Below, one piece after another: positions 1-54,443 of a stretch of DNA of 54,443 nucleotides; the first letter of the stretch is position 1, and each line of letters begins with the position of its first letter. This DNA comes from a virus, in IMG/VR virus record IMGVR_UViG_3300032093_000180, positions 1 to 54,443 of that record; one strand, 5' to 3'. The position numbers and the translations under genes are program-made. Below the pieces are notes generated by a model. It had not been told where the DNA came from and searched no databases. It saw only the letters and a program-made list of their open reading frames with translations.

Positions 1-371
1 AGCCGGTGGCGTGGGCCAACATTAATAAGCACGGAGACATTACGCACACCAACAACAAAAGAATGCCTTGGTCTAAGACGCCCCTCTACATTACCCCACC
101 CGCACAGCCAGCAAAGCAGGAGCCGGCGGCGTGGTTCGGCTTAGAACCAAGCGACATGCCTGATGGCGATAACCCCATGTATGACCATGATTTTTTTCTA
201 AAGGGTATGGCGTGGGCCGACGCCATTCTGCGTAAGAAGAACACCACCCCACCCGCAGCACAGTGGGCCGGGCTGACGGAAAAAGACTTCTCGGCGATTA
301 ACCAATCCTGTTTGACCAAACTTCAGGCCGCGACAAGCGCCGAGTCAATCCTCAAGGAGAAAAACACATGA
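1..371 (+). CDS. Small early protein, 5' end cut by window edge
   Basis: The frame is already open at base 1 and reads P-V-A-W at the edge. Counting from GTG 6, a second entry motif EPAAW lies at residues 39-43, and a W-x-GLT-x-x-D module ends in ILKEKN. These modules are familiar from uncharacterised early phage and prophage proteins, and no function is known. If the window is circular, the frame starts at ATG 54422 and gives a protein of about 130 residues. Codons of the final KEK contain AAGGAG (354-359), a ribosome site 8 bases before the next ATG, which overlaps by ATGA. Confidence 0.75.
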   Translation, partial: PVAWANINKHGDITHTNNKRMPWSKTPLYITPPAQPAKQEPAAWFGLEPSDMPDGDNPMYDHDFFLKGMAWADAILRKKNTTPPAAQWAGLTEKDFSAINQSCLTKLQAATSAESILKEKNT

Positions 372-730
372 ACAGAACCGCTTGCCCCAAAGGTATGGTT
401 GACACTTGCTGTGAAAACTATGACAACTGCTCCACTGACCACGAAAAGGACGCGGAGATTAAACGCTTGAATGAGAAGATAGAGTTTCTTGCAAGAACCA
501 ATATGCTGTACAGCGATTGGGAGCACCGCGAAACGCAAGTGACCAGTGATCTGATTCGAAAAGGCATTGAGGAGGCCAAGATCAACGCTGAGTTGCGGGC
601 AGAAATTGAGCGCCTAAAGAAGCGTGAATGGGTTGGGCTGACGGATGAGGACTGCAAGGGCATGAATGTTGGTGACATAGTGGTAGCAATGTGGGCTGAC
701 AGAATCTTGAAGGAGAAGAATCATGGATAA
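368..730 (+). CDS. Small early protein with GLT-D-E / ILKEKN module
   Basis: A 120-residue soluble protein of unknown function. The N-terminal part has several Cys residues (positions 5-21). The middle, roughly residues 28-88, is charged and probably coiled-coil, and the C-terminus repeats the WVGLTDED...ILKEKN module of the preceding gene. The two genes look like recombined versions of one cassette. The start overlaps the previous stop by ATGA. Its own KEK codons supply AAGGAG (710-715) for the next gene. Confidence 0.8.
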   Translation: MNRTACPKGMVDTCCENYDNCSTDHEKDAEIKRLNEKIEFLARTNMLYSDWEHRETQVTSDLIRKGIEEAKINAELRAEIERLKKREWVGLTDEDCKGMNVGDIVVAMWADRILKEKNHG

Positions 731-920
731 AGACACAGGTGGGCCAGCGTTTCCAAGTCAGAGGGAACACACAACCAAAGAAGGCATGACCCTGCGCGAC
801 TACTTTGCGGCTAAGGCGATGTATGGTTTTGTTGCCAACGGCAGCACGAACGTGCAAGAGATTGCTCAGGCTTCGTACATCGTGGCTGATGCCATGCTCA
901 AGGCAAGGGGGCAAGCATGA
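723..920 (+). CDS. Small early protein, GGPAFP / GMTLRDYFAAKAM family
   Basis: A 65-residue protein with the layout GGPAFP near the N-terminus, GMTLRDYFAAKAM in the centre and A-D-A-M-L-K-A-R at the end. This arrangement recurs in many phages of Gram-negative hosts, with no assigned function. The start ATG 723 sits 7 bases after AAGGAG and overlaps the preceding frame. It ends in ARGQA, whose codons create AAGGGGGC, the ribosome site of the next gene. Confidence 0.8.
   Translation: MDKDTGGPAFPSQREHTTKEGMTLRDYFAAKAMYGFVANGSTNVQEIAQASYIVADAMLKARGQA
903..920 (+). repeat. 18-bp junction repeat, copy 1
   Basis: GCAAGGGGGCAAGCATGA is identical to 1070-1087. In both places it encodes a terminal ARGQA, a ribosome site and the ATGA stop/start overlap with the next gene. 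It looks like a cassette boundary that was duplicated or used for recombination. Confidence 0.85.
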
Positions 921-1087
921 CCAAAGATGACGACGACACCCTGTGCTACCGCTCAGAGCTTGAGGCGGCGGTGAAAGCAGCCGTTGCTGCCGAGCGCGAG
1001 GCGTGTGCGAAGGTGTGTGATGACGTTGGTGATTTTATGCTGTCTCAAGACTATGCCGCCGCCATCCGAGCAAGGGGGCAAGCATGA
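917..1087 (+). CDS. Small early protein, AAVAAEREACAKVCDD family
   Basis: A 56-residue protein: an acidic start (KDDDDT), then LEAAVKAAVAAEREACAKVC and an end in AAAIRARGQA. The central helix with two Cys is a recurrent module of small phage proteins, with no known role. The start overlaps the upstream stop by ATGA and follows AAGGGGGC. The stop overlaps the next ATG in the same way, so the gene is fully embedded in the operon. Confidence 0.75.
   Translation: MTKDDDDTLCYRSELEAAVKAAVAAEREACAKVCDDVGDFMLSQDYAAAIRARGQA
1070..1087 (+). repeat. 18-bp junction repeat, copy 2
   Basis: An exact copy of 903-920, again spanning the last codons (ARGQA), ribosome site and stop/start overlap between two small genes. 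Confidence 0.85.
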
Positions 1088-1467
1088 GCATGGAAGACTA
1101 CAACTTCAACATGGCGCGTCAAGCATGGGGAACACGACCCGGACCAATCCCCGGATCAATCATTTACAAACAGGAGAAAGAAATGTACGCACCACAGACC
1201 GCAGGAATGGACGCAAAACAAGACCAGCCCATCATCTCTGAGCTTAATCAGCTACAGCAAAACTTGGACTCTTTACAAGATCACATCATTCAACTTGAGT
1301 CACGCCTTGTATCGGTTTTCCGTCAAGAGCCAGAGGTTGAAAAAGAATATGTCACCAAAGAAATGCGCGGCTCATCCCCGGTGGTCAATTCTTTGCGTGA
1401 GTTCAATGCGCATGTGTACAAGATGCGCAATCAAATTTCATTGATGCGCGACAGGTTGGAAGTATGA
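1084..1467 (+). CDS. Early protein with coiled coil, unknown function
   Basis: 127 residues. The first 45 are polar and Gly/Pro-containing. From about residue 48 there is a leucine- and glutamine-rich heptad region (SELNQLQQNLDSLQDHI), then a charged segment and a second helix (REFNAHVYKMRNQI) to the end. It is probably a coiled-coil protein. ATGA overlaps exist at both ends. An internal ATG at 1183 (MYAPQTAG) follows GGAGAAAG and could be an alternative start. Confidence 0.7.
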   Translation: MSMEDYNFNMARQAWGTRPGPIPGSIIYKQEKEMYAPQTAGMDAKQDQPIISELNQLQQNLDSLQDHIIQLESRLVSVFRQEPEVEKEYVTKEMRGSSPVVNSLREFNAHVYKMRNQISLMRDRLEV

Positions 1468-1691
1468 GCAAACTCAAAACCCTGACCATCCCTGACCACC
1501 ACAAGGTTCAAGCCAAAGCGGTGCTGAACGAGGCTGCGGATGAGCAGCCCGACTCTGTGATCGTGCTGTGCTTCTGGAAAGACAGGGGCCAGTTCAAGAT
1601 CAAGGTGTCCACTGTGCCAGACCGGCTCATGCTGATCGGTGCGCTGGAGGAGGCGAAGAACAAAGTCATTACGGATGGGTATGCAGTATGA
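1464..1691 (+). CDS. Early protein of unknown function
   Basis: 75 residues with an alternating strand/helix pattern: HHKVQAKAVLNEAAD is a helix, DSVIVLCFW a strand, QFKIKVST a strand, and RLMLIGALEEAKNKVI a helix. This suggests a compact alpha/beta fold. No catalytic motif is visible. It overlaps both neighbours by ATGA, so it is probably translated by coupling. Confidence 0.7.
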   Translation: MSKLKTLTIPDHHKVQAKAVLNEAADEQPDSVIVLCFWKDRGQFKIKVSTVPDRLMLIGALEEAKNKVITDGYAV

Positions 1692-1951
1692 GACTTTCCC
1701 CGGAAACACTGAAGAAGGTAGAGGCACAAGATGTTTTACCCGGCAACATTTACCCGGCCAAAGGTGGTCGCAAAAATCCCGGCACTGAATGGTGGTTGGT
1801 GGTCAGCGTATCAGCAACAGGTGCTCACTGTATCGGCTTCGACAAGAATGGCAGTCCCTGCGGTGCCACAAGTTACCTTAAGGGTGCCATGCGCGAAAGG
1901 CCAATCGTCGGGCGGGTCGATCTGAGTAAATTGGTTTTGGAGGTTGCATGA
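1688..1951 (+). CDS. Early protein of unknown function
   Basis: 87 residues from ATG 1688. This start is preferred to in-frame upstream starts because it overlaps the previous stop by ATGA, the rule in this operon. The middle is rich in Gly and Trp (NPGTEWWLVVSVS), followed by a likely beta region and a basic segment GAMRERPIVGR. It may be a small beta-barrel, perhaps nucleic-acid binding, but no family is recognised. Confidence 0.65.
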   Translation: MRLSPETLKKVEAQDVLPGNIYPAKGGRKNPGTEWWLVVSVSATGAHCIGFDKNGSPCGATSYLKGAMRERPIVGRVDLSKLVLEVA

Positions 1952-2190
1952 GAACACACAAAGACAAGCTACAGGCGCTGCTGCACTACCTTGAACTCAA
2001 CACTTTGATTGCGACGTACCGCTTACGGGCCGAACAGTTCTGTGACATGGATGACGAGGTAACAAGCTGGGAATATCTGTTCCGCTGGGTCAAGGCAAAG
2101 GACCAACGCGCTCAGATGTGGACATGGTTTCAGGACGAATATCCAGACGCCGTGATACTCAAGGAGGGATACTATGAAACACACAAATGA
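1948..2190 (+). CDS. Early helical protein, unknown function
   Basis: 80 residues, mostly helical, with many aromatic residues (LHYLELNTLIATYRLR, WEYLFRWVKAK, WTWFQDEY). No motif is recognised. The ATGA overlap at its start and a 17-base overlap with the next gene place it in the same polycistron. Confidence 0.65.
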   Translation: MRTHKDKLQALLHYLELNTLIATYRLRAEQFCDMDDEVTSWEYLFRWVKAKDQRAQMWTWFQDEYPDAVILKEGYYETHK

Positions 2191-2401
2191 CATCATCCGC
2201 ATGGCGCGGGAGGCTGGGTTCACGAACCCAGAACGGTTTGAGACTGACGACGAAAACCTTCGCGGAATTCTTGAGGACTTCTGGGTCAATCTTGAACGCT
2301 TCGCCGCCCTTGTCGCTGCACGTTGCGCCGAAATCGCATACGAAGCCGAGCCGTTTCATTCTGCGGACCTGATCCGCGAAGCATTTGGAGTGAAGAAATG
2401 A
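2174..2401 (+). CDS. Small early protein, IIRMAREAGF family
   Basis: 75 residues. The N-terminal IIRMAREAGF and the later LERFAALVAA...CAEIA helix recur in small phage proteins of Gram-negative hosts that often share the AAEREAC module. The function is unknown. The start follows AAGGAGG (2161-2167) and overlaps the end of the preceding gene. The stop overlaps the next ATG. Confidence 0.7.
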   Translation: MKHTNDIIRMAREAGFTNPERFETDDENLRGILEDFWVNLERFAALVAARCAEIAYEAEPFHSADLIREAFGVKK

Positions 2402-2580
2402 ACATTGGACCTGACGGCGCTGAGATTGACGGCGCAAAAGACTTTGAGGTCTACGGCGAGTGGATCAAATTCACAGACGGTGAAGGCTCAACAGTGAAGA
2501 TCACGCCGAGTGTGGTTGCGGCCCTCATGGTTTTTGCAGTCAAGCACGTTAACGACTTTGAAGAAGGAGCATGGGAATGA
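2398..2580 (+). CDS. Small acidic early protein
   Basis: 60 residues from ATG 2398, chosen because of the ATGA overlap. It is acidic, with a predicted beta hairpin (FEVYGEWIKFTDGEG) and a C-terminal helix (SVVAALMVFAVKHVNDFEEG). No family is recognised. The coding end contains AAGGAG (2564-2569), the ribosome site for the following gene. Confidence 0.6.
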   Translation: MNIGPDGAEIDGAKDFEVYGEWIKFTDGEGSTVKITPSVVAALMVFAVKHVNDFEEGAWE

Positions 2581-2954
2581 AATTCCGCAAGAAGCCCGTG
2601 GTCATTGAGGCCGTGCAATGGTTCAAAAACGGCGATCACCCGATGGATTACGCCAGCCCTCAAGATGGATTTCAAAACGGTCGCTTGGTGAACATCCCCG
2701 GCGAACATCGCAGGGCACATGGCTGGGAGGGAGAGGTGGTTCGTTACTTCCGTCACCCGGACAAAGCGTATGCAGGCGAGCGGCATTGCGACAAGTGCGG
2801 CGAAATCATGCACAAGCACGGATGGATCGACACGCTGGAAGGGGGTCACATTGTCTGCCCCGGCGATTGGATCATCACCGGCGTCAAGGGTGAGCACTAC
2901 CCGTGCAAGCCCGACATTTTTGAAGCCACGTATGAAAGAGTGGAGAACAAATGA
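2577..2954 (+). CDS. MKFRKKPVVIEA / PGDW phage protein
   Basis: 125 residues from ATG 2577, which lies 7 bases after AAGGAG. ATG 2571 is only 1 base away and is less likely. It opens with the characteristic MKFRKKPVVIEA and ends with PGDWIITGVKGEHYPCKPDIF, the layout of a widespread small phage family similar to the PGDYG domain. A CDKC pair in the middle may bind metal together with other Cys/His. The role is unknown. Confidence 0.8.
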   Translation: MKFRKKPVVIEAVQWFKNGDHPMDYASPQDGFQNGRLVNIPGEHRRAHGWEGEVVRYFRHPDKAYAGERHCDKCGEIMHKHGWIDTLEGGHIVCPGDWIITGVKGEHYPCKPDIFEATYERVENK

Positions 2955-3121
2955 CCCGCAAGTACCCGCCCTTCACTGCACAAGAGTGGTGGTTGCAAGA
3001 ACGTGAGAACCAGCTTGCGCTGGCCCATATGTACCACGACCGGCTGCACCCTGAACACCCCAGAGTATGGGAGTGCTTGTTTTTGTGGGCAACGCCCGAC
3101 CTATGGAGAGACCCAGAATGA
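2951..3121 (+). CDS. Small early protein, aromatic rich
   Basis: 56 residues, helical and rich in Trp and His (EWWLQERENQLALAHMYHDRLHP, VWECLFLW). No family is recognised. It overlaps both neighbours by ATGA and has GGAG just upstream, so expression in the operon is plausible. Confidence 0.6.
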   Translation: MTRKYPPFTAQEWWLQERENQLALAHMYHDRLHPEHPRVWECLFLWATPDLWRDPE

Positions 3122-3306
3122 TTGACCCAAACAAACTTCAGTACTTCACCACTGCTTCATGGCTGCGCGGCTACGCACAAGGGCTTGATGAGTACCAGCA
3201 CAAAGCACTAATCCACATGCTCAACCAAGCCGCTGGCCTTTTGGATCACGTGTGGGGACGTTATGTCGAGGAACAAGAAGATGAGAAGTTTGGAGGTACA
3301 GATTGA
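3118..3306 (+). CDS. Small early protein
   Basis: 62 residues from ATG 3118, placed by the ATGA overlap and GGAGAG (3105-3110). A likely helical pair (WLRGYAQGLDEYQHKALIHML and AAGLLDHVWGRYVEE) is followed by an acidic tail. Function unknown. Its last codons provide GGAGG for the TTG start of the next gene. Confidence 0.6.
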   Translation: MIDPNKLQYFTTASWLRGYAQGLDEYQHKALIHMLNQAAGLLDHVWGRYVEEQEDEKFGGTD

Positions 3307-3497
3307 AGTGCCCACTGTGCAAAGCACCGACTGAAGTCAAGCACACCAAGGATGACGATGGAACACCGATCAGACGCCGACACTGCTACAACGAGCACAG
3401 CTTCAACACCAAAGAAGTTGCGATCAGCGAACCCAAACCAAAGCGTCGAATACGCAAAGTGCTGGCCGTTTCAGAGAGTGGACGGAAAGCTGCTTGA
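3303..3497 (+). CDS. NrdR-type zinc-ribbon protein
   Basis: 64 residues from a TTG start that overlaps the previous stop (TTGA) and follows GGAGG. It starts KCPLC, followed by a variable stretch, a basic RRR-H-C-x3-H block and F-N-T-K-E. This matches the N-terminal zinc ribbon of NrdR repressors, but the second metal pair is Cys/His, not Cys/Cys, and no ATP-cone follows. The tail is strongly basic (KPKRRIRK). It may bind nucleic acid; a nucleotide-metabolism role is not shown. Confidence 0.65.
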   Translation: MKCPLCKAPTEVKHTKDDDGTPIRRRHCYNEHSFNTKEVAISEPKPKRRIRKVLAVSESGRKAA

Positions 3498-3558
3498 GAG
3501 AGCCCACAGGCAACTGAGCAAGCAACACCCACAAACATTTGAGGAGGCACCGTTTTGA
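3478..3558 (+). CDS. Possible short overlapping ORF
   Basis: A 26-codon frame from GTG 3478 that ends exactly at the TTGA where the next gene starts, following this operon's stop/start rule. The frame is open further upstream to ATG 3352, across the zinc-ribbon gene. It could be a tiny gene, or the C-terminal end of the zinc-ribbon protein reached by a frameshift. There is no homology evidence, so it is recorded as tentative. Confidence 0.25.
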   Translation: MDGKLLERAHRQLSKQHPQTFEEAPF

Positions 3559-3866
3559 CCCCCGAAGCGAAAGTTAAGGCCAAGGTGGTTGCCACCCTCA
3601 AGGCCAACGAGGTGTACTACTTCTACCCGGTCATGGGTGGGTATGGCACCAGCGGCATACCAGATATTGTGGTGTGCTGTAACAGCAGGTTCCTGGCCAT
3701 CGAGTGCAAGGCAGGTAAGAACAAACCAACCGCGCTGCAAGAGCGCAACATGCAGAAGATCAGAGACAGCGGTGGCGTTGCCATCGTGGTCAATGAGGAG
3801 AACCTGAACACCGTTCAGGATGTTTTATCGCAACTACTGGAGATTGAAAATGGGAAACATGAGTGA
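3555..3866 (+). CDS. VRR-NUC domain nuclease
   Basis: 103 residues from TTG 3555 after GAGGAGG (3541-3547). It has the full VRR-NUC signature: GGYGTSGIPDIV with Asp37, then IECK with Glu50 and Lys52 of the PD-(D/E)XK site, and Gln62 in the following helix. Stand-alone phage VRR-NUC proteins are thought to cut branched DNA such as Holliday junctions. It sits ahead of the polymerase, as expected for replication and recombination. It overlaps the next gene by 17 bases. Confidence 0.88.
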   Translation: MTPEAKVKAKVVATLKANEVYYFYPVMGGYGTSGIPDIVVCCNSRFLAIECKAGKNKPTALQERNMQKIRDSGGVAIVVNEENLNTVQDVLSQLLEIENGKHE

Positions 3867-4479
3867 CGAGATGCAGAAGATTTTGAACGAGTGGCAAGAC
3901 AGTGAGAGCGCCTCCGTGCAGCAACAGCCCGCTCCACGGCAAACTTACCGCAGCATCATCCACAACTACATCAAAGACAACCCTGGGACCACCACAGGGC
4001 AGGTGCTGAAGGCCATGCAGAACAAAGGACTTGCACAGACCCACAGTTCTGTGTCCTCACAGATGACGACCATGTTCCAAGAGTTCATGGTCAGGCGGGA
4101 AGAGGGAGCGATTGATAAGGCGACCGGGCGCAAGATTTACACGTACTACTACGTGCCACCACTGGAATCCGTCAAGCTCAAGGCCGAGCATCTCCGCAAG
4201 AAAGCGCAGGCGCAGGCACGTGCTGAAAAGGCGCGGCAAGCCAAGGCCCTGAAGGCTGAAGCCAAGCAGCGGGCACAGAATATGTTGCATGAACAGTTGG
4301 CGTTGCCCTTGGCGCTCCCGGTGCCCGAGGTTCGCCCTGTGGAGGACGCTGCACCAGCGCCAGCACCCCAAGCCGCCCCTAACCTGCGTGACATGAGCGC
4401 GATGGACATCCTCCACGCCATCAACTTTGCACAGGCCAAGGAGTTGTACAAAGAACTCAAAGAAGCATTCGGAGGTTGA
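3850..4479 (+). CDS. Putative winged-helix regulator-like protein
   Basis: 209 residues from ATG 3850 (GGAG at 3839-3842). Residues about 33-105 look like a winged helix: two helices (YRSIIHNYIKDNP, TTGQVLKAMQNKG), a serine-rich recognition-like helix (HSSVSSQMTTMFQ), then a basic wing ending IYTYYYV. A Lys/Ala/Gln-rich charged helix (120-160), a Pro/Ala linker and a C-terminal helix follow. It probably binds DNA, with target unknown. Confidence 0.6.
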   Translation: MGNMSDEMQKILNEWQDSESASVQQQPAPRQTYRSIIHNYIKDNPGTTTGQVLKAMQNKGLAQTHSSVSSQMTTMFQEFMVRREEGAIDKATGRKIYTYYYVPPLESVKLKAEHLRKKAQAQARAEKARQAKALKAEAKQRAQNMLHEQLALPLALPVPEVRPVEDAAPAPAPQAAPNLRDMSAMDILHAINFAQAKELYKELKEAFGG

Positions 4480-4480
4480 G

Positions 4481-4759
4481 ATGGCGATCACAACACCCCC
4501 AGGGGGGTATCAAGAGGTTTGGAGTGATCCACGAGGGCAGTACAACATGCCCCAAGACAACACCAGCACCATCCTGCGTAACGTACAGGGCGACATACAG
4601 AAGATGCGCAATGAGATGATCATGCTCAGAGGCTTCTACGAGTGGATGATCCATGCGTACCCAGAGACCATAGCGCAGTACAAGGCGCTGATGGATTTGC
4701 AGCGGGCGGCCAGTAACAACGAGGCAGGAGAGCAACGTGTCGAATCAGCTTCTTACTGA
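4481..4759 (+). CDS. Early protein of unknown function
   Basis: 92 residues from ATG 4481, with GGAGG at 4471-4475. A Gly/Pro-rich start (TTPPGGYQEVW) is followed by long helices (STILRNVQGDIQKMRNEMIMLRG, ETIAQYKALMDLQRA). No known motif. It overlaps the GTG start of the next gene by 23 bases. Confidence 0.65.
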   Translation: MAITTPPGGYQEVWSDPRGQYNMPQDNTSTILRNVQGDIQKMRNEMIMLRGFYEWMIHAYPETIAQYKALMDLQRAASNNEAGEQRVESASY

Positions 4760-4937
4760 ACACAGCAAGATCATGGGAGTGCCAACAATCCGAATCAAGG
4801 TCGGGGACTATGAGTTGTTCGACTGGAAGGATGACACCCACATCGGCATTGCGCGTGCCAATGGTGAGGCTGGCTTGTTCCGCAAGAACGAGTTTGAGGC
4901 GCATGTGGCTGCCTTTTTTGGATTGAACTTCTCATGA
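4737..4937 (+). CDS. Small early protein next to DNA polymerase
   Basis: 66 residues from GTG 4737, with AGGAGAG just upstream. It has a likely small beta fold (TIRIKVGDYELFDWKDD, HIGIARANGEAGLF) and a C-terminal helix. The stop overlaps the polymerase ATG, so translation of the two is probably coupled. The function is unknown. Confidence 0.65.
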   Translation: MSNQLLTEHSKIMGVPTIRIKVGDYELFDWKDDTHIGIARANGEAGLFRKNEFEAHVAAFFGLNFS

Positions 4938-6799
4938 ACATCCTTACGGTCGATTTTGAGACCTACTACACCAGCACCGATCTGGGCTTCAAGAAACAGA
5001 CCACGGAGGAGTACGTCCGTGATCCACGCTTTGAAGTGATCGGTGTGTCGGTGCAGGTAGATGGTGGCTGGCCCGAGTGGTTTAGCGGCACAAAGGAAGC
5101 CACCAAAGAGTGGCTGCTGCAATTCGACTGGGCCAACAGCATGGCGCTGGCACACAACGCCCTGTTCGATATGGCAATCCTTAACTGGCACTACGGCATT
5201 CGCCCCAAGGCGATTGCTGATACGTTGAGCATGGCACGGGCCATACACGGCACTGAGGTTGGCAACAGCCTCGCCAAGCTGGCCGATTACTACAAGCTGG
5301 GGGTCAAGGGCACAGAGGTGGTGAGCGCGATTGACCTGAAGCGGGAAGATTTTCCTCCCGCAAAGCTGAGAGCGTACGCCGAGTATTGCCGCAATGACGT
5401 AGCGCTGACCTATGACTTGTTCCTGCACCTACTGCCCAAGCTCACACGCGGTGAGCTCAAGCTCATCGACCTGACCATCAGGATGTTTACAGAGCCTGTG
5501 TTGACGCTGGACAAGCCGTTGCTGCAAGCGCATCTTGCTGATGTACGTGAGCGCAAGGCCAAGCTGATGGAGGCTGCCGGGGCCAACCTTGATGACCTCA
5601 TGTCCAACCAGAAGTTTGCAGAACTGCTGCGCGGGTTTGGCGTCGAGCCACCAACAAAGATCAGCCCGACAACGGGCGAGTTAACGTTGGCGATGGCCAA
5701 GAGCGATGAAGGGTTCAAGGCGCTGGCCGAGCACCCTGATGAGCGGGTGCAGGTGCTTGTGGCTGCGCGTCTGGGCAACAAGACCACACTGGAGGAGACC
5801 CGGACCGAGCGGCTGCTGGGTATCGCGGATCGAGGAGTGATACCTGTTCCTCTCTCCTACTACGCCGCCCACACGGGACGGTGGGGTGGGGCCGACAAGC
5901 TCAACTTCCAGAACTTCCCCAGCCGGGGTGAGAACGCAGGCAAGCTCAAACGGGCCATCCTTGCGCCTGAGGGTCACGTGATGATCGACTGTGATTCGTC
6001 GCAGATTGAGGCCCGGGTGCTAGCATGGTTTGCGGGGCAGGATGATCTGGTGGAGGTGTTTGAGAACAACAACGCTGAGATTGCCGCAGGGGTCAAGAAG
6101 AAGGACATGAAGTATGACCCGTACAAGCTCATGGCCTCAGCCATCTACGGCAAGGGCGTGGAGAACATCACTGACCCCGAGCGGTTCGTGGGCAAGACCA
6201 CCATTCTGGGCAGCGGGTACGGCATGGGCAGCGCCAAGTTCAAGGCGCAGCTTAAGACGTTTGAGGTTGAGATTTCGGACGACGAGTCCGCCCGCATCAT
6301 CAACACATACCGTGAAACATATCCGTGGATACCGGCGCTATGGAAGGCGGGCTCCGCCGCCATTGAAGCCATGTCCAAGGGCAAGACCGCCAAGTGGGGA
6401 CGCAAGGGCATCATTGACATCCAGAAGGAAGGCATCCTCATGCCCAACGGGCTGCACCAGCGGTACCCCAACCTGCGAAAAGTCAAAGACAAAGACGGCA
6501 AAGAGCAGTATATTTATGACTCCCGCAAAGGGCCGGTCAAGCTCTACGGGGGCAAGTTGACAGAGAACATCTGTCAGGGATTGGCACGTTGCATCATCGG
6601 TGAGCAGATGCTGCGCATTGCCAAACGGTACAAGGTGGTGCTCACCGTTCACGATGCCGTGGCGTGTATTGCACCCGAGGCAGAGGTTGAAGAGGCGATG
6701 GCGTATGTCATGGAGTGCATGCGCTTTGTGCCCGAGTGGGCGCAGGGCATACCACTGAACTGTGAGGCTGGATACGGGAGGAGTTATGGCGACTGCTGA
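4934..6799 (+). CDS. DNA polymerase, family A, with 3'-5' exonuclease
   Basis: 621 residues, the replicative polymerase. The proofreading domain has exo I D7-F-E9, exo II HNALFD (74-79) and exo III Y151-C-R-N-D155. The polymerase palm shows motif A IDCDSSQIEAR (351-361), motif B around K421 to Y429-G-M-G and motif C HDAV (573-576). No 5'-3' exonuclease domain is present. The size fits compact phage T7/Pol I-type enzymes. It starts with an ATGA overlap. Partner proteins nearby are the primase-helicase and a possible ssDNA-binding protein. Confidence 0.95.
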   Translation: MNILTVDFETYYTSTDLGFKKQTTEEYVRDPRFEVIGVSVQVDGGWPEWFSGTKEATKEWLLQFDWANSMALAHNALFDMAILNWHYGIRPKAIADTLSMARAIHGTEVGNSLAKLADYYKLGVKGTEVVSAIDLKREDFPPAKLRAYAEYCRNDVALTYDLFLHLLPKLTRGELKLIDLTIRMFTEPVLTLDKPLLQAHLADVRERKAKLMEAAGANLDDLMSNQKFAELLRGFGVEPPTKISPTTGELTLAMAKSDEGFKALAEHPDERVQVLVAARLGNKTTLEETRTERLLGIADRGVIPVPLSYYAAHTGRWGGADKLNFQNFPSRGENAGKLKRAILAPEGHVMIDCDSSQIEARVLAWFAGQDDLVEVFENNNAEIAAGVKKKDMKYDPYKLMASAIYGKGVENITDPERFVGKTTILGSGYGMGSAKFKAQLKTFEVEISDDESARIINTYRETYPWIPALWKAGSAAIEAMSKGKTAKWGRKGIIDIQKEGILMPNGLHQRYPNLRKVKDKDGKEQYIYDSRKGPVKLYGGKLTENICQGLARCIIGEQMLRIAKRYKVVLTVHDAVACIAPEAEVEEAMAYVMECMRFVPEWAQGIPLNCEAGYGRSYGDC

Positions 6800-7517
6800 C
6801 CCCCGAAGGGGCAAGGTGTTGAAGGGAAAGACACTCCCCTACGGTACGCTCACCATGAGCGAAGGAGACAGTGTGATCAGGCACGCCTATTACTATTACG
6901 GCTACCGCCACGACGAAGACATGCCCCCACTGCCACACATTGAGCCTGATGAGCAGGTGGTGGACCCAGAAGAAGAGTTGTGGGAGAAAGAAAAACAGGC
7001 ATACATTAAAGACCTGCTGGATGGGTTGACCCCCCGGGAGGCCAAGATACTGCGTATGCGGTTCGGGATTGAGTTAGATCATGATATGTCTCTTGAAGAA
7101 GTAGGCAGCACGTTTGATGTATCCCGTGAGCGCATACGACAGATTGAAGCCAAGGCGATCCGCAAACTCAAGCACCCGGACCGAAAACTGCGAGAGGTTA
7201 TTTACCCAGAGATCAGCTTCTACTGGAAGAAGCAAAGCGAAGCCAGACTGCGTGAACGCATGTTTGAGATTGAGATGACACAGATGGGGTGGGCTTGGTA
7301 CCAGCGGCAGTTAGATGGGCGTATCTCCTTCATCAAACACCCCAAAGCCAATTCATGGATTGAGCACATCAAATTAACTAACCCAAACCTTCACAGGCGA
7401 ATTGAATATGAAGTCAACCGATACCTCAATGACATCTTCACTAATCGACTACGCACACCCGTGCATGATGGCCGAGAACGCTCTGAAAGAGGCGCACAAG
7501 CACATGCTAAACCGTGA
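6786..7517 (+). CDS. Sigma-70 region 4-like protein
   Basis: 243 residues from ATG 6786 after GGGAGGAG. An acidic N-terminus (residues 42-72) leads into a clear sigma-70 region 4: LTPREAKILRMRFGI (81-95), then a helix-turn-helix SLEEVGSTFDVSRERIRQI (102-120) and EAKAIRKLKHP. Region 4 recognises the -35 element and contacts the RNA polymerase beta flap. Regions 1-3 are absent, so it cannot act as a full sigma. It may recruit or redirect host RNA polymerase. The remaining 110 residues are unrecognised and basic-aromatic. Confidence 0.88.
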   Translation: MATADPRRGKVLKGKTLPYGTLTMSEGDSVIRHAYYYYGYRHDEDMPPLPHIEPDEQVVDPEEELWEKEKQAYIKDLLDGLTPREAKILRMRFGIELDHDMSLEEVGSTFDVSRERIRQIEAKAIRKLKHPDRKLREVIYPEISFYWKKQSEARLRERMFEIEMTQMGWAWYQRQLDGRISFIKHPKANSWIEHIKLTNPNLHRRIEYEVNRYLNDIFTNRLRTPVHDGRERSERGAQAHAKP

Positions 7518-7608
7518 TTACGATGAAGCCATCGAGCAGGCCCTCGACGCAATTGTCGAAACAAGGCTGATGATCAACGCCATCAGGCACATGAAGGGCG
7601 ACCAGTGA
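7408..7608 (+). CDS. Small early protein, MMAENALKEAH family
   Basis: 66 residues from ATG 7408, overlapping the sigma-like gene by 110 bases. The helical pattern AENALKEAHKHMLNRDYDEAIEQALDA resembles a single tetratricopeptide-like pair, and VETRLMINAI follows. Similar short proteins sit next to Cas4-like nucleases in other phages. An internal start near 7465 (MMAEN) would shorten the overlap. The stop overlaps the GTG of the next gene. Confidence 0.65.
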   Translation: MKSTDTSMTSSLIDYAHPCMMAENALKEAHKHMLNRDYDEAIEQALDAIVETRLMINAIRHMKGDQ

Positions 7609-8291
7609 AAAACCCCCCTGCATGGAGTTACTCCAGCATCACGCTGTTTGAGCAGTGCCCCAAGAAGTACTACCACCTGCGGGTGGCCAAAGACATCAAG
7701 GAGCCTGACAGTGAGGCCATGATGTACGGCAAGGACGTACACACGGCAGCGGAGAAATTCATGCGGGACGGCACCCCATTGCCTGAGAAGTATGCGTTCA
7801 TGCGTCCGATGCTGGAGAAGCTCCAAGCCATACCCGGTGACAAACACTGTGAACTCAAGATGGGCCTCAAGAAGGTGGACGGGCGGCTTATGCCGTGCGG
7901 CTTCTTTGACAAGGAGGTGTGGTTCAGGGGAGTGGCTGACCTGTTGATCATCAACAAGGACAAGGGTGAGGGGCGCGTCATTGACTACAAGACTGGCAAG
8001 AGCGCCAAGTACGCGGATACCAAGCAGCTTGCCCTGATGGCGGCATGTGTGTTTGCGCACTTCCCAGAGGTGAAGGTGGTCAAGTCAGGGCTGCTGTTCG
8101 TGGTGAGCGAAGAGTTTGTAAAGGCGCAGTTCAAGGCTGAGACTGGCTACAGTATCTTTTCAGAACTCGATGACACACTGACCGCCAGAGAGGCCGCGTA
8201 TGAGTCCGAGGTGTTCAACCCCAAGCGTAATTTCAGTTGCAAGGCGTGGTGCCCTGTGCTAATCTGTCCGCATAATGGAAGGAGCGAATGA
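7605..8291 (+). CDS. Cas4/RecB-like PD-(D/E)XK exonuclease
   Basis: 228 residues from GTG 7605. It opens with the RecB-nuclease motif SYSSITLFEQCPKKYY, then GKDVHTAAE (His46), GVADLL (Asp112), VIDYKTGK (Asp127, Lys129) and a Gln141 helix. A single early Cys18 and a C-terminal C-x3-C-x4-C (212, 216, 221) match the split iron-sulfur cluster of Cas4 and AddB nucleases. It probably processes DNA ends during phage replication or recombination. No CRISPR genes are present, so the name implies fold only. Confidence 0.88.
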   Translation: MKNPPAWSYSSITLFEQCPKKYYHLRVAKDIKEPDSEAMMYGKDVHTAAEKFMRDGTPLPEKYAFMRPMLEKLQAIPGDKHCELKMGLKKVDGRLMPCGFFDKEVWFRGVADLLIINKDKGEGRVIDYKTGKSAKYADTKQLALMAACVFAHFPEVKVVKSGLLFVVSEEFVKAQFKAETGYSIFSELDDTLTAREAAYESEVFNPKRNFSCKAWCPVLICPHNGRSE

Positions 8292-8608
8292 TGCCCTACA
8301 AAAACAAAGCTGATCGTGACCCCAAGCACGAATGGCAGCTTGAGAAGAAGCGCGATGGTGCCCATGAGGCACGGATGGAGCGTCAACGCGCCCGTCGAGC
8401 CATCGACAAAAAACACCCCGACCGCAACGGTAACGGCACTGCCGACATCCGTGAGGGCAAAGACGTTGCCCACCGCGTAGCCCTGAGCAAGGGTGGCAGT
8501 AACAAACACGGTGTGCAGATCGAGCCGTCCTCAAAGAACCGTTCATTCAAACGCGCTTCCAACCACAAGGTGGTGTCGGAAGTCAGCACCCGAGAGCGCA
8601 AGAAATAA
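8288..8608 (+). CDS. Basic HNH-like (degenerate) protein
   Basis: 106 residues, highly basic. The N-terminal half is a charged helix (KHEWQLEKKRDGAHEARMERQR), followed by DRNGNGTAD, which looks like a calcium-loop consensus, then KDVAHRVALSKGGSN and SKNRSFKR. The A-H-R-x-A-L-S-K-G-G-S-N block resembles the core of HNH nucleases without a convincing full catalytic set. Such proteins are common in phages. It is the last gene before a structured gap. Confidence 0.6.
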   Translation: MMPYKNKADRDPKHEWQLEKKRDGAHEARMERQRARRAIDKKHPDRNGNGTADIREGKDVAHRVALSKGGSNKHGVQIEPSSKNRSFKRASNHKVVSEVSTRERKK

Positions 8609-8615
8609 AGTTTGG

Positions 8616-8773
8616 GGCGTCACCCAAGTAAGGTGTGGGTGATAAGTGACGCCAGGGTTGCAGAGCCCTCCATAGTGAATAACTACACCAGTCAGCACGG
8701 TTGCTCCCCTTTCTCAGCCGGGAACTGACGGACACTCCGGAAAGACGGAGATTTCCTTCAAACGTCATGTTTG
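8616..8773 (+). ncRNA. Chain of five hairpins upstream of helicase gene
   Basis: This 189-base gap is unusual in an operon of overlapping genes. Perfect inverted repeats follow one another. H1 is GGCGTCAC (8616-8623) with GTGACGCC (8646-8653). H2 is AGGGTT with AGCCCT around a GCAG loop (8654-8669, one G-U pair). H3 is GTCAG (8691-8695) with CTGAC (8725-8729), plus inner CGG/CCG. H4 is CTCCG with CGGAG around GAAAGA (8735-8750). H5 is CAAAC with GTTTG around GTCAT (8759-8773). The helicase ribosome site TTGGAG (8787-8792) follows. It could be a cis-regulatory leader or processed small RNA. It matches no family I recognise. Confidence 0.5.
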
Positions 8774-8797
8774 GAGTGCAACGATATTGGAGCGTAC

Positions 8798-10345
8798 ATG
8801 GAGATCATTGAGAACAAGGCACTGCTGCTGACAGTGCGCAACCCGGATCGGATCACAACCGTGATTCCGAAGAGCAAGGTACTGGAGCATGGTGACGGTA
8901 TCGCCAGAGTGCTGGTCAACTGGGGGCTTGAAGAGTCCATCATCCTCAAGAACTTAAAGATCAACGCACCCTCACCCATCACCGGCCGTTACAAATGGCC
9001 CGGGCTCAACAAACCGTTTGAGCACCAGAAGACCACTGCATCTTTCCTCACCCTCCACCGCAGGGCGTTCTGCTTCAACGAGCAGGGGACGGGTAAGACT
9101 GCCTCCGTCATCTGGGCATCGGACTACCTGATGAACCTTGGCATCGTCAAGCGGGTGCTGGTCATCTGCCCGCTGTCCATTATGGATGCTGCCTGGAGGG
9201 GTGACCTCTTCCGGTTCGCCATGCACCGCAGGGTTGATGTTGCCCACGGCAAGCCCGAGAAGCGCAAAGAGATCGTGCTCGGAGATGCGGAGTTTGTAGT
9301 CATCAACTACGACGGTGTTGAGATCGTCGCTGATGAGATTAAGAAAGGTGGCTTTGACCTTGTGGTCGTGGATGAGGCCAACGCATACAAGAACCCGCAG
9401 ACCAAACGCTGGAAGGTGCTGAACTCTCTGCTCACACCCAACACATGGCTGTGGATGCTCACTGGCACCCCGGCATCTCAATCGCCTGTGGATGCCTATG
9501 GTCTGGCCAAGCTGGTCAGCCCGAACAACGTGCCACGCTTTGGTGGTGCGTTCAAGGACTTGGTGATGAACAAGGTCACGCAGTTCAAGTGGGTGCCCAA
9601 ACCCAACGCGCAGACCACGGTGCATAAGGTCTTGCAGCCTGCCATCCGGTTCACCAAAGAGCAGTGCCTGGACCTGCCTGAAATGTCTTACACGTTCAGG
9701 GATGTACCGCTTACCGCCCAGCAGATCAAGTACTACGAGCTACTGCGCAAACAACTGATCGTACAGGCCGCAGGAGAAGAGATCACCACGGTCAACGCAG
9801 CGGCCAACCTCAACAAGCTGCTGCAACTCTCAGGCGGTGCGGTGTATTCCGACACTGGAGAGATTGTGCAGTTCGACGCCAGCAACCGCTTGGCGGTGTT
9901 GCGTGAAGTCGTTGAGGAGTCAAGCCATAAGGTGTTGGTGTTTGTGCCATACAGACACGCCATCGAGTTGGTGTCCGAAGACCTAAAGAAGCACGGGTAC
10001 AGCACCGCCGTGATTCACGGGGGCATATCCGCAACCAATCGGGCCGACATCTTCCAGCGGTTCCAGACCCAGCCAGACCCACAGGTGCTGGTCATCCAGC
10101 CGCAAGCCGCATCACACGGCGTCACCCTCCATGCCGCAAACACAATCGTGTACTGGAGCCCCGTGATGTCCGTGGAAACGTACCTGCAATGCAACGCACG
10201 TGTGCATCGCGCAGGGCAGAAGAACCCCTCGGTGGTCGTCCACCTGCAAGGCAGTGGGGTGGAGAAGAGGATGTACGCCATGCTCAAAAACAAGATGGAC
10301 ATCCACATCAAGATCGTGGACCTCTACGGGGAACTACTGAGTTGA
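8798..10345 (+). CDS. SNF2-type superfamily 2 helicase/ATPase
   Basis: 515 residues from ATG 8798, 5 bases after TTGGAG (8787-8792). An in-frame TTG at 8771 is less likely. Helicase motifs are in order: FEHQKTT (Q-like), GTGKT (97-101), motif II DEAN (192-195), TGTP (222-225), then the second RecA fold with VLVFVPYRHAIEL and the arginine-finger motif QCNARVHRAGQ (464-474). This is the compact SNF2/Rad54-like phage type, a DNA translocase probably acting in replication or recombination. It follows the structured gap, so its expression may be controlled separately. Confidence 0.92.
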   Translation: MEIIENKALLLTVRNPDRITTVIPKSKVLEHGDGIARVLVNWGLEESIILKNLKINAPSPITGRYKWPGLNKPFEHQKTTASFLTLHRRAFCFNEQGTGKTASVIWASDYLMNLGIVKRVLVICPLSIMDAAWRGDLFRFAMHRRVDVAHGKPEKRKEIVLGDAEFVVINYDGVEIVADEIKKGGFDLVVVDEANAYKNPQTKRWKVLNSLLTPNTWLWMLTGTPASQSPVDAYGLAKLVSPNNVPRFGGAFKDLVMNKVTQFKWVPKPNAQTTVHKVLQPAIRFTKEQCLDLPEMSYTFRDVPLTAQQIKYYELLRKQLIVQAAGEEITTVNAAANLNKLLQLSGGAVYSDTGEIVQFDASNRLAVLREVVEESSHKVLVFVPYRHAIELVSEDLKKHGYSTAVIHGGISATNRADIFQRFQTQPDPQVLVIQPQAASHGVTLHAANTIVYWSPVMSVETYLQCNARVHRAGQKNPSVVVHLQGSGVEKRMYAMLKNKMDIHIKIVDLYGELLS

Positions 10346-10361
10346 GGAGGAGAAAAAAACT

Positions 10362-10390
10362 ATTGACAATGACACTCTGTCAATTATACT
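10362..10390 (+). promoter_or_regulatory. Sigma-70 promoter with embedded operator-like palindrome
   Basis: -35 TTGACA (10363-10368) and -10 TATACT (10385-10390) are separated by 16 bases, close to consensus. The perfect inverted repeat ATTGACA (10362-10368) and TGTCAAT (10378-10384) has a 9-base centre, covers the -35 and spacer, and could bind a dimeric repressor. The expected transcription start, about 10396-10398, falls directly at ATG 10399. Confidence 0.7.
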
Positions 10391-10398
10391 GGGCCCCC

Positions 10399-10791
10399 AT
10401 GAAAACCAGACTACCGCTGCCTCCTGCTGCGCACTTGCATGAGTTGTTTGTCTACAAAGATGGCCTGCTTATATGGCGGGAGAGCAGAAAACACGGCAAG
10501 GTAAAGGCAGGTGCAGTTGCTGGATGGAAGTCCAAAACGGATGGATATGTTCGGATATGTATAGAAGGGATGCAGTACGCCGCGCATCGCTTGGTATGGC
10601 GCATGCACAACCCTCGCGGGGCAATCCCATTCATTCTTGACCACATTGACGGAGACCGTTCAAACAATCGAATCGAAAATTTAAGGAAAGTAACACCCAC
10701 TGAAAACAGACACAACAGAAGACCCCGGAAACAAGGGGTTGTTGGATCAGGTAAGTTGCAGCAGCTTTTACAAGAAAGGAGATCACAATGA
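10399..10791 (+). CDS. HNH homing-type endonuclease
   Basis: 130 residues. A classical phage HNH core: AAHRLVWRMHNPRGAIPF, then LDHIDGDRSNNRIENLR with the His/Asp/Asn residues, and V-T-P-T-E-N-R-H-N. The usual C-terminal AP2-like DNA-binding part is replaced by a short basic tail, so it may be shortened. The start is uncertain. ATG 10399 lies at the predicted transcription start of its own promoter and would be leaderless. In-frame ATG 10369 follows GAGGAGG (10344-10350) and could be used from operon transcripts. It looks like an inserted selfish gene. Confidence 0.85.
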   Translation: MKTRLPLPPAAHLHELFVYKDGLLIWRESRKHGKVKAGAVAGWKSKTDGYVRICIEGMQYAAHRLVWRMHNPRGAIPFILDHIDGDRSNNRIENLRKVTPTENRHNRRPRKQGVVGSGKLQQLLQERRSQ

Positions 10792-11183
10792 CCGAAGACA
10801 TATCGGTAGACAAACTTGTCAGCGTCTACATCAAGATGCGCGACAAACGCAGCGCCCTCTTACGCGAGTATGAGGAACAAGATGGGGAGATCAAGGAGCA
10901 GATGGAAACACTGGAGAGCAAGCTGCTCGACCTGTGCAAGTCCATCGGCGCTGATAGCCTCAAGACCCAACATGGAACCGTCATTCGCACAGTGAAGACC
11001 CGTTACTGGACGAGCGATTGGAACTCCATGCACAAGTTCATCATGCAGCACAACATGCCTGATCTGCTGGAAAAGCGCATCAGCCAGACTGTCATGAAGC
11101 AACTGATCGAAGAGAACCCCGACATGATGCCACCCAACCTGAATGTCGATAGCCGGTACGCAGTTACCATAAGGAGAAGCTAA
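10788..11183 (+). CDS. Conserved phage protein with coiled coil
   Basis: 131 residues behind AAGGAG, with an ATGA overlap to the HNH gene. Residues about 8-48 form a charged coiled coil (YIKMRDKRSALLREYEEQ, IKEQMETLESKLLDL). The rest contains GTVIRTVKTRYW and a short helix, and ends in PPNLNVDSRYAVTIRR, an end commonly seen in phage early proteins near ssDNA-binding genes. A replication-accessory role is possible but not shown. Confidence 0.65.
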   Translation: MTEDISVDKLVSVYIKMRDKRSALLREYEEQDGEIKEQMETLESKLLDLCKSIGADSLKTQHGTVIRTVKTRYWTSDWNSMHKFIMQHNMPDLLEKRISQTVMKQLIEENPDMMPPNLNVDSRYAVTIRRS

Positions 11184-11384
11184 GTGCAAAACCAAAACAT
11201 GACGGTCAAGGAGGTTGCAGATTTTCTGCGCGTCTCCCGCCAGACCGTGTACACGATGGTCAAAGAGGGAAGGCTTCCGCATTTCCGAATTGGCAACAAG
11301 GTCCGCTTCAAACAGAGCGACATTGAGGCCCTGACCTCGACCGCAAAAACCAACCCCGCAACTACTGGAGTAAATGATGAGTGA
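11184..11384 (+). CDS. Excisionase-family (MerR-like) HTH protein
   Basis: 66 residues from GTG 11184, with AAGGAG 8 bases upstream. The sequence MTVKEVADFLRVSRQTVYTM, then VKEGRLPHFRIGNKVRFKQSDIEAL is the standard helix-turn-helix plus wing of the excisionase/HTH_17 family. No integrase is visible in the window, so it is more probably a transcription or replication regulator than an excisionase. Confidence 0.85.
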   Translation: MQNQNMTVKEVADFLRVSRQTVYTMVKEGRLPHFRIGNKVRFKQSDIEALTSTAKTNPATTGVNDE

Positions 11385-12297
11385 ACTGACCCTGTTTTCC
11401 AAAGGCGGCAACACCCTGCCCGCGCACCTGCGCAACATCGAACTTGATGAGACCACGAAAGCCCTGATGGGCGGCAGTGGCGGTGGCAGCGGCAAACGTA
11501 TTTCTATCCGTGGCGGCGTGTTCCGCATGCTCGTGGATGGCAAGGAAGTTGCCCAGAACGAAGACCGCTCGATGAACATTGTGATCGTGGCTGCAAACGC
11601 CAACGTGTCACGCAGCTTCTACGCTGGAGATTATGAAGAAGGCAAAAACATTTCCCCCGACTGCTGGTCCAATGACGGCATCTCCCCCGATGTCAAGGTC
11701 TCAGAACCGCAGGCATCCAAGTGCGCCTCATGCCCGCAGAATGTCGCAGGCTCTGCGAAACAGGGCGGCGGTCGTGCTTGCCGTTTCAGCCAACGCATGG
11801 CTGTGATGCTGGAGAACGATCTGCAAGGTGACATCTACCAACTGACCCTGCCCGCGCAATCCATCTTTGGAAACGTGGAGAACGGCAAGATGCCCATGCA
11901 GGCATACGCTAAGTTCTTGGGTGGTCATGGCCTCCCGATCACCGCAGTGGTCACCGAGATGCGGTTCGATACCGCCAGTGCCACTCCCAAACTGACCTTC
12001 AAGGCAGTGCGTCCGCTGGAGGCCGATGAGATGGCCAACTGCCAAGAGAAGGGCCGCAGCACTGAGGCCAAGGCAGCAATCAGCCAGACCCCTGCGGCGC
12101 TTGATGGAGCCAAGCCCAAGGCTGTTGCAGCCGCTCCCGCCGTGAGCACCGACGATGGGGATGATGAGGACGAGGCACCCGCACCGGCCAAGGTCAAAGT
12201 CAAGGCCGAAGAAGTGCCTGCTGAGGAGCCGACCAAGCGCCCCAAGAAAGCCGCACCGAAAGATGTGAGCGCCATCTTGGACGACTGGGCTGAGTAA
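11377..12297 (+). CDS. Possible ssDNA-binding protein with acidic tail
   Basis: 306 residues from ATG 11377, 6 bases after GGAG; ATG 11374 is the alternative. A folded part (about 1-215) includes a Gly-rich loop, a Cys-rich segment (SKCASCPQN then GRACRF) and beta-like strands. A long Ala/Pro/acidic linker (about 230-290) follows, and the end DVSAILDDWAE is acidic with a terminal aromatic, as in SSB and T7 gp2.5 tails that bind replication partners. The placement between helicase and primase agrees. The assignment is an inference from architecture, not from a recognised fold. Confidence 0.5.
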   Translation: MSELTLFSKGGNTLPAHLRNIELDETTKALMGGSGGGSGKRISIRGGVFRMLVDGKEVAQNEDRSMNIVIVAANANVSRSFYAGDYEEGKNISPDCWSNDGISPDVKVSEPQASKCASCPQNVAGSAKQGGGRACRFSQRMAVMLENDLQGDIYQLTLPAQSIFGNVENGKMPMQAYAKFLGGHGLPITAVVTEMRFDTASATPKLTFKAVRPLEADEMANCQEKGRSTEAKAAISQTPAALDGAKPKAVAAAPAVSTDDGDDEDEAPAPAKVKVKAEEVPAEEPTKRPKKAAPKDVSAILDDWAE

Positions 12298-12343
12298 GGA
12301 GCCTGGGGGGAAAGCGGATACAGCGAGTACCCCCACCCACACT
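12296..12343 (+). promoter_or_regulatory. Hairpin between Shine-Dalgarno site and start codon
   Basis: The HTH gene at 12344 has no purine-rich site just upstream (only CCCACACT). AAGGAG lies at 12296-12301, 42 bases away. Between them TGGGGG (12304-12309) can pair with CCCCCA (12330-12335). If folded, the effective spacing to ATG becomes about 10 bases, comparable to the folded initiation site known for T4 gene 38. Confidence 0.4.
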
Positions 12344-12583
12344 ATGAACAACAGAGGCTACTCACGCAAATTTGCAGCCGCCAACAAGAAGGCAGACTCA
12401 TCCCATGTGGGTGTGCGGCTTGGGCGTATCTGCATAGCCGAGGACATCCCGGTTCCTGATGTGGCTGAGTACCTTGGTGTGTCCCGTCAGGCCGTGTACC
12501 TGTGGTTCTTAGGCAAGTCCACCCCGCATCCCAAGATGCGCGAGACGCTGAACGAACTGATCACAAGGTTCAAGGCTAAATAA
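12344..12583 (+). CDS. Small helix-turn-helix DNA-binding protein
   Basis: 79 residues with a basic N-terminus (residues 1-18). IAEDIPVPDVAEYLGVSRQAVYLW forms an XRE/Cro-like helix-turn-helix with the recognition helix at about residues 47-55, followed by PHPKMRETLNELITRF. A possible regulator of the replication region. Its initiation site may be formed by an RNA hairpin. Confidence 0.75.
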   Translation: MNNRGYSRKFAAANKKADSSHVGVRLGRICIAEDIPVPDVAEYLGVSRQAVYLWFLGKSTPHPKMRETLNELITRFKAK

Positions 12584-12635
12584 CCCAACAATTTCGCCCA
12601 CTGCCGCCAGTAGTGGGTTGCTGAGAGAGCGAACG

Positions 12636-15509
12636 ATGACCTCACGGATTCCCTTTCTCTCTTCTGTTTTGGCAGAAGAGGGACTGTACTGTGTGGTTGG
12701 GTTGAAGAAAGGTGCTCCGAGACAGACGTTTGTAGAGTCAATTGAAGAGATCGACGGTGTAGTGGATGGCTTGATCGCGCAAGGGTATGACGCATATTTT
12801 GGATGTGCCAAGTACTTGAACGCGGCAGAAGGACGCACAGCGCAGAACGCCAAATGGTTCAAAGCCTTTTGGATTGATCTGGACTGCGGCGAGGAAAAGC
12901 CATACGAAACACAGGCCGATGCGCTTGAGGCTCTCAAAGGTTTTGTCAAGGTCACTGGACTACCAAGGCCAACCATAATCAACTCAGGCAGAGGTGTTCA
13001 CGCATACTGGACACTGACAGCGCCGATCTTCTACAACGACTGGAAGCCCACAGCCGAAGCCTTCAAGAAGTTCTGCGCGGTATACAACCTCAAGGCCGAC
13101 CCTGCGGTGACTGCTGATGCAGCCCGCATCCTGCGCGTCCCAGAGACGCTGAACTACAAAGACAGCCCACCAAAGCCGGTTGATGTCATGCTGGTGTCCC
13201 CAGCGATCACACTGAGCCGGTTCCAAGAGATCGTTGGGATCGGAGCAGAAGAGGGTGAGCCTGATCTGCCGTTTGCCAAGAACGTGCCCCGCAAGGTACT
13301 GGATGCCACGACCCGCGCATTGATGGGTAACAGCGTCTCAAAGTTTGGCACCATCATGCGCAAGAGCGCCCACGGCAAAGGCTGTGCCCAGCTTGTCCAC
13401 ATCTACCGCAACCAAGAAGAAACAGAAGAACCACTGTGGAGGGCGGGGCTGTCAATCGCGGTCAACTGCGAAGATGGTGAACTGGCAATCCACAAGATAT
13501 CCCACGGTCATCCAGAGTACGACCCGACGGAGACGCAGACCAAAGCCGATACGCTGATTGGCAAGCCATACAAGTGCGCCACCTTCCAGGGGCTGAACCC
13601 GGGCGGGTGCGATGAGTGCCCCAATCGCGGCAAGATCACTTCCCCCATCCAGATTGGCGCATCCATTGCAGAGGCCAAGGCCGAGGACAACATTGTTGTC
13701 ATGCGCAACGCGGTGCTGGAGGAGGAAGTCACTGTTGAGATTCCCGAGTACCCGTTTCCATATTTCCGTGGCAAGAACGGTGGTGTGTATCGGCGGGAGT
13801 TGCCCGGTGAGCGAAAGCGCAAGAAGGACGACGATGACGATGATGAGCCACAAGACAAGCTCGTCTATGAGTACGACCTGTATGTGGTCAAGAGGCTGGA
13901 CGACCCAGATGTTGGGGAGTCGCTGTGGATGCGGCTGCACATGCCCAAGGACGGCATCAAAGAGTTTTCGTGCCCACTCTCAAGCGTCATGTCACGCGAC
14001 AAGCTCAGAGATGTGCTGTCGTTTCAGGGTGTGGCGGCATACAACGCAAAACTGGATGGAATCATGGCTTACGTAACAAGATGGGTCAATGAACTGCAAC
14101 AGCTTACTGAGGCTGAGAAGGCCCGCCAGCAGTTTGGCTGGCATGAGAACGACACCAAGTTCGTGGTTGGCAACCGGGAGATATCGGCGTCCGGGGTTGT
14201 GTACAGCCCCTCATCAAACGCCACCGCAGAAGTCGCCGCTGCCTACGGCAAGAAAGGCACCGTGGCCGAGTGGGCGCGTGTTGCCAACATCTATGCTGCA
14301 CCGGGCAATGAGGTGCGGGCGTTCACCCTGTTTTCTGGGTTCGGCTCAACGCTCTTCAAGTTCACCAAGCTCAGTGGTGCCATCATTCACCTGACCAACA
14401 ACGGCTCTGGTGTTGGTAAGACCACCATACAACATATGGTCAACAGCATCTGGGGACGGCCAGTGGAAACACTGCTGAACCAAGAGGACAAGTACCTTGC
14501 CCGTATGCACAGGATTGCAGTGCTGGGCAGCATCCCCGCTACGATTGATGAGTTGACCAATATGCTGGATGAAGAAGTCAGCAACATGGCGTACAGCATC
14601 ACGCACGGGCGGGGGCGTAACCGGATGCAATCCCAGACCAACGCGGAGCGGAGCAACTCTTTGCGCTGGGCACTGATCGCCATCACCTCGGGTAACAAGA
14701 GCCTGTACGACCAGTTGTACAACCTCAAGGATTTCCCAGAGGGCGAACTGATGCGGATACTGGAGTTCTCAGTGTCCAAGAACGACCGGATGAGCAAGGC
14801 CGAGTCCGATGAGGCGTTCAACCCCATGCACGAGAACTACGGCGTGGCCGGTGAAGTGTTCATGCGGTATGTGATTGCCAACCTGCCAGAGGTCAAGAAG
14901 CTGCTCCTCAAGGTGCAGCGCAAGCTGGACAAGGCCGCAGGGTTTACGCAGCGGGAGCGGTTCTGGTCTGCCACCGCAGCATGCGCCATCACCTCGGGCA
15001 TCATCACCAAGAAGCTGGGCCTGCACAACATTGATGTGGCTGCGGTCTACACATGGGCGGTGCAGGAGCTAGGCAGGATGCGGGTTGAGGTGCGCCCTGG
15101 AGTCGTTGGGCCTCTCGCCCATCTGGGTCTGTTCCTCAACGCCCATAACAACAATATGCTCATCGTCAACAGCACTGTGGATAAGCGTTCGGGGTTGAAT
15201 GCGGTACCAGTACGCGAACCAAGGGGTGAGTTGATCACACGCTATGAGCCGGACACCAAGCTCCTGTTCATAACCACCAAAGTTCTTCGTGAGTGGTGCA
15301 GTGAAAACCAAGTGTCCTACAAAGCTCTTGTGGATGACCTGCACCGGCTTGGCGCATGCCAAGGGTCCATCAAGAAGGCGATGTCCCGAGGCTCTGACAT
15401 GTCCACCCCTCCTGTGAACGCGCTGGTGGTCGATTGCAACAAGGCTACGGCGCTGGACCCGGAGGACAAGACCCCGTTGCCCTCTCCAGCAGATGACGAT
15501 AACGAATAG
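12636..15509 (+). CDS. Primase-helicase (AEP-like primase, DUF927-like ATPase)
   Basis: 957 residues from ATG 12636. The N-terminus looks like an archaeo-eukaryotic-type primase: D81-L-D83 metal site, SGRGVHAYW (117-125) and an ILRVP-x-TLNYK block (165-175). Four Cys (C250, C314, C325, C328) may hold zinc or an iron-sulfur cluster, and an Asp-rich linker lies near 398-404. The C-terminal ATPase has Walker A GSGVGKTT (590-597) and Walker B IDEL (637-640), as in DUF927-type helicases. It probably primes and unwinds at the phage fork with the family A polymerase. A hairpin (12597-12617) precedes the gene. Confidence 0.85.
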   Translation: MTSRIPFLSSVLAEEGLYCVVGLKKGAPRQTFVESIEEIDGVVDGLIAQGYDAYFGCAKYLNAAEGRTAQNAKWFKAFWIDLDCGEEKPYETQADALEALKGFVKVTGLPRPTIINSGRGVHAYWTLTAPIFYNDWKPTAEAFKKFCAVYNLKADPAVTADAARILRVPETLNYKDSPPKPVDVMLVSPAITLSRFQEIVGIGAEEGEPDLPFAKNVPRKVLDATTRALMGNSVSKFGTIMRKSAHGKGCAQLVHIYRNQEETEEPLWRAGLSIAVNCEDGELAIHKISHGHPEYDPTETQTKADTLIGKPYKCATFQGLNPGGCDECPNRGKITSPIQIGASIAEAKAEDNIVVMRNAVLEEEVTVEIPEYPFPYFRGKNGGVYRRELPGERKRKKDDDDDDEPQDKLVYEYDLYVVKRLDDPDVGESLWMRLHMPKDGIKEFSCPLSSVMSRDKLRDVLSFQGVAAYNAKLDGIMAYVTRWVNELQQLTEAEKARQQFGWHENDTKFVVGNREISASGVVYSPSSNATAEVAAAYGKKGTVAEWARVANIYAAPGNEVRAFTLFSGFGSTLFKFTKLSGAIIHLTNNGSGVGKTTIQHMVNSIWGRPVETLLNQEDKYLARMHRIAVLGSIPATIDELTNMLDEEVSNMAYSITHGRGRNRMQSQTNAERSNSLRWALIAITSGNKSLYDQLYNLKDFPEGELMRILEFSVSKNDRMSKAESDEAFNPMHENYGVAGEVFMRYVIANLPEVKKLLLKVQRKLDKAAGFTQRERFWSATAACAITSGIITKKLGLHNIDVAAVYTWAVQELGRMRVEVRPGVVGPLAHLGLFLNAHNNNMLIVNSTVDKRSGLNAVPVREPRGELITRYEPDTKLLFITTKVLREWCSENQVSYKALVDDLHRLGACQGSIKKAMSRGSDMSTPPVNALVVDCNKATALDPEDKTPLPSPADDDNE

Positions 15510-15696
15510 CGGAGTGCCAGTCGTAATAGAATGGCACAAATTCGCAGTTGGCAGTTCGTTTTACATACCTACGCTGACGCCTGATACGCTGGCAGGGGAT
15601 GTGGAACAAGCTGCTAAAGAGCGAGGGATGGTTGTGAAGTACCGTTTCTCCAAAGAAGGGGGCACTTACGGGATTAGGTTCTGGCGGATTAAATGA
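15493..15696 (+). CDS. Small protein at end of early operon
   Basis: 67 residues from ATG 15493, overlapping the primase-helicase end by 17 bases. A GTG at 15514 is possible. No clear Shine-Dalgarno site is present. PDTLAGDVEQAAKERGMVVKYRF, then GGTYGIRFWRI suggests a small alpha/beta fold. The function is unknown. It is the last plus-strand gene before the terminator. Confidence 0.55.
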   Translation: MTITNSGVPVVIEWHKFAVGSSFYIPTLTPDTLAGDVEQAAKERGMVVKYRFSKEGGTYGIRFWRIK

Positions 15697-15743
15697 CCAT
15701 GTGCTACAGTTCGCTCGGCAACATGGTCTCCTTCTCTCTGTAG
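15696..15743 (+). other. Interleaved inverted repeats, possible RNA pseudoknot
   Basis: ACCATGT (15696-15702) pairs with ACATGGT (15721-15727), and CTACAG (15704-15709) pairs with CTGTAG (15738-15743), in the order A-B-A'-B'. This is an H-type pseudoknot topology lying between the last stop codon and the terminator. It may protect the 3' end of the early transcript. It could also be chance, since each stem is only 6-7 bp. Confidence 0.35.
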
Positions 15744-15762
15744 TTGCCTTACCTCCATTACA

Positions 15763-15789
15763 CCCCGGGTACCCCCCGGGGATTTTTTT
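15763..15789 (+). terminator. Rho-independent terminator of early operon
   Basis: The stem CCCCGGG (15763-15769) with CCCGGGG (15775-15781) encloses a TACCC loop and is followed by A and seven T. On the plus strand this is a standard intrinsic terminator ending the early operon just before the convergent late operon. It lacks a U-tract in the leftward direction. Confidence 0.9.
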
Positions 15790-15791
15790 AT

Positions 15792-18700
15792 TCAAAAAAG
15801 TTCTTCAGCCGCGCTGATCAGTTCTTCGCGCATCCGCTTGTTGATCTCGATGCCCTGGTACATATCCCGGGAGATGGCGTCACGTGCCTTGACGGACTTG
15901 GTGATGGTCGAACCGGAGATACCCAGGTCAGGGTACTTGTCCCCCAGAGCGAACAACTTATCCTCGATGGCGTCCATGCGCTCTTGGTCACCCATGTTCA
16001 GGGCAATGTAATACTGCTTGAGAAGCCTCTTGGCCTGACCAGCGGTGGCGTCTTCCTTACCCTTGATGTAGGCGTTCTCTTCGTACTTGGTCAACAGATC
16101 GGCAGGGGCGAAACCCAGCACTTGCATGGCGGCGTTGGCACCATTGACCTCACCGACAAGATCACCCCGCAGCGTCAGCGCACCCTCGTCTGCGTAGCGG
16201 TACGCCTTCATGGGGTTCTTCAGCGCCACAGGCAGCATGGTCTCCACTCCGCGCCAGAATTGCCCTTCAGCAATCAACTCCTGACCCCGGAAGACGTTGT
16301 TGACCACCGCGTATGGAGCGCCAAGGATGTTCTCAAGGAACTGAGACAGCGCCGAGGCGTCTGCCTTGTCACCCTTCTGATCGCGGTAGATCAAGTCCGT
16401 CCAGCCCACACGGTCTGCGATACCAAGGTTGGTGATGTAATTCACTGGCCCTTTGAACCAGAACTCGTTCAAGTAGCGGCGCAACATCTCATCAAAGGTA
16501 TCCTCGTCGTCATCGGCAAATGCGTTGTAGACAGTCTCGGGAATCCAATACAGTGGGATGCCTTTGGCACCAGCAAAGAGCGCGGACATGGCGTAGATGC
16601 CAAACAACTGGCGACGAGCGGCGCTGACCAATTCCTTTTGCTCGGGTGTGGCGTCAGGTGGTACGGGCAATGACCTGCGGATGGTGTCAAACAGCATGTA
16701 GTACATGGTGAAGGCAAACCGCTTGAACACGGTCAGCACTTTGCCAAGACCTTGCTGGGTAATACTCGGAGCAGATTCTGCATGCCCTGCACCGTGCGTG
16801 AACTCCACCATGCGGATGGCTTTGTCGATGGCCTGAGCCTGAGCGGCCTCTCCCCTTACACCCTTTTTAGCCAACCGCTGCATCTCAAGATCATAGGCAG
16901 CAATTGCCGTGACCTCACGGTTCATACGCTCGGCATGGTGGAACATGAACGAGGAATACAGCGCGGTCTTCTCCCCCAACGTCTTCATCACACTGGGGTC
17001 CCCGCTGGGATCATTCGCCAACCCCAAGGCGTCACGGGCCGTCGACGTTTGCAAGAAGCCAAGGTCTTTGAGACGCTGCACCAGCGCCTTGTACTGCGGG
17101 GCTTTACCTGCGTTGACCAGATTCTCAACGGACAGCATGGCGTTTTCAGTCACCTTCTGCCCGTTGATGTCCGTCACCGTGCGGCTAAAGCTAGATGTTG
17201 AGTACAGCTTAGTCGCTGCTATCAAAGCCCTGCCAGCAGCAGCAAAACCATATGTACCACCCAACTGCGGGAAGGTGACCATCGGTGTCTGCAACAAGTT
17301 AATCGTTGCGGAGGAGACGTTACCTGCAAGGTTGAAATAAAACGCGGCACCGCTGGCCCACCGTGCCCACCGTTCAACAGTCGGGTCCATCGCAAACTGA
17401 AGCCGGGACTCCAGTTCTTGCAGAATCTCAGCGCCCCGCTGCTGGTCAATACCGCGTAACTTCTGAGCCGTCTGGCCCATGTTATCTATAAGACCTTGCA
17501 GCTTGTCCGAGTACCGCATGCGTGAAAGCTGGCCCACCAAATTGTTGGTGACGTTGCTGAAGGCCGTGGCGGCGTTCTCCTCATAGCCCAACGTGCCTTT
17601 ACGCGCCGTGAACGATTTGAGGATGCTGGTCTCTGGCATGGCACTGACGATCAGGGCCAAGAACTTATCAACCGCAGCATCCTCCGCACCGCCCTCTTTC
17701 ATGATCTTGATGATCTGGGCAGCGATGGTGCCGCTGGGTGCCCTGCGGGCTCTCTCCCCCTCGACCTTCATGTACTCATCAAAGTCGGTGGCTCCCTCTT
17801 GCTCAAGGGCGTTACGGGCAGTGGTCCGCTCAATCTGGCTGTTGTAGAGCTTGCGCTCCATCTCGCCATCTCTGTTCTTGAACTCCAGCCAGTAGGTACC
17901 CTGACGGTACAGTGGCGCGTAGTGGTCGATGCCCTTGGCGATGATCATGCCGATCACCTTCTCGTAGGCACCCAATGCCTGCTTACGCTCTGGGGTGCCC
18001 TCACCATGCACACCCACTAGGTTGGCATAGAGCGAGTCCTGCAACTCCTTGAAGAGTTGTTTGTATGAGCCGAACAGATCACGGTAGAGCTTCTGACCTT
18101 CAGGCGTGAGAGTCTTGAAGTCCTTGCTGAACTGTGCATGCAGTGCGGCCTTCTCCGTGTTGGCGTACTTGCTGACAGGAGCCTCAGGGTTGATGTCCTC
18201 CCGAGTGTGGTCATGGACCATCTTGGTCCACTTGTTGAACTCAGGGTTCTGGACGTACTTTTGCAGCCGGGTGTTCAACGGGGCAAGTTTCTCAATCAGG
18301 CTTTCACGGTACCCGGCCATCTCGTTGACGGTATCGGCAAACGTAACAGCATCACGCCCAAGGATGCGCTCCCCCACCTCCCCCACGGCAGAGAGGTTCA
18401 AGAACTTCTGCAAGCCTTGGCGCAGAGTCAGCCCTCCCACCTCCACAGCCGAGAGGAACCGTGAAGCCTGCTCAGGCGTCATCCGGGTGTGCTTCTGGGT
18501 CAACTCACTGGTCTTGTTCAGCACCTTCTGGAACGTGCCAGGGTTGTGAATAGTCTGCGCAAACAGCGTATCGCCCGTGCGGGAGTCCGGTGGCGGCCCC
18601 ACGATGCTGTCGAGCAGCCGGTCAATCTGATCGAGCGTAGGCTCAGTGCGTTCTGGCAGTCTGAAGGCGCGGCGCATCAGGCGCATGAGCTTGTCCCACA

Positions 18701-21464
18701 TTGACAGAGCGGGTACTTCAGATCGCTTCTCTTTCAACTGAGTGCGGAAGGCATCGTTGCTCCAAATCTCAGCCACAAACTCTTGCAGGTTCTTCGCCCC
18801 ATAGGCCCCGTCGATATCCGCTTTGACTTGCTGGAATATCTTGTCCAGTTGCCGGGTGACAGGGTGCGACGGGTTTGCAATGATGTGGGACAACCCCGCA
18901 TGAGACGCCTCATGGATGAGGTCGTAATCGGTCGCATCTTCGGGCAGGTAGATGGTGTTGGTCGCAGGGTCATACATCGCCTGCTCCGCCCCGTACACAA
19001 CCTTCACATCTCCCAGGATGTTGGAGAGTGTTTCAGCAAGGCGTGTCAGACGCGGCTGATCCGCAGATTCAGCAAAGAGCTTCAATGCTCTGGAGAGATC
19101 ACCCCGACGAAGCGCAGCCTCAACCGTAGGGTGGAGTGAAGTGGAGAGTTGAGCAACCTCAGGCGAGGACAGCAGTGCATCCAGATCGGAGTCAAGGATG
19201 GGTATGTAATCCTCATCAACCTGCTCCATCTCACGGATGGCCTTGCGGGCATACTTCCGGGCTTCTGATTTGGTACGGCTCTTCTGTTTGATGCCGTAGT
19301 TCTTCAGTTCCTGTTCGGTCGTCAGTTCTGCTGGAGCCGCCTCCACCTCTTGCCGAATAGCCGCCTTTTGTTCCTGCTGCTTCTCAAGTTTCTTGCGGAA
19401 CTTGGTGGAGCGTTGCTGCTCCTTGGTGTACTGGTTGATCCACTGATCCAGATACGCAACCTGCTCAGGGCTCAGATTGGCGCGTGCCCACTTATCGGCA
19501 TTCTTGGCGTGAACGCCCCCCTGACCACGGAACATCGTGGCTTCTCTCTCGCTGGCAAAATACGCCTCATCGGGCAACGCCTTCATCTTGGCGTTACGGT
19601 ACGCCGTGGGCTGGTACACCAGATCATTGGCAATGTTGCGCAGTGCCGTTTCAGTATCTGCACGGCCAAAGTACGCCTTGGCGTCTTTCTCCTCTGGAGT
19701 CAGCGCCTTCTTGTCCAGCCCCTGGACTTTGGTGATGTCGGCGGCGGTCTTAGGCGGGGCCTTCTTGCGCGTCCGCTTGGGCTTTGTTTCACGTGAAACA
19801 GTGGGTGCCGGGGCCTCGGGTTCAGCAGTGGTTACTGCACCGGGCTGTCCTGCTTCTCTAGCAGGAGGCTGTCCAACATCCGATGCAGCAGGAACCACTC
19901 CATCTGGTTGAGGTGCTCCAACTCCTGCGGGGGCGGCTCCAGCAACGGGCTCGCCAGCCACGCCAACGCCTGCTCCACTTGTTGGTTCGATAGGTTCTGT
20001 AACACTGGGGGCTCCTTCCTCCAGGGGCTTGGCCTGAATCTGCTCCAGTGCGCCTGGGGTTATGGTGGGTACGCTTGTGGCGTCTACCGGCGCTTGCACA
20101 GACGGGGCTTCAGGGGCAGGACGGATCATGCCCTGCTCATCTGGAGTCGCTGTAGCGAAGGCACTCATCTCCGCTTTCTTGGCATCCAGAGTAGCCAACG
20201 CGCCTTGTTTCTCCTTGATGGCGGCATCCAACTCGGCATACGCTTCAGACCCCGGGCGCGACTCATCCATACGCGCCTGAAGGGCGTTTATCTCATCGCG
20301 GGTGTACCTGAAAGCCGTCTCAAGTTCTTCTTGGGAGATGGGGGTATCCATCTTCCCAGAGACCAACGCATCAATACGCCCCTGCAAGGGGGAGGCGCCT
20401 ACCTTCGCCGCAGCCTCTTGCTCGGCCAACGCCTGCTGGGCTTCTTGGGTGTTGGTGAAATCCTTCTTCTCCGTGAAGTACCGGGACACCCCAATCGGCG
20501 CACCAAACAGGCCACCACCCACCGCACCTTTGACGAACGCCTCTTTATACTGCTGGATGTTCTCGGGGGAGAGCAACTCCTGGGTACTACCCGCAAGCTG
20601 CTGCGCGTAGACCTTAATGGCCTCTTGGGCCGATTCGGTCAGACCTTCAGACCCTGCGGTTTTGACCGCCTCTTTGCCGATGGTTTTCCATGCGACAGGA
20701 GCAGCACCGGACTTCTTGGCAAGCTCCTCAATAAGTTTCAGCTTGCCGTATCCACCGAGGGTATCAAGCACTTTGGCAGGCAACACAGAATCCAGAGCGG
20801 CGCTCAGGCCACCCGTCAAGGCAGCGATACCCGACTCAAAGTTGCCAGTCTCTTGATAAATGCCCTCAAAAATCTCAGGCGTGTTCTGCGCGTATGAGCC
20901 AAGGAACACACCACCATACATGCCACGGCGGGCCCCAACCTCAGCGGCTTTCTCCACACCAGCCAAGGCTACGCGAGAGGCGGGGCCAGCAGCCTGCGCA
21001 CTACGAAGCGCAGCCTGACCAGCCAGACGCCCACCAAGAACACCACCCCCAACACCGGGGATGAGTGCAGTGGCAACAGATGGCAACAACTCACCACCTG
21101 TCTCAACCACATACTCCAGCGCCTCGAACGGGCTGCTGACTTCCGTGTATGACTTGTATCTGGTGGGATACTTCTTCTCAAGCTCTGCGCGGCTGGCTTC
21201 GGCCTCACCCATCTGACGGCGGGCGTAGTCCTCAAAGCCCAAGGCGCTGCCAACCATAGCAGGCAGCACATCTCCACCAGCGATACCCAAGTTCCCCATA
21301 GAGCGCATGAAGGCGCGCTTGCCAATTGTGCTGAGACTGGCCTCAGGCTTTGGGAGTTTGAAATCGTACTTCGCTGCCAGTCGCCCAACCAGATCGTCGT
21401 ACTGCTCAGATGTGAGGTTATCTGGGAACTCGACCGGCCCCAGCTTTGGCAGGTTGACAATCAT
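15792..21464 (-). CDS. Very large polyvalent, probably injected virion protein
   Basis: 1890 residues. The N-terminal short module (PVEFPDNLTSEQYDDLVGRL) is typical of phage polyvalent/internal virion proteins. Gly/Ala-rich possibly membrane-active segments follow (about 105-175, 290-325), then a Pro/Ala/acidic linker with a basic KPKRTRKK (about 430-575), a zincin-like motif H851-E-A-S-H855, and a long helical C-terminal half. Position and size parallel T7 gp16-type ejection proteins. It probably enters the host with the DNA. The linker codons contain an exact parS sequence. It is the last gene of the late operon, with a 3-base gap from its neighbour. Confidence 0.75.
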   Translation of the reverse strand: MIVNLPKLGPVEFPDNLTSEQYDDLVGRLAAKYDFKLPKPEASLSTIGKRAFMRSMGNLGIAGGDVLPAMVGSALGFEDYARRQMGEAEASRAELEKKYPTRYKSYTEVSSPFEALEYVVETGGELLPSVATALIPGVGGGVLGGRLAGQAALRSAQAAGPASRVALAGVEKAAEVGARRGMYGGVFLGSYAQNTPEIFEGIYQETGNFESGIAALTGGLSAALDSVLPAKVLDTLGGYGKLKLIEELAKKSGAAPVAWKTIGKEAVKTAGSEGLTESAQEAIKVYAQQLAGSTQELLSPENIQQYKEAFVKGAVGGGLFGAPIGVSRYFTEKKDFTNTQEAQQALAEQEAAAKVGASPLQGRIDALVSGKMDTPISQEELETAFRYTRDEINALQARMDESRPGSEAYAELDAAIKEKQGALATLDAKKAEMSAFATATPDEQGMIRPAPEAPSVQAPVDATSVPTITPGALEQIQAKPLEEGAPSVTEPIEPTSGAGVGVAGEPVAGAAPAGVGAPQPDGVVPAASDVGQPPAREAGQPGAVTTAEPEAPAPTVSRETKPKRTRKKAPPKTAADITKVQGLDKKALTPEEKDAKAYFGRADTETALRNIANDLVYQPTAYRNAKMKALPDEAYFASEREATMFRGQGGVHAKNADKWARANLSPEQVAYLDQWINQYTKEQQRSTKFRKKLEKQQEQKAAIRQEVEAAPAELTTEQELKNYGIKQKSRTKSEARKYARKAIREMEQVDEDYIPILDSDLDALLSSPEVAQLSTSLHPTVEAALRRGDLSRALKLFAESADQPRLTRLAETLSNILGDVKVVYGAEQAMYDPATNTIYLPEDATDYDLIHEASHAGLSHIIANPSHPVTRQLDKIFQQVKADIDGAYGAKNLQEFVAEIWSNDAFRTQLKEKRSEVPALSMWDKLMRLMRRAFRLPERTEPTLDQIDRLLDSIVGPPPDSRTGDTLFAQTIHNPGTFQKVLNKTSELTQKHTRMTPEQASRFLSAVEVGGLTLRQGLQKFLNLSAVGEVGERILGRDAVTFADTVNEMAGYRESLIEKLAPLNTRLQKYVQNPEFNKWTKMVHDHTREDINPEAPVSKYANTEKAALHAQFSKDFKTLTPEGQKLYRDLFGSYKQLFKELQDSLYANLVGVHGEGTPERKQALGAYEKVIGMIIAKGIDHYAPLYRQGTYWLEFKNRDGEMERKLYNSQIERTTARNALEQEGATDFDEYMKVEGERARRAPSGTIAAQIIKIMKEGGAEDAAVDKFLALIVSAMPETSILKSFTARKGTLGYEENAATAFSNVTNNLVGQLSRMRYSDKLQGLIDNMGQTAQKLRGIDQQRGAEILQELESRLQFAMDPTVERWARWASGAAFYFNLAGNVSSATINLLQTPMVTFPQLGGTYGFAAAGRALIAATKLYSTSSFSRTVTDINGQKVTENAMLSVENLVNAGKAPQYKALVQRLKDLGFLQTSTARDALGLANDPSGDPSVMKTLGEKTALYSSFMFHHAERMNREVTAIAAYDLEMQRLAKKGVRGEAAQAQAIDKAIRMVEFTHGAGHAESAPSITQQGLGKVLTVFKRFAFTMYYMLFDTIRRSLPVPPDATPEQKELVSAARRQLFGIYAMSALFAGAKGIPLYWIPETVYNAFADDDEDTFDEMLRRYLNEFWFKGPVNYITNLGIADRVGWTDLIYRDQKGDKADASALSQFLENILGAPYAVVNNVFRGQELIAEGQFWRGVETMLPVALKNPMKAYRYADEGALTLRGDLVGEVNGANAAMQVLGFAPADLLTKYEENAYIKGKEDATAGQAKRLLKQYYIALNMGDQERMDAIEDKLFALGDKYPDLGISGSTITKSVKARDAISRDMYQGIEINKRMREELISAAEELF
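19785..19800. promoter_or_regulatory. Exact parS-type 16-bp palindrome inside a coding region
   Basis: TGTTTCACGTGAAACA is identical to the consensus parS site bound by chromosomal ParB proteins in most bacteria. It encodes V-S-R-E-T (residues 556-560) in the Pro-rich linker of the polyvalent protein. A specified 16-mer is expected about 1.3e-5 times by chance in 54 kb. No ParB-like gene is seen here, so any ParB would come from the host. Confidence 0.8.
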
Positions 21465-21467
21465 GGA

Positions 21468-23453
21468 TTACCCCTGACTGAGAAGGTCAAACACGTTACG
21501 CGCTTGTACGTCACTTTCTGCCTGAGCCCGAGCCCCTTGAGTGGCTTCATTAATATACGCACGGCGCTCCTGTGCATAAAAATATTTGGCTTTATCAGCC
21601 CCATGCTGTTCAGTAAGTCGCTTCATCAAGTCTCGTGCGGCGCGGGAGTTGTCAAAGTCCAGACCAGCTTTGCGCCCCACCTCAAGGATACTGGCTTGAG
21701 CACGTTGCAGGTTTGCAGCAGCACTGAGCCCCCGCAGCCTATCGCTCTCAGCCCCCCGTGCAATTTGGGCACGTTGATTGGCCAAGCTGCCTTGCTGATA
21801 TGCGCCCGTCTGCGCCAACTCCTGACGCTTCAGGACCAGCATCTCCTGCTGACGCTCAAGCTGCTCAATCTGGTTTGCAAACATGCTGGCTTCTTTACGG
21901 TTGTCGGCACGACGGGACAACTCAAACTGTCTCTGAGCCGTCCGCAGCTTCATGTCGTTCTGGTCCATCTCACGGGCCAGTTTGGCGCTTTCAGCCATAG
22001 ACGCGGAGAGAGTCGGTGCAGCCCCAGAAAAACTACCAAGAAGCGTAGCCCCCGGTTTTGAGGCTTCACGAGCCACCTGAAAACCATATTCGGCAAGCGC
22101 CCGACCCAGTGCGCCCTCCTTCACTTCACGGGAACCACCAGTGGATTTCTCCACCATATCTTGGATGGCTTTGATGTCTCCAGCGTCTTTACTCTCAATA
22201 TCTTTGAGGATGCGGGCGTACCTATCCTCTACAGCTTCTCTGGGTAAACCGGCTTGCTCGGCTATCTGGTTGATGCCTTGATGAACCGCAGGGCTCACTT
22301 GGCGTTGCGGTGCAGAACGTGCCCTTGTCGGAGGACGCGGTTGAGCAAGGCGTTTTCGTTCCAGTGTGTCATAACTGCTGTCGCCACCATTAGCAAACGC
22401 CACGATGCCACCGTCGGCAGCGGTAAACACACGCTCTTGATCTTCTGCCGGGAGCGAATCGAACGCATTACCAAGACCTACACGGAGCGACGCCCGCTCG
22501 GCAATCACATCGTCAATCATTGCGACCTGTTGGCGGTCACCCCGACTCAAGGCAGCCAACTTGGACTGCTCCAACTGAGCATCACTGAGCTTATCCAGAG
22601 CGTCATCAACAAAGTAATCGCTGGTTACGCTGCCACCGTCGGCATACTCATCGACCTGACCACCTTCAGCAAACCCCCTGCCAAAACCTGTCATCGCACC
22701 CAAGCCAACACCAAGACCGGCCAATTGACCAAGGACGTTTGGAGGCGGCTGATACAACGTCTGAACACTACCCATCGGGGTGCCGCGCAGGATGTTGGAC
22801 ATGAACTCCAACTGCTGGTACGGGTACTTCTGCTGGTTGAGAAAGTCTTGATAGCCTTGGGTGAGCTTTTGCTGCTCCAGCCCCTGACGCATCGCGCCGT
22901 ACTGCATTTGTAAGCCCTGCGCCCGCCGAGCCTCTTCAGAGCCTTGCTCAAACGCCCGCTGAGAACCCATAGCTTGGATGTCGCCCATCTGGCGCATGAG
23001 GTTGCGGTTGTCTTCTGCCCTCTGGATACCTTCACGATACCCGCCAAATGCCCCCGCACCTGTAGCCCTTGCCTGCTGCTGCGCACCAAGAATACCGGCG
23101 CTGCGCATGGCTTCGCGCTTTTGAACGTCCACCACGTTCTGCATGTAGGGCGACATGTAGCCCTGAACCTGTTTGCCAAACTCCTCTGGGCTTGAAGCAG
23201 TGCGCATGGCCTGCTCTTGCATGGGATCAAACCCGGCAATTCGGTCTTTTGAATATACCTGATACGGGTTTTGGCTGATGTCTGTCAGCGCAGCAGCTTT
23301 GCCAAGCGTCTCTTTGGCATACGGTTTGGCCCACTCTGGGAGGTCTGCAATCTGAGTTTGAGAGGCAGGGGCCGAAGAACCGCCACCGCCACCTCCGCCA
23401 AGGTGTAGAGTAAACCAGTCCGGGTTGAACAACCACTTCCAAAGCTTAAACAT
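21468..23453 (-). CDS. Internal virion/structural protein
   Basis: 661 residues. A short basic-aromatic start is followed by a poly-Gly stretch (about 19-25), a Gln/Arg/Ala-rich helical half (110-220), and motifs FAEGGQV, YADGGS, AADGGIVAFANGG of the type seen in podovirus internal proteins. After a Pro/Arg linker, the C-terminal third is a long coiled coil rich in Arg, Gln and Ala (about 510-650). Its place between two other large late proteins suggests part of the ejected core complex. There is no enzymatic motif. Confidence 0.65.
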   Translation of the reverse strand: MFKLWKWLFNPDWFTLHLGGGGGGGSSAPASQTQIADLPEWAKPYAKETLGKAAALTDISQNPYQVYSKDRIAGFDPMQEQAMRTASSPEEFGKQVQGYMSPYMQNVVDVQKREAMRSAGILGAQQQARATGAGAFGGYREGIQRAEDNRNLMRQMGDIQAMGSQRAFEQGSEEARRAQGLQMQYGAMRQGLEQQKLTQGYQDFLNQQKYPYQQLEFMSNILRGTPMGSVQTLYQPPPNVLGQLAGLGVGLGAMTGFGRGFAEGGQVDEYADGGSVTSDYFVDDALDKLSDAQLEQSKLAALSRGDRQQVAMIDDVIAERASLRVGLGNAFDSLPAEDQERVFTAADGGIVAFANGGDSSYDTLERKRLAQPRPPTRARSAPQRQVSPAVHQGINQIAEQAGLPREAVEDRYARILKDIESKDAGDIKAIQDMVEKSTGGSREVKEGALGRALAEYGFQVAREASKPGATLLGSFSGAAPTLSASMAESAKLAREMDQNDMKLRTAQRQFELSRRADNRKEASMFANQIEQLERQQEMLVLKRQELAQTGAYQQGSLANQRAQIARGAESDRLRGLSAAANLQRAQASILEVGRKAGLDFDNSRAARDLMKRLTEQHGADKAKYFYAQERRAYINEATQGARAQAESDVQARNVFDLLSQG

Positions 23454-23895
23454 TTAGATGCTCCTTGCGGTAGTCGTCAAACCGCTCATAAAACACAGAT
23501 TTCCAGACATCTGGAAGAATCTCTTTGGCTTTCTCTGGGCCAACACAAACATGTACGGCATAAGCCAGGATATTGCCAGCAGCGTACCGCAGACTATGCG
23601 CAATCTCAATCCCGTGCGGGTCTTTGTTTCGTTCAAAAGTATTTGCCGTCTCAAACGAAGACACCACAACCAGCCACATCGGCAAGATGTCGTCTTGGAT
23701 GCTGCGGTAAAACGGGTTGGCCGGAAGATAAACAAGAGCGGTCAGGAAGGCTTGGTTGATGGTGTCGTCAGATACATCCTTGTCCTTGTCCACCATGTCA
23801 TCCCAAGCATGGGACAAAAACACAAACGCCCGAAACATGTTCAGGGCGTCTTGGTTCCCTCCAAACCACTCAAGTTTGCCTTCGTTGATGTTCAT
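23446..23895 (-). CDS. Helical protein with D-D-x-x-D motif
   Basis: 149 residues, nearly all alpha-helical by pattern. FVFLSHAWDDMVDKD holds a D-D-x-x-D-x-D acidic cluster at about residues 32-38, and an HSLRYAAGNILAYAV helix follows. The acidic motif resembles the metal site of isoprenoid synthases, but the protein is half their length. It is encoded between virion genes, overlapping each by 4-8 bases. The function is unknown and it may simply be a small structural protein. Confidence 0.65.
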   Translation of the reverse strand: MNINEGKLEWFGGNQDALNMFRAFVFLSHAWDDMVDKDKDVSDDTINQAFLTALVYLPANPFYRSIQDDILPMWLVVVSSFETANTFERNKDPHGIEIAHSLRYAAGNILAYAVHVCVGPEKAKEILPDVWKSVFYERFDDYRKEHLNV

Positions 23896-25484
23896 GCTGG
23901 CAGGTATTTATCAGCGCGGGTGTTTTTGGCGACTCGGCCTTTACCAGTCGTTTGACCACGGGCTGCCTGTACACGGTTCATCATGGCGTACAGCTTACGC
24001 GCACCCGCCTCGGTCGAGCCGTTGCCCAATTCAGAGACGATGCGGGCCGGGATCACAAACTCACCGTCTGCAAGACGAGCAGGGCGCTTGTTGCCAATTG
24101 TGGCTGGGATAGAGTCAGATACCCCATCACCAGGGCCGCGCAGCAGCCTGCCGCCGTCAGAGTAGTCGCCAAGGTGGGAGTATCCGCCGCGAGCCATAGC
24201 TGCAAGACCGCCATATGCAAGTCCATCCCCAGCACCAATACCACCACCGCCATCTCCGGCACCAATTGCGCCAGAATCAGAAGTAGAGTCTGCGTTGCCA
24301 AAAGCGGCTCCGATGCCCGCTGCATTTGCCGCCGAGTCTGCGGCATGATCAGACACGCCTTGTGCAGCCGCCGCTTCTGCTGCGCCAAGCGCATTAATTC
24401 CGGGCCCCGCAATAGCATTACCCAAGCCGGTTAAACCCAGATCAGCCAAGCCTTGTCCAAACCCAATCGCCCCCATCCCAAAATCATTGGAACTGGGGCC
24501 CGCAGCCGCCAAATCACCACCCGCGCCGCCAGAATCCATTGTGCGGTCAGAACCCATTCCAGTAGCTGTTGTCGGCTTCGGCGGCTCAACCTTTTTATAT
24601 GACTGCGTCAGCGGGTCGTAGGTGTACTTGTAATCTTCGGGGATGGACTCTTCGCCTTTCATGCCGGGAAAAAAGCCGGAAAGAAGACCACCCTCAGCTG
24701 CCAGACGGGTATATTGAGGCTGGAAATTCATGCGTTCCCCGCGATAGTCCGCAGGGTAAAGAGACTCAGGGTTCTTGACCCGGCCAGGGTTAAACGCAAA
24801 AAGCGCTCTCTGTGAGTCTGATTGAGGGGGTGCTGATTCCGACTCTCCTGCCATGAGCATAGGAGCGGCAGCACCTGCGGCATATTTGAGCAGTCCTTTG
24901 CCGCCACCAATACTTTTCATGAAGGCTTCTCTGCCACCAGTTTCTGTTAAGCCAGTTAGCCCTTTGGCCGCCGTTGAAAATGGGCTCTCTAATGCTGTTT
25001 TTGTGGCTTGGGCAGCGACTTCGTTCATGGCGGCCTGTGATGCACCTTGACCAAGACCAGCAACGGCACCTTGCTGTGCTGCCGCTGTACCCGCACCAAA
25101 CAAACCGCCCCCAAGTCCAGCACCACCATATGCGCCTAGACCGGCCATAAGCCCCTTACCCAAGTCTCCGGTACGCGCCGTTTGAAGTGCGCCAACGCCA
25201 AGGCCGATGGTGGCTGGCATGCCCATCCCGAACAATCCTGCACCTGCGGCAGCGCCAAGTCCCCCGGTGGCAAACATCAAGCCGCCACCAATAATCGCCG
25301 GAAGAAGACTGTCCAAGAACCCAGCCTCAGGCAACCCGGTCTCAGGGTTAATACTTAGGGACCCACCATGTGCCTTGGCAAGCTCTTGGAGGCTGTATAA
25401 CTCGCCCAGCGACATGTGGACAAGCTGAGTGTCTGGGCCTCGGCCTTTGGCGGCAAGGTGCTTGGCGGCGATTTCAAGGCTCAT
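23892..25484 (-). CDS. Internal virion protein, GPGDGVSD family
   Basis: 530 residues. A hydrophobic Gly/Ala-rich region (about 55-185) is probably membrane-inserting. A second Gly/Ala/Asp-rich low-complexity region covers about 310-420. The C-terminus has GPGDGVSDSIPATI and LADGEFVIPARIVSELGNGS, a recurring module of podovirus internal/ejection proteins. The start ATG follows GCGAGG in a 57-base gap. It is likely one of three ejection proteins with its two downstream neighbours. Confidence 0.7.
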   Translation of the reverse strand: MSLEIAAKHLAAKGRGPDTQLVHMSLGELYSLQELAKAHGGSLSINPETGLPEAGFLDSLLPAIIGGGLMFATGGLGAAAGAGLFGMGMPATIGLGVGALQTARTGDLGKGLMAGLGAYGGAGLGGGLFGAGTAAAQQGAVAGLGQGASQAAMNEVAAQATKTALESPFSTAAKGLTGLTETGGREAFMKSIGGGKGLLKYAAGAAAPMLMAGESESAPPQSDSQRALFAFNPGRVKNPESLYPADYRGERMNFQPQYTRLAAEGGLLSGFFPGMKGEESIPEDYKYTYDPLTQSYKKVEPPKPTTATGMGSDRTMDSGGAGGDLAAAGPSSNDFGMGAIGFGQGLADLGLTGLGNAIAGPGINALGAAEAAAAQGVSDHAADSAANAAGIGAAFGNADSTSDSGAIGAGDGGGGIGAGDGLAYGGLAAMARGGYSHLGDYSDGGRLLRGPGDGVSDSIPATIGNKRPARLADGEFVIPARIVSELGNGSTEAGARKLYAMMNRVQAARGQTTGKGRVAKNTRADKYLPA

Positions 25485-25541
25485 ATTTGCCTCGCGGAAA
25501 AGGGGTTGATCAAGTCTATCATGGAGGGTTTATTTGTTCAA

Positions 25542-26927
25542 TTACCGGCTGATCTCTTCCCAGTCCATAGAACCGAGAACCTGATCACCGTTGGATGCAG
25601 CCGTACAGGCCAGCGTCAACTCATAAGCGGTCGGAGTAAAAGGGTCGCGCTCAAGCTGCGAGGCAAACAAAGCCTCTTTCAAAATGTCCACGCTGTTGGA
25701 CCCTTGGTTTGAGCCTTGGAAAAAACCCGTTGCCAAGATGCGTCCGGTGCCGACAGTAAACGCCGTGCCAGTAATGTTGTACTCAACCCCTGAGTTCGTT
25801 CCGGCGCTGACCCAGGTGCCCCCGGTCGTGGTGCCAGACGCCACAACTTCCCATTTGTAATTGGCGTTGTTGGTGATGCCCAAGATTGACACCGCTGTCA
25901 GAATAGCGATTGCATCCAGGCGGGTCGTCTTCAGGCGAAGGGACACAATGGGGTAGAACGTCCCGGCTGTTGTCAGTGTGGTAGGGGCTGTGATTGTGTT
26001 CCCGGCTGATAGCTGTGCGCCGCGCAGTTCATATCCACCCTCAGAGATCACCGTCGAGCAAACCTGTTTAAGGGTGCTGGCCCCGGTCGTTGCAGCCACG
26101 TTGGTCATCTCGTACCGCAGCGGAAGTGAAGCGGTGGTAATGTAGGTCGTGTTGACCAGATTGGCGTGGTCAAAGTTGTGGCACGGAACAAATACACCGT
26201 TGATGATGAATCCTGTACGAACAGTACCAAGGCCCAGCCACTCAACGTCGAGGTACAGAATCTGCGCCTTAGAGGAGTCAAGCGTCAGACCAGACGGCCC
26301 GGTTCCATCCATCGGGTCTTGGTTCCAATCTGCCTGAGCCACACGGGTGTTGACCACCGCTCCCGTCACGCTGCTGCGCTCGACCATGTAGTTAATCGAG
26401 CCTTCACGCTCAAAGTAAATGCCGTTGGCCGCACCGTAGTAGCCAGCCCGCTGGCGAAGCCCGGTTTTGGCTTCCCCAAACACAAAGGTGTTCATCACCA
26501 AAAGGCTCTTACCCGGCTGGTAGGAAAAGACTTTGATGGTCTCGCGGATGATCTGATCCCCGTTGGCCGAGCCAACCGTCATGTTGATCAAGCCCTCGTC
26601 CGCGCTGAATGTGGAAGCTGCGGTGCCGGTGAGGCTGTTGACCCACAGGTTGTTGTCGGCGTAGCGGTGGGATGAGTCAAACAAGGTCAGGGGGTTGCTG
26701 ACCCGCAGCCGCCCAAAGGCGTCAAGGTTGGTGCCGCCAATTGATACCGGGATTGTTTCCATAGAAGCCACCAATTGACCCAGAATGCCATCGAGTCGGT
26801 TGAAATACAGACGCAGAACATCCGCAAATTGATCGTGATACCGCTTCTCGTAGTCGTTTGGCGCGTCTGGCAGCCTGGGTGCGGCAACCCGATTTAATTC
26901 GTAGGTGGAGGTAACGATGAACGTCAT
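25542..26927 (-). CDS. Tail-associated structural protein
   Basis: 461 residues. A helical N-terminus (NDYEKRYHDQFADVLRLYFNRLDGI) is followed by a long beta-rich body with FGRLRVSNP and many Thr/Gly/Asn-rich strands, typical of phage tail or receptor-side proteins with jelly-roll domains. The start codon overlaps the stop of the upstream tail gene by one base. No enzyme motif is visible. Confidence 0.65.
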   Translation of the reverse strand: MTFIVTSTYELNRVAAPRLPDAPNDYEKRYHDQFADVLRLYFNRLDGILGQLVASMETIPVSIGGTNLDAFGRLRVSNPLTLFDSSHRYADNNLWVNSLTGTAASTFSADEGLINMTVGSANGDQIIRETIKVFSYQPGKSLLVMNTFVFGEAKTGLRQRAGYYGAANGIYFEREGSINYMVERSSVTGAVVNTRVAQADWNQDPMDGTGPSGLTLDSSKAQILYLDVEWLGLGTVRTGFIINGVFVPCHNFDHANLVNTTYITTASLPLRYEMTNVAATTGASTLKQVCSTVISEGGYELRGAQLSAGNTITAPTTLTTAGTFYPIVSLRLKTTRLDAIAILTAVSILGITNNANYKWEVVASGTTTGGTWVSAGTNSGVEYNITGTAFTVGTGRILATGFFQGSNQGSNSVDILKEALFASQLERDPFTPTAYELTLACTAASNGDQVLGSMDWEEISR

Positions 26928-29518
26928 TACGTGTTGCCCCTGCGGCCATCGGGCTTGATGTCAATACGCGGAGCGCCAAGCTGCCACTGCACTCCAAGAT
27001 TGGCAGACTCGACCTTGAACTCCATCTGCCGACCACGAACCCGGATCAGCACCTGCCCGGTAAATTGCTCGACCGGAACCGATGCGCTGCGCACCACAGG
27101 GGCGTTGTTTGTGCCGCCGACAGACTCAGGGTTGTTAAATCCCGAGCCAGAGTTTTGCAGCGGCTTGAGCGTCATGGTCACCTGCGGGTTTGCAGCAGAC
27201 GAACCCCTGAACGTGATGTCAGGCAACAACCTCCAGATAAACCCAAAAGCATGGCCATCACCAATATCAAACTGCGACGAGGTGATGTAGGCGTTGATAG
27301 GGGCCGGGGTGCCAGAGACGTTGTCGTCAACACCAAACTCATGGAAGACCAAGTTGTTGGAGTACGTGGCAGCAATCGGGTAGTTGTTCAGGCTGGAGTC
27401 ATTCCATGCCGTGCGGCCCATCGAGCCATAGAACCACACATCCTCTTGGTAGTTGTAGATGACGTACTTGTCCACCACCGTTGAGTTGGCAGAGCAGTAA
27501 AACCACCAGATTTCGTTGAAGCCCTCGTTCGTGCCGCAGCAGATTTGATCCGTCTGGTCGAGGTTGATGTCCTGATAGATGTACTGCCGCAGGTCACAGC
27601 GCAAAGTCAACACCCGGCCATCGTAGCGGTAGAACTTGTCAATACCCATCCAGTAGATGACACCCGAGGCAATGACCGCCGCGTTGGGTCCGATGATGGA
27701 TATGTTGTCACCAAGAAGCTGGAAGCCCCAAACGTATGGCGGCCCAAGGTACTGCATGGAGTACAGCGCCGTGTCGCTGAACACAACGATCTCTTGCCGG
27801 GACTGAACCGCCGCAACGATTCTTGAGCCGTGAGACAGGCGCTGCCCGCCTGCTTGGTTGGTTGCCTCTGGCGTCCAGTTCACCACCGACTCTTGGTCCG
27901 TCCAGCGAACCAGCATGGGGTCAATTTCACTCTCCCCAATCGGGTTGCAACCAAATGCAATTGTGAACCGGCTGATGTCAGACACCATCGCCAAGTTAAC
28001 AGCCGTCGGAACATCCGATGCGTACGCCAACGACGATACCGGGATGCCGTTTGAGATCGTGTAAACAGTGCCCGTTGCCGCAGCCGTGCAAACAATTGGG
28101 TCACCCTGCGGGGTTGTTGAGATGTAAAAGTTGCTGCCCCCTGCGCTGTATACGTAGTAGACGGTACCTATGGTCATGCCAGTCGGGACGGTGCCCGTGC
28201 TGGTGAACCGAATCGCGGTGTCATCTGAAAGCGTTACGCCAACATTAAACTGGGTTGGCCCGAACAGGGTGATGGTTCCCGATCCTGCCGTGGTCAGGTC
28301 AATGGCCGTCCCGCCAACAGTTGCAGAGACTTGCAGCGTTCCTGCGCCTGCGCCATCTTTGTTAATGACGTAGTACACCGTGCCTGCCACCAGAGGAGAC
28401 GGCAGAGAAGTCGTTGAAGTGAACTTGACCGGGTCACCGTTGGACAGGGTTGTGGTCGAAGCAGACAGGTACTCGGTTGAGGTGTTTACAGACGTTACAA
28501 CACGCGAGTTCAAGGTCGGCGTGACCTCAAGCGGGAGCGCGTTTAACTGCGCGTCCCAGTAGTACAGGGGGCTGCCCTCGTACCCAAAGATCAGATTCTG
28601 GCCAAAGTTTGCCTGATACCACAGGCGCAGATTCAGGAAGCTGGGTTCACCAATACCCCAAGGACCGCTGCCCCACGGGCCAGCACCCCAGCCAGCCAGC
28701 GGTTGCGCCAGTTCAAACCCAACGGGAATCTGGTACTGCGCGTTGACTGTGGTGCCGCCACCGCCCACATCGTATGAAGTGGCGTTGACCGATGCGGTGA
28801 TGGTGTAAGTGTTTATATCAACAATTGTGACTTGGAACGACTGATTGAGGACATCAGCCGTGATGCCGTTGTTGACGTACAGCGAAAACGTGCCCGATCC
28901 AGCCGTGGTCGTAGAGATTGGAGCACCGTCAATCACGTTGGCAAACTGAATCGTCGTGCCAGAAACAAGCTGTGCAAAGTACTGCACACCCTCAATCAGT
29001 CCAGCCGGAAGAGCGCCGCCAGCAGACACAGACAAAACCACGGGGGTGTTGTCGGCCAGGGCAGAAGACACAACAAAGTCGGTTGCACTTGAACGGGTGA
29101 AGGTCTGGGTGCTCAGGGCAACCGCACCAATAAAACTGGCGTAATCGCCATCTGCCAGCCCATGCGCGGTGTCGGCCACAGTAATAACCGCTGATCCAGG
29201 CGTTGCAGTGAAAGGGTTTGAGAGAGTGGCAAACTCACGGATGGGCGTAATGTCGTTGTATGAGCCACCCTCTTCAATGTAGAACTTCAGGTTGGTGCCA
29301 ACGCCGTTTAGCACGATCCCGTTGAGCGTGGCCCAAGTCCACAGTGACCGGCAGACGCCCTCATACGTGTTGGGCGAAATCTGTGACCAGCCGCCAATCT
29401 TCTCGGGCGTGCCTTGACGGAAGCGAACCTTGTCGCAGTCGTACCAGCCCCCCTCGGTGGTGTACCGCGTGTTTTCCCGGTTGACCCCCGGTTTAAACAA
29501 AATTTTTTGGAGTGGCAT
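26927..29518 (-). CDS. Large tail protein, LFKPGVNRENTRY family
   Basis: 863 residues from ATG 29518, chosen because it lies 7 bases after the endolysin stop and gives the family start MPLQKILFKPGVNRE. The sequence GGWYDCDKVRFRQGTPEKIGG is followed by long beta repeats (YFAQLVSGTTIQFANV, VYYVINKDGAGAG and similar), then WTDQESVVNWTPEATNQAGG. Proteins of this type are main tail components of podoviruses, possibly P22 gp10-like beta-propellers that close the neck. The propeller link is an inference. Confidence 0.7.
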   Translation of the reverse strand: MPLQKILFKPGVNRENTRYTTEGGWYDCDKVRFRQGTPEKIGGWSQISPNTYEGVCRSLWTWATLNGIVLNGVGTNLKFYIEEGGSYNDITPIREFATLSNPFTATPGSAVITVADTAHGLADGDYASFIGAVALSTQTFTRSSATDFVVSSALADNTPVVLSVSAGGALPAGLIEGVQYFAQLVSGTTIQFANVIDGAPISTTTAGSGTFSLYVNNGITADVLNQSFQVTIVDINTYTITASVNATSYDVGGGGTTVNAQYQIPVGFELAQPLAGWGAGPWGSGPWGIGEPSFLNLRLWYQANFGQNLIFGYEGSPLYYWDAQLNALPLEVTPTLNSRVVTSVNTSTEYLSASTTTLSNGDPVKFTSTTSLPSPLVAGTVYYVINKDGAGAGTLQVSATVGGTAIDLTTAGSGTITLFGPTQFNVGVTLSDDTAIRFTSTGTVPTGMTIGTVYYVYSAGGSNFYISTTPQGDPIVCTAAATGTVYTISNGIPVSSLAYASDVPTAVNLAMVSDISRFTIAFGCNPIGESEIDPMLVRWTDQESVVNWTPEATNQAGGQRLSHGSRIVAAVQSRQEIVVFSDTALYSMQYLGPPYVWGFQLLGDNISIIGPNAAVIASGVIYWMGIDKFYRYDGRVLTLRCDLRQYIYQDINLDQTDQICCGTNEGFNEIWWFYCSANSTVVDKYVIYNYQEDVWFYGSMGRTAWNDSSLNNYPIAATYSNNLVFHEFGVDDNVSGTPAPINAYITSSQFDIGDGHAFGFIWRLLPDITFRGSSAANPQVTMTLKPLQNSGSGFNNPESVGGTNNAPVVRSASVPVEQFTGQVLIRVRGRQMEFKVESANLGVQWQLGAPRIDIKPDGRRGNT

Positions 29519-29525
29519 GGTCGTC

Positions 29526-30041
29526 CTACGACAAGAAGAGGGCGCGTTCGTCTCTGCGGCGCTTATCCAGCCCTGCCAGCACTTTACCCCCACCCTTGTT
29601 CCAAAGCAAGAAAGCGTCTGCTGCGCCTTCCCAATCGCCCCGGTTTGCTTTGATGCGGATGCTGCTGCGCTGGAGGTTGCCTAACCCGAAATTAAAGGAA
29701 ATACTGACCAGAGCGTCAAAGCGGCCTTGACTGCCAACACTGCCGGGCACAAGTCGAAGAACACCACGTTCAAAACTTGCGACATCCGAGTCGAAGAGAT
29801 CATTAATTTCCTGCTTGGACCAGACACGGTTGTCCTCCGGTTTCAATGGGTACTCCCTGCGGATCATGGGAATGTCGGCCTGGGTCTTGCCTTCTGGCCG
29901 CATCATCGGCAGGCGAATCTGTTCTTGATACAGCACATGGCCATATCCAATTGTCCAGATGTGCGCCGGACATAGATACGGGCGGTTTCTGAAACCCTCG
30001 TACTTATGCATCAAGTCAGCGCCAACCTTACTTAGTTTCAC
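29526..30041 (-). CDS. Endolysin, lysozyme (T4/GH24 type)
   Basis: 171 residues from GTG 30041, overlapping the holin stop (GTGA). The catalytic triad region shows E15, C24 and T30 with E-x8-C-x5-T spacing, followed by IGYGH. T4 lysozyme has Asp in place of Cys, and the Cys variant is common among endolysins. A roughly 30-residue insertion precedes WSKQEINDLFDSDV. FDALVSISFNFG and the final arginine-rich helix fit the family. No signal-anchor is visible, so export depends on the holin. Confidence 0.9.
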   Translation of the reverse strand: MKLSKVGADLMHKYEGFRNRPYLCPAHIWTIGYGHVLYQEQIRLPMMRPEGKTQADIPMIRREYPLKPEDNRVWSKQEINDLFDSDVASFERGVLRLVPGSVGSQGRFDALVSISFNFGLGNLQRSSIRIKANRGDWEGAADAFLLWNKGGGKVLAGLDKRRRDERALFLS

Positions 30042-30541
30042 TTCCGGCCCCAGGTGCGCGTCCCAAACCAAAATCCAATAATCCCGCCCAACATGGCCAT
30101 TTCGTCGGGACTAAAAATAATATCCGAGTACCGCAGCACATCGTCCATACTCTTAATCATTCCAGGGTTTGTATACAGGTAGTAGCACAGGAACAAGTTG
30201 ATCAGCACCAACTCCAGCACGAAGATGTACGTCACCGTCGGACGCACGGTGCCGACGTAGTTGGCGACCCACTGGCTGGCCCTGTCCAGCACCTTTTCAT
30301 CGTGTTTAAGCGCGGCTTCCGTCATCTGCGCCTCGGTCTGCATCATCACTTGGTCGGTGCGGATTTCTTCAATCTTCTGCTGGGCGGCATACCCCTGGGC
30401 AGCCAGAGCCAACTCACGCTCATTTTGCATCCGGGCCAAAGCCAACTCATGCTTTTGGTCGGCCTTGTTCTGGAAGTAGTCCAGCAGTTTTGGCAAGCCG
30501 GAAATCAGCAAGCCGCCGAGGGTAGAGATAAGGGACAACAT
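30038..30541 (-). CDS. Putative holin
   Basis: 167 residues from ATG 30541 with AAGGAA 6 bases upstream. A first hydrophobic segment lies at the N-terminus (LISTLGGLLISGLPKLL). A charged coiled coil follows (KADQKHELALARMQNERELAL), then the transmembrane segment TYIFVLELVLINLFLCYYLY and a C-terminal hydrophobic GGIIGFWFGTRTW. The layout resembles the three-segment holin of gene transfer agents. The adjacent endolysin supports a lysis role. Confidence 0.75.
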   Translation of the reverse strand: MLSLISTLGGLLISGLPKLLDYFQNKADQKHELALARMQNERELALAAQGYAAQQKIEEIRTDQVMMQTEAQMTEAALKHDEKVLDRASQWVANYVGTVRPTVTYIFVLELVLINLFLCYYLYTNPGMIKSMDDVLRYSDIIFSPDEMAMLGGIIGFWFGTRTWGRK

Positions 30542-30542
30542 A

Positions 30543-31022
30543 CTATTTTCCTTGTGCCGTGGCTTCCACGATGAACCAAACAGTTGCGCCGATAACGACA
30601 AACACCACCAACGCGCCGATCAAAATAATGAACAACTCATCCAACTCTTGCTGCCGTTTCTTTGCGGCTTCTTTTTTACGCCTTGCCGCATGGGCTGCGT
30701 CTGCTTCCATCCGCTGCGCCCGAGCCGCAATCCGCATCCAGACATCCATCTTGTTTGCCTGGAAAAACAGCATCTTGATCTGTTCCTCAAACTGCTTGGC
30801 CTGCTCAATGGCCATTTCCAACTCAAGCGCCTTACCTAACGCGGACCCCTTAAACCCACCCTCTTGCGACTTTTGGACAACCTCGATGGCGTCGGCTTTG
30901 GCATCAAAATATTTCCCCAGCACCGGCCCGAGCGAAGTGACATCATCAACCGTCGCGGCGACCTTTTTAACAAGCTCAACCGCTGACGATATCGCAGCAA
31001 GGGCGCTTATCGGGTCGATCAT
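30543..31022 (-). CDS. Membrane-anchored coiled-coil protein in lysis cassette
   Basis: 159 residues. The N-terminal ISALAAISSAVELVKKVAATV is followed by a long charged helix (about 70-130) and one transmembrane segment near the C-terminus (FIILIGALVVFVVIGATVWF). This could be a spanin-like or holin-accessory protein, or a virion membrane protein. Similar proteins occur next to holins in marine and freshwater podophages. The function is not proven. Confidence 0.6.
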   Translation of the reverse strand: MIDPISALAAISSAVELVKKVAATVDDVTSLGPVLGKYFDAKADAIEVVQKSQEGGFKGSALGKALELEMAIEQAKQFEEQIKMLFFQANKMDVWMRIAARAQRMEADAAHAARRKKEAAKKRQQELDELFIILIGALVVFVVIGATVWFIVEATAQGK

Positions 31023-31304
31023 TTATATTTTGTTTGCTGCAAACACGTTGATGAACACCGTGCCGTCTTCCAAGGCTTCGATCTCGTGCCATTGGCTGGC
31101 AATCAAATTGACAGGCTTTGTGGCTTTTGTCATCACCAACTCTTTGCCCTCTTTGCGCACAACACATGACCCGGCAGCGCACAGCGTGGCGTGAGCGTAC
31201 ATATGCTCATGGCGCGGCAACCCCTCACCCTTGTTGGCGTGATACACATAGAGCGCCGCACCGTCATAAGTGAAGGAGTGGGCCGGGGTGAGGGCGACTA
31301 CCAT
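31023..31304 (-). CDS. Small cupin-fold protein
   Basis: 93 residues, a single cupin-like domain. PRHEHMYAHATLC supplies the first His-rich motif (His32, His34, His38), then VVRKEGKELVM, and a second block IASQWHEIEALEDGTVFINVF. Cupin metal sites use two or three His and one Glu, and most are present. The substrate is unknown. It is encoded in the lysis/fibre boundary with a stop adjacent to the next gene. Confidence 0.65.
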   Translation of the reverse strand: MVVALTPAHSFTYDGAALYVYHANKGEGLPRHEHMYAHATLCAAGSCVVRKEGKELVMTKATKPVNLIASQWHEIEALEDGTVFINVFAANKI

Positions 31305-31312
31305 GAAGCGTT

Positions 31313-31549
31313 TTACTTGGTTGGCATCAGCGCCTTGAGTTCGTCTGGCGTCTGCGCTGCGTCCATCTGGGTCTGGAGGGCGGCGTATTTGTCACGGATT
31401 GCCTGACGAGCGGCCTCGGCTGCGGCTGCATCCACACCCGGAATCTGTTTCATGATGATTGCGTCATGCGGCTCAAACTCTTTGGCACGGGCAGCGCGAC
31501 GGGCATCATGGGCGATAGCCTTCGCCTTTGTCATGTTGATCTGGATCAT
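31313..31549 (-). CDS. Fibre-region protein, MI-IN-KA-IAHD-RR family
   Basis: 78 residues from ATG 31549, 5 bases after GGAG; an in-frame ATG 31561 lacks a site. The pattern MIQIN, KAKAIAHDARRAAR, EFEPHD, IPGVDAAAAEAARQAIRDKYA is a frequent accompaniment of phage tail-fibre clusters. It is probably helical and perhaps a fibre chaperone, but this is not established. Coupled to the gene before it by a 4-base overlap. Confidence 0.65.
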   Translation of the reverse strand: MIQINMTKAKAIAHDARRAARAKEFEPHDAIIMKQIPGVDAAAAEAARQAIRDKYAALQTQMDAAQTPDELKALMPTK

Positions 31550-31734
31550 GCATACTCCCATGCGTTGCGGAAGGCGCGGTCAGATGGGATGTCAGCGACA
31601 TCCACAATCTTGTAGGGCTTGCCCTGCGGCACATCTTTGGCCGCGATCTCTTCAATCGTCAGGCCGCACTCGGCAGCAGGCACGATGACGGACACGCCGC
31701 CATCGTCGTTGGGGTAAATGATGCGAGAGTTCAT
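31546..31734 (-). CDS. Fibre-region protein, RIIYPND family
   Basis: 62 residues: RIIYPNDDGGVSVIVPA, then TIEEIAAKDVP, PYKIVD and IPSDRAFRNAWE. This short family accompanies fibre genes in many phages and appears paired with the following MI-IN gene here too. It is often fused to or near tail-fibre assembly proteins. Exact role unknown. Confidence 0.7.
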   Translation of the reverse strand: MNSRIIYPNDDGGVSVIVPAAECGLTIEEIAAKDVPQGKPYKIVDVADIPSDRAFRNAWEYA

Positions 31735-31746
31735 GATATCTCCTGA

Positions 31747-32262
31747 CTAACGGAAAACGGAAAAACAGACAATTGTTGGGTCGTATTCACCTGTTGCCCG
31801 TTGGTCTGTAACCATACGAAAATTTGTTGTTGATAGGGTCGTACCAAAAGCAATAACCGCTACGCCGCCGTCATTATTCGACGCTTGTGCGGACAGGGTT
31901 TGCGATATTGCATAATTCGCATCCGGCATCGCCGTCGTGAAGTTGATCGTGTAGTCACCCGTGCCGTTATCCGTGATGCTCGTCACGTTGCCCGAGGCGC
32001 GGATCGCAACAGTGCCGGTGCCGTTGAAGTTCACCCATGCGCGGCAACCATAGGCAGTAGCAACAGAGCCGTAGCCTGAATTCATCAGGAAGTTGCCAGA
32101 GGCGTCAAACTCACCACACTGCACACCGCCCTCGGCAAAGCCAATCCTGTCATTGCCTGGGAAATAAATGCCGGTGTTGGCGTCAGTCCCCCTGATGGCA
32201 GGAGTAGCAGCAGAACCGTCGATGTCAGACAGGCCGTCGGTGCCAGACAAAATTAGTGTCAT
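31747..32262 (-). CDS. Tail fibre protein
   Basis: 171 residues. The N-terminus LSGTDGLSDIDGSAATPAIRG is followed by a strand-rich segment (DANTGIYFPG, RIGFAEGGVQC). CRAWVNFNGTGTVAIRASGN, then ITDNGTGDYTINFTTAMP is a very common phage fibre module. It probably forms the tip or a short fibre and contacts the host surface. Confidence 0.8.
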   Translation of the reverse strand: MTLILSGTDGLSDIDGSAATPAIRGTDANTGIYFPGNDRIGFAEGGVQCGEFDASGNFLMNSGYGSVATAYGCRAWVNFNGTGTVAIRASGNVTSITDNGTGDYTINFTTAMPDANYAISQTLSAQASNNDGGVAVIAFGTTLSTTNFRMVTDQRATGEYDPTIVCFSVFR

Positions 32263-32272
32263 GTGTTACTCC

Positions 32273-33076
32273 TCACTCATAAAGAATGTTGATTGATCCG
32301 GCGTCGAAGGTGTCAGTGCCATTAAAACTTGTAATACGCACTCTATCAAGCGCCCCGGAAAGAGATAAATTGCCCGCGCCGGTAACACTCCAGCCAGAAC
32401 GATTAAACAAATGGTCAGAAATCCAAACATTTCCAGAAATATTTGTTATAACCATTCTGCCAATTGTGTTTTCTGATGCAGTCCCAGATTGAATACCAAA
32501 GCCGTTTGTGGTTGAAAAAGAAGTAACTGTATTTGTTGATGTTGCAGAAACAGTTACAGATGTATAGCCGGAAGTCACAATTGAGCCGGCACCAATTTGA
32601 ACTAACATGCCAGAACTGCCGTTCATACTCACCCCGTTGAACATCACCGTGATGCGGCGCACCCAAGACGGGATGCCGGTGAAATCAATGCTGGTGCCGG
32701 AGGTGGAGTTCTGAGCGGTGCCGGGGACAATCTGGCTGTTTGTCGCGCCAGCAAACGGGTACCACGTTGTGTCGGTCAAGCGATAAATGAACGACTCGGG
32801 CTGGTTGGCCCGCATGGTTATCGTGCCCCCAACCAAGGACTGGCCGGTGTTGCCCTGCACAGTCAGAGCGGTGATCTGCTGCGTGGACTCGATGGTGATG
32901 ATCATGCCGTCTGCCGGAGAGGCAGGCATTGTGATCGTGCCGGTGGCCAGCGTACCCGCTGGGTTGGCGATCAGGGTTGTGGTACCCGCTGCAAAAGTGT
33001 ACGAAAAGCCCGTCGTCAGGACTTGGAAGTCATACGACTGTAAGACGCCGTTGGTGCCGCTGATTGCTGTTGGCAT
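32273..33076 (-). CDS. Tail fibre protein
   Basis: 267 residues, Thr/Ser/Gly-rich and almost wholly beta. The N-terminal half (VLTTGFSYTFAAGTTTLIANPAG, GTITMPASPADGMIITIES, ESFIYRLTDTTWYPFAG) is a frequent fibre head domain. The distal half from about residue 120 is a separate beta domain that may bind the receptor. It is less GC-rich in its distal codons (32400-32600) than its neighbours, suggesting a recently acquired tip. Confidence 0.7.
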   Translation of the reverse strand: MPTAISGTNGVLQSYDFQVLTTGFSYTFAAGTTTLIANPAGTLATGTITMPASPADGMIITIESTQQITALTVQGNTGQSLVGGTITMRANQPESFIYRLTDTTWYPFAGATNSQIVPGTAQNSTSGTSIDFTGIPSWVRRITVMFNGVSMNGSSGMLVQIGAGSIVTSGYTSVTVSATSTNTVTSFSTTNGFGIQSGTASENTIGRMVITNISGNVWISDHLFNRSGWSVTGAGNLSLSGALDRVRITSFNGTDTFDAGSINILYE

Positions 33077-33085
33077 GGTTGTTCC

Positions 33086-33343
33086 TTAAAGGTCTTGGGT
33101 GCCTTGAGACACAGGCTGGTCAGGTGGGACAACAGGCTCAGGGGTTGGTTTCACCTTAATGGTACTGTCGGCATTGTCGTAATACCACTGATCAGCCTCT
33201 ACCGCATCATCACAGTCCACCCAAAAAAGAGTCTTGTAGACCGGAAATTCTTGGGCGGCAGTTTCAACAATACGCCAGCCAATAACTTCTTGCGTGTTTG
33301 GGTTGAGCACATTTTCTGTTGAAGAAACCAATGCTTTTTTCAT
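33086..33343 (-). CDS. Small fibre-associated protein
   Basis: 85 residues from ATG 33343, with GGTGGAG upstream. The pattern KKALVSSTENVLNP, then PVYKTLFWVDCDDAVEADQWYYD is common between fibre genes. The C-terminus is Pro-rich (VKPTPEPVVPPDQPV). It may be a fibre-tip chaperone or a short virion protein. Confidence 0.65.
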   Translation of the reverse strand: MKKALVSSTENVLNPNTQEVIGWRIVETAAQEFPVYKTLFWVDCDDAVEADQWYYDNADSTIKVKPTPEPVVPPDQPVSQGTQDL

Positions 33344-33344
33344 C

Positions 33345-34166
33345 TCAATACTCCACCAAAACAAATCCCGGAGCGCCAGCGCCGCCTGTTTGGGAGCCTG
33401 CGCCGCTAACTCTATTACCACCGCTGCCACCCGCGCCGTATCCAGAGCCCGCTACACCGTTACTGTTGGCATTGTTGTCTGCACGATTACCGCCACGACC
33501 AAATTCTGATACCCCGAAAGTGTCTGTTATAAGGACATTAGCACAGCCAGAAATATAGAAAAATTGCTGCGCCGCAGCATAATTTGTTGCACCACCGGAG
33601 CCCGAGGAAACGCCCGAGTTAGCACTAATTCCAGCCGAGCCAGCCCCGCCTGGAATGTTAAAGTTGCCGCCCGTTGCAGTCCCGGCAGCCCCCCCTCCTC
33701 CGAAAACGTTACCGCCGACCCCGCCTGCGCCGCCTGTTGCGGAACAAAATGCGCCAAACGATGACGTTCCACCAGTCCCACCAGTAGCGCCAGCCGAAAC
33801 CGTACCACCGGCTCCAACAGTCACAGTTACGGTGCCTCCCGGAGTAAGCCCCGTAACCCATTCAATTGCAGTGCCACCGCCACCGCCACCACCGCCAGCG
33901 CGGCCTAGTGCGCTTGGGCCGCCCCCGCCACCACCACCGGCAACCACTGTGACCTTAACTGCGGTAACGCCTGCCGGGACTGTAAAGGTGGAAGTGCCTG
34001 TGGTTGTAAACAGTTCTGCCCGCGCCCCGCCAGTAATATCGCTTGTCAGAGCGACAGTGCCAGTTGAATCAGGCAGCGTGAGGGTTTGGTTGTTGTTGGA
34101 GTTTGGCGATGCAACCGTAAATATTCCGGTGCCGCCGACATTCCCAGAAAGACGTACTGAACTCAT
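33345..34166 (-). CDS. Glycine-rich tail fibre tip / adhesin
   Basis: 273 residues. An N-terminal virion-binding part (MSSVRLSGNVGGTG, NNNQTLTLPDSTGTVAL) leads into a TSTFTVPAGVTAVKVTVVAGGG module. Several poly-Gly runs alternate with short hydrophobic or Asn/Ser loops, ending GAPGFVLVEY. This resembles glycine-rich adhesins built of polyglycine-II helices, such as the S16 gp38 tip. It is probably the receptor-binding element. Confidence 0.8.
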   Translation of the reverse strand: MSSVRLSGNVGGTGIFTVASPNSNNNQTLTLPDSTGTVALTSDITGGARAELFTTTGTSTFTVPAGVTAVKVTVVAGGGGGGGPSALGRAGGGGGGGGTAIEWVTGLTPGGTVTVTVGAGGTVSAGATGGTGGTSSFGAFCSATGGAGGVGGNVFGGGGAAGTATGGNFNIPGGAGSAGISANSGVSSGSGGATNYAAAQQFFYISGCANVLITDTFGVSEFGRGGNRADNNANSNGVAGSGYGAGGSGGNRVSGAGSQTGGAGAPGFVLVEY

Positions 34167-34175
34167 GTTCGCTCC

Positions 34176-34766
34176 TTAAACCACTACCCAGCTTGAGCCG
34201 GTGGTTACAGTTACCGATATACCGCTGTCAATTGTGACGGGGCCAAATGTACCGGCGTTGGTTGCTGCCGGGATGGTGTAGTTTGAGGTCACGTTCTGAC
34301 CGTTTTCAAAGAATATCTGATCCGTGCCACCACCCGTTGCGCCGCCAGAGCCGCCAGCAACTTTGACAAAATCCCCAACCCCTGAGTCCCATGCCATCAG
34401 GGCTGCCTGCCCAGCAGAGACAAATGCGCCCGCCGTGGGGCTGCTCGGGCCGCCGCGCAAATACACCAGGGAATCTGAGTTGTTGATCACCACATACATT
34501 TTGCTCTGCTTGGGAGCGTTGATGTAGCGCGTAGCACCCGGTGTCCCGGTGGCAATCAGGATGGCGTTTCTGGCCTCGTTTGGAGCGCCCCCTGCGGTGG
34601 TGGTCAGGGTCCAGTCGCCAGCCGTCACACTGGCGGTTGAAAATTGAGCAATCGCATCCTCAACCAGTTGTGTAAGCTGGCTGTTTACGGCGGTTCCCCA
34701 TGTATTTACAAGGCTGCCCGTTACGGGCTGGATCAGCCCGAGTAGCGAAGTGTATGCGGATGGCAT
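34176..34766 (-). CDS. Tail fibre protein with C-terminal SGISVTV module
   Basis: 196 residues. The N-terminal SLLGLIQPVTGSLVNTWGTAVN is a known fibre/collar-type start. RYINAPKQSKMYVVINNSDS is a frequent beta domain. The end DQIFFENGQNVTSNYTI, then PVTIDSGISVTVTTGSSWVV is shared with the gene at 35852 (SGVTVTVPSGSNWTVV). Probably a trimeric fibre segment. Confidence 0.75.
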   Translation of the reverse strand: MPSAYTSLLGLIQPVTGSLVNTWGTAVNSQLTQLVEDAIAQFSTASVTAGDWTLTTTAGGAPNEARNAILIATGTPGATRYINAPKQSKMYVVINNSDSLVYLRGGPSSPTAGAFVSAGQAALMAWDSGVGDFVKVAGGSGGATGGGTDQIFFENGQNVTSNYTIPAATNAGTFGPVTIDSGISVTVTTGSSWVVV

Positions 34767-35852
34767 TTAAGGCTCCTTTGTGTCGATATTGCGCCAGCCA
34801 GCGTCAGCCGAGGTTGAAACATTTTGCCACGAGGAAGGTCCCGTGTCATCAATGACTACCCACCCAGCGCTTTGGGTATCGACGATCAATTCCCATTTCA
34901 AACGAACCATGATCTGGTCCGCCGCGTTTACGTTCTCTTGGATCAGGGAAACAAACGCCACAATGACCGCAAGTACTTCTTCTGCTGTGGCTGACTCATC
35001 AACACTTACAGCAAACCCGGCATTAGCAACTACCGTTTCCGCGCCAACAGCCGACTCCGAGACCGAGGCACCAAAAGTCAGACTTGTTGCCACTGCGTCA
35101 TCTGCCTGAGCACTTTCGAGCACCGCACCAAAAAAGGTGAAGCTGGATGCCGTTTCGTCCAACCCAGCCGCAGACTCAGCGATTTGAGTGGAATACACCG
35201 GCACAGAGGACACAGTCTCCGACCCCGTCGCGTTCTCAGAAATCTGGGTGGAGTACGTCGGAACGCTGCTGATGGTGTCGGTTCCAGTCACAGTTTCCGT
35301 GACGCTTGCTGGGAACGTGGCCGCACTTGCCACTGTGTCCGTACCAGACGCACCCTCATCCACTACCCCGAACAGGGCATGTTGGGTGAACGCGAAGTCC
35401 GCACCTTGAGCGGTCTCGTCAATTGACGAGGTCAAAACTGCACCCGCAACTACAGCGTCAGTGCCTGTCGCGCTCTCAGAAATGCTGGTCGAGTAGATGG
35501 GAACAGACGAAACGATGTCTGTGCCGGTTGCGGTCTCATCAAGAGAAACAAGAAAAGTTGCTGCCGCAGAGACCGTATCCGTGCCTACCGCAGACTCAGA
35601 AACCGCTGCAAGAAACGAGGCGCTGGCAGCTTGAGAATCTGACCCAGTCGCGGTCTCAGAGACAGACGACAAAAATGTAACGCCGCCAACTACGGTGTCA
35701 TTACCAGTCGCGGACTCGGAAACGGAAGCAGGTAAAGTTAAAGCCGCTGAGACGGCGTCAGTCCCGGTAGCGGACTCAATGACTACAGCGGCAAATACGT
35801 TCCCCGCCAGCGCGGAAATCGCTGTTGTTGAGAACGCATGGAAGCCAAACAT
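34767..35852 (-). CDS. Repeat fibre shaft protein (15 x 20 residues)
   Basis: 361 residues. After 24 residues (MFGFHAFSTTAISALAG) come exactly 15 units of 20 residues with consensus [SD]-E-[ST]-A-T-G-T-D-T-V-S and an alternating hydrophobic tail, filling residues 25-324 with no gap or insertion. A 37-residue cap (SAGWVVIDDTGPSSWQ) follows. The strict period suggests a long beta-repeat fibre shaft. Units are acidic and Cys-free. It sits between two other fibre genes, with a 1-base overlap upstream. Confidence 0.75.
   Translation of the reverse strand: MFGFHAFSTTAISALAGNVFAAVVIESATGTDAVSAALTLPASVSESATGNDTVVGGVTFLSSVSETATGSDSQAASASFLAAVSESAVGTDTVSAAATFLVSLDETATGTDIVSSVPIYSTSISESATGTDAVVAGAVLTSSIDETAQGADFAFTQHALFGVVDEGASGTDTVASAATFPASVTETVTGTDTISSVPTYSTQISENATGSETVSSVPVYSTQIAESAAGLDETASSFTFFGAVLESAQADDAVATSLTFGASVSESAVGAETVVANAGFAVSVDESATAEEVLAVIVAFVSLIQENVNAADQIMVRLKWELIVDTQSAGWVVIDDTGPSSWQNVSTSADAGWRNIDTKEP
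34881..35780 (-). repeat. Coding tandem array, 15 units of 60 bp
   Basis: DNA encoding the 15 in-frame 20-residue repeats. Units differ at the nucleotide level, so the array is old or maintained by selection. The 60-bp period would allow length change by recombination. It is not a CRISPR: there are no spacers and the protein frame is conserved. Confidence 0.85.
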
Positions 35853-36310
35853 CAGACAACCGTCCAGTTTGAACCGGAAGGCACCGTCACCGTCACACCA
35901 CTTGCAATCGTGACCGGCCCGCCGCTGATGGCATTGTGTCCATCATTGACCGTTGAGGACTGCGTTATGACGGCTTCGTTCTCGATATACCCCATGCCGC
36001 CGATGACGGCCCTTCCTGCGGGGTAGTCACAAAACACATCCTTGGTACCAGATGAGAAGTTGACCTTCGCCCCAGAGGCGCTGGAGGCAAGCACCGTGTC
36101 CCGAGACAACGTTGTGCCCGAGGCTGTGTATGTGCCTATCCCCACCTCCCACTCAGAGGTGCCCTGGCCCGCGATGGTGTAGTACGTGGTGTTGGCGTTG
36201 CCGATGGCAGCAAAGGTCTGAAAACCCGTAACTGCCCCCGCCAGTGTCACCGATACGGTGCCGGTCGTTGTTGTAGTCTCACGGACTCGATCCGCAAGGA
36301 CGAAGGGCAT
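35852..36310 (-). CDS. Tail fibre protein
   Basis: 152 residues. The start MPFVLADRVRETTTTTGTVSV, then YTIAGQGTSEWEVGIGTY and RDTVLASS is a very common phage fibre N-terminal domain. The C-terminus has the PVTIASGVTVTVPSGSNW module. The stop overlaps the ATG of the repeat fibre gene (TGATG), suggesting coupled translation and assembly. Confidence 0.8.
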   Translation of the reverse strand: MPFVLADRVRETTTTTGTVSVTLAGAVTGFQTFAAIGNANTTYYTIAGQGTSEWEVGIGTYTASGTTLSRDTVLASSASGAKVNFSSGTKDVFCDYPAGRAVIGGMGYIENEAVITQSSTVNDGHNAISGGPVTIASGVTVTVPSGSNWTVV

Positions 36311-36311
36311 G

Positions 36312-36491
36312 TCAAGCCCCCGTCAGTTGGTCTTCATCAAACCAGCGTTGCTGAGTCACACCGTTTGTGTCCGTCCACTCGACGAGATACTGGATCACGC
36401 CGCTGTCGTCCATTCGCAGTGCCAACACTGGGCCTTGCGGCATGACGTTGGTGAGCTTTACAACATCACCCTTTTTGAATGCGGTGGCCAT
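36312..36491 (-). CDS. Small protein, DUF2158-like
   Basis: 59 residues from ATG 36491 with AAGGAGAG upstream. The sequence FKKGDVVKLTNVMPQGPVLA, then IQYLVEWTD and QQRWFDEDQL looks like a small SH3-like beta barrel, similar to the YodC/DUF2158 type. It fills the gap between two fibre genes exactly. Function unknown. Confidence 0.65.
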   Translation of the reverse strand: MATAFKKGDVVKLTNVMPQGPVLALRMDDSGVIQYLVEWTDTNGVTQQRWFDEDQLTGA

Positions 36492-36500
36492 GTGCTCTCC

Positions 36501-37022
36501 TTATGCGGCATCGAGACTGAAAGTGTAAGTGACGGTCAGCGTATCGCCGTTGACCACCGAGCGATCCCCAGGCGACTGGAAATCAGAGGCCGAGAACAAA
36601 ATGCCAGTGGTGCCGCCCTTGGTATTGTTGCTAGTCAGAAACGCGCCGCCAACGGTTGTGGTGCCGTTGATGCTGAAAGTGGCGGGAGAAGCCGAGTTGG
36701 TGATTACCGACGGGTCCGCCGTGGTGGCGGTGCCAAACGTCACAGCCGGACGAGTGGCTTGGCTGTAGGCTGTCACTTCAGTCCAACCAATATGGGACGC
36801 CATCGTGTCACCGGCAGCAGGGCTGTTGGTAGCGCCAGAGCCGTACAGGCCAATGTACCAAACGGCTGTGTAACCAGAGCCAGAAAAGTACTTGGTGTTC
36901 ATGTCTTGCAGGCCCTCGTTGACCACAAGGTTGTGGTTTTCCTCGGCCCACTTCAAATTCCCATCCTTGTCAAAGCACTGAACGGTGAACACGCCACCGG
37001 CTTTAAGTTTTTCGTTGAACAT
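36501..37022 (-). CDS. Virion/fibre structural protein
   Basis: 173 residues, beta-rich. FNEKLKAGGVFTVQCFDKDGNLKW is a common start; NLVVNEGLQDMNTKYF, WYIGLYGSG and a C-terminal RSVVNGDTLTVTYTFSLDAA follow. Seen in tail-fibre clusters of other phages. Probably a tail or fibre-network component. Confidence 0.65.
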   Translation of the reverse strand: MFNEKLKAGGVFTVQCFDKDGNLKWAEENHNLVVNEGLQDMNTKYFSGSGYTAVWYIGLYGSGATNSPAAGDTMASHIGWTEVTAYSQATRPAVTFGTATTADPSVITNSASPATFSINGTTTVGGAFLTSNNTKGGTTGILFSASDFQSPGDRSVVNGDTLTVTYTFSLDAA

Positions 37023-37031
37023 GGTTGCTCC

Positions 37032-37454
37032 TTAAATGAGGCGGATTAAAGCAGATGTGCTGGTGTTGGCGGGCATCTGCACGGTGAAAGTGGTGGTCGA
37101 TGTTTTGTCAGACCCAAAGTCCAGCACGCACACAGCGCCGTTGGCCCCCGGCGTGTAGATCAAGGCACCACGGGCCGTGATTGCTCCCGTCCACGCTGGA
37201 GACGAAAAGTTGATGTACGTAGTACTGCCGCTTGCGGTGTCTTGGCTTGAGACTGTGGCCGTGACAATCTCTCCACCAGCAACGTAATTGCCACCAGAGG
37301 CTTCACCAGTCGAGGTGTACTCGGTGGTGGTCTGGTCCAGCGTGGCTGAGTTGGTGTACAGCGCCAGATAGAACGTGTCCGAGGCGAAGTTGATCGTGCC
37401 GTTGGCCAGACCCGACCGCAGCGTGTTGCAGGAGTAGTTACCGGTAAAGGCCAC
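37032..37454 (-). CDS. Virion/fibre structural protein
   Basis: 140 residues. The sequence MAFTGNYSCNTLRSGL, then FYLALYTNSATLD, ARGALIYTPGANGAVCVLDFG and FTVQMPANTSTSALIRL has the strand spacing of a compact beta-sandwich. It typically pairs with the gene that follows in phage tail modules. No enzymatic motif. Confidence 0.65.
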   Translation of the reverse strand: MAFTGNYSCNTLRSGLANGTINFASDTFYLALYTNSATLDQTTTEYTSTGEASGGNYVAGGEIVTATVSSQDTASGSTTYINFSSPAWTGAITARGALIYTPGANGAVCVLDFGSDKTSTTTFTVQMPANTSTSALIRLI

Positions 37455-38084
37455 TCAGATCACCTCAAAACTGTTTGCTTTGCGCACATTGTCTATCCAA
37501 GGTATCACTTGAATATTGTTTGGCACGTGCAAGCCAGAGACCATCTCACCTTGTAGCGGGATGATGTGGTCTACATGCCACGGAAACCCAAACATTTTGG
37601 TGCGCAACACGGCCAAATTGTACGCCTCTTTCAGCAACCATTTGTCGTCTTCCGTAAGCCAAGCGGGTGTACGGCGAATTTTTGCCAGCCTACGCGCAAC
37701 GGTATCCGAATTGACCCTACCCCTGTTTTTTTCTTTAGTCTTTTTTGCGTATTGTTTTACTTTTTCAGGATTCTTTTTGCTCCAAGCAGCGATGCCAGCA
37801 AGAAACTTTTCTCGGTTGTTTTTTCTGTACTCCGCGTCGGATGCACGTTTTTTTGCAATTAACTCTGGCTTCTGGCGCGCCTTTTCTGCGTCTTTACGCG
37901 CCTGAGCCTTGGTGCGCTCTGGATTTGAACGTCGGCTACGGCGCAGTATTTCTTTGGCACACTCCGCGCAAGCACCAGACACCCTGCGAAGACCTTCAAG
38001 CTGCGGATGTTTTTTACAAACACTGCCGTAGCACGTTGGCAAGTCCAGGGCTTTGGCTTCCTGTCGTGTGTGCCTGGGCATCAT
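37455..38084 (-). CDS. HNH endonuclease within late operon
   Basis: 209 residues. An N-terminal Cys cluster (C18, C23, C39, C42) may form a zinc finger. A long Lys/Arg-rich helical arm (about 45-130) follows, then the HNH core WHVDHIIPLQG, SGLHVPNNIQV and an N-x3-K-A-N end. This is a free-standing, probably homing, endonuclease wedged between an adaptor and tail genes, with an ATGA overlap upstream. It likely promotes its own spread between phages. Confidence 0.88.
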   Translation of the reverse strand: MMPRHTRQEAKALDLPTCYGSVCKKHPQLEGLRRVSGACAECAKEILRRSRRSNPERTKAQARKDAEKARQKPELIAKKRASDAEYRKNNREKFLAGIAAWSKKNPEKVKQYAKKTKEKNRGRVNSDTVARRLAKIRRTPAWLTEDDKWLLKEAYNLAVLRTKMFGFPWHVDHIIPLQGEMVSGLHVPNNIQVIPWIDNVRKANSFEVI

Positions 38085-39028
38085 GCTACACCGTTGTTTT
38101 GGGGGAGCGGCGACAACCTGTACTGGCCGGACCTATAACTGTCCGATCTCTCAAGTCCATCACCCAGACGTTTAGCCAGAGCCAGGGCTTCTTTGTACTT
38201 ACCGTCGTACAAGGCCATCATGTCGGCCTCACCCTTCATGTAGGTGTAAGCCTCAACCAGAGTGCCGTAGAGCAACACGCTGTCAAAGTTGTCGCCCAGC
38301 CAAGAAGTGCCCTCAGCGTTGAGCACGGACAGCACCGGGGCAGAGAAGCCCGATCCCGTACCACCAATAGAAGATGCCGCCGCAGACATGGTGTTGCCAA
38401 CCACATACTTGCTGCCGTACTCAGAAATGGTGACCGAGAACACAGAACCCCCAGCGACCACAATCGTGGCCTTTGCGCCCTCACCTGTACCGCCCGTCAG
38501 CGGCACATCGTAGTACGTACCATTGACGTATCCAGTTCCACCCGTGATGGTGCCAATACCATTAAGCTGGCCACGGATGATGGACACCGGGTAGTAGTAA
38601 TAGTGCAACTCAACCGAGTACGCGCTGTCGGGTGTCGGCCCAAGGATAAAGCTCAACTCGTTGGTAATCTGTGGGTTTGCCCCAGATGTCGTGGTCGGAC
38701 CAAACAGCGCGTAATATTTGGGGATGGCAGTGTCGTTGGGGCTTGGGTACGCCTGACGGATGAAGTTCACATCTTTGTTCAACAAGTACTCGTACGACCC
38801 GGTGGCATCAATGACAGCCATTGAATAGGCCGCAAGAAAGTCGGTCGGGCACGACAGGTACTTGTTGTTGATCGAAGTGAAGCCTGTCACGTTCTTCCGC
38901 AACGACGGAAACTGGACCGTGTTGTAGATGCGCTGCTCGGCCTGACGGATGAACGTGTTCATGTCCACGTTCGGGACATTGTTCTCCGTGTAGTTCGTTA
39001 CAGCAGTGACAAGTTCGTCGTACGTCAT
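38081..39028 (-). CDS. Head-tail adaptor/connector with inserted beta domain
   Basis: 315 residues from ATG 39028. The helical part MTYDELVTAVTNYTENN, FIRQAEQRIYNTVQFPSLRKN, LLNKDVNFIRQAYP, ILGPTPDSAYSVELHYYY and the C-terminal SWLGDNFDSVLLYGTLVEAYTYM is typical of podovirus adaptor proteins below the portal. Between the YYYYP strand and SWLGD there is an extra Gly-rich beta insert of about 80 residues (TGGTGYVNGTYYDVPLTGG, IGGTGSGFSAP). It may decorate the neck. Confidence 0.7.
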   Translation of the reverse strand: MTYDELVTAVTNYTENNVPNVDMNTFIRQAEQRIYNTVQFPSLRKNVTGFTSINNKYLSCPTDFLAAYSMAVIDATGSYEYLLNKDVNFIRQAYPSPNDTAIPKYYALFGPTTTSGANPQITNELSFILGPTPDSAYSVELHYYYYPVSIIRGQLNGIGTITGGTGYVNGTYYDVPLTGGTGEGAKATIVVAGGSVFSVTISEYGSKYVVGNTMSAAASSIGGTGSGFSAPVLSVLNAEGTSWLGDNFDSVLLYGTLVEAYTYMKGEADMMALYDGKYKEALALAKRLGDGLERSDSYRSGQYRLSPLPQNNGVA

Positions 39029-39029
39029 A

Positions 39030-39278
39030 TTAAGCCATTGGACCCCGAGACACTTTACCTTTGGTTGCCGCGCCGCCGCCACGCATCATCGTGCCGCTGG
39101 TTTTGGTCGGCTCATAGTCTTGGCTGCGGGTGTTAGCCACAGACACATTGGCCTTGCGCATGGTCTCTTTGGCGGGCTCTTCACCCACCACGACAGATGG
39201 ATAGACCTTGGGCTGGATGTATTTTCCAATCGGGTCTTTTGTCTCCGCCGGAAAATACTTGAAGTCGTCGGTGTTCAT
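39030..39278 (-). CDS. Small virion protein with GAATKGK motif
   Basis: 82 residues. A polar N-terminus (FKYFPAETKDPIGKYI) is followed by a basic C-terminus GTMMRGGGAATKGKVSRGP. The final A-T-K-G-K block is shared with the proteins at 41788, 42034 and 43030. Probably a minor head or neck protein. One base separates its stop from the adaptor start. Confidence 0.6.
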   Translation of the reverse strand: MNTDDFKYFPAETKDPIGKYIQPKVYPSVVVGEEPAKETMRKANVSVANTRSQDYEPTKTSGTMMRGGGAATKGKVSRGPMA

Positions 39279-39279
39279 A

Positions 39280-39447
39280 TCAGCCTCCCTTGCGGCCAGG
39301 GCTACGCTGGTTCATGACCTTGGCCATGTTGCGCCCGTACTTGAGCATGTCGGCGTTGGTCTTACCACCAGCCTTCAGCTTGGTCAGGGGTTTGCCGGGG
39401 TGCATGGCTTTCTCGTGTTTATGCACAGCCTTCTTTGCGTCCATCAT
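39280..39447 (-). CDS. Small basic virion protein
   Basis: 55 residues from ATG 39447, with AAGGAG 6 bases upstream. It is Lys/His-rich (DAKKAVHKHEKAMHPGKPL, TKLKAGGKTNADMLKYGRN) and ends SPGRKGG. Members of this small basic family accompany head-tail adaptor genes. Possibly a DNA-contacting minor protein. Confidence 0.6.
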   Translation of the reverse strand: MMDAKKAVHKHEKAMHPGKPLTKLKAGGKTNADMLKYGRNMAKVMNQRSPGRKGG

Positions 39448-39457
39448 GATCGACTCC

Positions 39458-39880
39458 TTATGTCGTTGCAACCGTAATTGTGCCCAAATTCACCGCCAGA
39501 ACCAAATTATTTGGCGTTTCAGCGGCGGTAAAAAACGAAGAACCTCCAACGGGATTCCAGCCCCACTGGAATATACGACTACCAGCTTCTACCGATCCAG
39601 TACCCAACGGCCCAGAACCCGTTTCAATCTGCAACCCACTGGTGCCTGAAAGCCTGTAGCTGCGGTCAGGGCGAGGGTTCCGCAAACCCTGTGGGTCATC
39701 CACCGGGTACATACCCAACTGCAACTGTGGCTGGTCTGGGTCCCAGCATTCCGGGCACACCAACAACTCATAGTTCTTGGTCTTGATGACCTCGCGCTTG
39801 AGCATTTTGAGCTTGAAGCGCTGATCACAGCGATCACACTGGGCAATCGCATACTTACCACTGGCAAACCTATTGCCCAT
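39458..39880 (-). CDS. Zinc-finger-containing phage structural protein
   Basis: 140 residues. An N-terminal treble-clef-like ribbon has C15-D-R-C18 and C42-P-E-C45. QPQLQLGMYPVDDPQGLRNPRPD and a C-terminal FQWGWNPVGG, then LVLAVNLGTITV follow. This is a conserved family in neck regions of podoviruses. Likely a virion component with structural zinc. Its ATG overlaps the stop of the upstream gene. Confidence 0.7.
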   Translation of the reverse strand: MGNRFASGKYAIAQCDRCDQRFKLKMLKREVIKTKNYELLVCPECWDPDQPQLQLGMYPVDDPQGLRNPRPDRSYRLSGTSGLQIETGSGPLGTGSVEAGSRIFQWGWNPVGGSSFFTAAETPNNLVLAVNLGTITVATT

Positions 39881-40818
39881 TAGTAAGTGCTCCCGATGAA
39901 CTGCTGGCGCGGCACAAACCGGATTGCCGCCTTCTCACGATCCTCATCAGCGGCCAACTGCCACGCCTCGTCGTATTGAGCTTTCAGGATGGCCAGACGC
40001 TCCATCCCCCCGGGAATCTTCCCGGCGATGTAATAGGACAGACCCGCCGCCATGCAGGGGATGAACCTGAACGGCACATCCATGATGTTCACACCGCCAC
40101 CGGCATCCTGCGTACGGCGCAGCCGCCAGTACACAAACTGGTACTGCTGAGCGTTGTCCGGTGTCGGCCAGACCGTGATAGCCGGAAGCTGCTGCCAGTA
40201 GACCGTTGACCCGTTGTTGTGAGATGCCGCCGTGGTATCGGCCTGACCCCTAAAGCAGTTGTATAGGGTATTCCCTGAGATGTACCCATAGTTGATGATC
40301 TCAGAGTCAATCTTAATGAACCCGGTGGCAGGCAGGCCAACCACAGAGTTGAGGGTGATCTCAGTGACGGTGGCGTTGATTCCACCCACTTGGCTGATGG
40401 ACAAGCCGGTTGGGCTCTGCTGGCCGTTGTACCGCTGAACCCAGACTTGGATTGGGCGGGCCTGCTGGAGCTTGTTGGGCAGAGTGGCATAGGTTGAGAC
40501 GCTGATCCGAGTGATGGTCAGGTCTGCCTGAGTCGCAGCCACGTTGGCCCCGGTGCGGATCACATGCTCCAGAAGATCAATTGTGTCGGTTGGCAGGGCG
40601 TAGGTGTTCTGACCCTGCACAAGGTCAATCGTGCCCTGCTCAATGGTCCAGAGGTTGATGCCCCGATTGGCCCAGTCGGCAAACATGATGTTGAGCGAAC
40701 GACGGGCGGTCTTGAGATCGTAGCCCGTGCGCAACTCTGAACCGGCACGCTCAAACGCTTCCTCGACCAGTTCAGTCAGGTCGAGGTTAAAACTGCTTGC
40801 GCCTGATGTGGTGGCCAT
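39880..40818 (-). CDS. Phage tail/neck adaptor
   Basis: 312 residues. The N-terminal helices LDLTELVEEAFERAGSELRT, DLKTARRSLNIMFADWANRG and LWTIEQGTIDL are characteristic of podovirus adaptor proteins. A beta insert (ISQVGGINATVTEITLNSVVG) and a C-terminal helical part with MERLAILKAQYDEAWQLAADEDRE follow. It probably forms one ring of the neck next to the adaptor at 38081. Confidence 0.75.
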   Translation of the reverse strand: MATTSGASSFNLDLTELVEEAFERAGSELRTGYDLKTARRSLNIMFADWANRGINLWTIEQGTIDLVQGQNTYALPTDTIDLLEHVIRTGANVAATQADLTITRISVSTYATLPNKLQQARPIQVWVQRYNGQQSPTGLSISQVGGINATVTEITLNSVVGLPATGFIKIDSEIINYGYISGNTLYNCFRGQADTTAASHNNGSTVYWQQLPAITVWPTPDNAQQYQFVYWRLRRTQDAGGGVNIMDVPFRFIPCMAAGLSYYIAGKIPGGMERLAILKAQYDEAWQLAADEDREKAAIRFVPRQQFIGSTY

Positions 40819-41057
40819 TACCTATACCTCGCCGTCTTCGCCGCCACCTTGGGTGGTTGCTTTACAAATTGTTTTCCAACCTTTTTGCCTGCCCGCTTGG
40901 CACGAGTTGTGGCAGCATACTCAGCGGGAGTCAACGCCTTGATGGCTTTCTCAGGCAGATATCGCTCACCCGTCTTGGAAGACGGTTTGCCGGACTTGGT
41001 GCGCCACTTTTGGTCACCCCAGTCCTTGAGCGATTGCTGCGGGTCTTTAATCGCCAT
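40818..41057 (-). CDS. Small basic virion protein, TGERYLP family
   Basis: 79 residues from ATG 41057, with GGGAG about 8 bases upstream. The sequence SLKDWGDQKWRTKSGKPSS, TGERYLPEKAIKALTPAEYA, then a highly basic end. Widespread in phages near adaptors, function unknown. It overlaps the endonuclease VII gene by 11 bases. Confidence 0.7.
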   Translation of the reverse strand: MAIKDPQQSLKDWGDQKWRTKSGKPSSKTGERYLPEKAIKALTPAEYAATTRAKRAGKKVGKQFVKQPPKVAAKTARYR

Positions 41058-41517
41058 CGCCGTAACTCCCAAATGCCTCAAGATATTCTACGGCGTTGCG
41101 TAAGATTGCCGGGCTGTCTTTAAACATGCCCAACGCACGGTTGCACTGCTTGCACAAAACGCCACGAAACTCACCTGTATCGTGGTTGTGGTCAATTGCG
41201 CTATCTATCAAAGTGACCTGCGTTTTACAAATTGCACAGCAGCCTTCTTGCCGCTCGTACCGATCCACAAGTTGTTCAGGAGTGATGCCGCGTCTTGAGC
41301 ATCGCTTTGCCAATGTCCAAGGGTCTTTCTCACGATACTCAGCCACTCTGTGCTGGTTGTTTTCTGTCCAGTCTTTGTGCCGCCTATAAAGACATGCGTT
41401 GCAGTGACTCTTGTACAGGTGCGACATTTGACCGCCGCGACTGCGGAAGGCAGTCAGCGGTTTTGTCTCTCCGCAATCTGTGCAAGTTTTTACTGCTTCA
41501 GTCACGGTACCCGCCAC
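41047..41517 (-). CDS. Recombination endonuclease VII
   Basis: 156 residues. An N-terminal zinc pair (C12, C15 and C39, C42) and then the T4 gp49 core: C93-A-I-C96, IDHNHDTGEFRGVLCKQCN with catalytic Asp/His/Asn, and NRALGMFKDS. It resolves branched DNA, useful for packaging. It is found between small virion genes and overlaps both, so it may be an inserted mobile nuclease or a real packaging resolvase. Confidence 0.88.
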   Translation of the reverse strand: MAGTVTEAVKTCTDCGETKPLTAFRSRGGQMSHLYKSHCNACLYRRHKDWTENNQHRVAEYREKDPWTLAKRCSRRGITPEQLVDRYERQEGCCAICKTQVTLIDSAIDHNHDTGEFRGVLCKQCNRALGMFKDSPAILRNAVEYLEAFGSYGDGD

Positions 41518-41785
41518 CCTTAGCTTTATATTGTTTGGCTAACAACTGGCTTTTACGGGCCGACCATTGGCCTGCGCCTGTACCCTGCACTGCCCGGGAC
41601 TTGATTGACTCAAACAGCGACTTGCGCATGCCCGGCTTGGTATAGACGCCAGCCTGATTGACCTTGGATTTGGTCTTGCCACCAGCCGCGTACTGATCAA
41701 AGTCAGTATCGTCCCTACGGGCCTTGCGTTTTGGCCCGGGCATTTTGCTGGGGTTAATGGCCCCCATGCCACGGCTGGCCATCAT
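41498..41785 (-). CDS. Small basic virion protein, GQWSARKSQLLAK family
   Basis: 95 residues. The sequence GAINPSKMPGPKRKARRDDTD, YAAGGKTKSKVN, YTKPGMRKSLFESIK and GAGQWSARKSQLLAKQYKA. This combination is one of the most conserved small late proteins of phages of this type, always in the head-neck region. Function unknown. The start could be either of two consecutive ATG (41785 or 41782). Confidence 0.75.
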   Translation of the reverse strand: MMASRGMGAINPSKMPGPKRKARRDDTDFDQYAAGGKTKSKVNQAGVYTKPGMRKSLFESIKSRAVQGTGAGQWSARKSQLLAKQYKAKGGGYRD

Positions 41786-41787
41786 GG

Positions 41788-42024
41788 CTACACCATCTTG
41801 CCACGGGTGTGGCCCTTAGTAATGCAGCCATCGGCGCGAGTGACGCCACCATTGGCCCGCCTCTGCGTGGAAGGGGGAGGAGGGGGAGGAGGCGTGGTGC
41901 TGGTAAGAGAGCCCATATAAGCGCTCTCCAGCTTGGGGGCCATCTGTTTATCCTTCTCCTCCTGAATCATCTGCTGTTCAGCGGGGGTCAGGGTCTGTTT
42001 GGGCTTTTTGGATTTATCCGACAT
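41788..42024 (-). CDS. Small virion protein with RADGCITKGHTRGKM tail
   Basis: 78 residues. A helical N-terminus (LTPAEQQMIQEEKDKQMAP), a run of seven Pro, then RANGGVTRADGCITKGHTRG at the C-terminus. The tail block recurs in neighbouring proteins and may be a shared capsid or DNA docking signal. The function is unknown. Confidence 0.65.
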   Translation of the reverse strand: MSDKSKKPKQTLTPAEQQMIQEEKDKQMAPKLESAYMGSLTSTTPPPPPPPSTQRRANGGVTRADGCITKGHTRGKMV

Positions 42025-42033
42025 GGTGTCACC

Positions 42034-43017
42034 TTAGTACATCTTGCACTTGGTTTTGCCTTTGGAGGCGATGCCATCGGCGCGTTTGGAAGCGGAAGAC
42101 ACTCCACCAGAAGCCATTTTCTTTGGCTTGGCTTTGACTGCGCCGCCTTTTTTGAACCCCCGGGCCAAACGCTCCATTGGGTCAAGACTCAACGCCGCAT
42201 CAATACGGCGCTGTTCCGCCGCTGCGCGGTTCTGCGCTGCCGCTGCCGCCTCTTGTTCCTGCCGCCTACGGACAGCAGCCAAGACAGCCTTATCCTTCTC
42301 GCGCATCTGTTGCACGATGTTACGGGCACTGCCTGGAGGGGCCGGGGGTGTAGCGGCTGCTGCGGCTTCTGCCGCCTGTCGTTGACGGTATGCCTGAAAC
42401 GCCGCAGGCCCAGCGTAAATGCTGGGAGCGCCAGCGGCCCGAGCCGTAGGCGCGCCAAGAGTCGTTTGTGTAAGTTGCCGCCTAAGGGGCATTTCAGCGT
42501 TGGCTGCGTTACGGATGGCCGAAGCCTCACTTGCGCCGACCGCTGCGGACGACAGATTGGCCAGCCGAGGGTCATACCCACGAGGCATATCCACCTGCGC
42601 CATATCGTTGTAGCCACCAAGGTCCAAATAGCCAGAACCAGAGCCAGTACTACGAGCGGCGGCGGGGGCAGCGGCGGTAATGCTGCGAGCGACAGAGGCG
42701 GCGGGAGCGGCAGGGGCAGGGGCAGCGGCGGCAACAGGGGCGACAGCGGCAGGGGGACGATACGTAGAACCACCGGGTTCCCGATCATCATCAAAAGTCA
42801 ACCTTGCGGCAGCATCCGCATACAAATCCGCTGGACTCATATCTCCGCGAACGGACGGCGGGCGGTCAGTCCCGAGATAGTCCACAGGAACTTGACTTGC
42901 CGGGACCTCATAGGACTTGCGCTCACGCCCCGGGCCAAAGAAGGTATAGCCCAACGCGCCCAGCGCAGCAAGGCCAGCTAAATCACGTGAACGTGAGGAA
43001 CGAGAACGTCGAGCCAT
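42034..43017 (-). CDS. Ala-rich virion protein with ADGIASKGKTK tail
   Basis: 327 residues. A basic Ser/Arg N-terminus (RRSRSSRSRD) is followed by a short hydrophobic segment (LAGLAALGALGYTFFG), long Ala/Pro linkers (about 90-125) and an Ala/Gln/Arg helix (about 205-280), ending KKMASGGVSSASKRADGIAS then KGKTK. Probably a minor internal head protein. The low-complexity Ala/Pro codons generate a long antisense frame that I reject as a gene. Confidence 0.6.
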   Translation of the reverse strand: MARRSRSSRSRDLAGLAALGALGYTFFGPGRERKSYEVPASQVPVDYLGTDRPPSVRGDMSPADLYADAAARLTFDDDREPGGSTYRPPAAVAPVAAAAPAPAAPAASVARSITAAAPAAARSTGSGSGYLDLGGYNDMAQVDMPRGYDPRLANLSSAAVGASEASAIRNAANAEMPLRRQLTQTTLGAPTARAAGAPSIYAGPAAFQAYRQRQAAEAAAAATPPAPPGSARNIVQQMREKDKAVLAAVRRRQEQEAAAAAQNRAAAEQRRIDAALSLDPMERLARGFKKGGAVKAKPKKMASGGVSSASKRADGIASKGKTKCKMY

Positions 43018-43029
43018 GTCGGCCTCCTA

Positions 43030-43515
43030 TCAGCAGGCGTAGCCGCCCTTTTTCATACCCAGCGGCTTGGATGCACCCATCTTGACCTGCATGCCTTTGG
43101 TCTTGCCCTTCGTTGCAACGCCATCTTTGCTGGGAGCGGCGGTGCGGACGGTGCCCATTTTGGCGGTAGTGATGCCACCGTTGGCCATCTTCTTCATACC
43201 GGCCTCTTTCATCTCATGCTTGATCATGGACTTAGGTGCGCCCTTCTTCTTCATGAAGGACACTTCCTTTTTCATCATCTCTTTCGATTCTTTCATGTCA
43301 CCACCTCTTGCAAAAAATTCCTGCTTGCCTTGATTGGTTTTGGGCTTGTTAATGGCCTGCACATTTGCACGGCTCCCAGACCCAAACCGCTTACCCTTGT
43401 CTGCCTGCATGAACTCTTTGCCGACAGACTGTGGGATTCCTACGCGCTTGGCAGCGGCGGGGCTGTTGGCCACCATCGCCATCAAGTTGTGCTGTTTCTT
43501 GCTAACCGAGGGCAC
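43030..43515 (-). CDS. Virion protein, SKKQHNLM (DUF3008-like) plus KGKTKG tail
   Basis: 161 residues from GTG 43515, with AAGGAG upstream. The N-terminus SVSKKQHNLMAMVAN, VGIPQSVGKEFMQADKGKRF matches a small phage family (DUF3008-like). A Lys/Met-rich middle (KEMMKKEVSFMKKKGAPKSM) follows, then the shared KDGVATKGKTKG block. Very basic, so probably DNA-associated in the capsid. It overlaps its neighbour by 14 bases. Confidence 0.7.
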   Translation of the reverse strand: MPSVSKKQHNLMAMVANSPAAAKRVGIPQSVGKEFMQADKGKRFGSGSRANVQAINKPKTNQGKQEFFARGGDMKESKEMMKKEVSFMKKKGAPKSMIKHEMKEAGMKKMANGGITTAKMGTVRTAAPSKDGVATKGKTKGMQVKMGASKPLGMKKGGYAC

Positions 43516-43750
43516 TGCGCTGCTCCTTCATGAAGTCGTCAATCTTCTTCTCAAGCCGATCCAGCCGATCCAAGACGCGATTGATGTCCGTATGCACCTC
43601 TGCTTTGGTGACATACTCTTTCGCAATCTCTTCCCGAGTGCGGTTGAGAAGAATCTGGATGCGCTTCATCTCGTCCGTGGACATCTTCACCCAGAACAGA
43701 ATCAGGGCGGAGACAAGGGAGAGCGCAGCGTTCCACAGCGTTACGTCCAT
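43502..43750 (-). CDS. Membrane-anchored coiled-coil protein
   Basis: 82 residues. One N-terminal transmembrane helix (LWNAALSLVSALILFWVKM) is followed by a coiled coil to the end (RIQILLNRTREEIAKEYVTK, INRVLDRLDRLEKKIDDFM). The layout fits an inner-membrane spanin-like or holin-accessory protein, yet it lies in the head-protein cluster, far from the endolysin. Role unclear. Confidence 0.65.
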   Translation of the reverse strand: MDVTLWNAALSLVSALILFWVKMSTDEMKRIQILLNRTREEIAKEYVTKAEVHTDINRVLDRLDRLEKKIDDFMKEQRSALG

Positions 43751-43751
43751 G

Positions 43752-44006
43752 TCAGCAGTTCCACGCCCTCAGGCTTTTGTTGATACGGCTGTTTGGGTCC
43801 TTCTTGGCCTTCTCGCCGGTCAACTTCTTCTTCATGCCTTCCATACGGGCGCAAAAAGAGTCTCGGCGTGAGCCGCCCTCGGGCTGCGGAGGCTTGAGCC
43901 CCGGCTTGCCCGGATTGGCTTTGTTGTAGGAGGCTCGCCCCTTGGCGTTGAGTCCGCCCTTGGGGTTCTTGCCTTCCTTGCGCTGCCATGCTGCGGTCTT
44001 AGCCAT
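43752..44006 (-). CDS. Small basic protein, DUF6321-like
   Basis: 84 residues from ATG 44006. The sequence KTAAWQRKEGKNPKGGLNAK, then GRASYNKANPGKPGLKPP, SRRDSFCARMEGMKKKLTGEK is a recognisable conserved small phage protein (DUF6321-type). It is strongly basic and Gly/Pro rich. Possibly a capsid-associated DNA-binding protein. Confidence 0.7.
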   Translation of the reverse strand: MAKTAAWQRKEGKNPKGGLNAKGRASYNKANPGKPGLKPPQPEGGSRRDSFCARMEGMKKKLTGEKAKKDPNSRINKSLRAWNC

Positions 44007-44286
44007 AGAAGATCGTGACTGCGGCAGCATCACCTGTGTCGCAGAACACCCCGTTATCAGCCCGAATGCCTTCGCCGGGGATCACAACAGTGTGTGCTCC
44101 AGCCGCTGTAACACCCAGACGCAACAATACATTGCCAGACGCAGCCGAGGCGTTGTCATAGAAAACAACTGGGTTGTTTCCGCCAGCGGTCACCGAGATG
44201 TACGCACCTTTGATGCGCACTGAGTACGGAACCATCGCCGCGTCAGACGCCGTGTAGGCGGCTTTTACGTCATATTGCATGGCCAT
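43999..44286 (-). CDS. Small beta-rich virion protein
   Basis: 95 residues: VRIKGAYISVTAGGNNPVV, FYDNASAASGNVLLRLGV, VVIPGEGIRADNGVFC and AAVTIFYG. Regular strands and the YDNASA block suit a jelly-roll or Ig-like decoration protein. Conserved near capsid genes of similar phages. Confidence 0.65.
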   Translation of the reverse strand: MAMQYDVKAAYTASDAAMVPYSVRIKGAYISVTAGGNNPVVFYDNASAASGNVLLRLGVTAAGAHTVVIPGEGIRADNGVFCDTGDAAAVTIFYG

Positions 44287-44298
44287 GTCGGCCTCCTA

Positions 44299-44721
44299 TT
44301 AAGCCGTACGGCTGAAGGTGTAGGCGGTGGCGCTGGAGAACATCAGGGTGAAACGGGCCAAGCCAGTCGCACCAGCAGCAATAGTCAGGTCACCAAAGTT
44401 GGCGGTACTCCCATCCACGCCAGCACTGGACAGGACTGCGTTGGTATTTGCGGCCACAGTCACAACGCTTGCGCCTGCGGTGTTGTCAACAAACAAGTCC
44501 AGAACCGTGCCACGAGCCGCGCCGATGGCGGTGCCCAGATCAGTGCCAGTGGGCAGGGTGATCGTAACGGTACCAGCCGAAGTGGAGGTGATATAGCCGT
44601 CAGCAACCTGGGCCGGGGTGGCGGTACCAGTGGTGTTGATTGCGTTAAGGGAAGTGGGTTGGTGGCCTTGAATAAAACCGTTTTGCGAAACGACCGGGCC
44701 GGAGAACGTAGTACGTGCCAT
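44299..44721 (-). CDS. Capsid decoration/fibre-like protein
   Basis: 140 residues. The N-terminal TTFSGPVVSQNGFIQG is followed by a Thr/Ala/Gly-rich beta domain (STSAGTVTITLPTGTDLG, RGTVLDLFVDNTAG, TLMFSSATAYTFS). Similar GPV-S-NGF proteins lie just downstream of the major capsid gene. Probably a head decoration protein. Confidence 0.65.
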   Translation of the reverse strand: MARTTFSGPVVSQNGFIQGHQPTSLNAINTTGTATPAQVADGYITSTSAGTVTITLPTGTDLGTAIGAARGTVLDLFVDNTAGASVVTVAANTNAVLSSAGVDGSTANFGDLTIAAGATGLARFTLMFSSATAYTFSRTA

Positions 44722-44827
44722 GATTCCTCACATGCGAGTTAATTGAGGGCGTTCTGTCTGCATGTCGTCAGCCGGGACTGTCAGAAACGCCGGGAACCCC
44801 GGGATGTGGCCAATATACAGGAAAAAG

Positions 44828-44850
44828 AAAAGGGGCACAAGGCCCCTTTT
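44828..44850 (-). terminator. Terminator after major capsid gene
   Basis: The perfect 9-bp stem AAAAGGGGC / GCCCCTTTT has a 5-base loop. On the minus strand it is followed by CTTTTTC. It lies 11 bases beyond the capsid stop codon, the usual place for a partial terminator that sets capsid mRNA levels. The 140-base gap to the next gene shows no convincing promoter. Confidence 0.88.
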
Positions 44851-44861
44851 CTAGGTTTTCA

Positions 44862-45773
44862 TCAGGTCGAGCCCGACGAACCCCACATACCCAGCGGGTC
44901 AGACCAGCCGAACGAATAACGCTCGCGGGCCTTGTAACGGACGTTGCCGGTATCAAAGTCACCGTCCATCGAGTTCTGCAACGGAGTACGCACGAAGTGC
45001 TTCATGCCGTTGGGAACGTCCGTGGTCAGGAACCAAGCGTTCGGGTCAGTCAGGAAGTGGTTGACCGTGTAACCCTCAGGGATTGCGCCCATCTGCTTGA
45101 TAGCGTTGATATCGTTATCAGCAGTTGCGACCCGCAGTTCGGTGTCAAGCAGGCGCTTGGCGGTGAACATCAGGGCCGGGGGAACAATCATCTTCTTGGG
45201 TTTGGCAGCGATCAGCAGGCCACGCTCGTCGGTCCAAGCGGCGATCTGAATAACGGCGGCTTCCAGGGAAGTCTCGTTCAGGTCAACTTGGGTGCCGGGA
45301 GTGTTGCTGTTCACACCACCGGAAACCAGCGGGTGATTTGCATTGAACAGGGAGACGCCATCACCACCGGGGTAGGTGTTGGAGAAGCCGTTGTTCAGCA
45401 CAGCAGCAGCCTTGACTTGCTTGGTGTACGCCATAGCGCGGGCCAGAGCCTTGGTGTAACGAGCAGACAGGCTGTCGTACAGGTTGTCTTCAATCGCCTC
45501 TTCGGTGATCGAGAAACCCAGGGCAATGGTTTCGTGCGTATAGCGGGTGCTCCAAGCCTCTTGCGCGTTGTCATAGGCAATCGCACTGCCCTCGTTCTTC
45601 ACCGGAGCGGCGGAGAAGCCAGACAGCTTGGTTTCCTCTTCAAACGAACGCTCGGAAGTCTCGGTTTCGTAGATTTCCTTGTGCTCTTCGCCGTAGCGAG
45701 CGTACTCCATACCGAACAGGGCGTTCAGACCGGGGAGCAGCTCTTTCAGCAGTTGTGCGCGTGAAATAGCCAT
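44862..45773 (-). CDS. Major capsid protein, Mu gpT-like
   Basis: 303 residues. The sequence MAISRAQLLKELLPGLNALF, then EEHKEIYETETSERSFEEE, ETIALGFSITEEAIEDNLYD, LFNANHPLVSGG and PPALMFTAKRLLDTELRVAT matches the Mu-like major head subunit family with an HK97-type fold. The strong following terminator and neighbouring scaffold, decoration and portal genes support the assignment. Confidence 0.9.
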   Translation of the reverse strand: MAISRAQLLKELLPGLNALFGMEYARYGEEHKEIYETETSERSFEEETKLSGFSAAPVKNEGSAIAYDNAQEAWSTRYTHETIALGFSITEEAIEDNLYDSLSARYTKALARAMAYTKQVKAAAVLNNGFSNTYPGGDGVSLFNANHPLVSGGVNSNTPGTQVDLNETSLEAAVIQIAAWTDERGLLIAAKPKKMIVPPALMFTAKRLLDTELRVATADNDINAIKQMGAIPEGYTVNHFLTDPNAWFLTTDVPNGMKHFVRTPLQNSMDGDFDTGNVRYKARERYSFGWSDPLGMWGSSGST

Positions 45774-45791
45774 GATTAATTACTCCTTCGA

Positions 45792-46484
45792 TTAGACGCC
45801 AACGGGGTTGAGGTACTGATGACCGCCGGTCACAGTGCTGGTGGTGACGAAGGTGCCAGCAGACGGCTCAGTGGTGGCAGAAACCACGTACGGAGCATTC
45901 CACTTGCAAATCACTTCGACAAAGTTACCAGCCGAGTTGGCAGTATCGGGAACCACATCAATGATGCGGATAGGCAACGATGCGGTGCCGGTACTGCCCG
46001 TGGTGTACACCCCAATACGGCTGTCGCCAGTAGAGGTCAAACCAGCGTTCTGAACCAGTTCAGCGTTCGTGCCAATTACGCTGATCCCCAGATAGGTGGG
46101 GGTCAAGCCGTTGCCGCCTTCGGTCTGGCCAGCAACCAGAACGGCCTTGAACAGGACGTCCGGGTCATCCTGCACGTATGCAGTGATGGTGGTGCCGGTC
46201 GGTGCAGCGTACCCGGTGGGGTAGTACTGCGCGAAGATGGTCTGGCCTTGCGCGTTAACGTAAGAACAGCCTTGGAAGATACCAACGGGCGTGGCGGTTG
46301 CCTGCCCCGTATCTTTTTCGAGATAGCCCGTCGAAACAATCTTCACCACATCTCCATAGAAGATGTTACCAGCGAACCCAGCGGGGTCGATCTGATACTG
46401 GCGAGTTTGTCCGGCGAACACCTGACCACCGATCAGATTGATCGGCTTAAGACCGTAAGGACGGTCAATGGTGGGATAAGCCAT
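45792..46484 (-). CDS. Capsid-associated structural protein
   Basis: 230 residues. The sequence RPYGLKPINLIGGQVFAGQT, IFYGDVVKIVSTGYLEKDTG, PVGIFQGCSYVNAQGQTIF, YVQDDPDVLFKAVL is typical of a beta-barrel decoration protein encoded next to gpT-like capsids. It probably sits on the capsid surface in large copy number. Confidence 0.75.
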   Translation of the reverse strand: MAYPTIDRPYGLKPINLIGGQVFAGQTRQYQIDPAGFAGNIFYGDVVKIVSTGYLEKDTGQATATPVGIFQGCSYVNAQGQTIFAQYYPTGYAAPTGTTITAYVQDDPDVLFKAVLVAGQTEGGNGLTPTYLGISVIGTNAELVQNAGLTSTGDSRIGVYTTGSTGTASLPIRIIDVVPDTANSAGNFVEVICKWNAPYVVSATTEPSAGTFVTTSTVTGGHQYLNPVGV

Positions 46485-46499
46485 TTAAGACTCCTAAAT

Positions 46500-46982
46500 T
46501 TAAGAACCAGAACCGAAAGTGACCTTGGAGCTTCGTTCAGTGAATTTCTGCATCCGAGGATCATTTTCACGAAGGAAACTGTTGTCCACCGAATCAATCT
46601 GGGCTTTGTTCTGGCGTTCGTAATGTTGCATACGCTGCTCCAGAAACTCAGTTGGAATACGGCAGAGCAACAAACCACCCACTTCGATACCGCCTTTGAA
46701 GCGGCCCTCAGTAGCGGCGTGCATCATGAGTTCAGGATAGTCCTCTGCTTTGCAGGGTTCATATCCCTCTCGCAACTTACTAGAGATATTGCCGGGATCG
46801 GCAGTACCCAAGGTACTCAACCGAATGTACCGATGCTTCCAGCCCGGACGATCATCCGGATGGGGAAGGATTTCCGGGGCACGCCACGCCTGAGGGCGCA
46901 TAGTGGCCGTACGGGTTTCCATTGCACGGGACAAACGATTTTGGCGGGTTTGAGCCGCTGCTTGGTCTTGCTGTTCCATCAT
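46500..46982 (-). CDS. Head-region conserved protein
   Basis: 160 residues. A Gln/Ala/Arg-rich helical N-terminus is followed by RPGWKHRYIRLSTLGTADPG, NISSKLREGYEPCKAEDYPE, GGLLLCRIPTEFLEQRM. The central block is a conserved family encoded between scaffold and capsid genes. Function unknown. It overlaps the scaffold stop by ATGA. Confidence 0.7.
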   Translation of the reverse strand: MMEQQDQAAAQTRQNRLSRAMETRTATMRPQAWRAPEILPHPDDRPGWKHRYIRLSTLGTADPGNISSKLREGYEPCKAEDYPELMMHAATEGRFKGGIEVGGLLLCRIPTEFLEQRMQHYERQNKAQIDSVDNSFLRENDPRMQKFTERSSKVTFGSGS

Positions 46983-47992
46983 TCACCTCTATTAAGTAAA
47001 GCAACCTGTTTAGCGTACTGTTCCAAAGGAACCCCAAGGCGACGAGCTATGTTCGCTTCGGATGCCTTCAGTCGAACACGACTAGGCGATGAACTGCGGG
47101 AGGCCGGGGCCACCACAGTCGCGGGTTTTGAAGCACGGCGCGGAGGTTCATCATCGTCCTCCTGTACCGGGGCTGACCTTTTTTGCGGAGGCGGGTCATC
47201 TTCCTCTTGGCTCTGAGTTTCAAAGTACTCAGGAAATCTTTTGCGCATAGTACGGTCAACGGTCTTAAAGTACTCTTCCGTACCTACATATTCCACACCA
47301 TACTCCCGCTGCAACTTCTTGTCAATACCCATTGCAGCCATTGTCATTTCTTCATCAGCGCCAAACCAGTCGCTGTTAGCGTCAACCCAACGCTTGGTAC
47401 GGGGGCTGACCTTGGGGGCGGCGGATTCCACTTTCGCGGGTTTGAACTCTTCTTTGTCCTCAAGCTCAATTGGCCTAAGTGTTTCGGCCTTGTCCAACTT
47501 CACAGTGGCTTTGGCAATTGCCTCCTGAGCCGTGACGATTGCGTCAGCATCGCCAGCCTCATACGCCTTGCGGTACTTATCCTTGGCCGACTCAAGTTCT
47601 ACTTGTGCAGCACCTTTGGAGGTCTCAATATACGCCTTGCTCCCGGTGGAAAGCTGCTCCTTCAGGCGTTTGTTCTCTTCATACACCTGTTTGGCAAACT
47701 GCTCCGCAGCCTCACGCTCCCGTAGGGCTTCCTCTTTGGCCCGACGCTCATCGTGGTACCCACGGGTGAACTTCTTGATTCGGGACTGGACTTTCTCGTC
47801 ATAAGACGCCAACTCATCTTCAGTTGGCTCCTCAACGGGCTCTTTCATGGGTTTACGCCCACGGTCAGCCGGAGGAGTATCGTCTTCAATCTCGATCTTC
47901 ATCTCAGACTCATCGGCTTTGTCAGCCTTAAATTTTTTCTTTTGTCCCGCCTCATCGGGGAACTCAAACTCGTCAAATTGTTGCGTTGCCAT
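46979..47992 (-). CDS. Scaffolding-like protein
   Basis: 337 residues. An acidic disordered N-terminus (residues 1-65) is followed by a long coiled coil (KVQSRIKKF, DERRAKEEALREREAAEQFA, ENKRLKEQLS) and a Ser/Pro/Arg-rich tail with a terminal short helix (NIARRLGVPLEQYAKQ). The helical charged design and position between portal and capsid are typical of internal scaffolds. No protease motif is seen. Confidence 0.75.
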   Translation of the reverse strand: MATQQFDEFEFPDEAGQKKKFKADKADESEMKIEIEDDTPPADRGRKPMKEPVEEPTEDELASYDEKVQSRIKKFTRGYHDERRAKEEALREREAAEQFAKQVYEENKRLKEQLSTGSKAYIETSKGAAQVELESAKDKYRKAYEAGDADAIVTAQEAIAKATVKLDKAETLRPIELEDKEEFKPAKVESAAPKVSPRTKRWVDANSDWFGADEEMTMAAMGIDKKLQREYGVEYVGTEEYFKTVDRTMRKRFPEYFETQSQEEDDPPPQKRSAPVQEDDDEPPRRASKPATVVAPASRSSSPSRVRLKASEANIARRLGVPLEQYAKQVALLNRGE

Positions 47993-48002
47993 CTGTTACT
48001 CC

Positions 48003-48413
48003 TTACGCAGCGCGGGTAATCCCACGCGGGTCTTCTACAACGGCTTCGACCGACTCATCATTGATGATGCGGAACTCTCGGCCATGAATCTTCAGGCGGG
48101 TGCCTGAATTGGGGCGGACGATGACAAAGTCACCTTCCTTGCACGACGGTCCAGTGGGGAACCGAGTTTTGTCTTTGTAGCAGTCAGGTCCGAGCTTGAC
48201 CACAAACAACACGGGGGTCAGGACCTCCTCGTAGTGCATGGTCTTGGAATCCTTAAGCAGACCAACTTCACTGTCCGCATACTCCTCCATCGCCTCCGGA
48301 ACAACACACAACATGTGATATGTCTTCGGGTCAGGAAGTTGTTTGGCCTTCTCCTCTGCACTCTTATTCAGAATACCGGAGAGGTCTACGGCAGCCACAT
48401 CAAATTCACTCAT
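48003..48413 (-). CDS. GroES-like co-chaperonin
   Basis: 136 residues. From about residue 47 it follows the chaperonin-10 pattern: LLKDSKTMHYEEVLTPVLFV (mobile-loop region), VVKLGPDCYKDKTRFPTGPS, KEGDFVIVRPNSGTRLKIHG, EFRIINDESVEAVVED. The N-terminal extension is of unknown role. A phage co-chaperonin could adapt host GroEL for the capsid, as T4 gp31 does. It is located just upstream of the scaffold. Confidence 0.8.
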   Translation of the reverse strand: MSEFDVAAVDLSGILNKSAEEKAKQLPDPKTYHMLCVVPEAMEEYADSEVGLLKDSKTMHYEEVLTPVLFVVKLGPDCYKDKTRFPTGPSCKEGDFVIVRPNSGTRLKIHGREFRIINDESVEAVVEDPRGITRAA

Positions 48414-48600
48414 TCGTCATCCTTTGCACGAGGTCCTCAATCACATGATCTGCGTAGTTAAGACCCCGGATCACTCCACAGACTTTTTTGTACTCGTCGT
48501 ACGTGTCGGCACGGCTGGCTGCAAGAAAGGCAACTTGCTCCTGCCGGTACTTATCAATTTCTTTCTGCACGAGCGCAAGCGCTCGGATTTCATCCTGCAT
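48406..48600 (-). CDS. Small helical protein downstream of portal
   Basis: 64 residues, nearly all helix: IRALALVQKEIDKYRQEQVA, then ADTYDEYKKVCGVIRGLNYA and VIEDLVQRM. It is a common companion of portal genes and sits between portal and GroES-like genes with 1- and 8-base overlaps. Role unknown. Confidence 0.7.
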   Translation of the reverse strand: MQDEIRALALVQKEIDKYRQEQVAFLAASRADTYDEYKKVCGVIRGLNYADHVIEDLVQRMTNE

Positions 48601-51071
48601 TACTGTTTACTCCTCTCGGGTTGGCGTTGCGGGCGACTCATCTGTGCTCGATCTTTGGCAATCTGGACACCGAGTTTGGCCCCTTCAAGCTCGATATTCT
48701 TATTGAGCTTGTCTTTTGCGGCGGCTGCATTGGCAGCAACCTGCATGGCTGCGATCTCTTTCTGCGCCTCAATACGGGCTTTCTCAATCTCAATCTGATC
48801 GGCCTTGGCTGCGGCATCGGTAGCCTGCTTCTGCGCTTTGAGTTCAAGGTCCTTCATCTTCAACTGCAACTCCTGCATCTGCATCTGGACCACCGGGTCC
48901 TGCATCTGCTGTTGGGCTGCGGCCTGCTGGGCCTCCTGCTGATCACGCTGGAGCAACTGCTGTGACGCTTGCGCTGCTTTGATGGCAATCTGATCGGCCA
49001 TCTCCGGGGGCACCTGCTTATTGGCCTCCTCACCGGGCAGCACCATACCCATCGCCTCTTCAATCTGGCGGCGGTACTCCATCGCAACGTGCTCATTGAT
49101 GTGCGCCATCGTGGCAGCGTAAATCTGCTGCGCCATCGGGTTGCCCTGGATGATCTGCTGAATCTTGGGGTTCTGCACCGCAGCCATGTGGACCTGAATG
49201 TGCGCCTGATGGTTCTGCTCAATGAACGCCTTGACCGGCTTGTTGGTCAGCAGGTTCTGGTTCTCAGTGATGGGGTCCGTCGGCACCAAGTCATCTTCAA
49301 TAGGCACGAGCTTGGCTGCGTTCTTGATACCGAGTACCTCAATCATCTGGCGATGGAGCAGCGGCATGTTGTAAAGCTGCGGCGAACCCTGCGCAAGCTG
49401 GAAAACCGCTTGATACTGCACGATCTTCTGGGCCATCGTGGCGGCGTTGGGGTCGCTCACCGGGATGACATCGACCATGTCGTAGTCGGACTTCTTGGCC
49501 TTGCGGGAGCCATCGACCGGCTCGTAGTCATACTCCTCGGGCGTATAGTCCGCGATGATCACCTTGAGGAGCTTGAACTCCTGCTTCATCGAGAAGTGCA
49601 TCCGCGCCTGAACCGCGCCCATCACCTTCAACTGCCGCTCCAACAGGGCCAGAGTCGTACCAACGGGGGCGTTGGCCGACATGTCACTGACGCTCATGTC
49701 ACCAGCGGAGGCAAACTGACGGCCCTCCGTCACGATCTGATTGAACAGCGTATAGAGAACCTGAGACGGCTCTTTGTACGGCAGCGGCAGGATGTTGTCG
49801 CGGATGGAGCCCGAGGGCACATCTACGTCTCGGAACTCTCCCGGCGCGATGGGAGTGTCATCACCTTTAACGCGAAGCCCCCGTGACTTAAGTCCTCCGG
49901 GGAGATTTGAGAGAGTGCCCGCATCAACCAGTTGACGGATGAGCATGGTAGCGGACTTAGCGTAACCTCCAATGAGATGGATAAGCCCGTATCCGTAGAA
50001 CCCGAAGCCGGGGATGTATTGGTAGTGGACGAAGTGCTGCCGTTTGAGGTGGAGTTGGTCATCTTCATACCAGTTGCGCCGGATGGCCAGAACCTTGTTG
50101 CTGCCCTTCTCAATGGTAACCACATACGGCAGCGCAATCCCAGTAGGCTCGCCCTTTTTGTTCTTGTCCTCAAACCCGGACAGATCAAGGTCAACGTGCA
50201 TCTCCAGCATGCGGAACCGATCATCCTGTATCGCAGACATGCCGGTCTCCTCGGCCTTCTGCTTCTCGATGTCATCAAGCTGGTAGGACGGCTCCCCCAA
50301 GTCCACATCAGCGTAGAACCCAGCCTCCATCAGCTTGGTGATCTCGTTCTTGGTCTTGCGCATCACGTGCGTGACCCGCTCGGCCTTCTCAATACTCGAC
50401 GCGCCGTAGGGCACCACGATGTCTTCTGCGGGAATAAACACCGCTGCCTGACGCCCGATGCTTGGGTCGTAGTACACCTTCTTGAACGCACTACCAGCGA
50501 TGGGCAGGTTCCACAGCAACTTCTCGTGCTCTGGGCGGTACTCAGCCATCACTTCAGTCAACTGATAGTTCATGTCATCGCGCACCCGCGCTGCCGCCTC
50601 CTCCACCTCAGGAGTGTCTTTACCAATGATGGTGGTCTTGACAGGACCTGCGGCGGGGAACGTCTCCGTAATCCCCTCACTCTGGAACCGCACCACACTC
50701 TCGGTCAGCATGGGGTGGAACACACCACACGCCCCGTTCCACGGCTCGGTACGCTCTTCGTACTTCAGACCCAGTAGCTTGAGCCCCTCAACGAAGGTCT
50801 GCATCCAGTCCCTGCGGTCCTGAATATCCTTATCAAAGGCTTCTACAAGCTCCGCGCCCAGCGAGTCCAACTCACTGGCGTCCATGTATTCCGCGAGGTT
50901 GGCGTCAAAATCTTCCGCCGTTTCTTTGCGCGGTATGAGGTCAATCTCAATGTCACCAAGTCCAAGCGTTACGCTCTCAGGGTCCTCGATCTCAATCTCA
51001 AGCATCGGCCCATCTGTGGGGATGTCCATCAACCCTGCGGGTGCCGCGTACAAACCTTTGTCAATCGCCAT
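48600..51071 (-). CDS. Portal protein, P22-like
   Basis: 823 residues. LGAELVEAFDKDIQDRRDWM, EERTEPWNGACGVFHPMLTE, FPAAGPVKTTIIGKDTP and NLPIAGSAFKKVYYDP are characteristic of long podovirus portals. The C-terminal third is a Gln/Ala-rich helical barrel (about 690-800: LLQRDQQEAQQAAAQQQMQD). It forms the dodecameric DNA channel bound by the terminase. Its large size is like P22 gp1 with its barrel. Confidence 0.9.
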   Translation of the reverse strand: MAIDKGLYAAPAGLMDIPTDGPMLEIEIEDPESVTLGLGDIEIDLIPRKETAEDFDANLAEYMDASELDSLGAELVEAFDKDIQDRRDWMQTFVEGLKLLGLKYEERTEPWNGACGVFHPMLTESVVRFQSEGITETFPAAGPVKTTIIGKDTPEVEEAAARVRDDMNYQLTEVMAEYRPEHEKLLWNLPIAGSAFKKVYYDPSIGRQAAVFIPAEDIVVPYGASSIEKAERVTHVMRKTKNEITKLMEAGFYADVDLGEPSYQLDDIEKQKAEETGMSAIQDDRFRMLEMHVDLDLSGFEDKNKKGEPTGIALPYVVTIEKGSNKVLAIRRNWYEDDQLHLKRQHFVHYQYIPGFGFYGYGLIHLIGGYAKSATMLIRQLVDAGTLSNLPGGLKSRGLRVKGDDTPIAPGEFRDVDVPSGSIRDNILPLPYKEPSQVLYTLFNQIVTEGRQFASAGDMSVSDMSANAPVGTTLALLERQLKVMGAVQARMHFSMKQEFKLLKVIIADYTPEEYDYEPVDGSRKAKKSDYDMVDVIPVSDPNAATMAQKIVQYQAVFQLAQGSPQLYNMPLLHRQMIEVLGIKNAAKLVPIEDDLVPTDPITENQNLLTNKPVKAFIEQNHQAHIQVHMAAVQNPKIQQIIQGNPMAQQIYAATMAHINEHVAMEYRRQIEEAMGMVLPGEEANKQVPPEMADQIAIKAAQASQQLLQRDQQEAQQAAAQQQMQDPVVQMQMQELQLKMKDLELKAQKQATDAAAKADQIEIEKARIEAQKEIAAMQVAANAAAAKDKLNKNIELEGAKLGVQIAKDRAQMSRPQRQPERSKQ

Positions 51072-51080
51072 GATGTGTCC

Positions 51081-52682
51081 TTACACTGTGTAGTACCGAT
51101 CACGGCGGTACCCTTTGAACCACTTGATATCTTCAGGCTCGTCCGTTGGTAATCTGAGATACCCACCCTGCCTGAACCGCATGAGCGCGAGTGTGGCCGA
51201 GTCCACCAAGTCGTCGTGCTCACCTGACGGGAACGCCGCAATCTCATCGACCAACTCCTCGGCCCAACGAGTGCGCGGTGCCCACACTTTACCTGATGCA
51301 AACAAATCCGCAACTGAGTTAAGCCGCGATATCTTGTCCTGCCCTCTGCTGGGCGTGTACTCCTGAACGGGAATCCCCATCGCCCGAAACTCCTGCACAA
51401 GCGGAGCACCTGCGGCCTTCTTCTCCACGAGGAACGAATCTGGCTCCCACTCCTGCCAGTGCTCAAACGCTCTCTTCTTGAGTTCAGGAAACTCAAGCCG
51501 CTCCTTGTACGAGTTCAGCAGGATGATGTTGGCGTTGCCCCTGTCCTCGTCGCTGTAGAACACACCCCATGTCGAACACGCAGAGTAGTCGTTGACCTTC
51601 TTGACCTCGTGGGCCGTGTCCCATGCCTGAATGACAAACTCACACTGCGGAGGGCGTTCTGCCTCCCACCAGCGCCACCACTCCCGCTTGACGATGGCGT
51701 TTGTGTCCGAGGTAGGCTGCTGCTGGTACTGCGCCATCCATTTGCCGGTGGGCAACTCCTCACGCAGGGCCAACAACTCTTTGAGGCTCCAGAACTCAGG
51801 CCACAGCGGCTTGTTGTCGTCAAACAGAGCCGGAAATTCGATGACTTTCCACTCCTCACCACCCCTCTGAGCGGCTGCCTTGAGCACCTGAGCGGTCAAA
51901 TCACGCAGTGACCACCGAGTCATCACGATCACGATGGCTCCACCCGGCTGAAGACGCTGCCGGGGACCGGATGTGTACCACTCATACACCTTGTCGTACA
52001 CCTCTGGGTTGTACGCGCCGATGGAAGCCTCTTGTTCTGAGTGCGGATCGTCGATGATGAGCAAGTCCGCGCCTTTTCCGGTCACTGCGCCGCCCACACC
52101 GATGGCGAAATAGTCACCACCGAAGTTGGTGTTCCACCTTCCTGCCGCTGCGGAGTCCGTTTGCAGCCCCACATGGGGAAAAATCCGTGCATATGCCTCA
52201 GAATCGACCAGATTTCGCACTTTTCGACCGAAACCCACCGCCAACTCGGCTGTATGGCTGGTCTGAATGACCTTTTTGTGCGGAAATTTGCCCAAAAACC
52301 ACGCCGGGAGCAGATATGAGGCAAATTCTGACTTGGTATGCCGGGGTGGCATGTTGATGATCAGGCGTTTGACCTCTCCACTGGCCACTTCTTCAAACGC
52401 TTTAGCCATTCTGGCATGGTGCCGACCCCCAATGAACGTCGGCCAAGCCTCTTTTACGAAGGCCATGAAGTCTTCTTGAGCCGTTTCACGCATTGTGCGG
52501 GTGCGTAGCTCCTCCAAAATCTCCGAAACTGCCTCCTGCTCGTCCCTTGGGAAGCGTTTGACCAGCGCCAACAACTGCTCCGGAGTGAGCAACCGCACTC
52601 TTTCCCGCATCTGCGGGTTTTCAAACAACTGCTTGAGTGAATCAGATGCTGGCTTCATCCCCATCCTCATCAAGCTCCCCAC
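51081..52682 (-). CDS. terL: Terminase large subunit
   Basis: 533 residues. ATPase: PPRHTKSE (112-119, Walker A variant) and LLIIDDP (207-213, Walker B). Nuclease: IQAWDTAHE (Asp355) and HDDLVDSATLAL near the end. This is the packaging motor. It overlaps the small-subunit-like gene by 41 bases. The exact start is uncertain because GGGGAG falls inside the first codons, so an ATG a few codons on (M5, M7 or M9) may be used. Confidence 0.93.
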   Translation of the reverse strand: MGSLMRMGMKPASDSLKQLFENPQMRERVRLLTPEQLLALVKRFPRDEQEAVSEILEELRTRTMRETAQEDFMAFVKEAWPTFIGGRHHARMAKAFEEVASGEVKRLIINMPPRHTKSEFASYLLPAWFLGKFPHKKVIQTSHTAELAVGFGRKVRNLVDSEAYARIFPHVGLQTDSAAAGRWNTNFGGDYFAIGVGGAVTGKGADLLIIDDPHSEQEASIGAYNPEVYDKVYEWYTSGPRQRLQPGGAIVIVMTRWSLRDLTAQVLKAAAQRGGEEWKVIEFPALFDDNKPLWPEFWSLKELLALREELPTGKWMAQYQQQPTSDTNAIVKREWWRWWEAERPPQCEFVIQAWDTAHEVKKVNDYSACSTWGVFYSDEDRGNANIILLNSYKERLEFPELKKRAFEHWQEWEPDSFLVEKKAAGAPLVQEFRAMGIPVQEYTPSRGQDKISRLNSVADLFASGKVWAPRTRWAEELVDEIAAFPSGEHDDLVDSATLALMRFRQGGYLRLPTDEPEDIKWFKGYRRDRYYTV

Positions 52683-53292
52683 CTACAAGCCCCAACTCCT
52701 CGTCCACATTGATCACCTGCACCGCTGGTGCTGCTGGCAGTGGGTCGTAGTTAAGAGAGACCGCCTCCTTGGCGTCCACATCAATGATGTCAGACAGGTA
52801 TGAAGAGAGCTTACTGGCCAGATCAGCCTCCAACTCCTCCGTGGTGCGGTGTGTGACGTTGATGTCGATGCGCTCTGTGAAGGCACCCACATCCGAGAGC
52901 TTGCCCAGCATCTCCAGTGCCTTGAGTTCGATCTTGGCATTGCCACTATTGGAGAGTTCCAAGTACTTGAGCTTGATGTAATTGCGTAGCTGCTGTGCGT
53001 TGCGCACCACATCAAAGTCGTACTCGTTGAGCAGAGCAGAAAGAATGAGGGCTTTGGCAGGTGTGTTGATTGCCTGCGGAGGCACGGCAGGGCTGTCCAT
53101 GAATACAGCCCGGGCATCTTTGCGGTCAGCTTCTGTGACCTCTACATCATCGAGCCCGTTCGCCCGCAAAAACTCGACGGTATTGAACGCACGTTGCGCA
53201 CGTTCACGGATGTCCATGATTTCATCTGCCGACCAATCAAACGGTGGTGGCACATCCAACTCTGGCGTAACGAGGATCATTTCATCAGTCAT
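52642..53292 (-). CDS. Terminase small subunit-like protein
   Basis: 216 residues from the GTG/ATG region; ATG 53292 (MTDEMILVTP) is preferred. Helices ERAQRAFNTVEFLRANGLD, PAKALILSALLNEYDFDVV, LRNYIKLKYLELSNSG and LKALEMLGKLSDVGAFTERI are followed by HRTTEELEADLASKL and an acidic tail. The last part resembles phage terminase small subunits that bind pac sites. It is the first gene of the late operon. Confidence 0.75.
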   Translation of the reverse strand: MTDEMILVTPELDVPPPFDWSADEIMDIRERAQRAFNTVEFLRANGLDDVEVTEADRKDARAVFMDSPAVPPQAINTPAKALILSALLNEYDFDVVRNAQQLRNYIKLKYLELSNSGNAKIELKALEMLGKLSDVGAFTERIDINVTHRTTEELEADLASKLSSYLSDIIDVDAKEAVSLNYDPLPAAPAVQVINVDEELGLVGGELDEDGDEASI

Positions 53293-53767
53293 AGCACCGC
53301 TGGATACGGGAATATGCGGAATGTAACACAAGGAGGTTGGGACTCCAATAGGGGGGGTGTTTCTGGATGGAAATCTACGTGAGTAGTACAGGATAAATAA
53401 AGGGGGTACCCCCCATAAGATGTTTTTACGTAAACTTTTGTAGGTTTTGGTGGCAACGGTGGCTTATAGCTCCGTAACAACGTAAGATGTTTTGGTATGT
53501 GTTATCTACACCGTTAGAAGCTCGCTTTGTGTAGGTGAAGCAAGTGAGTCTTTGGAGTGGGGATGGGATGTGCAGAATAGAGTAGCACAAGCCACTGATG
53601 GTACCTAACCCATAAAGCGGGGGGTGGGGAGGGCTTACCCTTTCGTACGGTACGAAACAATGCTATCCCGTGCAAAGATGTTATAGATAGGGCATAATCC
53701 ATCTCATGGATCGGGACTAGTGCAATCGGTTCATATTCCATTAACGCACTACTGAAAGGGTTCTATC
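53293..53767. promoter_or_regulatory. Control region between divergent genes
   Basis: 475 bases with no gene. It contains AAGATGTT three times (53417-53424, 53484-53491, 53675-53682). The first two lie inside a longer direct repeat TAAGATGTTTT. Also present are the palindromes GGGGGTACCCCC (53402-53413) and TTTACGTAAA (53425-53434), a G-rich tract (53619-53633) and the GTACGAAA palindrome. A consensus-like -10 (CATAAT, near 53692) is visible on the plus strand but no good -35, and no clear leftward promoter. It may hold an origin or operators. Confidence 0.45.
53641..53657. promoter_or_regulatory. TTTCGTAC-G-GTACGAAA palindrome, copy 1
   Basis: 8-bp perfect arms around one central base, upstream of the orphan gene at 53768. 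The same palindrome is at 54393-54409 with central C. An operator-like or protein-binding site is the simplest reading. Confidence 0.75.
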
Positions 53768-54283
53768 ATGTCCAAACAAATTGATCTGTCTCAAATTGCC
53801 AATGCTGTCGGTGTTGCATTGGGTGGTCTCAAGAAAGCAGAGACCACAGCGGGTTTGCTGAAAGAGACAATGAATAAATACATTGCCCAACTGCACAGCG
53901 CCAAGGCCAAGGTCGGCATGTACAAGAAAGATAAAACGGGATGCGCGATTGCAACATCGTTTGTTGACGGTTGCATCGAGGGCGGTCTGTCTCACGACAC
54001 GGCACATAAAACGTATCTGCCAACCTTCAAGAAAGCGGTTGCAGACGGCAAGCCGATTGGCGATTGGAACGGTCAGCGATCCAAGGGCAATAGCAAAGCA
54101 AAAGGCAAAGGCAAGTCTGAATTGTCCGAATTACTGGTAAAGGCATTTAACCATGATGAGGGCAAATCATTCGAAGCACTTTGCCAGAGTGTCGAAAAGG
54201 GGTTCTATGCCGATGCGACATTCAAGACTATCTATGCAGGGTTTGTAGACTATCTGCAATCCGAAGGGTATGAAATCAAGTAA
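53768..54283 (+). CDS. Orphan plus-strand protein
   Basis: 171 residues with GAAAGGG (53753-53759) 8 bases before ATG 53768. The N-terminal half is helical (SQIANAVGVALGGLKKAE, GLLKETMNKYIAQLHSAK), a basic linker (SKGNSKAKGKGKS) separates it from a second helical part (ELSELLVKAFNHDEGKSFEA, FVDYLQSEGYEIK). No family is recognised. It is the only plus-strand gene in the last 38 kb, with its own terminator and flanking palindromes, so it may be an immediate-early or regulatory gene. Confidence 0.7.
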   Translation: MSKQIDLSQIANAVGVALGGLKKAETTAGLLKETMNKYIAQLHSAKAKVGMYKKDKTGCAIATSFVDGCIEGGLSHDTAHKTYLPTFKKAVADGKPIGDWNGQRSKGNSKAKGKGKSELSELLVKAFNHDEGKSFEALCQSVEKGFYADATFKTIYAGFVDYLQSEGYEIK

Positions 54284-54298
54284 TACCTAAGACCTCTA

Positions 54299-54326
54299 AG
54301 CCCCGCTTCGGCGGGGCTTTTTTTTT
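54299..54326 (+). terminator. Strong rho-independent terminator
   Basis: The stem AGCCCCGC / GCGGGGCT closes on a TTCG tetraloop (54307-54310) and runs into nine T. It lies 15 bases after the orphan stop and isolates that gene from the early operon that would follow on a circular map. Confidence 0.95.
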
Positions 54327-54392
54327 GCCCAAAATTTTTGATACCAGTTCCCTCCCCGTTGGCCGTGCTGTGTGGGCCGCAATACGTAGTAG

Positions 54393-54409
54393 TTTCGTAC
54401 CGTACGAAA
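54393..54409. promoter_or_regulatory. TTTCGTAC-C-GTACGAAA palindrome, copy 2
   Basis: Flanked by G and C it forms the 19-bp GTTTCGTACCGTACGAAAC. It lies immediately before the presumed early start (54422) on a circular map. The first copy is 752 bases upstream, on the other side of the orphan gene. Confidence 0.75.
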
Positions 54410-54421
54410 CCCCACCAAATT

Positions 54422-54443
54422 ATGCTACAGACCATACTACTTG
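54422..54443 (+). CDS. Start of the gene continued at base 1 (if circular)
   Basis: ATG 54422 reads MLQTILL and then a partial codon G, which joined to AG at bases 1-2 gives Glu. The frame continues P-V-A-W without a stop to 371. There is no good ribosome site, so translation start here is uncertain. Confidence 0.45.

Follow-up and report, generated by a model that had tools for sequence, protein, structure and literature searches.

The gap in front of the helicase gene

The window, i.e., the whole stretch of DNA analyzed in this study, comprises 54,443 nt and corresponds to positions 1 to 54,443 of the IMG/VR virus record IMGVR_UViG_3300032093_000180. Within it, an intergenic gap of 189 nt (8609-8797) separates the stop codon TAA (8606-8608) of a small upstream gene from the ATG (8798) of a gene encoding a SNF2-type helicase. 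A sequence-only reading of this region had reported five consecutive hairpins in front of the helicase gene, and all five stems could be located (P1 to P5, spanning 8616-8776). The fifth, described as 5 bp long, really comprises 8 bp including one G-U pair. The description as one series of hairpins holds as far as the five stems are concerned, but it overlooked a pseudoknot and included P5, which is a separate leader element. The features of the region are as follows.

8288-8608, plus strand: gene for a small basic HNH-like protein of 106 aa, PHROG 4590 (HNH resemblance by eye; no Pfam match)
8616-8623 (GGCGUCAC) with 8646-8653 (GUGACGCC), plus strand: P1 hairpin, 8 bp (covariation, unaided RNAalifold)
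8628-8641, plus strand: conserved P1 loop, GUAAGGUGUGGGUG, enclosed by the P1 stem
8632-8637, plus strand: 5′ strand of the pseudoknot, GGUGUG, within the P1 loop (covariation)
8654-8659 with 8664-8669, plus strand: P2 hairpin AGGGUU/AGCCCU, 6 bp including one G-U pair (sequence, fold)
8684-8689, plus strand: 3′ strand of the pseudoknot, UACACC, in the conserved AACY-RYRYC-AG (alignment, covariation)
8691-8695 with 8725-8729, plus strand: P3 outer helix GUCAG/CUGAC, 5 bp (covariation)
8698-8703 with 8715-8720, plus strand: P3 inner helix CGGUUG/CAGCCG (P3 hairpin, 8691-8729)
8704-8714, plus strand: P3 apical loop CUCCCCUUUCU with an anti-Shine-Dalgarno-like pyrimidine motif (motif enrichment, unpairedness)
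8735-8739 with 8746-8750, plus strand: P4 hairpin CUCCG-GAAAGA-CGGAG, 5 bp (loop-located pairing test)
8756-8763 with 8769-8776, plus strand: P5 leader hairpin CUUCAAAC/GUUUGGAG, 8 bp including one G-U pair, just 5′ of the helicase ribosome site
8787-8792, plus strand: Shine-Dalgarno (SD) region of the helicase gene, UUGGAG (sequence)
8798-10345, plus strand: gene for the SNF2-type helicase (Pfam SNF2-rel_dom and Helicase_C; PHROG 62)

Taken alone, the hairpins of the window sequence are not beyond chance. The minimum free energy of the gap was -60 kcal/mol compared to a mean of -56.4 for shuffled sequences (z = -0.84), with 46 of 200 shuffles being equally stable. Similarly, four non-overlapping Watson-Crick hairpins with 5 bp or more were counted in the gap (shuffled mean, 2.57), a number reached by 87 of 500 shuffles, and five or more such hairpins were found in nine of 288 tiles taken from the window. 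The structure is deemed certain because of the comparative evidence described below and not because of single-sequence folding, and the ordinary-looking folding energy of one sequence is compatible with a structured RNA proven by comparison.

Searches with the Rfam 15 covariance models yielded no match in the whole window at the gathering threshold and none in 8500-8900 at E ≤ 5. The same applies to the homologous loci at relaxed thresholds, where the RNA described here remained unmatched; a sucC match in one of them (L064, 2935-3001) was sub-threshold (29 bits, cut-off 50) and begins after the model match of this locus (2843-2909). No tRNA or tmRNA was detected by ARAGORN.

Two further observations concern the window itself. 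In the P1 loop of the window phage and of one relative (L002), GGGUG replaces GAGUG, which in the window creates an alternative stem of 7 bp (GUCACCC/GGGUGAU, 8620-8626 with 8636-8642) competing with P1. In addition, a frame for an HNH_3 endonuclease (10189-10791) overlaps the 3′ end of the helicase gene and is possibly a mobile gene, since it is present in only some of the relatives.

Covariation of a pseudoknotted RNA

A search with the helicase protein yielded 80 environmental loci, many of which have clearly homologous sequence upstream of the helicase gene. From these relatives a search motif was built (TWAGRTRYGAGTG, a spacer of 25 to 55 nt, AACCRYRYCAG), and an alignment of 37 diverse members was tested against a named structure. 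The conserved RNA is about 135 nt long, lies within the gap and has the order P1, P2, pseudoknot, P3, P4. Its P1 loop of 14 nt is of the type GUNAG-GRURYG-AGUG, and the GRURYG of this loop forms a pseudoknot of 6 bp with the YRYRYC strand in front of P3 (AACC-RYRYC-AG), thereby enclosing P2. P2 itself is of the type GGGUU...CCC and variable among the phages, although present in most relatives.

Across the 37 sequences, 82.7% of the cells assigned to the structure were paired compared to 31-40% with the partners slid, and 221 cells were doubly changed compared to 88 in shuffles. The covariation score of 0.586 (shuffles, 0.236) was not reached by any of 500 shuffles. Changes on both sides with pairing kept were found at 17 of the 18 positions of P1 (12 pairs) and P3 (6 pairs) together, namely at all 12 aligned positions of P1 and in five of the six outer pairs of P3, in which 95.5% of the cells were paired. 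RNAalifold also predicted P1 and P3 when no structure was supplied, with two-sided changes in 13 of 14 pairs. For P4, the hairpin was located by its loop alone and the stem pairing was then counted: stem pairs 1-4 were formed in 100% of the copies with either loop type (CGUAA or GAAAGA) and showed compensatory changes, and pair 5 was formed in 33 of 33 cases for one loop type and 23 of 27 for the other. Cells of the pseudoknot were paired to 99.1%, and its column pair 21-84 was G-C in 30 of the 37 sequences, A-U in the other seven and never mismatched. Since the P1 loop and the AACC...CAG strand were in part prescribed by the search pattern, their invariance is partly by construction; A-C mismatches in the pseudoknot were allowed by this pattern, yet hardly seen, and P1, P3 and P4 were absent from it.

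Compensatory stem changes in related phages, the lack of which had been named as grounds for giving up the structure, are therefore present across these 37 sequences. The other such ground, a degraded coding gene in the gap, is refuted, as the region aligns as a covarying RNA and indels among the relatives are of all lengths and not multiples of three. Chance hairpins or a decayed gene would agree with the unexceptional folding of the single sequence, but are extremely improbable given that P1, the pseudoknot, P3 and P4 all covary among divergent phages and bacteria. It is practically certain that the RNA family exists; it is absent from Rfam 15 and was previously uncatalogued. In the openly accessible literature, to which the search was confined, no description of this RNA was found.

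Occurrence in phages and bacteria

A scan of IMG/VR with the search motif yielded at least 120 stretches plus 74 further ones, and altogether at least about 190 contigs of IMG/VR carried the RNA pattern. The HNH-like gene ends at most 130 nt 5′ of the RNA in 146 of 158 classified phage loci, and in 126 of the 158 the helicase gene follows within 230 nt. Another gene or insert separates the RNA from the helicase gene in 23 loci, with the HNH-like gene still adjoining. In three loci (L164, L186, and L236), the RNA is relocated to a position between the homolog of window gene 11374-12297 and the primase gene, ends in the P3 stem and is followed by a U-run. A terminator U-run after P4 is absent from most phage copies, with one weak candidate. 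For a group of abundant, uncultured freshwater-type phages, these results add a strongly supported RNA family that is absent from Rfam 15. The relatives of the helicase in cultured phages share at most approximately 41% identity with it, and none of the four cultured phages with such relatives that were fetched carries a copy of the RNA. With the gap region and the bacterial copies as queries, BLAST searches of cultured phages and plasmids yielded nothing useful.

P5 is also found in phages lacking the RNA, 5′ of the helicase gene or of an intervening small ORF, and is a leader element separate from the P1-P4 RNA. In the P5 region (window 8756-8797; loci L001-L080) the sequence varies with the pairing retained by eye, and P5 resembles a separate translation or processing element. 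Structured-looking gaps 5′ of the helicase gene in six loci (L059, L060, L065, L074, L076, and L077) contain CCTGAT...ATCAGG followed by ...GCCCT/AGGGC and may represent a derived form of the RNA in which a plain hairpin replaces the pseudoknot. Additionally, matches to the int-alpA RNA (RF02996) were observed in L031 (6137-6204), L024 (6116-6187) and L040 (6140-6214), only the first of them above the curated cut-off; they occupy the slot flanked by the 307-aa gene and the primase gene, as the new RNA does in its three relocated loci, and the window region 12100-12800 yielded no int-alpA match.

In GTDB genomes, the TAAG form of the motif was found in only four stretches. Two of them, one from Polynucleobacter (L273) and one from a betaproteobacterial MAG (L276), are real according to a covariance model. 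With a model trained on phage copies alone, without bacterial sequences, strong matches (36-60 bits) were obtained in 13 of 151 genomes of the Polynucleobacter group. Wider scans yielded matches in 2 of 299 genomes for the family, 3 of 399 for the order and 2 of 398 for the phylum, mostly in the same genomes as in the genus sample, and the order- and phylum-wide scans gave almost no matches beyond the Polynucleobacter group. Bacterial matches below approximately 26 bits were discarded, as they resemble coding sequence. Because a bacterial genus available in culture carries the RNA, e.g., in Polynucleobacter 73C-SIWE, its role is testable in the laboratory.

The bacterial copies lie behind unrelated operons, directly following either a two-gene cassette or a pair encoding a MerR regulator and a VIT/VWA protein. 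The next gene is convergent in most bacterial loci examined. P4 of most bacterial copies is a GC-rich intrinsic terminator of the form ACAGCCGGGAAAGACCGGCUGUUUU, usually followed by U. The contig of the betaproteobacterial MAG also contains a match to a group I intron (RF00028; L276, 41-262), approximately 3.6 kb from the RNA.

The P3 loop and possible functions

The consensus of the P3 loop is near CUCCUUUC, a mostly unpaired pyrimidine motif (unpaired to 80%, compared to 42% for the remaining loop). CCUUUC was found in 55 of 141 distinct P3 loops compared to 2.9 expected from shuffles, and CUCCUU in 36 of them compared to 2.1. A 5-mer in common with the 16S rRNA tail was present in 39 of 42 diverse loops (11.1 expected) and a 6-mer in 33 (2.8 expected); all these counts refer to related and hence not independent sequences. 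Three bacterial carriers have a 16S rRNA terminating in ...GGAUCACCUCCUUUCUAGA, and CUCCUUUC, found in most bacterial copies, is identical to this tail. By its sequence, CUCCUUUC is therefore read as a copy of the ribosomal anti-Shine-Dalgarno. Like the loops of anti-SD sRNAs, the P3 loop is mostly unpaired, rich in C and U and complementary to SD sequences. In some copies, part of the C-rich tract is paired, and the pyrimidine motif is missing from a few (e.g., L241).

A specific pairing between the P3 loop and the SD of the helicase gene was rejected, since pairs of a loop with its own helicase start were no better than swapped pairs and in fact slightly worse (-11.9 compared to -12.8 kcal/mol, P = 0.004). 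The predicted complementarity between loop and SD is thus generic, with the helicase message not being a specially matched target. This is in line with an action in trans on many messages, though not a proof of it. A kissing interaction of the P3 and P4 loops (CUUUC with GAAAG), noticed by eye, was dropped, as copies with P4 loops of the CGUAA type retain CCUUUC.

Four explanations had been offered for the gap on the basis of its sequence: a leader sensing a ligand or protein, an RNase processing site, a separately acting small RNA and an anti-host-defense decoy. Since the gene context varies, with 23 separated loci, three relocated ones and a position at operon ends in bacteria, the RNA is quite probably portable and not a leader of the helicase gene, and the constant position within a 5′ UTR seen for riboswitches and other leaders is lacking. 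The small RNA fits best of the four, with terminator-bearing copies behind unrelated bacterial operons and a movement independent of the helicase gene in the phages. The reading preferred here, to which a probability of roughly 45% is assigned, is an sRNA that would mask SD sequences in trans. In the phages, it may be released from the transcript of the replication operon, and since most phage copies lack a terminator after P4, this release would need processing; in bacteria, it might alternatively be made from a promoter of its own. The pseudoknot would protect the RNA or bind a protein, and the CUCCUUUC loop would pair with SD regions of target mRNAs, either host or phage messages, and block initiation, in the manner of known sRNAs with C-rich loops. 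Should the loop act in the way its sequence implies, an RNA copying the mRNA-selecting tail of the ribosome would be common to phages and bacteria. A more far-reaching version appears quite improbable: a phage-borne, pseudoknot-protected mimic of the anti-SD tail, exchanged with Burkholderiales hosts, that would compete generally with the 30S subunit for SDs and thereby reprogram translation during infection or, when encoded on the chromosome, defend the host.

Riboswitches typically have a compact core with a pseudoknot. The core of the new RNA is of this kind, the helicase gene is close by in the majority of phage loci, and CUCC in P3 would in principle be able to pair with an SD, all of which would suit a cis-regulatory, riboswitch-like or protein-binding leader whose pseudoknot senses a signal and alters access to the ribosome site of the helicase gene or the next gene. 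Such a leader is nevertheless rather unlikely and sensing of a ligand disfavored, since a gene often intervenes before the helicase gene, the RNA has moved away from it in the relocated loci, and most of the bacterial copies end in a terminator, in many cases with no co-directional gene behind it; moreover, the SD lies outside P1-P4, and the swapped pairs argue in the same direction. A comparably low probability is given to a 3′-end module of the upstream transcript, i.e., a roadblock, terminator or processing signal shielding the preceding mRNA from exonucleases. It would explain why a coding gene is nearly always close on the 5′ side (the HNH-like gene in phages, operon ends in bacteria) and why most bacterial copies contain an intrinsic terminator, but a terminator requires no pseudoknot, invariant loop letters or conserved CUCCUUUC loop, and the upstream genes are mutually unrelated. 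As a further alternative, the invariant pseudoknot core might serve as a decoy or scaffold binding protein or RNA, for instance against a host defense or by sequestering a ribosome-associated factor. The unpaired core letters GUNAG, AGUG, AAC and CAG are indeed the most conserved ones (partly fixed by the search pattern), and the RNA occurs sporadically in bacteria, in variable regions; still, neither a partner nor a connection to defense was found, and this possibility is judged unlikely.

By behavior, the nearest known kind to the proposed SD-masking sRNA is represented by sX13 of Xanthomonas, a bacterial gene product with three simple stem-loops that acts without Hfq, and by sRNAs of Staphylococcus and Helicobacter, whose apical C-rich loops, like those of sX13, target G-rich motifs near translation starts (PMC3771888). 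The new RNA is likewise small and highly structured with an apical C-rich loop, but it differs from sX13 in its covarying pseudoknot, in having a single main pyrimidine loop and in being carried mainly by phages, and a sequence relation between the two is not claimed. The Polynucleobacter-1 RNA (RF01718; Weinberg, 2010), listed as probably cis-regulatory (PMC2864571), is likewise structured and occurs in Burkholderiales and in fresh water. It gave no match in the scanned carrier loci (cmscan) and none in four carrier genomes, where the control was silent everywhere as well, so that absence from these genomes is not proven; as far as the scans show, the new RNA is distinct from it. The manA and wcaG motifs of cyanophages and the glnA-type riboswitches of phages are similarly phage-borne, conserved, structured and compact, but precede metabolic genes or tmRNA (PMC2864571, PMC9004378), whereas the new RNA lacks a fixed downstream gene and is unmatched by any Rfam model. 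AsxR and c4, phage-derived small RNAs (reviewed in PMC12197685), may be comparable as RNAs made by a phage and able to act on other RNAs; they differ in architecture and likely targets, and neither was found here by Rfam.

Next to this RNA, a second, unrelated conserved RNA was observed (A-N-ACGCAUGGGGAYUG-N-CAGUCYCCAGCCGUGUUGGUG-N-CACCAACAACC), located at approximately 2810-2975 in L009, 5′ of the helicase gene in L028, L040 and L053, and in L315-L433. It yielded no Rfam match in the scanned loci, and an HDV-like theta ribozyme was considered as its identity. Among the matches listed, 117 of 121 loci have no helicase of this type nearby. The second RNA is present in at least 120 IMG/VR stretches, sometimes in tandem and sometimes beside tRNA genes.

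Follow-up and report, generated by a model that had tools for sequence, protein, structure and literature searches.

A putative orphan parS site, kept in single copy and apparently relocated between genes, in a lineage of freshwater phages

The 54,443 nucleotides of viral DNA analysed here (IMG/VR record IMGVR_UViG_3300032093_000180, hereafter the window) contain, within a large protein-coding gene, a 16-base sequence identical to the core of a bacterial chromosomal parS. This site is genuine and chance is ruled out as its origin. The lineage to which the window belongs is a group of freshwater phages, most of them represented by metagenome contigs. Comparison of these sequences indicates that the site is repeatedly relocated under selection on the DNA. 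We consider it probable (about 60%) that the window sequence is an orphan chromosomal-type parS, i.e. a putative loading site for host ParB that has been retained by selection.

The sequence TGTTTCACGTGAAACA, at 19785-19800, is the only parS-like sequence in the window at up to three mismatches. It is a 16-base palindrome of the kind accepted as parS, and it equals the core of the 22-base parS that was co-crystallised with Caulobacter crescentus ParB (PMC8367383). The exact match and its identity with the chromosomal consensus, both proposed in the initial annotation, were thus reproduced. The chance figure given there, 1.3e-5 (54,428/4^16), is correct for a site named in advance. In addition, 1e-3 degenerate 14-base cores are expected in the window under an order-2 Markov model, synonymous re-coding of its 10,672 codons yields 0.002 cores, and the probability of this particular spelling of V-S-R-E under the codon usage of the window is 2.3e-3. 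The features of the window that are needed below are as follows.

19785-19800, strand ".": parS 16-mer TGTTTCACGTGAAACA, position A; the minus strand reads GTT TCA CGT GAA ACA (V-S-R-E-T)
15792-21464, minus strand: gene of the 1890-residue polyvalent protein, which holds position A; DarB-like phrog_10089, Pfam LPD39
17728-17741, minus strand: position B, here GCA CCC AGC GGC AC (A-P-S-G-T), without parS
15510-15791, strand ".": convergent boundary between the rightward early/replication genes and the leftward late operon
7605-8291, plus strand: exonuclease-like gene (phrog_69), which contains position C
8181-8194, plus strand: position C, here ACC GCC AGA GAG GC (T-A-R-E-A), without parS

As first described, the V-S-R-E-T peptide of position A corresponds to residues 556-560 of the 1890-residue polyvalent protein. 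The containing gene was also described as structural; its location around the 16-mer stands, but a structural role is not established for this DarB-like/LPD39 protein. The polyvalent gene closes the leftward late operon. Positions A, B and C fall within one 11.6-kb stretch that spans the convergent early/late boundary, a clustering in which we would at most infer some meaning. The polyvalent protein also carries an HExxH zinc-metallopeptidase-like motif (H-E-A-S-H, residues 851-855, window 18900-18914, minus strand), both histidines and the glutamate of which are invariant across ten relatives. Elsewhere in the window, a sigma-factor-like gene (phrog_351, 6762-7517) adjoins the DNA polymerase gene and is a candidate phage transcription switch. 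An HNH endonuclease gene (10189-10791) overlaps the end of the helicase gene and is likely mobile; besides the near-identical G003, just two distinct relatives among those tested had a match to it.

When IMG/VR was scanned with the polyvalent protein, 38 relatives were obtained, 14 of which carry parS at up to two mismatches, as compared to none for the reversed control. Copy number was determined with the degenerate core GTTYCACGTGRAAC in 18 contigs, namely the window and 17 relatives longer than 32 kb. The core occurs exactly once in 16 of these (the window and 15 of the 17 others) and twice in none, and these 16 cores compare with 0.023 expected from an order-2 Markov model. Two contigs outside this set, G017 (40 kb) and G025 (29 kb), have no core and stop short of the exonuclease position; the distant G032 and G036, whose polyvalent proteins are 30-34% identical, have none either. 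Six shorter contigs (G001, G002, G008, G009, G015 and G016) carry one core each. Consistently, in a hypothesis-free tally of all 14-base palindromes over 17 lineage genomes, GTTTCACGTGAAAC was found in 8 and GTTCCACGTGGAAC in 6, the next best being found in 2. Most core-less lineage contigs stop before reaching position C. This does not hold for G029, G021 and G031, where the site at C is mutated (2, 1 and 2 core changes, respectively) and the sequence examined contains no intact core elsewhere, which indicates that loss or alteration of the site is possible. A further scan with the primase mostly returned relatives already known and gave no new position. Searching related genomes for parS at any position, as the initial annotation had suggested, thus revealed a site that is almost always single.

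The site occupies at least three places, each common to members of a clade and not homologous between A, B and C. Position A, at polyvalent codon 556, is used in the window, G001 and G003. In G004, GTTTCACGTGGAAC is found at polyvalent codon 670 (A2), in a linker that cannot be aligned, and possibly represents a gain separate from A. Position B, near codon 1366 of the polyvalent gene, carries GTTCCACGTGGAAC in nine genomes, read as GTT CCA CGT GGA AC (V-P-R-G-T), whereas most relatives without the site have V-P-S-G-T or A-P-S-G-T at this place. Position C, close to the 3' end of the orthologue of the window's exonuclease gene (7605-8291), carries GTTTCACGTGAAAC in nine genomes, read as GTT TCA CGT GAA AC (V-S-R-E-T). 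In a supported lineage tree (37 rows, 4335 columns), both main clades include carriers of C, among them G007, next to the B clade, and G002, within the subclade of the window. This distribution suggests an ancestral C from which the site later moved to A, A2 and B; we infer this direction as the simplest history. The reading frame of the site is identical throughout, but this is weak evidence, since one of the two alternative frames would insert a TGA stop.

Codon-level comparison points to selection on the DNA rather than on the peptide. Across the nine carriers of B, every pairwise comparison shows the same four core codons. This stretch alone ranks first among the 622 four-codon windows of the gene, while the fifth codon and its neighbours vary; in four diverged B carriers, it is once more the sole leader, of 402. 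In the nine carriers of C, the core codons are invariant and their window shares the first rank among 89. In genomes that have the site at another place, the codons at C drift: G010 has GTG TCT AGA GAG ACA, the window encodes T-A-R-E-A and others encode V-A/T-R-E-T. The test applies to positions B and C; the case for A itself rests on near-identical genomes. The conservation beyond coding need that is expected of a parS, and that the initial annotation had proposed to look for in homologues, was hence observed at two other positions, together with the excess of cores over chance. In G010, V-S-R-E-T is encoded at the exonuclease position in the absence of parS, which indicates that the peptide can persist alone. 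Synonymous drift combined with absence of parS elsewhere had been named beforehand as evidence against the site; G010 has drifted at C but has parS elsewhere. Overall, the evolutionary predictions hold in a stronger form than proposed, relatives having kept parS while moving it between at least three positions.

The initial remark that the phage shows no ParB is borne out by domain searches. ParB_N was found in none of 39 records (the window and 38 relatives), HTH_ParB in none of 21 lineage records and the ParA-type AAA_31 domain in none of 18, so that no phage-encoded ParA or ParB was recognised in the records searched. Accordingly, neither the window nor any of the long relatives tested showed the self-contained ParABS of phage-plasmids, with ParA and ParB on their own replicon. 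Tyrosine integrase (PF00589), the one lysogeny gene searched for, was absent from 16 records; on this integrase criterion, a temperate phage or phage-plasmid with a tyrosine integrase was rejected. The partition and integrase searches gave positives in well-known control genomes.

Host leads were also sought. No near-identical cultured phage was found by DNA, no prophage relative in a genome scan with the polyvalent alignment and no tRNA gene in the window. Matches in a capsid scan were contigs from bins labelled Burkholderiales, Rhodobacteraceae, Gammaproteobacteria, Chitinophagales and others, a scatter too mixed for naming a host. Taken together, about one site per genome, its rebuilding after loss and the lack of partition genes suggest that these phages borrow the segregation machinery of their hosts.

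Two cultured phages share the major capsid family of the window, the HTVC023P-type pelagiphage HTVC027P of Pelagibacter (65% identity) and QDWS535 of Alcaligenes (OK172329; 50% identity). Like members of the lineage, each has one parS core, but at a different position: between annotated genes in HTVC027P, and in a 165-base annotated ORF (3879-4043) within a sparsely annotated stretch in QDWS535. Neither encodes a ParB_N domain. HTVC027P is reported to be obligately lytic, with a latent period of about 18 h (PMC12753301). Since their hosts are known, both phages are testable models. The core is absent from six further cultured phages of the capsid family (HTVC023P, DSL-LC04, 023Pt_psg01, Pag-Yong1, CRP-902 and Caulobacter GB2A), and parS at two mismatches was found in none of 50 records, many of them fragments, from the wider family defined by the window's terminase, which indicates that the site does not characterise the capsid/terminase group as a whole.

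Beyond these relatives, exact parS is present in at least 120 IMG/VR contigs as compared to one for the reversed control palindrome, which suggests that the effect may be general, and ParB_N is absent from 46 of the 50 parS-bearing contigs tested. Among cultured phages, at least 213 records match parS and none match the control palindrome, the figure of 213 being a lower bound obtained with a doubled 32-base query that lists matches of about 17 bases or more. Six sampled parS phages (of Lactobacillus, Gordonia, Clavibacter, Ruegeria and, for two, Microbacterium) lack ParB_N. Some of the phage records, such as fragmentary Listeria entries, may be host DNA, and likewise some IMG/VR contigs, so we take the wide survey as a lead; the lineage result is independent of it. 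Several very small phage records of about 4-6 kb, among them PQ006135 (bajarodino virus 6, 5910 bases), PQ006097 and Microviridae records, also match parS, in some cases at as many as about seven places (14 in 5.9 kb when strands are counted separately).

The closest functional parallel is phi29, which has four copies of TGTTTCACGTGGAACA in 19.3 kb (at 10445, 15903, 17243 and 18760), three within annotated genes and the fourth immediately following gene 16. According to the account in PMC9437464, which cites Meijer 2005, Spo0J, the ParB homologue of the host, is implicated in the trapping of the phi29 genome in spores. Like phi29, which is virulent, the window has a chromosomal-type parS without ParA or ParB of its own, its virulence resting on the absence of integrase. 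Unlike the lineage studied here, with its single site of changing position, phi29 has four sites, a sporulating Gram-positive host and experimental support; the phages are unrelated and the comparison is one of mode of action only. A second parallel is SGI1, a mobile element that stabilises itself with mimic parS sites and the ParABS of an IncC plasmid, i.e. with the partition system of another replicon (PMC10954446). However, SGI1 is integrative, exploits a plasmid and has two copies with demonstrated binding and stability, whereas the lineage consists of phages with a chromosome-type parS. Finally, bacterial chromosomal parS, as in C. crescentus, has the same 16-base core (PMC8367383), but it clusters near oriC and serves a resident parAB, while the window site is single, lies in a phage gene and has no parAB beside it.

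The orphan site would most likely act in cis, through segregation, anchoring or SMC loading. ParB-CTP clamps load at parS and then slide (PMC8367383, PMC12704722). After injection, clamps of host ParB would load at the phage site and slide over flanking kilobases; host ParA would act on the ParB-loaded phage DNA, host SMC would be loaded, or both. The phage genomes would thereby be held on the nucleoid or moved along with the chromosome, and be positioned, compacted or distributed. Slow infections might benefit by retaining and distributing phage genomes through host growth and division; alternatively, genomes might be held where replication and packaging work best. A single site per genome would suffice and its exact location would be unimportant. 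According to the relevant statements in PMC5521831 and its reference 38, one parS is enough for chromosome segregation in Pseudomonas aeruginosa.

Among the alternatives, titration fares best, although we regard it as unlikely: replicating one-site phage genomes would soak up host ParB and stall segregation or division, so that resources are freed or the cell is kept undivided. Such genomes would presumably soon exceed the few chromosomal parS sites, and SGI1 destabilises its helper plasmid partly via competition for ParABS (PMC10954446). However, titration should reward extra sites, whereas each lineage carrier has one intact core, and loss of ParB is non-lethal in P. aeruginosa (PMC5521831). 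Slightly less likely still is transcription control, in which ParB spreading from the site would, for example, damp or delay flanking phage genes. P. aeruginosa ParB does repress genes near parS3 and parS4 (PMC5521831), and A, B and C are all near the early/late boundary; but the site is in different genes on both sides of that boundary, up to about 12 kb apart, and its distance to promoters is not fixed. Single copy and freely moving position thus favour a role in cis over promoter control or titration, without settling the question.

It is improbable that an unrecognised protein of the phage, and not host ParB, is what binds the palindrome. Many ORFs of the window have no assigned function and could include a diverged binder, but the sequence is the standard ParB target, the same site is found in unrelated phages of many hosts, and the ParB_N (39 records) and HTH_ParB (21 records) searches were negative. 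Chance or protein-coding constraint, to which the coding frame around the site and the V-S-R-E-T retained by G010 without parS could be ascribed, is refuted for the lineage by the excess of cores, by the three unrelated positions, by core codons that stay invariant solely in carriers of the site and by the control palindrome in both collections, and would be conceivable only for the window site taken alone.

An orphan parS in a virulent phage is known already from phi29. In the open-access literature, most subscription journals lying outside this search, we found SGI1 but neither a survey of orphan parS in phages nor a report of the kind given here. What is new is the single-copy rule, the relocation, the selection seen in the codons of two positions and the finding that such sites extend to lytic aquatic phages, some of them in culture. 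That one site has repeatedly been lost and regained is evolutionary evidence of unusual clarity that selection acts on the site itself. In a broader proposal, to which we give even odds, lytic phages widely carry an orphan parS as a relocatable borrowed centromere that hooks their genome to the host segregation/SMC machinery; phi29 would be one case of a strategy that evolved many times, with presence rather than position under strong selection. The window offers a precise, testable site, and HTVC027P, QDWS535 and phi29 are cultured models with known hosts. If the proposal is true, obligately lytic phages too, besides plasmids and phage-plasmids, would depend on host chromosome segregation.
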